Source of the DNA: a virus
Length of the DNA: 21,872 nucleotides
IMG/VR virus record: IMGVR_UViG_3300042448_001725
Location: 1-21,872 of that record
Strand: one strand, 5' to 3'
A program made the translations under genes and the position numbers. Of this stretch, positions 1 to 21,872 are shown one piece after another. The notes under the pieces are model-generated. The model did not search any database, had not been told where the DNA came from, and saw nothing but the letters and a program-made list of their open reading frames with translations. The stretch's first letter is position 1; each line of letters starts with the position of its first letter.

Positions 1-468
1 ATAACTAAAATCTCTATTTTACCAAAAATACTTTATTCAGACAAAAACGACAAATATTATTTTGATGATTATGATTATATTAATAATAATGATTTTATAT
101 ATTTAACGGCAATTGATCCTAATGTACAAAAAACAATAACTTCATTAAAGGCTGAATTTAAAGCAAAAGAATTAGAGTATAATATAGCCAAAACGTTATA
201 TGAAACAGAAATAAAAGGAACAACGGATATTAAATTAGAAAACGAAAATGAATATGAACCACCAACCTTTAAAAATATAATTACTAGATTATTAGAATTT
301 AAAGAAGGGACATTAACACCATCAATCAAATATACCTCAGAGGCTAAATTAACAGATATTAATACAAAATTGGCAACTATTTCAAAGATAATTAGTTTAA
401 TTACTAAACAATATCCTGATATTACAATTGACGATGGTGAGGGTATTCCATATCAAAACATAAAATAA
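1..468 (+). CDS. C-terminal part of an unidentified protein (5' end outside window)
   Basis: Frame 1 is open from the first base to a TAA at 466-468, giving the last 155 residues of a longer protein. The visible part is rich in Lys, Glu, Thr and Ile, with a helical-looking middle (about residues 48-75) and end, and no cysteine or membrane segment. I recognise no domain. It lies just upstream of the holin-like gene, so a structural or late function is possible, but that is inference from position only. The minus-strand ORF over 75-329 is a shadow of this frame. Confidence 0.75.
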   Translation: MTKISILPKILYSDKNDKYYFDDYDYINNNDFIYLTAIDPNVQKTITSLKAEFKAKELEYNIAKTLYETEIKGTTDIKLENENEYEPPTFKNIITRLLEFKEGTLTPSIKYTSEAKLTDINTKLATISKIISLITKQYPDITIDDGEGIPYQNIK

Positions 469-470
469 CG

Positions 471-482
471 TATATTTATATG
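471..482 (+). promoter_or_regulatory. Candidate phage promoter motif (TATATTTATATG)
   Basis: The short gap between the stop at 468 and the ATG at 508 contains TATTTATA (473-480), 27 bases before the start. The same motif or a one-base variant recurs in the gaps before 762, 11244 and 16195, near 12089, and just before 18901. The flanks form a small imperfect inverted repeat (ACGTATA/TATATGT). No TAnnTTTG host-type element is present here. Promoter function is inferred from recurrence. Confidence 0.35.
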
Positions 483-507
483 TAAATAAACTTTTAAATT
501 TTCTATT

Positions 508-675
508 ATGAAACTTACAAGAGAGCAAGTATTAGGTATTGTTAGACACGCATTAACGTTTGTTGGTGGTATCGTTGTGATGAAAGGATTGGCTGACGAA
601 GGTACTGTTAATGAGATCGTTGGTGGTGTTATAACATTAGTTGGTGCTGTTTGGTCAGTTATTGCAAAAAAATAA
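508..675 (+). CDS. Small two-helix holin-like membrane protein
   Basis: A 55-residue protein starting MKLTREQVLGIVRHAL. A first hydrophobic stretch (about residues 14-26, with Gly-Gly) and a second (about 36-52, GGVITLVGAVWSVI) are separated by a short polar turn (KGLADEGTVNE), and it ends in Lys-Lys. This layout, the size and the 'RHALTF.GG...G.....V...VG...TL.G..WS.I' pattern match small phage holins of the Pam3-gp28 type, which open the inner membrane at lysis. The gene is monocistronic: a candidate promoter precedes it and a strong terminator follows 26 bases after the stop. No endolysin is visible next to it. The family call is from memory of the pattern. Confidence 0.7.
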   Translation: MKLTREQVLGIVRHALTFVGGIVVMKGLADEGTVNEIVGGVITLVGAVWSVIAKK

Positions 676-701
676 TTAACAATTGACTTTTTTTATTTGA
701 G

Positions 702-726
702 CCCCACTCAAAAGGTGGGGTTTTTT
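702..726 (+). terminator. Rho-independent terminator after the holin-like gene
   Basis: CCCCAC (702-707) pairs with GTGGGG (715-720) around a seven-base loop and is followed by six T. The G/C-rich stem stands out sharply in this AT-rich sequence. Confidence 0.9.
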
Positions 727-737
727 AAATTAAGATA

Positions 738-745
738 TATTTATT
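738..745 (+). promoter_or_regulatory. Candidate phage promoter motif (TATTTATT variant)
   Basis: The sequence TATATTTATTAAG lies 16 bases upstream of the ATG at 762 and directly after a terminator, where a new promoter is expected. It is a one-base variant of the TATTTATA motif found before the holin-like gene and other genes. No TAnnTTTG element is present. Function is inferred. Confidence 0.3.
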
Positions 746-761
746 AAGTAAAAATACATAT

Positions 762-977
762 ATGGATTTTAATTATGATGATGAATTTGGTGACGATAAC
801 TTTAATCATAAAGGAGATTTTACCGCACAAGACCTATTAGATTTTTTAGAAGATTTAGAATTTGATGGTGTTGATTTATCTGAAATAGCAATCGCGGTAC
901 AAGATGGTCACAGATTAAATGAAATAAGAAAAGTAATTGATGAAACCGATAATGAGGTTATAATTTTGATAAAATAG
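762..977 (+). CDS. Small acidic protein of unknown function
   Basis: A 71-residue, very acidic protein with an Asp/Asn-rich N-terminus (MDFNYDDEFGDDNF) and a helical body (DLLDFLEDLEF...). It ends in a hydrophobic beta-like tail (NEVIILIK). No cysteines or membrane segments. It starts a new transcription unit after the terminator at 726 and is four bases from the next gene. Highly acidic small phage proteins are often DNA mimics or protein inhibitors, but nothing here proves this. Confidence 0.8.
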   Translation: MDFNYDDEFGDDNFNHKGDFTAQDLLDFLEDLEFDGVDLSEIAIAVQDGHRLNEIRKVIDETDNEVIILIK

Positions 978-981
978 TATT

Positions 982-1593
982 ATGATAAGTGGATGGGTTG
1001 AATTAGCAATAGCATTTGTTACGGGGGTTATAGGACCAATTATGGTTCTTTTTTTTAAAAATAAGTTAGAAAAGAAAGAAAAACCTGATATGGTTACAGA
1101 AACACTTAGGGTTTCTGAATTGGTTACTAATAAAATAGAACATATAAAAGAAGAGTTTAACGCCGATAGAGTTTGGATAACACAATTCCATAACGGAGGT
1201 AATTTCTACCCAACAGGTAAATCAATGGCTAAGTTTTCGATAATGTATGAAACTGTACATCCTGGTGTTGCCTCAGTTCAAGGAAATTTTCATAATATAC
1301 CAGTTAATTTATTTTCTAAATCAATTAATCAGTTATTACAAAACGATGTTATTGAAATTTCTGATTTTAAAGATGAAACAATTTCTACTTTTGGTTTAAA
1401 ATATATTGCCGAAGATACTGGTTGTAAATCAGGTTATTTATTCGCTATTAAAACTATAGATGATAAATTCATAGGAACATTAGGTCTTGATTATACAAAA
1501 AGAAAAACTAAGTTAGATATTGAAGCAATTAATCATTTAATGGTACATGCAACATCACTTGGTGGTGTTTTAATGACACACTTACAACAATGA
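982..1593 (+). CDS. Membrane-anchored GAF-like domain protein
   Basis: 203 residues. Residues 5-26 form one transmembrane helix (AIAFVTGVIGPIMVLFF), followed by a charged Lys/Glu linker (27-38) and a soluble domain of about 150 residues. The segment ADRVWITQFHNGG and the later CKSGYLFAIK and IGTLGLDY strands have the spacing of a GAF-type sensor fold, and similar membrane-anchored GAF-like proteins occur in large phages. The N-in helix would place the domain at the inner face of the host membrane. The ligand is unknown. The stop overlaps the start of the next gene by four bases (ATGA), so the two are probably coupled. The domain call is by pattern only. Confidence 0.7.
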   Translation: MISGWVELAIAFVTGVIGPIMVLFFKNKLEKKEKPDMVTETLRVSELVTNKIEHIKEEFNADRVWITQFHNGGNFYPTGKSMAKFSIMYETVHPGVASVQGNFHNIPVNLFSKSINQLLQNDVIEISDFKDETISTFGLKYIAEDTGCKSGYLFAIKTIDDKFIGTLGLDYTKRKTKLDIEAINHLMVHATSLGGVLMTHLQQ

Positions 1594-2246
1594 GACAACA
1601 ATTAATCGAAAATTTAATATATAGAATTAAAAATAAGTTAATTAATGAAAGAAAAACTGATGAACTTTCATTAAAACTTTCCAGAATGGTTATAAAACAA
1701 TTTAAAAAAGACGAAGATTTTGAACTTTATGATTTAACTTTTGAAAGAGGTGACGAATACGCTGTTTTTGATTTTAAATGTTATTTTTTAGAAGATGTTG
1801 ATTTAGATGACCCCTTTTCAATTCATGCGGAAGCAGATATGCAAGAAATATACATGGAAATAACATTTAATCCACAACATTTTCCTGAAAGTATGGAGGA
1901 TTTAGTTGCTGAAGTTAAAGAAACGATTGAACACGAATTGGAACATGTTGAACAACAAAATTTTGAAGACATGGATATTGAAAGACAAGACGATATTGAT
2001 GACGAGGACGAAGAATATAATTTTAAATATCTTACATCAAAAGTCGAAATACCCGCATACGTTAGAGGACTTATAAAAAGATCTAATACCAAAAAAATAT
2101 CATTATCAGACGCAATGGAAGAATGGTTTAAAGAAAACAAAAGAAAATTCAAAAACCCAAAAACAGATTGGCCAAAAGTTAAAAAAGTTTGGACATCATA
2201 CGCAAATGAAATGAGACAAAAAGAAAGAGTAAAAAAATTTAAATAA
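1590..2246 (+). CDS. Putative zinc metallopeptidase (HExxH)
   Basis: 218 residues. An HExxH zinc-peptidase signature is present at residues 115-119 (HELEH), within an amphipathic helix preceded by hydrophobic beta strands. Glu153 in the segment VEIPAYVRG is a plausible third zinc ligand, as in gluzincin-type peptidases. An acidic linker (about 126-142) separates the two parts and the C-terminal 50 residues are strongly basic. Phages encode related HELxH proteins whose targets are mostly unknown. No signal peptide, so it would act in the cytoplasm or virion. Coupled to the upstream GAF-like gene by ATGA overlap. The catalytic claim rests on the motif alone. Confidence 0.7.
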   Translation: MRQQLIENLIYRIKNKLINERKTDELSLKLSRMVIKQFKKDEDFELYDLTFERGDEYAVFDFKCYFLEDVDLDDPFSIHAEADMQEIYMEITFNPQHFPESMEDLVAEVKETIEHELEHVEQQNFEDMDIERQDDIDDEDEEYNFKYLTSKVEIPAYVRGLIKRSNTKKISLSDAMEEWFKENKRKFKNPKTDWPKVKKVWTSYANEMRQKERVKKFK

Positions 2247-2272
2247 TATTTGTTTATTCAAAAAAGGTTTAA

Positions 2273-2280
2273 TACCTTTG
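2273..2280 (+). promoter_or_regulatory. Bacteroidota-type promoter, -7 element TACCTTTG
   Basis: TACCTTTG fits the Bacteroidota -7 consensus TAnnTTTG and ends 16 bases before the ATG at 2297, in the only gap (50 bases) in this stretch. A TTTG about 20 bases further upstream could be the -33 element. The A-rich leader after it is typical of ribosome entry in this phylum. A weak hairpin (AAAGGT/ACCTTT) overlaps the element. Confidence 0.6.
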
Positions 2281-2296
2281 TTCTAAAATAAACAAT

Positions 2297-2722
2297 ATGT
2301 CAAAATTTAAATCTTGGTTAAGACGACAAGTCAAAAGAATGAAAGTCCGTTTACGTAAATGGAATAGAAATCACAAAGTTTTTAAAGCACCTGAAATCGT
2401 AAATGGTTACGAACCAATATCTTGTGCTATTGTTAGAAAAATGATTTTACATCCCGACTCAAAATTTACAATTGCACCACTATCAGAAAAAAGATATATT
2501 GTTAATAAAACTGTTGATATTTTTGTAATAATTGAAGATACTAAAGTTGAAATTACAAATCACGTATATCATTATGTTGTCACTTTAAGTGAAAGAGATA
2601 TTGATAAAATAAAAAAACTTTATGATCAAAAAGTTGAGGACGAAAGATTGACTTATGAGGATCAGATTAAATCACAAATAAAAAATACGTTACATACAAT
2701 TTATGATAAAATCAATAAATAA
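2297..2722 (+). CDS. Basic phage protein of unknown function
   Basis: 141 residues. The first 30 residues are strongly basic (FKSWLRRQVKRMKVRLRKW) and may bind nucleic acid or membrane. A beta-rich middle follows (residues about 45-100, including FTIAPLSEKRYIVNK and ITNHVYHYVVTLS) and then a charged helical end. The combination recalls a conserved hypothetical family in large phages, but I know no function. It has its own TAnnTTTG promoter. Its last 20 bases overlap the next ORF in another frame. Confidence 0.8.
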   Translation: MSKFKSWLRRQVKRMKVRLRKWNRNHKVFKAPEIVNGYEPISCAIVRKMILHPDSKFTIAPLSEKRYIVNKTVDIFVIIEDTKVEITNHVYHYVVTLSERDIDKIKKLYDQKVEDERLTYEDQIKSQIKNTLHTIYDKINK

Positions 2723-2921
2723 TAACCCAATAATTGAAACACCAAAAGGTAAAGGTGAATTGGAGAAAATTTTTGTATCTGATCTTGGTTTTTTAATGAT
2801 TAGAATTGACAATCTTGATGGTACTTTTACCACATATAATTTAGGAAAACATAATGTTGAAGATAACATATTTTCAAATCAGTTAATGAAAAATGAAAAA
2901 AGTGAAATTAATTTATTGTGA
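2703..2921 (+). CDS. Small beta-rich (SH3-like?) protein of unknown function
   Basis: 72 residues. GKGELEKIFVSDLGFLMIRI and the following DGTFTTYNLG resemble a short SH3-like barrel of the kind seen in small phage proteins. The start at 2703 overlaps the previous gene by 20 bases and there is no later ATG that keeps the first strand. The 3' end overlaps the start of the 2893 ORF. Function unknown. Confidence 0.65.
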   Translation: MIKSINNNPIIETPKGKGELEKIFVSDLGFLMIRIDNLDGTFTTYNLGKHNVEDNIFSNQLMKNEKSEINLL

Positions 2922-3072
2922 TAAACAATACTTTGGTTTTATTGAAAAAGATAAACATTTTTTAGGTGGTAAAAAAGTAATTTTTGATTTAGAAAATAAT
3001 ACGGGGGTGATTATATCAATAAACCTTGTAAAAATAATTGAAGATGAATACACTGGATCTACACGGAGTTAA
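2893..3072 (+). CDS. Small protein of unknown function (59 aa)
   Basis: An ORF read directly from the gap between the genes ending at 2921 and starting at 3044: it starts MKKVKLIYCDKQYF and ends at TAA 3070-3072. It fills space that is otherwise empty, overlaps the previous gene by 29 bases and the next by 29 bases, and has a coherent beta-strand pattern (KVIFDLENNTGVIISINLVKI). Overlaps of this size are common here. Function unknown. Confidence 0.6.
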   Translation: MKKVKLIYCDKQYFGFIEKDKHFLGGKKVIFDLENNTGVIISINLVKIIEDEYTGSTRS

Positions 3073-3265
3073 ACATTCAGAAGTTCAAGTTTTACTTGAC
3101 AAGTTTCTTTGGGAAAATATGAAAAATAATCAAAAAGAAGTAGAGGTTATTACTGGTCAAAGTGAACACATGAAAAAAATAGTTAAAGATTGTGTTGAGG
3201 ATTATATGATGAATTGTGAAGAAGATTTTTTAAACAAAGGAAAACTTATAATAAAATTAATATGA
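3044..3265 (+). CDS. Small Smr-domain protein
   Basis: 73 residues, nearly all one domain. LDLHG at residues 4-8, the helix HSEVQVLLDKFLWENM, the strand EVEVITGQSEH and the final strand KLIIKL follow the order of the Smr (small MutS-related) domain, whose signature is LDLHG plus a TGxGxH-type loop. Here that loop reads TGQSEH, so the second glycine is replaced. Smr domains nick DNA or cleave RNA in various contexts. The start is put at ATG 3044; a TTG two codons earlier is less likely. Couples to the next gene by ATGA overlap. Confidence 0.7.
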   Translation: MNTLDLHGVKHSEVQVLLDKFLWENMKNNQKEVEVITGQSEHMKKIVKDCVEDYMMNCEEDFLNKGKLIIKLI

Positions 3266-3528
3266 AAGAATTAAACGACGGCGAGCTTTTAGATTTGGCT
3301 CGGAAAAATTTGGCAATTGCCGATAAACACATGCACTCAACATTAATCTTAACCATTGTATCGATTGTACAATCTATCTTATTATTTTTTAATTTTGTTG
3401 GAGTAGTTAGTTTTTTAATTGTATACCTAATCTGTTTTTTATTATATCTCTATCATAGAAAAAAACAAGAAAAATATATGAAGATTGTTGACGAAGCACT
3501 TAAAGAATTTACATCAAGAGAAATTTGA
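3262..3528 (+). CDS. Small membrane protein with two transmembrane helices
   Basis: 88 residues: an amphipathic, charged N-terminal helix (1-25), two adjacent hydrophobic segments (about 26-45 and 47-64) joined by a very short turn, then a basic/charged tail (HRKKQEKYMK...). Both ends probably face the cytoplasm. Overlaps the Smr gene by ATGA. Unknown function; a role at the host inner membrane is likely. Confidence 0.75.
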   Translation: MKELNDGELLDLARKNLAIADKHMHSTLILTIVSIVQSILLFFNFVGVVSFLIVYLICFLLYLYHRKKQEKYMKIVDEALKEFTSREI

Positions 3529-3530
3529 TT

Positions 3531-3779
3531 ATGAGAAATATTATTTTTATACTTACACTTATAATAATGTCTAGTTGTTCAAACTGGCAATATAAAGATT
3601 TCACATATTTAAAATGTAAAAAGTTAGATAAAATTCACGTTCATTTATATTATCACGAAACATGTGAGTGGAGTTGTTTGAATATTGATAATGAATATTA
3701 TTTAGTTGTTGATACTGTTAGAATTAAATATAAAACAGATAAAAACGGGGATTTAAAAAAATTAAAATTAATAAAATGA
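3531..3779 (+). CDS. Small predicted lipoprotein
   Basis: 82 residues from ATG 3531, which follows the previous TGA by two bases (a TTG six bases earlier is out-competed). The N-terminus MRNIIFILTLIIMSSCSNW is a short basic plus hydrophobic signal with a lipobox-like M-S-S-C at residues 13-16, so Cys16 would be lipidated. The mature part has two more cysteines (C-E-W-S-C region) and beta-strand character. Small phage lipoproteins can act in superinfection exclusion; this is only a possibility here. Overlaps the next gene by ATGA. Confidence 0.7.
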   Translation: MRNIIFILTLIIMSSCSNWQYKDFTYLKCKKLDKIHVHLYYHETCEWSCLNIDNEYYLVVDTVRIKYKTDKNGDLKKLKLIK

Positions 3780-4027
3780 CAGAAAGAGAATTGATACTTT
3801 TAGGGTTTAAAAGTGAAGAAATTAAAGAACACGATGAAGACGACTCCTATTACTATGTACTTGATATAGTAGATGGATTAACTTTTATTACACCAACAAA
3901 CGAAGAAATAAAAGATGATAAGTGGTATGTTGAAGTATTTAATACGGATCCACAAATTCGTTTTACTGAATTTGGTGAAGTACAAGGATTAATTAACCAA
4001 TTAACAAAGGCAATAATAAAAAAATAA
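3776..4027 (+). CDS. Conserved-type small phage protein of unknown function
   Basis: 83 residues, acidic. The pattern ...YYYVLDIVDGLTFIT..., then WYVEVF, then IRFTEFGEVQGLINQLTKAI resembles a small hypothetical protein seen repeatedly in Bacteroidota phages. No catalytic motif seen. Translationally coupled (ATGA) to the lipoprotein gene. Confidence 0.75.
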   Translation: MTERELILLGFKSEEIKEHDEDDSYYYVLDIVDGLTFITPTNEEIKDDKWYVEVFNTDPQIRFTEFGEVQGLINQLTKAIIKK

Positions 4028-4037
4028 AAATAAAAAA

Positions 4038-4223
4038 ATGGAACAAGACGGTAGAATTTTACAAGGAGCATTAATGGAACAACATAGAAGAATCATTAAT
4101 GAAATTGCAGACATTAAAGCAGAAAAGTTTGAATTAACTGAAGAAGATAAACAAAAAATATCAAAATTAGAATTACAACTAAAAGAAGTCGCTCAAAGAC
4201 TTTACGTACTTTATAATAAGTAA
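4038..4223 (+). CDS. Short coiled-coil protein
   Basis: 61 residues, almost entirely helical, with heptad-like spacing of Leu/Ile (IINEIADIKAEKFEL, then KISKLELQLKEVAQRL). Starts after an A-rich leader typical of Bacteroidota. Two bases separate it from the next gene. It may be an oligomerisation partner of a neighbour; function unknown. Confidence 0.75.
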   Translation: MEQDGRILQGALMEQHRRIINEIADIKAEKFELTEEDKQKISKLELQLKEVAQRLYVLYNK

Positions 4224-4225
4224 TT

Positions 4226-4597
4226 ATGAACAAAATACCAACACACGACCCACAGACCGGAGAACTTAATCCGTATTATGAAGAACTGACAGGAGAAAAA
4301 AATCCATTATCGAAAGATGAACAAAATGAAAGTTTCGATATTCCAAGTTTTGTCGGTAGAAAGTTTAGGTATAATGGAAAATACGGGTTATCAACATGGA
4401 CCGATACTGTTAAAAGAATATCATATAGACAAGGGATAGTATTTGATAAACCATTTAAGATTAAAGTACCAAAAAAAGGTGAAGAGTTTAAAGCTGAAAA
4501 AATAAACATTATCGGTTATAGAATTATATTAGATGTTGTATCTTCAAGATCCGGACAAGTTTATGAGTTTGATAATTGTGTTTTTATTAACGATTAA
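4226..4597 (+). CDS. Hypothetical protein, beta-rich
   Basis: 123 residues. The N-terminal 35 residues are polar and probably flexible (THDPQTGELNPYYEELTGEK). The rest alternates beta strands (FVGRKFRYNG, RQGIVFDKPFKIKVP, INIIGYRIILDVVSS, VYEFDNCVFIND). One cysteine near the end. No family recognised. Confidence 0.75.
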   Translation: MNKIPTHDPQTGELNPYYEELTGEKNPLSKDEQNESFDIPSFVGRKFRYNGKYGLSTWTDTVKRISYRQGIVFDKPFKIKVPKKGEEFKAEKINIIGYRIILDVVSSRSGQVYEFDNCVFIND

Positions 4598-4600
4598 AAT

Positions 4601-4807
4601 ATGAAAAATGAAATGAAGTTTTTTAAAGTGTTTCTAATGTGGTTAGGTTTTATCACAATCGGAACAATGTTCGGTGAGTATGTGGTAAGTAGAGAAGTAA
4701 ACGGATTCCTCCAACTTTTATGTTTCGTTGGTGTTGTTGGGGTCCTTATGTATGTAATAAATGAAACAATAAAATTATTTAACAAAAAAAAAGAAAAAAA
4801 TGATTAG
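4601..4807 (+). CDS. Small membrane protein, two transmembrane helices
   Basis: 68 residues with hydrophobic segments at about 8-24 and 36-53, a short polar loop, and a lysine-rich cytoplasmic tail. Overlaps the start of the SPFH-like gene by eight bases (ATGATTAG), so translation is probably coupled and the two proteins may act together at the membrane. Function unknown. Confidence 0.75.
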   Translation: MKNEMKFFKVFLMWLGFITIGTMFGEYVVSREVNGFLQLLCFVGVVGVLMYVINETIKLFNKKKEKND

Positions 4808-5747
4808 TACTTTAATTTTTATTTTAGGATTGGTAATTGCAGGATTTATTGCATTTACAACAAGAGACCGAATGTATGTAACAGGAACTGACAGATGGGG
4901 TGATAGTAAAGAGATGTTTAACACAATGTGGATACTAAAACCAATTGGTATTTTTGTCTTAGGTATTATAATTAGTGGTATCCAACCTTTTGCACTTGAA
5001 AGAGTTGATGCGGGACACGTTGGTATCAAAGTTAATTTGACGGGAGACAAAAGAGGTGTTTCAAGTTATGAATACAAAACAGGTTGGGTAATGTATAATA
5101 CTTGGACAGAACAGATGTTAGAGTTTCCTACATTCCAACAACATATTGAATATAAAGATCAGACTGTTATCACAAAAGGTGGATTTGCAGCAACAATTAA
5201 ACCAAGTTTTAACTACTCACTAAAACCAACAGCAATTGGTAATATGTTTGAGAACTTGAGATTGGATATAAAACAAATTGAACAAGGATGGTTAATGAAC
5301 GCAATTGTCTCTTCAGTAAATGACGTGGCTAATAAATGGGAAGTGGATGCGATCTTTAATAAAAGAGAAGAATTTGAGGCGGCCATTGTTGCTGAGTGTA
5401 ATAAAAGATTATCTAAATGGTTTGAAGTATCACAGTTAAGAACTAATATCACACCGCCAGAGTCTCTTCAAAAGGCAATTGAAGGTAAAACAAAGGCGGT
5501 TCAGGAGGCACAGGCGGCGACACAACGTAAGTTAGTTGCAGAAGCCGAAGCTCAAGAAAAAATCGCAATCGCTCGTGGTGATTCGGCAAAAGTTATAATT
5601 GACGCACAAGCTTTGGCCTTGGCAATGAAATTAAAACAAAAAGAAATAACTCCTCTTTATGTTGAATATTTGAAAGCACAAAGTTGGGACGGAAAACTTC
5701 CTACAACAGTTGCGGGTGGATCAGGAACATTTTTAAACATTAAATAA
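4800..5747 (+). CDS. SPFH/prohibitin-like (band 7) membrane protein
   Basis: 315 residues. Two hydrophobic N-terminal segments (about 3-19 and 46-62) are followed by an SPFH-type core: VDAGHVGIKVN (70-80), a strand-rich part, then LRTNITPPESLQKAIE. A long Ala/Glu/Lys-rich helix with the typical AxAEAEAQEKI repeat (about 230-290) follows. SPFH proteins form large membrane-associated ring or cage assemblies that scaffold proteases and lipids, and the phage copy could remodel or protect the host membrane. The gene is the longest in its cluster and contains more GC-rich codon runs than its neighbours (around 5375-5390 and 5500-5520), a hint of separate acquisition. Confidence 0.85.
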   Translation: MISTLIFILGLVIAGFIAFTTRDRMYVTGTDRWGDSKEMFNTMWILKPIGIFVLGIIISGIQPFALERVDAGHVGIKVNLTGDKRGVSSYEYKTGWVMYNTWTEQMLEFPTFQQHIEYKDQTVITKGGFAATIKPSFNYSLKPTAIGNMFENLRLDIKQIEQGWLMNAIVSSVNDVANKWEVDAIFNKREEFEAAIVAECNKRLSKWFEVSQLRTNITPPESLQKAIEGKTKAVQEAQAATQRKLVAEAEAQEKIAIARGDSAKVIIDAQALALAMKLKQKEITPLYVEYLKAQSWDGKLPTTVAGGSGTFLNIK

Positions 5748-5748
5748 T

Positions 5749-6000
5749 ATGATAAGAAATTTTAGTTTTATAATTTTATTTATAATATTAACATCTGTAT
5801 TATTTAGTTGGTTTGTGTACATCTCAATCCAAAATGATAAAGTTTGTGATGAGTTAGTAATATTAAATGACGGATCACAAATTGAAGCAACACAGGTATT
5901 ATCATATGAAAGTGGAATGAGTACCATAAAAATGTGTAACGGACAATGGATGGACACACCAACCGTTAATATAAAGATGGTCAAACCTATTGAGAAGTAA
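5749..6000 (+). CDS. Small membrane-anchored protein
   Basis: 83 residues. One N-terminal hydrophobic helix (about 5-26) is followed by a small domain with two cysteines (KVCDELVILNDG, IKMCNGQW) and beta strands. The cysteines and topology suggest an extracytoplasmic domain. One base after the SPFH-like gene; the last gene before a strong terminator. Function unknown. Confidence 0.75.
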   Translation: MIRNFSFIILFIILTSVLFSWFVYISIQNDKVCDELVILNDGSQIEATQVLSYESGMSTIKMCNGQWMDTPTVNIKMVKPIEK

Positions 6001-6004
6001 TATT

Positions 6005-6038
6005 AAATCCCATCTTTATCGGTGGGATTTGTTTTTTT
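6005..6038 (+). terminator. Rho-independent terminator
   Basis: AAATCCCA (6005-6012) pairs with TGGGATTT (6023-6030) around a ten-base loop, then G and seven T. It ends the operon that includes the SPFH-like gene and sits directly before the promoter at 6052. Confidence 0.9.
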
Positions 6039-6051
6039 AAAAAAAGTTTTG

Positions 6052-6059
6052 TATCTTTG
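6052..6059 (+). promoter_or_regulatory. Bacteroidota-type promoter, -7 element TATCTTTG
   Basis: TATCTTTG matches TAnnTTTG exactly and follows a terminator. Its last base is only four bases from the ATG at 6064, so the expected start of transcription is at or within a few bases of the start codon. The mRNA would be leaderless or nearly so. Confidence 0.7.
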
Positions 6060-6063
6060 ACCT

Positions 6064-6618
6064 ATGAAAGGAAAACTAATTAAAACCGATTCCAATTATT
6101 ATCTGTATGTTGATGGAAAAATAATTGCGTCAACAGAATATGTTGAAGGAAAGCAAAAACTCTTCAAACAAAACTGCGATGAGATATTTGGATTTATTGA
6201 TGTTGTATATAAACAAGTTAGAAACGGATTTGATGGAGTTATAGATTCATTCACTGAAGCATTTGCTAAAGAATGTATCAACAAAGCAATGGAGTTGAAT
6301 AAAGATAAGTTGTTTACTTTGGAGGATATGAAAAGGGCTATTGATAAAGCAAAACAAGGTAGTGTAAAAGAAACCCATAATGGCTATGGTAGACCAACAG
6401 AACCAAGATTTGTTTTAGATGATTTATCCTATGATGAAATAATCCAATCCCTCCAACAACCAGCAGAAATTGAAGTTGAGATTGAGATGATATGTCCTCA
6501 TCCAATGGATACTTACAGATGTGGGTTACAGTATGGTTGTGATGGAGATGGATGTAATCATCCTAACCAAATCCCATACTTAGACTCAGAAGGGTGTTTA
6601 ATACTTAAAAGAATATAA
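6064..6618 (+). CDS. Hypothetical phage protein with cysteine-rich C-terminus
   Basis: 184 residues. The N-terminal third is a small beta domain (KLIKTDSNYYLYVDGKIIAST). The middle is helical (FTLEDMKRAIDKAKQG) and followed by SYDEIIQSLQQPAEIEVEIEM, a segment I have seen in proteins of Bacteroidota phages. The end holds four cysteines within about 25 residues (ICPHP...RCGLQYGCDGDGCNHP), a possible metal site. It is first in its operon, behind a near-leaderless promoter. No enzymatic role recognised. Confidence 0.75.
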   Translation: MKGKLIKTDSNYYLYVDGKIIASTEYVEGKQKLFKQNCDEIFGFIDVVYKQVRNGFDGVIDSFTEAFAKECINKAMELNKDKLFTLEDMKRAIDKAKQGSVKETHNGYGRPTEPRFVLDDLSYDEIIQSLQQPAEIEVEIEMICPHPMDTYRCGLQYGCDGDGCNHPNQIPYLDSEGCLILKRI

Positions 6619-6619
6619 A

Positions 6620-7159
6620 ATGGAAAGATTAAAAAGTAAAGTTGATTGGGTGTTAGAGCAACACAGTAGTACGAATCATATGTATGACAAGTATTTACCC
6701 TACGAATTTCATTTAAGAATGGTTGTGAATGTTTATGAGAAATTTAAAGATATTCTGGACAATCATCATGGAGTAATTGACAACCAAGTTAATGTTTATT
6801 TAGCTTGTTGGGCTCACGACTTGATTGAGGACACTCGTGTCACATATAATGACATCAAAGAACAATTAGGTGAAAATGTTGCCGACATCATTTACGCATT
6901 AACCAACGAGAAAGGTAAGAACCGTAAAGAACGAGCTAATGAAAAATACTATGAAGGTATTAGAAATACTCCAGGAGCTGTGTTTGTTAAACTTTGTGAT
7001 AGAATAGCAAACGTTCAATATTCAAAGATGACAGGTAGTCGTATGTTTGAGATGTATAAAAAAGAGAACATTGACTTTATGGTTAGTTTGGGTAGACAAG
7101 TTGGTAACGACTACGAAGAAATGTATCAGTATTTGATTAAATTATTATTTGAGGATTAA
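6620..7159 (+). CDS. HD-domain hydrolase of the RelA/SpoT (MESH1-like) type
   Basis: 179 residues, essentially a single HD domain. The metal-binding residues are visible in order: His31 (EFHLRM), His66-Asp67 followed by Glu70-Asp71-Thr72 (HDLIEDT), and Asp127 (VKLCDRIANV). HDxxEDT plus KLxDRxxN is characteristic of the (p)ppGpp hydrolase domain of SpoT/Rel and of single-domain MESH1-type enzymes. It probably hydrolyses (p)ppGpp or a similar nucleotide in the infected cell, which could suppress the host starvation response or nucleotide-signal defences. No synthetase domain is present. Substrate is inferred, not shown. Confidence 0.8.
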   Translation: MERLKSKVDWVLEQHSSTNHMYDKYLPYEFHLRMVVNVYEKFKDILDNHHGVIDNQVNVYLACWAHDLIEDTRVTYNDIKEQLGENVADIIYALTNEKGKNRKERANEKYYEGIRNTPGAVFVKLCDRIANVQYSKMTGSRMFEMYKKENIDFMVSLGRQVGNDYEEMYQYLIKLLFED

Positions 7160-7163
7160 AAAG

Positions 7164-7415
7164 ATGGAAAATAGAAGCACACACTACGGAGACGTATCAA
7201 ACTGGATTGAAAAGATAATTGATTCTTGTGAAACATACCAACAAACATTTACTGCTAAAAAATTGATTAGTAATTTTGCAAAACAATTAAGAACTAAATC
7301 TCCAGATAAATACTGGAACAATTATCAATACACAGTTATTGACCCACTTAATGATTTGGTAATAATTAAACGACAATCATTCATAAATAAGATTGAGGAA
7401 CAATGGAAGAAATAA
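7164..7415 (+). CDS. Small hypothetical protein
   Basis: 83 residues from ATG 7164, which follows the HD gene's stop by four bases; an upstream TTG is not needed. Mixed helix/strand, lysine- and asparagine-rich, with the pattern FTAKKLISNFAKQLRTKS and YTVIDPLNDLVIIKRQSF. No motif recognised. It overlaps the next gene by 13 bases. Confidence 0.75.
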   Translation: MENRSTHYGDVSNWIEKIIDSCETYQQTFTAKKLISNFAKQLRTKSPDKYWNNYQYTVIDPLNDLVIIKRQSFINKIEEQWKK

Positions 7416-7720
7416 AATACCCAATAGGTGGTTTTGCACCTGGTGACTATATATGTAAATGCGTAACCTGTAAAGAACAATTTCACGGAGATAAAAGGTC
7501 CGTTCAGTGTGAACCTTGTGCTATTGAAATGGTTAGAACTAAAATAGTTGAAAGTGAGGAAGGTGGATTTGAAATTGAACGTGATTATTTACAGGGATTT
7601 ATTGATCAGTTCGGAGATGGACCATTGGGTGAACTGAATCCAGATGAATGGACCGCACTTGATTTTTTAGAATGGTTAAAACTTAACAAATATAAAATTA
7701 TAAAAGAAAAGAAAATATGA
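7403..7720 (+). CDS. Small zinc-ribbon protein
   Basis: 105 residues. CKCVTC (18-23) and CEPC (36-39) form a likely four-cysteine zinc site (Cys20/Cys23 with Cys36/Cys39) in a rubredoxin-like knuckle arrangement. An acidic helical region follows (FEIERDYLQGFIDQFGDGP and EWTALDFLEWLKLNK). Zinc ribbons of this size in phages usually contact nucleic acid or host transcription/translation proteins. The start overlaps the upstream gene by 13 bases and the end overlaps the next by ATGA. Confidence 0.8.
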   Translation: MEEIKYPIGGFAPGDYICKCVTCKEQFHGDKRSVQCEPCAIEMVRTKIVESEEGGFEIERDYLQGFIDQFGDGPLGELNPDEWTALDFLEWLKLNKYKIIKEKKI

Positions 7721-7905
7721 ACAACAACCCATTTGATCCAAACATGTTTAAAAACTTAGAAAACGTGATGAAAGGTTTTCAACAACCACAAAACAATAAC
7801 GGATTTTTTAATTTTAATAAGATTAAAAAATATTTAATAACATTTATTGTTTCAATATTTGTGTCAGGTTTTGCGTTAGGATTGGCAATTGGATTATTAT
7901 TTTAA
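7717..7905 (+). CDS. Small single-span membrane protein
   Basis: 62 residues: an Asn/Phe/Pro/Gln-rich N-terminus (MNNNPFDPNMFKNLENVMKG) and one C-terminal hydrophobic helix (about 39-61, with small Gly/Ala residues). This is a tail-anchored layout, the N-terminus facing the cytoplasm. Coupled by ATGA to the zinc-ribbon gene. Function unknown. Confidence 0.75.
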   Translation: MNNNPFDPNMFKNLENVMKGFQQPQNNNGFFNFNKIKKYLITFIVSIFVSGFALGLAIGLLF

Positions 7906-7917
7906 AATTAAAAAAGC

Positions 7918-8067
7918 ATGGAAAAAGTAATTGAAGTAAATTTAGGAATTGGAATGAATATGTTATTTCCTGAAACAGTAAAGATCGTTATTGAAGACGA
8001 TACAGATAATGAAACAACTAAAAAACCAAGTAAGGTTAAACCGGAAATAGAAATAGAAAAGGAGTAG
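7918..8067 (+). CDS. Small charged protein (49 aa)
   Basis: ORF found by reading the gap after 7905: ATG at 7918 after an A-rich leader, stop TAG at 8065-8067. The product has a hydrophobic strand-like start (KVIEVNLGIGMNMLF...VKIVIEDD) and a lysine/glutamate-rich, probably disordered tail. No similarity recognised. It ends the operon: a short hairpin begins at its own stop codon. Confidence 0.6.
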   Translation: MEKVIEVNLGIGMNMLFPETVKIVIEDDTDNETTKKPSKVKPEIEIEKE

Positions 8068-8085
8068 GGGTTTACCCTATATTTT
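8065..8085 (+). terminator. Short hairpin, possible weak terminator (copy A)
   Basis: TAGGG (8065-8069) pairs with CCCTA (8075-8079), the stem starting in the stop codon, and TATTTT follows. A similar GGGT/ACCC hairpin occurs at the same distance upstream of the paralog at 12189, so it may be part of the duplicated control region rather than only a terminator. Confidence 0.4.
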
Positions 8086-8118
8086 AAAAAATCACTTTTT
8101 TAATCAAAATAAATTGTT

Positions 8119-8126
8119 TAAGTTTG
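8119..8126 (+). promoter_or_regulatory. Bacteroidota-type promoter, -7 element TAAGTTTG (copy A)
   Basis: TAAGTTTG fits TAnnTTTG and lies 17 bases before the ATG at 8144. The surrounding sequence (ATTGTTTAAGTTTGTATAA) is repeated at 12156-12174 before the paralogous gene, so the promoter was duplicated together with the gene start and kept by selection or recent exchange. Confidence 0.65.
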
Positions 8127-8143
8127 TATAAAAAATATATAAA

Positions 8144-8830
8144 ATGAAAAACATACATTTATTACCAACAGAAAAACCAAGTAGGTTAACTAAACCTGGT
8201 GGGAGTTCATCCATTAAACTTTATACTAATGGATTAACTAACACACCAAAAGGACATTGTAAGAATTATCATTTGTACATTACTTCTGATGAAGAAATTA
8301 AAGAAGGAGATTGGTGTTTGAATACACTTAAAAACATTATATACAAAAAAGACAATCTACCTATGGATATAGTGTGGAAAAAAATCATCCTAACAACAGA
8401 CCAATACTTAATTACAGATGGTGTTCAAGCTATTGATGATGAGTTCTTGGAATGGTTTGTTAAGAATCCAAGTTGTGAGGAAGTTAAATTAAAAGATTCA
8501 AAAAAAGTTAAAGAACACATTTGGGATGGTTCAAATAATGGGGAAATAATTTGGGAAAAAGAAATCATCATTCCACAAGAAGAACCTAAACAAGAAACAC
8601 TTGAAGAGTATTCTAATGGACTTTACAAACAAAGTTTAAAAGATGATATAGATTTATCTTTTTATGATGGCGTTAGATTAGGGGCTAATTACCAAGCTGA
8701 AAGAATGTATAGTGAGGAAGAACTAAAAAATGCAATTGAAATATCTGTAGCTAAAGCACTTGGTGTAATGAGCTTTACAATAAATGAAGAATCGTTTGAA
8801 CAATTTAAAAAGAAGTACCATATAAAATGA
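8144..8830 (+). CDS. Modular phage protein, MKNIHLLPTEKPSRL family (copy A)
   Basis: 228 residues. The N-terminus MKNIHLLPTEKPSRL, the later LYITSDEEIKEGDW, VQAIDDEFLEWFVKNPSC and IIIPQEEPKQETL blocks belong to a family common in phages of Flavobacteria and in metagenomes, of unknown function. The C-terminal part (DDIDLSFYDGVRLGANYQAERMY.. and ...SFEQFKKK) differs from that of the paralog at 12189, so the family swaps tails after QETL. The final FEQFKKK segment is also found at the end of the gene at 13653. Own promoter. Confidence 0.85.
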   Translation: MKNIHLLPTEKPSRLTKPGGSSSIKLYTNGLTNTPKGHCKNYHLYITSDEEIKEGDWCLNTLKNIIYKKDNLPMDIVWKKIILTTDQYLITDGVQAIDDEFLEWFVKNPSCEEVKLKDSKKVKEHIWDGSNNGEIIWEKEIIIPQEEPKQETLEEYSNGLYKQSLKDDIDLSFYDGVRLGANYQAERMYSEEELKNAIEISVAKALGVMSFTINEESFEQFKKKYHIK

Positions 8831-8837
8831 TTGACTG

Positions 8838-8933
8838 ATGAAAAAAATTTACATATTCTTTTGGTGGTTACGGAATCATCCGGAAATAGTTTGGATGAAA
8901 ATTAAATCAATTTTTAAAATAAAACAAAGATGA
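8838..8933 (+). CDS. Very small aromatic/basic protein (31 aa)
   Basis: ORF read from the gap between 8830 and 8930: ATG at 8838, product MKKIYIFFWWLRNHPEIVW plus a basic tail (IKSIFKIKQR). Its TGA overlaps the next gene's ATG as ATGA (8930-8933), the same coupling used throughout this genome. This supports it being translated. Amphipathic, tryptophan-rich and basic, so it may associate with the membrane. Confidence 0.6.
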   Translation: MKKIYIFFWWLRNHPEIVWMKIKSIFKIKQR

Positions 8934-9157
8934 GCGAACAAATTAAAATAGAACTTTCCTTTACTATGGAGGAAATGGAGAACTTCCTTTTATACAACTA
9001 CCCAACAAATTATCACTGGAAAGATAGGGTTAAAAAAGATGTGATGGTGTGGGGTAATGATAACGTAGTTGAAGATATAAAAGAAGAATTTGTTAAGTGT
9101 TTCAAGGAAACATTATTGAGTCAAAGACTTAATTCAAGACCATCAATATACAAATAA
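8930..9157 (+). CDS. Small hypothetical protein
   Basis: 75 residues; MSEQIKIELSFTMEEMENFLL followed by YPTNYHWKDRVKKDVMVWGNDNVVEDIKEEFVKCF. Mixed alpha/beta with a conserved-looking WKDRVKKDV segment. No family recognised. Coupled by ATGA to the 31-residue ORF. Confidence 0.75.
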   Translation: MSEQIKIELSFTMEEMENFLLYNYPTNYHWKDRVKKDVMVWGNDNVVEDIKEEFVKCFKETLLSQRLNSRPSIYK

Positions 9158-9165
9158 AATAAAAG

Positions 9166-9669
9166 ATGAATAAAGAAACAAAATTTAAAGTGGGGGACAA
9201 GGCTCACAAACCAAAAGGTTATAAATTTCCTTGTACAATTGTAGGTGTATTTGAAACAATTAATGGCGACATCCGGGTTGTTGGTGAAATGGATGAATAC
9301 GGATTATTACACATCTTCAACGAAAATCAATTGGAACATTATGGTAAAGACGAACCAGACTTATTGAATGAGGCTTATAAGAATTACTTCATTAAAAAAA
9401 GTTCTGAAACTGGGCCTTTTGGGATTGCTGGTATAATACCAACAAAAGAAGAATTTATCTATGATTGTAAAACAGATCCGGAGTTCTCTGAAAAGTGGGG
9501 ACTAACCATTGAAGAACGAGAGTTGAGTGAGGATGAAAGGTATGATTTGTGTGCGGCACGTAAAAGTAAGATGACCGCAATATCAGAAGAAGATTATATT
9601 AAGTATAACATCCCAACCAAACTAATCACAATAACATACAACGATAAAACAATAGAAAGTTATGAATAA
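9166..9669 (+). CDS. Tandem paralog 1: SH3-like domain fused to SEKWGLTIEER module
   Basis: 167 residues. Residues 5-56 look like a small SH3/KOW-like beta barrel (FKVGDKAHKPKGYKF..IVGVFETINGDIRVVGEMDEYGLLHIF). The rest is the module shared with the next two genes: LLNEAYKNYF, P-x-KEEFI, KTDPEFSEKWGLTIEERELS..ERY and the end IPTKLITITYNDKTIESYE. Only this copy carries the barrel. The stop overlaps the next start by eight bases (ATGAATAA). Function unknown; a family of Bacteroidota phage accessory proteins. Confidence 0.8.
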   Translation: MNKETKFKVGDKAHKPKGYKFPCTIVGVFETINGDIRVVGEMDEYGLLHIFNENQLEHYGKDEPDLLNEAYKNYFIKKSSETGPFGIAGIIPTKEEFIYDCKTDPEFSEKWGLTIEERELSEDERYDLCAARKSKMTAISEEDYIKYNIPTKLITITYNDKTIESYE

Positions 9670-9681
9670 AGAACAACAAGA
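9610..9681 (+). repeat. 72-bp direct repeat, copy 1
   Basis: Bases 9610-9681 are identical to 9935-10006. Each copy spans the last 19 codons of one paralog, the ATGAATAA junction and the first codons of the next. A diverged third copy ends at the thyA start (10317-10378). Confidence 0.9.
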
Positions 9682-9994
9682 TATAATTTTAGATGTTTAT
9701 AGAGAACATTGTTTAGAACAGTCCAAATATTTGACACATGGGGGTACAATACAAGAATTCATCAACAAATGTAAAACAGATACAGAGTTCTCTGAAAAGT
9801 GGGGACTAACCATTGAAGAACGAGAGTTGAGTTTTGAAGAAAGGTATAAAATAGCTCTCCCAATATGGAAAGAAAAATACGGTCTTTTAGCTAATATGAT
9901 GGTTCCTACTAATGTAGATAACACACCTTATAAAATCCCAACCAAACTAATCACAATAACATACAACGATAAAACAATAGAAAGTTATGAATAA
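9662..9994 (+). CDS. Tandem paralog 2: SEKWGLTIEER module protein
   Basis: 110 residues, lacking the N-terminal barrel of paralog 1. Starts MNKEQQDIILDVYREH, contains CKTDTEFSEKWGLTIEERELSFEERY and ends IPTKLITITYNDKTIESYE. The middle differs from its neighbours (LANMMVPTNVDNTPYK). Start and end both lie in the 72-bp repeats, so the gene looks like one unit of a tandem amplification. Overlaps eight bases at both ends. Confidence 0.8.
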   Translation: MNKEQQDIILDVYREHCLEQSKYLTHGGTIQEFINKCKTDTEFSEKWGLTIEERELSFEERYKIALPIWKEKYGLLANMMVPTNVDNTPYKIPTKLITITYNDKTIESYE

Positions 9995-10006
9995 AGAACA
10001 ACAAGA
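9935..10006 (+). repeat. 72-bp direct repeat, copy 2
   Basis: Identical to 9610-9681; the spacing is 325 bases. It contains the same ATGAATAA stop/start junction. Confidence 0.9.
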
Positions 10007-10376
10007 ATTATTGGATGAGGCTTATAAGGCATTTGAAAAGTGGTACAACGAACATTCAGGTAAGGAAGATTATACAGGTTACTTTGTCCCGGACAAAGAA
10101 GAATTTATTAGACTAATCAAAACAGATGATCTGTTCTCTGAAAAGTGGGGATTAAAAATTGAAGAACGAAAGTTGAATTTAGATGAACGAGCTAAACTCC
10201 ACCCAAATCCTGAAAATTTCTATGATATTCACGGAACATTTTCAATTAGTAATAGTATTGAAGATAGTAACTTTCCAGATAAAGATTGGTTACACGAACA
10301 ATTTGATAAACACAATATCCCAACCAAACTAATCACAATAATATACAACGATAAAAAAATTGAAAGTTATGAATAA
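9987..10376 (+). CDS. Tandem paralog 3: SEKWGL module protein
   Basis: 129 residues, the most diverged copy: MNKEQQELLDEAYKAFEKWY, VPDKEEFIRLIKTDDLFSEKWGLKIEERKLNLDER, an insertion rich in Asn/Asp/Ser, and the end IPTKLITIIYNDKKIESYE. Its N-terminal LLDEAYK matches LLNEAYK in paralog 1 better than paralog 2 does. The stop overlaps the thyA start by the same eight bases (ATGAATAA). Confidence 0.8.
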   Translation: MNKEQQELLDEAYKAFEKWYNEHSGKEDYTGYFVPDKEEFIRLIKTDDLFSEKWGLKIEERKLNLDERAKLHPNPENFYDIHGTFSISNSIEDSNFPDKDWLHEQFDKHNIPTKLITIIYNDKKIESYE

Positions 10377-11199
10377 AGCCGATAAATATTATATCCAAAA
10401 TCTATCAAATATTATGTCAGATGGATCTTGGGATGAAAATCCAAGACCAAAGTATTCTGATGGAACACCGTCACATTCAAAGTTTATAACACAAGTATTT
10501 GAAGAATATGACATATCAAAAGGCGAGTTTCCAATCCCAACATTAAGAAATACCGCAATTAAAATTGGTATTAAAGAAATTTTATGGATATACCAAAAAC
10601 AAACTTCATCACTTGATGTTGCTCGTGAGATGGGTATTAACTGGTGGGAAGAATGGAATATTGGAGATAATAGTATTGGTCAGAGATATGGCGCAACAAT
10701 CAAAAGATATGATTTGATGAATAAACTACTTGATGGATTAGTTAATGATCCATTTGGTAGAAGGCATATTATTAGTATGTATCAATATGTTGATTTAGAA
10801 GAAACAAATGGTTTATTTCCTTGTGCTTATGAAATACTCTGTTCGGTTAGAAAAGTTGATAAAGATAAGGTTTTGGATATGACGTTGGTCCAAAGATCAA
10901 ACGATTATTTGGTTGCGGGTTATATTAATAAAGTGCAATATTTGGCTTTACAAATGATGGTTGCGGGACATTGTGGTTATAAAGTTGGTAAGTTTTGTCA
11001 TTTGGTTCAGAATCTACATATATACGATAGACATTTTGATGGTGTTTCAGAACTTTTAAACAAGGAACCATTAGACACACAACCAAAGTTAATTTTAAAG
11101 GAAAATAAAAACTTCTACGACTATACAATTGATGATTTTGAGATTACCGGTATTGACGGTATAACTAAAATAAATTCAAAATTAGAGTTGGCAATTTAG
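10369..11199 (+). CDS. thyA: Thymidylate synthase (ThyA type)
   Basis: 276 residues from ATG 10369, chosen over a TTG nine bases upstream because it recreates the ATGAATAA overlap of the preceding genes. ThyA transfers a methylene group from 5,10-methylene-THF to dUMP, giving dTMP and DHF. Visible: phosphate-binding DPFGRRHIIS (Arg131-Arg132), catalytic Cys152 in LFPCAYE, the QRSNDYLVAGYINKVQYLALQMMVA block that binds dUMP, and NLHIYDRH. The C-terminus LELAI takes the place of the usual PVAI. The N-terminal arginine loop is unusual (DGSWDENPRPKYSDG), as in some phage enzymes that accept modified substrates. No intron is seen. Confidence 0.92.
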   Translation: MNKADKYYIQNLSNIMSDGSWDENPRPKYSDGTPSHSKFITQVFEEYDISKGEFPIPTLRNTAIKIGIKEILWIYQKQTSSLDVAREMGINWWEEWNIGDNSIGQRYGATIKRYDLMNKLLDGLVNDPFGRRHIISMYQYVDLEETNGLFPCAYEILCSVRKVDKDKVLDMTLVQRSNDYLVAGYINKVQYLALQMMVAGHCGYKVGKFCHLVQNLHIYDRHFDGVSELLNKEPLDTQPKLILKENKNFYDYTIDDFEITGIDGITKINSKLELAI

Positions 11200-11209
11200 G
11201 TTTTTCGTT

Positions 11210-11242
11210 GGTTTCCATATATTTATATAATATACGGAAACC
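11210..11242 (+). promoter_or_regulatory. Hairpin with embedded TATTTATA motif directly before the homing endonuclease start
   Basis: GGTTTCC (11210-11216) pairs with GGAAACC (11236-11242); inside, TATATT pairs with AATATA, one mismatch apart, giving about 13 base pairs and a five-base loop. It ends one base before the ATG at 11244, so in a read-through mRNA it would hide the ribosome entry site. TATTTATA (11220-11227) lies in the inner part: transcripts beginning there would lack the 5' arm. Confidence 0.65.
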
Positions 11243-11243
11243 G

Positions 11244-12074
11244 ATGGATTATTTGAAAATTTATAATAGTATTGTTGAAAGAGGTAAAAATAGAACTATC
11301 ACTGGATACACAGAAACACATCACATCATACCAAAATGTCTTGGGGGGTCAAATGATGTTTGGAATTTAGTTGTTTTAACCGCTAGAGAACATTTCATCT
11401 GTCATTTACTTTTATGTGAAATTTACCCTAAAAACACAAAATTAAGATTTGCATTATGGAATATGTGTAATGTTAAGAGAGAATACCAAGAAAGACATAA
11501 AATAAATTCAAGGTTATATGATTTAATAAAGGAAGATTATTCTAAAAGTATAAGAGGGACTAATAATCCAAATTTTGGTAAAAAACTTACAGAAGAACAA
11601 AGAAACAAAATTAGTTTATCAAGAATTGGTAAATATGGCGGTGAAAAAAATTCATTCTACGGAAAAAAACATACAGATGAGACACTAAAAATATTAAGAA
11701 AAAAAAGTTCTGATCACAGACACACTGACAAAACAAAAGAAAAAATGTCAATCGCACACAAAAATAAGTTGTGGTTTTATAATGATAAAGGAGAACATTT
11801 AAGGACATTACCTGATGATCCAAGAATTATTGAAGAGGGATGGAAAAAAGGTAGAATTGGTGGTAAAGAAATATCAAAATTAGCGAATGAAAAAAGAAAA
11901 GAAAAATACGCATTGATAGAACCACCAAAACCACAAGCTAAAAAATGTATGATTGATGGTTTGTTATTTAATTCTGCGGTTGAAGCTGCAAAATATTTTA
12001 ATATGCCAGACAGTAGTGTAAGAGATAGGATAAGAAATAAAAACTTCCCAACTTGGAATTGGGTATGTCAATAG
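11244..12074 (+). CDS. HNH homing endonuclease with NUMOD repeats
   Basis: 276 residues from ATG 11244; the TTG at 11208 would start within the hairpin. An HNH nuclease core is at residues 26-54: HHIIPKCLGG (His26/His27), N37..N41, and REHFICH (His50, His54). NUMOD3-type DNA-binding repeats follow (GTNNPNFGKKLTEEQRNKIS and GEKNSFYGKKHTDETLKI). A C-terminal NUMOD1-type helix-turn-helix (FNSAVEAAKYFNMPDSSVRDRI) closes the protein. Such enzymes cut an allele lacking their gene and spread by repair. It is free-standing, placed immediately behind an intact thyA, a classic site for phage homing genes. Confidence 0.9.
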   Translation: MDYLKIYNSIVERGKNRTITGYTETHHIIPKCLGGSNDVWNLVVLTAREHFICHLLLCEIYPKNTKLRFALWNMCNVKREYQERHKINSRLYDLIKEDYSKSIRGTNNPNFGKKLTEEQRNKISLSRIGKYGGEKNSFYGKKHTDETLKILRKKSSDHRHTDKTKEKMSIAHKNKLWFYNDKGEHLRTLPDDPRIIEEGWKKGRIGGKEISKLANEKRKEKYALIEPPKPQAKKCMIDGLLFNSAVEAAKYFNMPDSSVRDRIRNKNFPTWNWVCQ

Positions 12075-12188
12075 TAAATTAAGAACAGTATTTATACTAA
12101 TTTTCATAGGGGTTTACACCCATTTTAACTAAAAATACTTTTCAAATCAAAATAGATTGTTTAAGTTTGTATAAGAAATTTAAAAAAT
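12075..12188 (+). promoter_or_regulatory. Noncoding control region (copy B) with hairpins and TAAGTTTG promoter
   Basis: This 114-base gap holds, in order, AGTAT/ATACT around TATTTATA (12089-12096), a small hairpin GGGT (12110-12113)/ACCC (12118-12121), and the host-type -7 element TAAGTTTG (12162-12169), 19 bases before the ATG at 12189. From the GGGG-TTTAC stretch onward it is a diverged copy of the region upstream of 8144. Confidence 0.6.
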
Positions 12189-12884
12189 ATGAAAAACATA
12201 CATTTATTACCAACAGAAAAACCAAGTAGATTATTTTACAATAAAAAAGATTCTATATTTACAATAGATAATGATTTTGAAAATGTAATAGAAGAAGATT
12301 GGTTTCAAGATTATAATATCTACATCACTTCCAATGAAGAAATTAAAGAAGGAGATTGGTGTTTATGTTCTGAAGAATTAGTCCATAAAGTAGTAGAAAT
12401 TAAATCAAATATAGGTATAATTAGATTTCAAGATGGAGTTACTGAAGTATTAAATGCTTGCAAAAAAATCATTCTAACAACAGACCCAGAGTTAATTGCA
12501 GATGGTGTTCAAGCTATTGATGATGAGTTCTTGAATTGGTTTGTAAAGAATCCAAGTTGTGAGTGTGTTGAGATTGAAAGAATGGAAGATGGTAAATACA
12601 TTGATAGATTTGCTGATGGTACTATTAAAGAAGGTATTTACGAGAATTACAAAATCATCATTCCACAAGAAGAACCTAAACAAGAAACATTAAATAAAAT
12701 AAATAATATGGGCGAAGAAATTAAAAAACAGATAAATCTGTTAGAAGAAGAACAAACCAGAGTAAAACAATTTATAAATGAAAATAATTTTAATTGTACC
12801 ACGGCGCCTTGGGTGATCGCTAAACAATATAGAGATGAAATTAAAAAACATATTGGAATTTTAAAAATGAATTTAGAAAATTAG
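12189..12884 (+). CDS. Modular phage protein, MKNIHLLPTEKPSRL family (copy B)
   Basis: 231 residues. The first 41 bases are identical to those of the gene at 8144. It shares the blocks IYITSNEEIKEGDW, GVQAIDDEFLNWFVKNPSC and IIIPQEEPKQETL at the same order and spacing. After QETL it carries an unrelated coiled-coil tail (NNMGEEIKKQINLLEEEQTRV..., ending ILKMNLEN). The family is thus an N-terminal domain of about 160 residues with exchangeable tails. Function unknown. Own promoter, duplicated with the gene. Confidence 0.85.
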   Translation: MKNIHLLPTEKPSRLFYNKKDSIFTIDNDFENVIEEDWFQDYNIYITSNEEIKEGDWCLCSEELVHKVVEIKSNIGIIRFQDGVTEVLNACKKIILTTDPELIADGVQAIDDEFLNWFVKNPSCECVEIERMEDGKYIDRFADGTIKEGIYENYKIIIPQEEPKQETLNKINNMGEEIKKQINLLEEEQTRVKQFINENNFNCTTAPWVIAKQYRDEIKKHIGILKMNLEN

Positions 12885-12908
12885 TAATAAAAAGTAAAAT
12901 AAATTAAG

Positions 12909-13169
12909 ATGAAACAAACAGCAGTAAAATTAAAAGACGGACAAATAGGGTTGGTAATTAGAGAGTGGAATTGGGAAGAAAACCCACAGATGAAAATTTA
13001 TAAAGATAGTACATACAAAGAAAGATTACACGAGGATTTTATCGATGTAGAACTTAACGGGCAGTTGAAAACACACAAACAACCTTTTGGTCCAAATCCT
13101 GTAGAGAGTACTTTTCATCATGTGTTTATGACTGTATGTAAAAAAGATATTGAATATGTAACTTTATAG
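12909..13169 (+). CDS. Small hypothetical protein
   Basis: 86 residues, with AVKLKDGQIGLVIREWNWE at the start (a short beta barrel-like pattern) and a histidine-containing centre (FHHVFMTVCKKD). The stop codon TAG shares its last two bases with the first acceptor-stem bases of the tRNA-like element. No family recognised. Confidence 0.75.
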   Translation: MKQTAVKLKDGQIGLVIREWNWEENPQMKIYKDSTYKERLHEDFIDVELNGQLKTHKQPFGPNPVESTFHHVFMTVCKKDIEYVTL

Positions 13170-13286
13170 TCAGGTGGCGGAATGGTAGACGCAACAGACA
13201 AAACAGTGAATATTACCGAAATCCTGGTCCTTGTGGTTGGGTCAGGTGTAAAGATATTCGTACGGGTTCGAGTCCTGTCCTGACTA
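13168..13286 (+). tRNA. tRNA-Leu-like element without a normal anticodon arm
   Basis: The two ends form a tRNA scaffold: acceptor AGTCAGG (13168-13174)/CCTGACT (13279-13285), TG at positions 8-9, D-arm GCG/CGC with GG in the loop (13177-13192), T-arm ACGGG-TTCGAGT-CCTGT (13262-13278), unpaired A13286, CCA not encoded. The 5' half resembles tRNA-Leu. Between D- and T-arm are 69 bases instead of about 31-38, and no 17-base anticodon arm can be placed (no partner for ACAGA, no T33). Instead GTGAATAT (13206-13213) pairs with ATATTCGT (13254-13261), enclosing a hairpin CCTGGTCC/GGGTCAGG (13223-13246). Either a tRNA-like RNA, a degraded tRNA or one carrying an insertion. Confidence 0.55.
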
Positions 13287-13307
13287 CAAATTAAAAAATA
13301 AAAAATT

Positions 13308-13535
13308 ATGAAAACGGCAGTAGAATGGTATAACTTAAAAGTAATTGAGTTAATGACACAAAGAGAACAAGGAAATATTGATGTACTTGAGTTTAGAAAT
13401 CAACTTGATTTGTTATTAGAGCAATCCAACAAAATGTTTGAAGATCAGATAATGGAGGCTTGGAATAGCGCAGCTGGAGGAGATGGTTTTTCTAGTGCAG
13501 GACAATATTATATATCTAATTTTAAATCGGAGTAA
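13308..13535 (+). CDS. Conserved-type small phage protein (MKTAVEWY)
   Basis: 75 residues. The start MKTAVEWYNLKVIEL, a helical middle (ALQ-like, FEDQIMEAWNSA) and the end QYYISNFKSE match a family of short proteins repeatedly found in phages of Flavobacteria (EWY/EWF... then QIMEAY/W... then QYY). Function unknown. Starts 22 bases after the tRNA-like element, behind an A-rich leader. Confidence 0.8.
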   Translation: MKTAVEWYNLKVIELMTQREQGNIDVLEFRNQLDLLLEQSNKMFEDQIMEAWNSAAGGDGFSSAGQYYISNFKSE

Positions 13536-13536
13536 C

Positions 13537-13641
13537 ATGATATGTGAAAAAATTGTAACTTGTATATGTCAAGGAATATTAATTTTTAATACAGTTTATT
13601 TAATACATTTTTTCGTCCATAAAATACTTAAAAAGAAATAA
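13537..13641 (+). CDS. Very small hydrophobic protein (34 aa)
   Basis: ORF read from the gap 13536-13652: MICEKIVTCICQGILIFN then a hydrophobic helix (TVYLIHFFVHKIL) and a basic end KKK. Starts one base after the previous stop. It fills the gap and has a clear membrane-segment layout with three N-terminal cysteines. Function unknown; coding status moderately supported. Confidence 0.5.
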   Translation: MICEKIVTCICQGILIFNTVYLIHFFVHKILKKK

Positions 13642-13652
13642 AAAAATAGAAT

Positions 13653-13856
13653 ATGAAAACAGCAGAATTAGTGAAAAAATGTCAGGACAGAATGAAGTCC
13701 ATAAGAGATAAAATTGAAACTAAAAGAAAATCTAAAAAAGTGTACAGTGAGGAAGAAGTGTTAGAATTTGCTAATTGGTGTAGAGTACAAGATAATAAAT
13801 ACCCTAACAGAGTTATAACTATTCAACAATTATTTGAACAATTCAAAAAGAAGTAG
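13653..13856 (+). CDS. Small helical phage protein
   Basis: 67 residues, basic: MKTAELVKKCQDRMKSIRDKI, VYSEEEVLEFANWCRVQ, and the end QQLFEQFKKK. The YSEEEV...W...FEQFKKK pattern is found in many small proteins of Bacteroidota phages. The last 23 bases (around TTTGAACAATTCAAAAAG) nearly repeat 8800-8820 in the gene at 8144, so this tail is shared. Stop and next ATG are separated by a single base. Confidence 0.8.
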   Translation: MKTAELVKKCQDRMKSIRDKIETKRKSKKVYSEEEVLEFANWCRVQDNKYPNRVITIQQLFEQFKKK

Positions 13857-13857
13857 T

Positions 13858-14172
13858 ATGGAAGGAAAATACCTAATAACAACAGAAAAATACTTTACAG
13901 CACCAGATGGATTATCCTATCAAGCGGTTTGGGGTGATGTTAAAATTGTGGAGGACGCAATCCTTGGAGTTAAAACCAACAGGAATAGTGCCAACTGGTA
14001 TGCGGTTGTTGGTGGAAATGGTAAAGAAATTATAATTGCGGGATGTCAGATCTTTTATGCGATTAAATGTGAAGAGAAACCAAACACCGGTAGAGTAATG
14101 GAATGGCACAGTTCAGATAACGGAAGTGTTGTTGAAAATGAAAGACCAACTAAAATTTATATTGCCCAGTAA
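13858..14172 (+). CDS. Small hypothetical protein
   Basis: 104 residues from ATG 13858 (a TTG 24 bases upstream lies inside the previous gene). Beta-rich, with YQAVWGDVKIVEDAILGV, SANWYAVVGGNGKEIIIAGCQIFYAIKC. Contains two cysteines. No family recognised. Confidence 0.8.
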   Translation: MEGKYLITTEKYFTAPDGLSYQAVWGDVKIVEDAILGVKTNRNSANWYAVVGGNGKEIIIAGCQIFYAIKCEEKPNTGRVMEWHSSDNGSVVENERPTKIYIAQ

Positions 14173-14173
14173 T

Positions 14174-14422
14174 ATGATACACCAAATAAAAACCTTTGAT
14201 GATAAGACCCTTGTGGAACTGAAAGTTATTGATCACGGAACAGAATTTTATACTTCAAACGAACTTTCCGTTCTTAAACAAAAAATTATGGACGCAAACC
14301 AAGAACACGGTTTACAATTTGAGAATGATTTCTCATATTTAAATGGAATTAAAGAAGAAACAATAAACGATAAATTCACTGAAATAAGTGAAAAATGGGG
14401 ATTAACCTACGAAAAAGTATAA
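14174..14422 (+). CDS. Small protein ending in the SEKWGLTYEKV motif
   Basis: 82 residues from ATG 14174, one base after the previous stop; the upstream GTG at 14126 would overlap it by 46 bases. MIHQIKTFDDKTLVELKVIDHG is followed by a helical part and the C-terminus FTEISEKWGLTYEKV. The SEKWGLT motif is the core of the module in the three tandem paralogs at 9166-10376. The final 30-base gene junction (14401-14430) nearly repeats 15360-15389. Confidence 0.75.
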   Translation: MIHQIKTFDDKTLVELKVIDHGTEFYTSNELSVLKQKIMDANQEHGLQFENDFSYLNGIKEETINDKFTEISEKWGLTYEKV

Positions 14423-14424
14423 CT

Positions 14425-14637
14425 ATGAAAGAACTATCAAATAGACATATGAACGCAATTAAAAACACATTTCCTGACTTAGAGATTCAAAAGGAAGTTG
14501 AACCACAAACACAACTTGATGAACTAAACGACTATTTGAGGTTATTAGCCGATATGGATAATATTGGTATTAGAAGAAAACTTTTTCTTCTTGAGGGTTA
14601 TATGAATAAAGTTATAAATCAATTAAAAAATAAATAA
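14425..14637 (+). CDS. Small helical hypothetical protein
   Basis: 70 residues from ATG 14425, two bases after the previous stop (an in-frame ATG at 14395 lies within the upstream gene). Helical throughout: HMNAIKNTFPDLEIQKE, LDELNDYLRLLADMDNIGI and RKLFLLEGYMNKVINQLK. No motif recognised. Confidence 0.75.
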   Translation: MKELSNRHMNAIKNTFPDLEIQKEVEPQTQLDELNDYLRLLADMDNIGIRRKLFLLEGYMNKVINQLKNK

Positions 14638-14638
14638 A

Positions 14639-15145
14639 ATGAGCGAAAAACAGACGTATGATTATGGATGTGTGATGTTGTATTTTGATTTTCCTGAAAT
14701 CAAAAACCTACATTCATTAATTGATGAAGAAGATATATACACCGAAGATGGTGATAGGAGTTTTGGTTTAGAAGATGAACCACATACAACATTACTTTAT
14801 GGGCTACACGATGACGTAACAGAAGATGATGTTAGAGATGCTATTAATGGTTTTGATTATGGAACTTGTAGAATCACAAATCCATCTTTATTTGAAAATG
14901 AAAACTATGATGTTTTAAAATTTGATGCAAGTGGTCCAAACCTACACGAAACAAATTTTGAACTAAAAAATTACCCACACACGACATCTTTTCCTAACTA
15001 CCATCCCCATTTAACAATCGGTTATTTAAAACCAGGTATGGGTAAAAAATATGTAAATAAACTAAAAGGATTACAGTTTAAATTGGATCCGACCCATGTT
15101 GTGTATTCTATGGCAAATGGGGACAATAAAAATATTGAAATATGA
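14639..15145 (+). CDS. 2H phosphoesterase-like protein (possible anti-CBASS Acb1 type)
   Basis: 168 residues. Two HxT motifs define the 2H phosphoesterase fold: His49-Thr-Thr51 in EPHTTLLYGL and His124-Leu-Thr126 in YHPHLTIGYL, 75 residues apart. Each sits at the end of a hydrophobic strand. The family includes 2'-5' RNA ligases, cyclic phosphodiesterases and phage Acb1, which degrades the cyclic nucleotides of CBASS defence. The length and the motif spacing are close to those of Acb1 (about 150 residues, 69 between motifs in T4), and PHxTLLYG is a typical Acb1-like first motif. Substrate unproven. Four bases overlap with the next gene (ATGA). Confidence 0.8.
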   Translation: MSEKQTYDYGCVMLYFDFPEIKNLHSLIDEEDIYTEDGDRSFGLEDEPHTTLLYGLHDDVTEDDVRDAINGFDYGTCRITNPSLFENENYDVLKFDASGPNLHETNFELKNYPHTTSFPNYHPHLTIGYLKPGMGKKYVNKLKGLQFKLDPTHVVYSMANGDNKNIEI

Positions 15146-15381
15146 AATACAGAAAAAAACCGGTTGAGATTGAAGCAATCCAACTAACAGAAGAAAATCT
15201 TGATAAAATAATGGAATTTTGTGGTGATAAAATTAAATCACATCCACTTACAGGTGTAATTATTGAAACACTTGAAGGTAATATGACTGCAGATAAAGGA
15301 GATTACATAATCAAAGGAATTAAAGGTGAATTTTATCCGTGTAAACCGGACATTTTTGAATTAACTTACGAAAAAGTATAA
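15142..15381 (+). CDS. Conserved small phage protein (MKYRKKPVEIEA)
   Basis: 79 residues. MKYRKKPVEIEAIQLTEEN, then VIIETLEGNMTADKGDYIIKGIKGEFYPCKPDIFELTYEKV. The GDYIIKGxKGEFYPCKPDIFE block is highly conserved in a widespread family of small proteins of tailed phages of many hosts. Function unknown. It is coupled to the 2H gene by ATGA. Confidence 0.9.
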   Translation: MKYRKKPVEIEAIQLTEENLDKIMEFCGDKIKSHPLTGVIIETLEGNMTADKGDYIIKGIKGEFYPCKPDIFELTYEKV

Positions 15382-15383
15382 TT

Positions 15384-15806
15384 ATGAAAACAAAAGTATA
15401 TTCAGCATTCCCCGGTGTAGGTAAGACAACTTATTTTAACACCACAGATAAAAACGTATTGGACAGCGATAGCTCAAAGTTTGATAAGAAGAATTTTCCT
15501 GCAAACTACATTGACCATATTGAAAGAAACATCCAAGACCCTAAAGTTGATAAGATACTTGTATCATCACATAAAGACGTTAGAGACGCATTACTTAAAA
15601 AAGGAATACCTTATGTGTTAGTTTATCCCGAAAGAGACATTAAAGATGAATATATCCAAAGATATAAAGACAGAGGTAATAACGATGCGTTTGTTGACTT
15701 ATTAAATAAAAATTGGGATAATTGGATGGACGAGATGGACGATCAAGAAGGTTGTCAAAAAGTAACACTTAGTTCGGGACAATATCTAGCGGATGTAATT
15801 GGTTAA
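15384..15806 (+). CDS. P-loop nucleotide-binding phage protein (kinase-like)
   Basis: 140 residues. The Walker A loop is AFPGVGKTT (residues 8-16), followed by VLDSDSSKF, with Asp27/Asp29 in the place of a nucleoside/nucleotide-kinase acid. ILVSSHKDVRDAL is the P-loop beta-3/helix and YVLVYPERDIKDEYIQRYK a lid-like region rich in Arg/Lys. NWDNWMDE and EGCQKVTL complete the pattern of a conserved phage P-loop family. It may phosphorylate a nucleotide, which would fit with thyA, but the substrate is unknown. Confidence 0.8.
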   Translation: MKTKVYSAFPGVGKTTYFNTTDKNVLDSDSSKFDKKNFPANYIDHIERNIQDPKVDKILVSSHKDVRDALLKKGIPYVLVYPERDIKDEYIQRYKDRGNNDAFVDLLNKNWDNWMDEMDDQEGCQKVTLSSGQYLADVIG

Positions 15807-15809
15807 ATT

Positions 15810-15893
15810 ATGAAAAAACTATTCAAATTTTTAGGTTGGTTAGAACAACAAAGAATAAACGCGATGTCACAATCGGGTAGAGGATGGGTATAA
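15810..15893 (+). CDS. Very small protein (27 aa)
   Basis: ORF found in the gap after 15806: MKKLFKFLGWLEQQRINAM then SQSGRGWV and TAA 15891-15893. Short proteins of the form 'F...WL...EEQR..AM...GRG' recur in Bacteroidota phages, and the stop overlaps the next start by ten bases. Amphipathic start, possibly membrane-associated. Confidence 0.6.
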   Translation: MKKLFKFLGWLEQQRINAMSQSGRGWV

Positions 15894-16120
15894 AAAGAAT
15901 ACACGTTAACCAACACAACGTTAGGTCCAATAAAACAAAGGACACAGATCTTCCTGTTATTACAATTAAGGAGGGTAAAACAAATACGTATTGTAATGAA
16001 GTTGAAATACTTGGACCTAGTAAGATAAAGTATTGTGGTAGTGGAGATAAAAAACCAATTCTTAGTTGTGGTGCAAGAGTGGTGATTGAAACAGAAAGTG
16101 AGATAAGAGTGATTGGCTAA
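15884..16120 (+). CDS. Conserved small phage protein (RIHVNQH)
   Basis: 78 residues. The start GIKRIHVNQHNVRSN, PVITIKEGKTNTYCNEVEILG and LSCGARVVIETES match a widespread small hypothetical phage protein (RIHVNQH..R.N.....P..TVK......A..V.I.G....VY..D.PL.CGARVWIET). Mostly beta strands. Two or three cysteines. Function unknown. Last gene of the long operon before the secreted operon. Confidence 0.9.
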   Translation: MGIKRIHVNQHNVRSNKTKDTDLPVITIKEGKTNTYCNEVEILGPSKIKYCGSGDKKPILSCGARVVIETESEIRVIG

Positions 16121-16194
16121 TTAATTGCTAATGAATGTTCATTTAATCGTCGACAAACATCAATTTAATACAGTTTAAACGTATTTATATTAAG
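16121..16194 (+). promoter_or_regulatory. Control region before the secreted-protein operon
   Basis: A hairpin AATGAA/TTCATT (16129-16143 region, three-base loop) without a strong T-run lies after the stop at 16120. TATTTATA (16182-16189) lies five bases before the ATG at 16195. No TAnnTTTG is seen. If the motif is a promoter, the mRNA would have little or no leader; alternatively the operon is transcribed from further upstream. Confidence 0.35.
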
Positions 16195-16788
16195 ATGAAA
16201 TATTTTATTACTTTTATTTTTATTTTACTAGTTACGTTTTACAAATCACAATGTAACGGAACACAATCTTTTACATTAACACCCCCACCTGTTGGAGGAA
16301 CTTATTTACCCGGACAAACTGTAACCATGTGCTATACTATGAACGGATATACCCAAGCCGGAACAAATTGGATTGAAGGATTTGATTTGACATTAGGACC
16401 TGGTTGGGCATCAGTTACTCCTCAAACAGCACCTGCAAATTGCGGAGGAAATGCAACAGGAGGTCAATGGGTTTGGAGAACTTCAGTAACATCAACCACA
16501 ACACCGATAGTAACTGTAGGTCCTGGATATTTCTTTGACTTGTCGGTTGACGGTAACCCCGGTAATGATTTTGGTGATGCCGGATCATGTGTTTGGACAT
16601 TTTGCGTAACATTAACTGTTGCAAACGTATGTACACCACAAAGTCTATTATTACAAGTAACACCAGGATCTGATGGTATGTGGGGTAGTTATACAAGTAG
16701 CACTTGCGACTTAGCAACACCATTCACCGTATTTAACGGAACAATAAACGTAGTCCCAATTGTTTTGGGACCAATAAGCCATAATTAA
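16195..16788 (+). CDS. Secreted protein 1 of a T9SS-associated operon
   Basis: 197 residues. A clear signal peptide (MKYFITFIFILLVTFYKSQ), cleaved near SQ-C, precedes a Gly/Pro/Thr/Ser-rich beta-sandwich-like domain with many cysteines (six or more), typical of exported Bacteroidota adhesin modules. The end is GPISHN, echoed by the next gene's SPIQHN. Six bases separate it from the next gene. The base composition is less AT-rich than neighbouring genes. The domain resembles repeats of large gliding-motility surface proteins but I cannot name a family. Confidence 0.8.
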   Translation: MKYFITFIFILLVTFYKSQCNGTQSFTLTPPPVGGTYLPGQTVTMCYTMNGYTQAGTNWIEGFDLTLGPGWASVTPQTAPANCGGNATGGQWVWRTSVTSTTTPIVTVGPGYFFDLSVDGNPGNDFGDAGSCVWTFCVTLTVANVCTPQSLLLQVTPGSDGMWGSYTSSTCDLATPFTVFNGTINVVPIVLGPISHN

Positions 16789-16794
16789 AAAACT

Positions 16795-17376
16795 ATGAAA
16801 AAATTATTAATCTCTTTAATGTTATTGACCTCATCAATTTCATTTTCACAATTAACAACAACAAACCCCGATACGGTTTGTTATCAATCAACCTCTCTAT
16901 CAACCTATACAGTACCATCTGTTGGCTCAGGAACTTATACTTGGACTGTTACTGCGCCTGGAGTTATTACTGCAGGTCAAGGAACTAATTCTATAAGTGT
17001 CAATTGGTCAGCCGCGGCACCTGGATTAATCACAAATGGTGTGTCTGTAACATATTCTTCACCACCACCAGCTAACTGTCCCGCAACACCTGTTAACTTA
17101 AATGTATTAATATATCAAGTAATACCAACAATCACAGCATTAGGACCATTTTGTGAATCTGATCCTTGTGTGACTTTAGTCGGATCTCCTGTAGGTGGAG
17201 TATGGTCAGGTCTTGGTGTTTCAGGAAATCAATTCTGTCCTGATAACGTAACAAATGGAACGAACGCAACATCAACAGTATCATATACTTTTAGTTCTGC
17301 TGGATGTACATTCTCTACTTCTGTTGTTGTTCCTGTTTATGGCACACCAACATTATCACCTATACAACATAACTAA
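16795..17376 (+). CDS. Secreted protein 2: PKD-like domain protein
   Basis: 193 residues. Signal peptide MKKLLISLMLLTSSISFSQ with the SFSQ cleavage end common in Flavobacteria. Then a PKD-like beta-sandwich (GTYTWTVTAPGVITAGQG and ISVNWSAAAPG) and a second beta module with cysteines (CESDPCVTLVGSPVGGVWSG.. and GNQFCPD..). It ends SPIQHN, as the previous protein ends GPISHN. The adjacent gene begins directly after the stop. Such modules usually precede a C-terminal T9SS domain in one polypeptide; here they are separate genes. Confidence 0.8.
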   Translation: MKKLLISLMLLTSSISFSQLTTTNPDTVCYQSTSLSTYTVPSVGSGTYTWTVTAPGVITAGQGTNSISVNWSAAAPGLITNGVSVTYSSPPPANCPATPVNLNVLIYQVIPTITALGPFCESDPCVTLVGSPVGGVWSGLGVSGNQFCPDNVTNGTNATSTVSYTFSSAGCTFSTSVVVPVYGTPTLSPIQHN

Positions 17377-17943
17377 ATGAAATTCATTTTTTTCATATTA
17401 TTTTTATTTATGTCCTTAGTTACTTCGGCACAACAACTTATTGAATTGTGTGCCGGAGAAACTAAAACTGTTACGTACTTCTCAACATCAACGGGTGACG
17501 GAACAACGTCATGGTTAGTTAATGGTATTGTGTATAACACAGATGAAATAACTTATACATATAATAATGAAGGAACTTACAATATTGTTGTAAGAAGAGA
17601 AAATGGACCTTGCTATGTTGAACAAACATTACAGGTTGTGGTTTCTGAATGTCCCGGTGTGACTTATTGGGTTCCGAATTGTTTTACTCCCGATGGTAAT
17701 GAACATAACCAACTATTTGGACCTATGATGATTGATGGGTTTGATATAAATGGTTTTGAGTTTATTGTTATTAATAGATGGGGTAATATCGTATGGGAAT
17801 CTCAAGACCCTAATGGGAAATGGGACGGAACATATCAAAATAAAATGTGTACAGATGGTGTGTACATTTGGAAATTAACCTTTAATGTCTTTGGTAATGA
17901 CGATAAGATTACTGACCATGGACATTTAACTATCTTGAGGTAA
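17377..17943 (+). CDS. Secreted protein 3 with T9SS type-B C-terminal (gliding motility, CHU_C) domain
   Basis: 188 residues. Signal peptide MKFIFFILFLFMSLVTSAQ, then a PKD-like domain (20-90: GDGTTSWLVNG and GTYNIVVRREN) and a full gliding-motility-associated C-terminal domain (about 98-188). The landmarks of the latter are VPNCFTPDGNEHNQLFGP, INRWGNIVWES, WDGTYQ, DGVYIWKL and the end GHLTILR. This domain (TIGR04131/CHU_C) targets proteins to the type IX secretion system and the cell surface. So the product should be exported by Sec and T9SS of the infected host or lysogen. Its 3' end overlaps a minus-strand gene by 18 bases. Confidence 0.9.
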   Translation: MKFIFFILFLFMSLVTSAQQLIELCAGETKTVTYFSTSTGDGTTSWLVNGIVYNTDEITYTYNNEGTYNIVVRRENGPCYVEQTLQVVVSECPGVTYWVPNCFTPDGNEHNQLFGPMMIDGFDINGFEFIVINRWGNIVWESQDPNGKWDGTYQNKMCTDGVYIWKLTFNVFGNDDKITDHGHLTILR

Positions 17944-18111
17944 TTCTGTAATTAAACCCATCTCTATTAATTGATCAATAGAGTTATTTTTAGGGGCCTT
18001 TAGATAATAGTTCTCACCATCATTTCTAAAAAAACACCAACCTGATAATACCGTATTTAAATGATTATACGTTTCTTTATCTTTTACTTTATATACTTTT
18101 AATCCCACCAT
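17926..18111 (-). CDS. Small hypothetical protein (minus strand)
   Basis: 61 residues: MVGLKVYKVKDKETYNHLN, SGWCFFRNDGENYYLKAPK and a helical end (SIDQLIEMGLITEL). A compact alpha/beta domain. Overlaps the upstream minus gene by 13 bases, supporting coupling, and its 3' end overlaps the secreted operon's last gene tail-to-tail. Function unknown. A hairpin CTCTATT/AATAGAG (17962-17983) followed by TTATTTTT in the + direction lies inside it and may stop + transcription. Confidence 0.75.
   Translation of the reverse strand: MVGLKVYKVKDKETYNHLNTVLSGWCFFRNDGENYYLKAPKNNSIDQLIEMGLITELPQDS
17962..17991 (+). terminator. Possible terminator of the secreted operon within the opposing gene
   Basis: CTCTATT (17962-17968) pairs with AATAGAG (17977-17983) and TTATTTTT follows on the + strand, 20 bases after the stop of the secreted operon. 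The stem is AT-rich, so termination is uncertain. Confidence 0.4.
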
Positions 18112-18680
18112 CGTTCAATTTTTTGTTCTAATAATTTAAATAATAATTTTCTTGCTTTTTCTTGATTGTGTTTAGCAACTAAATGACAAAGATTTCTTTT
18201 TTCTAAATCATTACCATTTTCTTTTAAAACTTTTCTAACACTTGACGGATATTTTTTTAAAAACTCATCATAATTTTCATTTAGAACTGTCATTTTCATC
18301 TCCTTTAAGTTTGGATTATCTTCGACTGGAATAAAATCAAATTTAGTTTCACTATAATCAAAATCTTCCATACCGTAATATTCTTCTTTTACTCTTTCAA
18401 GTAAGTTAAGAGCAATTGTCATATCACGATTATCTCTATCTATATCAGTGTGACGATTTGCGCTGATGATTTCTTGTCTTTGATGTTCTATCTTTTTTTG
18501 TAGTATTGTGTAGATATGCCAAGAGTCCCAATCTCTATCTTTATATAAAGTTGGTACCCATCTGAATATGTTTTTAACTCCGGTTAGAAAGTATCTTATT
18601 CTCCAATGTAATTTGTTAAATAGAACCTCTCTACTCCAAGCAGAATCATTTGGTACTATCAGTTTTTCGTAATTTTTCAT
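18099..18680 (-). CDS. Conserved phage protein of unknown function (minus strand)
   Basis: 193 residues. It contains blocks I recognise as a widespread protein of large tailed phages: WRIRYFLTGVKNIFRWVP, YKDRDWDSWHIYTILQKKI, NRHTD..RD..MTIALNLLERVKEEYYG, FDEFLKKYP, and the end KLLFKLLEQKIERWWD. It is tryptophan-rich, helical and charged. Function not known. Its own host-type promoter TATATTTG is at 18700-18707 on the minus strand. Confidence 0.88.
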   Translation of the reverse strand: MKNYEKLIVPNDSAWSREVLFNKLHWRIRYFLTGVKNIFRWVPTLYKDRDWDSWHIYTILQKKIEHQRQEIISANRHTDIDRDNRDMTIALNLLERVKEEYYGMEDFDYSETKFDFIPVEDNPNLKEMKMTVLNENYDEFLKKYPSSVRKVLKENGNDLEKRNLCHLVAKHNQEKARKLLFKLLEQKIERWWD

Positions 18681-18864
18681 TTTGTTCTTCTTTGTATTGC
18701 AAATATACGGAAAAAATTACTAAAAAGTTAACAAAAACACATAAAAAAGTTTCTAATAAATAATGCCAATCAGTCTGTGTCATGGACACATGAGTCCCAA
18801 ACCACATAAATGAACCATACTTATTCATTATTTGTACTACTAAATACTTCAAAAATTTAATCAT
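18646..18864 (-). CDS. Small membrane protein (minus strand)
   Basis: 72 residues, with a long hydrophobic segment (about 36-55, LLETFLCVFVNFLVIFSVYLQ) followed by a charged tail (YKEEQNEKLRKTDSTK). The tryptophan- and histidine-containing segment (MWFGTHVSMTQTDWHY) precedes it. Its last 35 bases overlap the next gene and contain that gene's promoter region. It starts 37 bases from the divergent gene at 18901. Confidence 0.65.
   Translation of the reverse strand: MIKFLKYLVVQIMNKYGSFMWFGTHVSMTQTDWHYLLETFLCVFVNFLVIFSVYLQYKEEQNEKLRKTDSTK
18700..18707 (-). promoter_or_regulatory. Bacteroidota-type promoter on the minus strand (TATATTTG)
   Basis: Read on the minus strand the bases are TATATTTG, an exact TAnnTTTG match, 19 bases upstream of the start at 18680. 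It would drive 18680 and the gene ending at 17926. Confidence 0.55.
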
Positions 18865-18900
18865 AACGTTACTATTACATTTATAATTATATTTATTTAT
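18865..18900. promoter_or_regulatory. Divergent control region with repeated ATTTAT/ATAAAT motifs
   Basis: Between the minus-strand start at 18864 and the plus-strand start at 18901 there are only 36 bases, nearly pure A/T, with TATTTATT (18890-18897) overlapping TATTTATA (18894-18901). Read from the minus strand this is TATAAATA, like T4-type late promoters, about 30 bases before the start at 18864. One or both directions may be driven from here. Functional assignment is inference. Confidence 0.35.
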
Positions 18901-19182
18901 ATGAAAAAAAATCTAAAAGAGTTAAATCCCGAACTTGAACCTGGAGATAGAATTATATTAATTTATATGGATGACTATACAAACCCAATTCCTACTTTGT
19001 CAAAAGGAATTGTACACGAAGATCCAGAAACATATAAATTAAATAGACCAAAATTTTTAGGAAAAGGTTGTGGTTATGCTTATGCGGTGACTTGGTATGA
19101 TGATGAAGGTAACTATATAGGTAAGTTACCTTTAGAACCTGATGATGATAGCTGGATTTTTGATAAAGATTATTATAAATAG
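18901..19182 (+). CDS. DUF4314-like small phage protein
   Basis: 93 residues. LEPGDRIILIYMDDYTNPIP near the start, a glycine-containing middle, and YAVTWYDDEGNYIGKLPLEPDDDSW near the end. GDRI.LIYM.D...P.P....G and the later VTW..G..L.L.P..D.W follow the pattern of the small SH3-like DUF4314 phage family (GDRV.LI.M.D...P.P.G..G). Function unknown. The start at 18901 directly follows the A/T-rich divergent region. Confidence 0.75.
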   Translation: MKKNLKELNPELEPGDRIILIYMDDYTNPIPTLSKGIVHEDPETYKLNRPKFLGKGCGYAYAVTWYDDEGNYIGKLPLEPDDDSWIFDKDYYK

Positions 19183-19249
19183 AAAAACTATTTATTACCA
19201 CTGATTGATATTTTTTTATATTTTTTATATTCTTGTTTAAAAAAATATT

Positions 19250-19570
19250 ATGACAAACGAACAAATATTAAAATACGGAGAAATACAATACCTTAAAGGT
19301 AGATTAGATGAATTATTTAAATCATTTGACATAATGATGGACGTATATGGTAGTAGATTATTAGACCAAAGAATTGAAAAGTATTTAACAAAATTAAAAA
19401 ACGTTGATGAGGTTTCATATCATTTGTATCAAGTAGAATTAAAAACAAGACGTAAGTCAAAGGAGAGATCTAAAAAAGATATTAAAGAACTTTTAAATGA
19501 AGTTTTAAATGTTGAAACAATATCTGAAGAATTAATTGAAAAAATTAAAAATCAAATTGATAAGTATTAG
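19250..19570 (+). CDS. Helical coiled-coil-like protein
   Basis: 106 residues, nearly all helix. ILKYGEIQYLKGRLDELF..., RRKSKERSKKDIKELLNEV is very basic. It starts after a 67-base gap with runs of T and A and no clear element. No family recognised. The gap contains TATTTATT (near 19189), a variant of the recurrent motif. Confidence 0.7.
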   Translation: MTNEQILKYGEIQYLKGRLDELFKSFDIMMDVYGSRLLDQRIEKYLTKLKNVDEVSYHLYQVELKTRRKSKERSKKDIKELLNEVLNVETISEELIEKIKNQIDKY

Positions 19571-19581
19571 AAATAATTTAC

Positions 19582-19589
19582 TATATTTG
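19582..19589 (+). promoter_or_regulatory. Bacteroidota-type promoter, -7 element TATATTTG
   Basis: TATATTTG fits TAnnTTTG and ends four bases before the ATG at 19594 (a second ATG is at 19600). As at 6052, transcription should start at or next to the start codon. Confidence 0.65.
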
Positions 19590-19593
19590 TATT

Positions 19594-20289
19594 ATGAAAA
19601 TGAGAATAACTTTTATATCTGATACCCACACCAAGCATGATAAACTTAATAGTTTTTTACCTGGTGGTGATTTGTTATTACATGCGGGGGATTTATCTAG
19701 TAGAGGTTATATCACTGAACTTGAAAACTTCTTCAAATGGTATGATAAAATAGATAACTACGACACTAAGGCTTTCATATGTGGTAATCATGACTTTGGG
19801 TTTCAAGACGACTACGAAAAACTTAAAGGGATATTAACTGGTTATAAAACCATAGACTATTTACAAGATGATTGGATGGGTGTTGGTGAAGACATAGATA
19901 ACATGGTTAAAATATGGGGTAGTCCTTGGCAACCTGAATTTCATAATTGGGCATTCAATCTTCCTCGTGGTGAAAAAATAATAGAAAAATGGAACTTGAT
20001 ACCAAAAGATGTTGATATACTTGTAACTCACGGACCCGCCTTTGGTAAATTGGATTATGTTCGTTATGATGCTTTGAATGTTGGTTGTGAAGACTTGTTA
20101 GTTAAAATACAAGAAATAAAACCTAAAATACATGTTTGTGGTCACATACACGAAGGTTACGGTTATGTTTTTGATGGTGACACTCACTTTATAAATGCTG
20201 CAGTTCTTAACGGACGATATGAATTCCGAAATAAACCAATAACTGTTGATTGGGATCCTAAAACAAACGAATTAGAATTTGTTGATTAA
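19594..20289 (+). CDS. Metallophosphoesterase (MPPED-like)
   Basis: 231 residues (229 if it starts at the ATG at 19600). All calcineurin-like metallophosphoesterase motifs are present in order: FISDTHTKH, LLHAGDLSSRG, FICGNHDFGF, VTHGPAFGKLD and CGHIHEGYGY, followed by the FINAAVLNGRY strand. It resembles the MPPED1/MPPED2 class of small metallophosphoesterases (GDLT..G, GNHD, THGPP, GHIHE). Two metal ions are bound by Asp, His and Asn of these motifs, and the substrate could be a phosphodiester or nucleotide. Its stop lies in a bidirectional hairpin shared with the convergent gene. Short distance between -7 element and ATG suggests a leaderless message. Confidence 0.9.
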   Translation: MKMRITFISDTHTKHDKLNSFLPGGDLLLHAGDLSSRGYITELENFFKWYDKIDNYDTKAFICGNHDFGFQDDYEKLKGILTGYKTIDYLQDDWMGVGEDIDNMVKIWGSPWQPEFHNWAFNLPRGEKIIEKWNLIPKDVDILVTHGPAFGKLDYVRYDALNVGCEDLLVKIQEIKPKIHVCGHIHEGYGYVFDGDTHFINAAVLNGRYEFRNKPITVDWDPKTNELEFVD

Positions 20290-20314
20290 CACCGGTTATA
20301 AATTAATCGGTGTT
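20288..20314. terminator. Bidirectional hairpin terminator between convergent genes
   Basis: AACACCG (20288-20294) pairs with CGGTGTT (20308-20314) around a 13-base AT-rich loop. It overlaps the stop codons of both the plus (20287-20289) and minus (20296-20298) genes; ATTT follows on the plus strand and AATCAAC on the minus strand, so the T-run is weak on both sides. Confidence 0.65.
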
Positions 20315-21872
20315 ATTTCAATAATATCGGCACCAAATCCTTTATTCTTTAATGTTACTTCTTGTTCGTTAGGGTAAAGAATATTATTTTTTATTGACTC
20401 ATAAAAATCAATAAGTTGTTTTTGAACTTTAACTTTAATCAAATAAGGGGTTTCACCATAAGAACTATCTCTTAAAGATCCATAATGACTATCAGTTAAG
20501 TTTTTCTTATTCATAGAGTAATGGTTACCGGGATATTGTGTGTCTATCTCATCTTCACTATCAGAAAATACGATTCTATATAGTGTTAATGTTTCAGGTA
20601 AATTATCATAAAACTCTGTGATGTTATTTAACTCATACATCGCATCATCATTTTCAAAACCCATTTCATATAAATAACCAAGAAGGTTGTCAGTATTATC
20701 TTCAGTTAATCTAACATAACTTTCTTTAATTAAATAACCCCCATCAAGTTTTTCAGGTTCAACATTTTTTGGTTGTAGAGGTGGATCCAATAAGTACTTT
20801 TCATTTAACCAATGTCTTAATTCATTTTCAACAAAAAACTCAGGGACCTCCTCTTCATCAGATTTTTCACTTGCAATTTCGGCAATGTATCTTGCAAACT
20901 TAACTTTATCCCTATCATTGATCATTGTCAACAAACCATCAGAAATAAAAAATATTTTTGATAGTGGATCACTAATACCCAACTCACCTTCAACAAGGTT
21001 AAATATTTTCATAATGGATTTACCCCACCATGTTTTATAATTTGTTGTTTCTTCTAATGCTGGTCTAAATACTTTATTAAACGCCCTTAAAACTGAACCT
21101 GTAAACCCAGCAATTGCTAATTGTGGGATAAACCATGGCATTAATCTTAAAAGTGCTTTGTAACCCCCTTCACCAATATTTAAAAATAATCTTCTTGTTT
21201 TTGCTGACTCAACCAACTCTCTTAATTGACCAAAAGTTATTTTACCCTGAGCACTACAGAATTTTTTTGCGTCACAAATATTTTTAATTGCCCTATCGGA
21301 TGGTTCTATTTCTTCTTTTAAATCTTCTTTGGTATCAGAAAGATTACCTTTTACTTTTTTGATTATATTTCTAATTGTAAAAACTAAACCAGCTAAAACA
21401 ACACCACTTAATAAAACATTAATATTATCTGTTGTGATGTTTCTATCATTTATTATTTGATTTAAAATTTTCATTATTGGTGTTAAAAGAAATGCGAATC
21501 CTAATATCTCACTTAAAGAATATGTGACACCTAACGCACCTTTAAAAACACTTCTAATAATATCTGTAATATTTTTAATTAGTTCTTTTGTGCCGTCTAA
21601 AGCCTTAGTTAAACCTTTTTCTTTTACCTTTTCAATTAATTCATTTGCGTCTTTATTGTTTAAAAGAATTGCAAATGAGGATATGATTAAAAGTGCGACT
21701 TCTGATGGATCTAAATTAAATCCTGATCCTGATAACATTCTTGATACAGGACCCATAAACGCACCCATACCAGCACCAAATGTGAAAACAATACCTGCAT
21801 TTATTTTAAGGTCTTTTAATGTGTCCTTAATTATATTTTCATTTAAGATTTCTTTATATTGATCTTCTGTTA
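20296..21872 (-). CDS. Large membrane-associated phage protein with ADP-ribosyltransferase-like C-terminus (5' end outside window)
   Basis: The frame stays open upstream of the ATG at 21768 to the window edge, adding about 34 residues (TEDQYKEILNENIIKD..., then NAGIVFTFGAGMGAFMGP), so the protein continues outside. The N-terminal part holds several hydrophobic segments, and the middle (KIFFISDGLLTMINDRDKVKFARYIA, EVPEFFVENELRHWLNEKYLLDPPL) matches a conserved protein of large aquatic phages. Counting from 21768, the last 100 residues carry Arg398 (LTLYRIV), Ser418 (HYSMN) and Glu468-x-Glu470 (YPNEQEVTL), the R-S-ExE order of arginine-type ADP-ribosyltransferases. Probably a virion or ejected protein; the ART call is by motif only. 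Confidence 0.6.
   Translation of the reverse strand, partial: TEDQYKEILNENIIKDTLKDLKINAGIVFTFGAGMGAFMGPVSRMLSGSGFNLDPSEVALLIISSFAILLNNKDANELIEKVKEKGLTKALDGTKELIKNITDIIRSVFKGALGVTYSLSEILGFAFLLTPIMKILNQIINDRNITTDNINVLLSGVVLAGLVFTIRNIIKKVKGNLSDTKEDLKEEIEPSDRAIKNICDAKKFCSAQGKITFGQLRELVESAKTRRLFLNIGEGGYKALLRLMPWFIPQLAIAGFTGSVLRAFNKVFRPALEETTNYKTWWGKSIMKIFNLVEGELGISDPLSKIFFISDGLLTMINDRDKVKFARYIAEIASEKSDEEEVPEFFVENELRHWLNEKYLLDPPLQPKNVEPEKLDGGYLIKESYVRLTEDNTDNLLGYLYEMGFENDDAMYELNNITEFYDNLPETLTLYRIVFSDSEDEIDTQYPGNHYSMNKKNLTDSHYGSLRDSSYGETPYLIKVKVQKQLIDFYESIKNNILYPNEQEVTLKNKGFGADIIEITPINL

Follow-up and report, generated by a model that had tools for sequence, protein, structure and literature searches.

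The question raised by this locus is why a virus should encode, side by side, three proteins of exported type, the last of which carries a domain characteristic of the type IX secretion system (T9SS), and what these proteins might do together. The window, that is, the whole stretch of DNA analyzed here, comprises the 21,872 bases of virus record IMGVR_UViG_3300042448_001725 (positions 1 to 21,872); no tRNA was found within it.

Three Exported-Type Proteins Encoded Head to Tail

Positions 16195-17943 hold three plus-strand ORFs arranged head to tail and encoding proteins of 197, 193, and 188 aa. A sequence-only reading of this DNA had described them as an operon of three exported proteins, and the ORFs, their coordinates and strand, and their signal-peptide-like starts are as it proposed. 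Gene 1 (16195..16788, + strand), the putative tip, encodes a 197-aa exported-type protein that is predicted to form a beta-sandwich and is exchangeable between phages. Its predicted signal peptide (residues 1-18; 16195..16248, +) is followed by Gln19 and Cys20, of which the cysteine is invariant and the glutamine nearly invariant in the family alignment. No Pfam family matched gene 1, a fold search gave no convincing relative in the PDB (best E 1.4e-3, TM 0.32-0.45), and among viral proteins the best match came from Virus NIOZ-UU157 (a GEVED protein, E 1.2e-8). Gene 2 (16795..17376, +), the putative connector, encodes a 193-aa exported-type protein with two Ig/PKD-like beta domains; the residue after its predicted signal peptide (residues 1-18; 16795..16848, +), Gln19, is invariant in the alignment. 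The PKD-like module that had been proposed by eye is supported by a match to PKD_6 (PF19408; 16855..17028, +; E 3.5e-8, 34.1 bits against a cut-off of 25), a domain found in all 24 sampled members of the gene-2 family, while the fold search returned generic Ig/cadherin folds with low TM scores. Gene 3 (17377..17943, +), the putative anchor, encodes a 188-aa exported-type protein in which a predicted signal peptide (residues 1-18; 17377..17430, +), again followed by an invariant Gln19, precedes an N-terminal PKD-like domain and a C-terminal T9SS type B signal. Signal peptides were called by sequence pattern (regular expression), and by this measure 23 of 24 members of each of the three families have a signal peptide with Gln at +1.

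The C-terminal domain of gene 3 had been read as the gliding-motility type of T9SS sorting domain (TIGR04131). The match to CHU_C (PF13585; 17671..17931, +) exceeds its cut-off (43.3 versus 27 bits), whereas TIGR04131 itself reaches only 30.5 bits on the window protein, below its cut-off of 35. Because CHU_C and, at E<=0.01 (best E 2e-15), TIGR04131 are both matched by every one of the 24 gene-3 proteins sampled, the assignment of a predicted type B signal to gene 3 is sound, and export by the T9SS is predicted from it. Type B signals, which share five conserved motifs (A-E), require PorP/SprF-like shuttles, and there is precedent for orphan type B cargo that shares a shuttle (PMC12618676). 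PorP-like proteins are bound by type B signals for anchorage, and the binding persists (PMC9143113). A linked PorP/SprF-like gene was found in none of 28 phage records, a search in which control genomes were equally silent, and we therefore assume that the shuttle is supplied by the host.

The Operon Is Spread Among Large Phages

Had these genes been confined to bacterial genomes, the window might have been a stray piece of chromosome; instead, 66 distinct gene-2 sequences were present in IMG/VR viral contigs among the matches listed. Scans of IMG/VR with the proteins of genes 1, 2, and 3 gave 3 loci, the best 80 of 105 loci, and 57 loci, respectively. The same three-gene operon thus recurs in dozens of viral contigs, and the tip-connector-anchor order holds in nearly all loci on contigs long enough, with all ORFs parsed. 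Contigs carrying the operon reach 436 kb, a terminase match was obtained for 10 of the 22 operon-carrying records tested, and of 28 records, 27 contain CHU_C, each between one and four times. This spread, the contig sizes, and the terminase matches in viral records indicate that a group of large phages carries the operon. The INPHARED phage collection contains no close relative; its distant matches are LR745206, LR756502, and one 4.2 kb faecal contig. LR745206 and LR756502 are phages of huge size (634 and 642 kb) from metagenomes, and each also encodes a very short exported-type protein that is nearly a bare CHU_C domain (L249:838-1218 and L248:509-859; 126 and 116 aa as listed).

The evidence that these are phages is good. 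As to the host, Gln at +1 after the signal peptide is known as the Q-rule (PMC5837995), and since both the T9SS and signal peptides of this kind typify the Bacteroidota or their superphylum, we infer that the host belongs to this phylum.

Genes 1 and 2 End in a Conserved I-x-H-N Tail

The strongest part of the evidence, and the central new element, is a feature that had been remarked only in passing, namely the similar C-terminal tails of gene 1 (GPISHN; 16768..16785, +) and gene 2 (SPIQHN; 17356..17373, +). Across 126 distinct proteins the gene-1 and gene-2 C-terminus is I-x-H-N/D. The histidine is invariant (62/62 gene-1 proteins, 64/64 gene-2 proteins, and all 8 of the replacement tips described below), and in these same 62 + 64 + 8 distinct proteins isoleucine is kept in all but one, which has valine, and the final asparagine in all but 5. 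In AlphaFold models (pLDDT 88.8 and 83.4) the tails of both proteins lie beyond the secondary-structure elements of the folded domains; that of gene 2 is a coil past the last strand.

The tails are more frequent than chance would give. Among 3839 ORFs from about 120 loci that are not homologous to any of the three genes, 12 end in [IVLM]xH[ND]; these represent 8 distinct proteins, every one of them encoded immediately upstream of gene 2, in the place of gene 1. Of the 104 distinct background ORFs of signal-like type, 8 have the tail, and each of these lies in the gene-1 place. A role of the tail as a DNA-level (translation) signal was also considered and was ruled out by codon usage: both histidine codons (CAT 92, CAC 37) and both asparagine codons (AAT 89, AAC 35) are in use, and the tail is therefore selected as protein. 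Searches of the literature for the tail string, or for T9SS in huge phages, returned nothing relevant and no description of the tail.

Exchange of the Tip and Fusion of the Chains

In eight loci (L032, L037, L045, L059, L063, L068, L072, and L081) gene 1 is replaced by an unrelated ORF, and all eight replacements end in I-x-H-N/D. The clearest case is L032, where synteny with the window extends to either side of the operon at up to 96% identity (for example, 89% at 14639-15145 and 84% at 19594-20289), yet the tip encoded is a different protein of 490 aa. The replacement tips differ in their N-terminal parts, of which that of L045 is an ALK/LTK-type glycine-rich domain, the only N-terminal domain recognized among the swapped tips scanned. 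Their C-terminal parts are more alike: SprB repeats exceed the Pfam cut-off in L032 and L063, and by eye a C-terminal SprB-like repeat is common to most of the swapped tips, so that the types of C-terminal domain bearing the tail are few (gene-1, SprB, and gene-2 Ig). Identity to the window across genes 1, 2, and 3 is 82, 61, and 45% in L041 and 76, 75, and 52% in L029. Taken at the level of sequence, gene 1 appears to travel separately. That the tip can be exchanged, whereas connector and anchor are conserved, hints at recognition of variable targets or at evasion.

Single-chain forms of the same modules also exist. In LR745206, a 732-aa protein matches the gene-2 profile (residues 401-557) and then, directly, the gene-3 profile (556-732). 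The fused paralogues comprise L124 (732 aa) and L242, L243, and L244; the latter three, of 729-816 aa and the same layout, lie in the very contigs that carry the split operons L045, L068, and L037. A chain of 1670 aa in LR756502 combines a gene-1-like part with a CHU_C part. Where chains are fused, the matches to the profiles end before the tail and start close to where the signal peptide ends, or beyond it; therefore, the tail and the additional signal peptide occur only where the chains are separate.

Split Operons in Bacteroidales

An alignment scan of genomes with gene 2 located its bacterial relatives within long Bacteroidota adhesins; the closest share 30-59% identity over parts of the protein, and their surroundings yielded no relative of gene 1. 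It had been supposed that such modules form one polypeptide in bacteria and are split in the phage, and this division holds for the window but not as a rule, given that several phages also encode fused forms and that Bacteroidales also encode split ones. In the Bacteroidales split operons (L183 and L265-L271), exported-type proteins carry tails of the form TSxI[YWF]H[NQ], and L183, from a Bacteroidales metagenome-assembled genome, has separate exported ORFs ending in SPIQHN and SGIYHN. In L183, L265, L269, and L271 the protein encoded after the tailed ones has a signal peptide and either a PDTVC-type start or a PKD-like domain, and L266 and L267 are arranged as [..IYHQ]-[..IWHN]-[PKD + CHU_C]. 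The protein in the tip position of L266 (6618-7601, - strand), which ends in TSSIYHQ, contains an Ice_binding domain (PF11999, E 6.2e-40). Since the split, tail-tagged layout is also found in Bacteroidales, the phage operon is a variant rather than an isolated invention.

A stricter tail pattern gave 15 matches versus 2 for controls in 295 Bacteroidales genomes, some of the 15 not being exported ORFs, and none in 395 genomes sampled across the Bacteroidota. A broad spread of the tail across the Bacteroidota was considered and rejected: a first pattern stayed near the control level in 198 genomes, in which only the match in G001 was real.

A Candidate Three-Subunit Surface Adhesin and Its Alternatives

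At both junctions of the operon, a chain bearing the tail precedes a chain that starts with a PKD-like domain, and the simplest model would be docking of tail to domain. We infer from this arrangement that the operon may encode a three-subunit T9SS surface adhesin, made by the infected cell, whose tip and connector dock by means of their tails, a reading to which we give about an even chance. Each subunit would leave the cytoplasm via Sec by its Bacteroidota-type signal peptide with Gln at +1. The distal tip, which is exchangeable, would come from gene 1, the conserved connector with its Ig/PKD domains from gene 2, and the PKD domain with the T9SS type B signal from gene 3. The free I-x-H-N tails of genes 1 and 2 would each dock on the N-terminal PKD-like domain of the next subunit, and the resulting order of tip, connector, and anchor would be the one seen where these modules form a single fused chain. 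By means of its CHU_C domain, gene 3 would then carry the assembly through the host T9SS, with a host PorP/SprF-like protein holding it at the surface, where it might coat or retarget the infected cell, for example by masking receptors against rival phages or by making the cell adhesive. Superinfection exclusion, receptor masking, and effects on gliding had been put forward as possible benefits in the sequence-only reading. To our knowledge, T9SS export of multi-chain complexes through one signal is not established.

The broader proposition is that the I-x-H-N tail is a new, short, exchangeable docking code, by which Bacteroidota and their phages build fibres from separate chains, the subunits sharing one T9SS signal and the tip being swappable without touching connector or anchor; this we regard as a real possibility that falls somewhat short of an even chance. 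If it is true, large phages would refit the surface of the infected cell with a fibre that is modular and swappable and is exported by host machinery, the substrates of the T9SS would include multi-chain assemblies joined by a four-residue tag, and I-x-H-N ahead of a CHU_C gene would serve as a sequence marker for such systems in Bacteroidota.

In the main rival reading, which we consider unlikely, the tail would act on its own as a short sorting signal for the T9SS (or the outer membrane), with genes 1-3 exported independently, genes 1 and 2 by the short tag and gene 3 by its classical type B signal, and with a single fibre unnecessary. The tag is shared by several unrelated C-terminal domains and always stands at the extreme C-terminus, as sorting signals do; Pfam and TIGR04131 scans found no known C-terminal signal in genes 1 and 2, and the tag is found in Bacteroidales too. 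However, among the background ORFs the tag is confined to the gene-1 place, and it occurs only upstream of a PKD/CHU_C gene; moreover, it vanishes precisely where the chains fuse. In addition, the known T9SS signals are folded domains inside the last 100 or so residues (PMC12618676, PMC11285876).

It is improbable that phages took up an adhesin operon from the host only recently and carry it as cargo whose selected function in the phage is slight or absent, the tail being a bacterial relic. The Bacteroidales genomes with split operons and similar tails would fit such a capture, as would the frequency of related domains in Bacteroidota adhesins, but the bacterial gene-2 matches are partial and showed no gene-1 relative nearby, and in phages the operon is old and diverse, with gene 3 down to 34% identity while the cassette stays intact, the tail strictly kept, and no decay in the sampled cassettes. 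Less probable still is that these proteins belong to the virion, as components or as decorations, and that the likeness of their signal sequences to those of the host is incidental. Phage structural proteins often contain Ig-like domains, phage particles commonly bear Ig/PKD domains, and the contigs carrying the operon are those of phages; against this, signal peptides with Gln at +1 are kept in all three families, CHU_C is kept in every sampled gene-3 protein, and Sec export is not normal for virion proteins. Finally, the notion of a single gene interrupted by stop codons, or of three ORFs joined through readthrough or frameshifting, can be dismissed even though all three share one frame in the window and fused homologs exist, because the relative frame is not conserved across loci (27, 23, and 15 cases for genes 1/2; 49 of 60 in another frame for genes 2/3), a separate signal peptide starts every ORF, and conservation of the ends is strict.

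Relation to Known Systems

Among known systems, the operon comes close to the T9SS type B cargo adhesins of Bacteroidota (SprB-like, CHU_C/TIGR04131, with PorP/SprF shuttles), with which it shares a Sec signal peptide, Ig/PKD/SprB modules, and a C-terminal CHU_C, and the fused phage versions have the module order of such adhesins. Unlike them, the operon specifies three chains, two of which have the I-x-H-N tail but no T9SS domain. It resembles the Bacteroidales split operons in that tailed signal-peptide proteins precede a signal-peptide PKD protein, which has CHU_C in L266 and L267; in contrast to the phage form, the Bacteroidales tips are larger, the tail consensus is slightly different, and the operons are chromosomal. 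No published description of these Bacteroidales operons was found in the literature searched. GhpA, the Aureispira grappling hook protein (PDB 9flp), has a CHU_C C-terminus related to gene 3 (E 1.9e-17) but is a bacterial single chain of 5898 aa.

Phage cargo of the T9SS is known from Cryophage, which carries genes for proteins exported by the host T9SS that are highly variable between phage variants, a variability for which its authors suggested superinfection exclusion or competition (PMC7468147). Unlike in the window, the proteins exported in the case of Cryophage (an endoglucanase, a glycoside hydrolase, and a PA14 protein) bear sorting domains of type A, and no type B signal, split fibre, or tail was reported (PMC7468147). 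T9SS type B adhesins are thus already known, as is one case of phage T9SS cargo, of type A. For phages, a split form with tail tags appears to be undescribed in the literature searched.

Other Features of the Window

Three small minus-strand genes encoding proteins of 61, 193, and 72 aa, the last of which looks membrane-bound, occupy positions 17926-18864. They are present in 18 of the 41 loci with enough flanking sequence, with a weak match in L066; in many related phages they lie directly upstream of the operon and are co-directional with it, and in the window, L001, L003, and L032 they lie downstream on the opposite strand. Elsewhere, three tandem paralogous ORFs at 9166-10376 have a common C-terminal stretch, PTKLITI-YNDK-IESYE, and two paralogous ORFs at 8144-8830 and 12189-12884 have a common start, MKNIHLLPTEKPSRL; the second of these matches phrog_15656 (E 2.3e-7). 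Positions 10360-12074 encode an HNH/NUMOD3 homing endonuclease (phrog_655, E 7e-57) that, by eye, adjoins a thymidylate-synthase-like ORF upstream, and positions 4800-5747 encode an SPFH/Band 7 membrane protein (PF01145, E 2.9e-22; phrog_200, E 9.8e-53).
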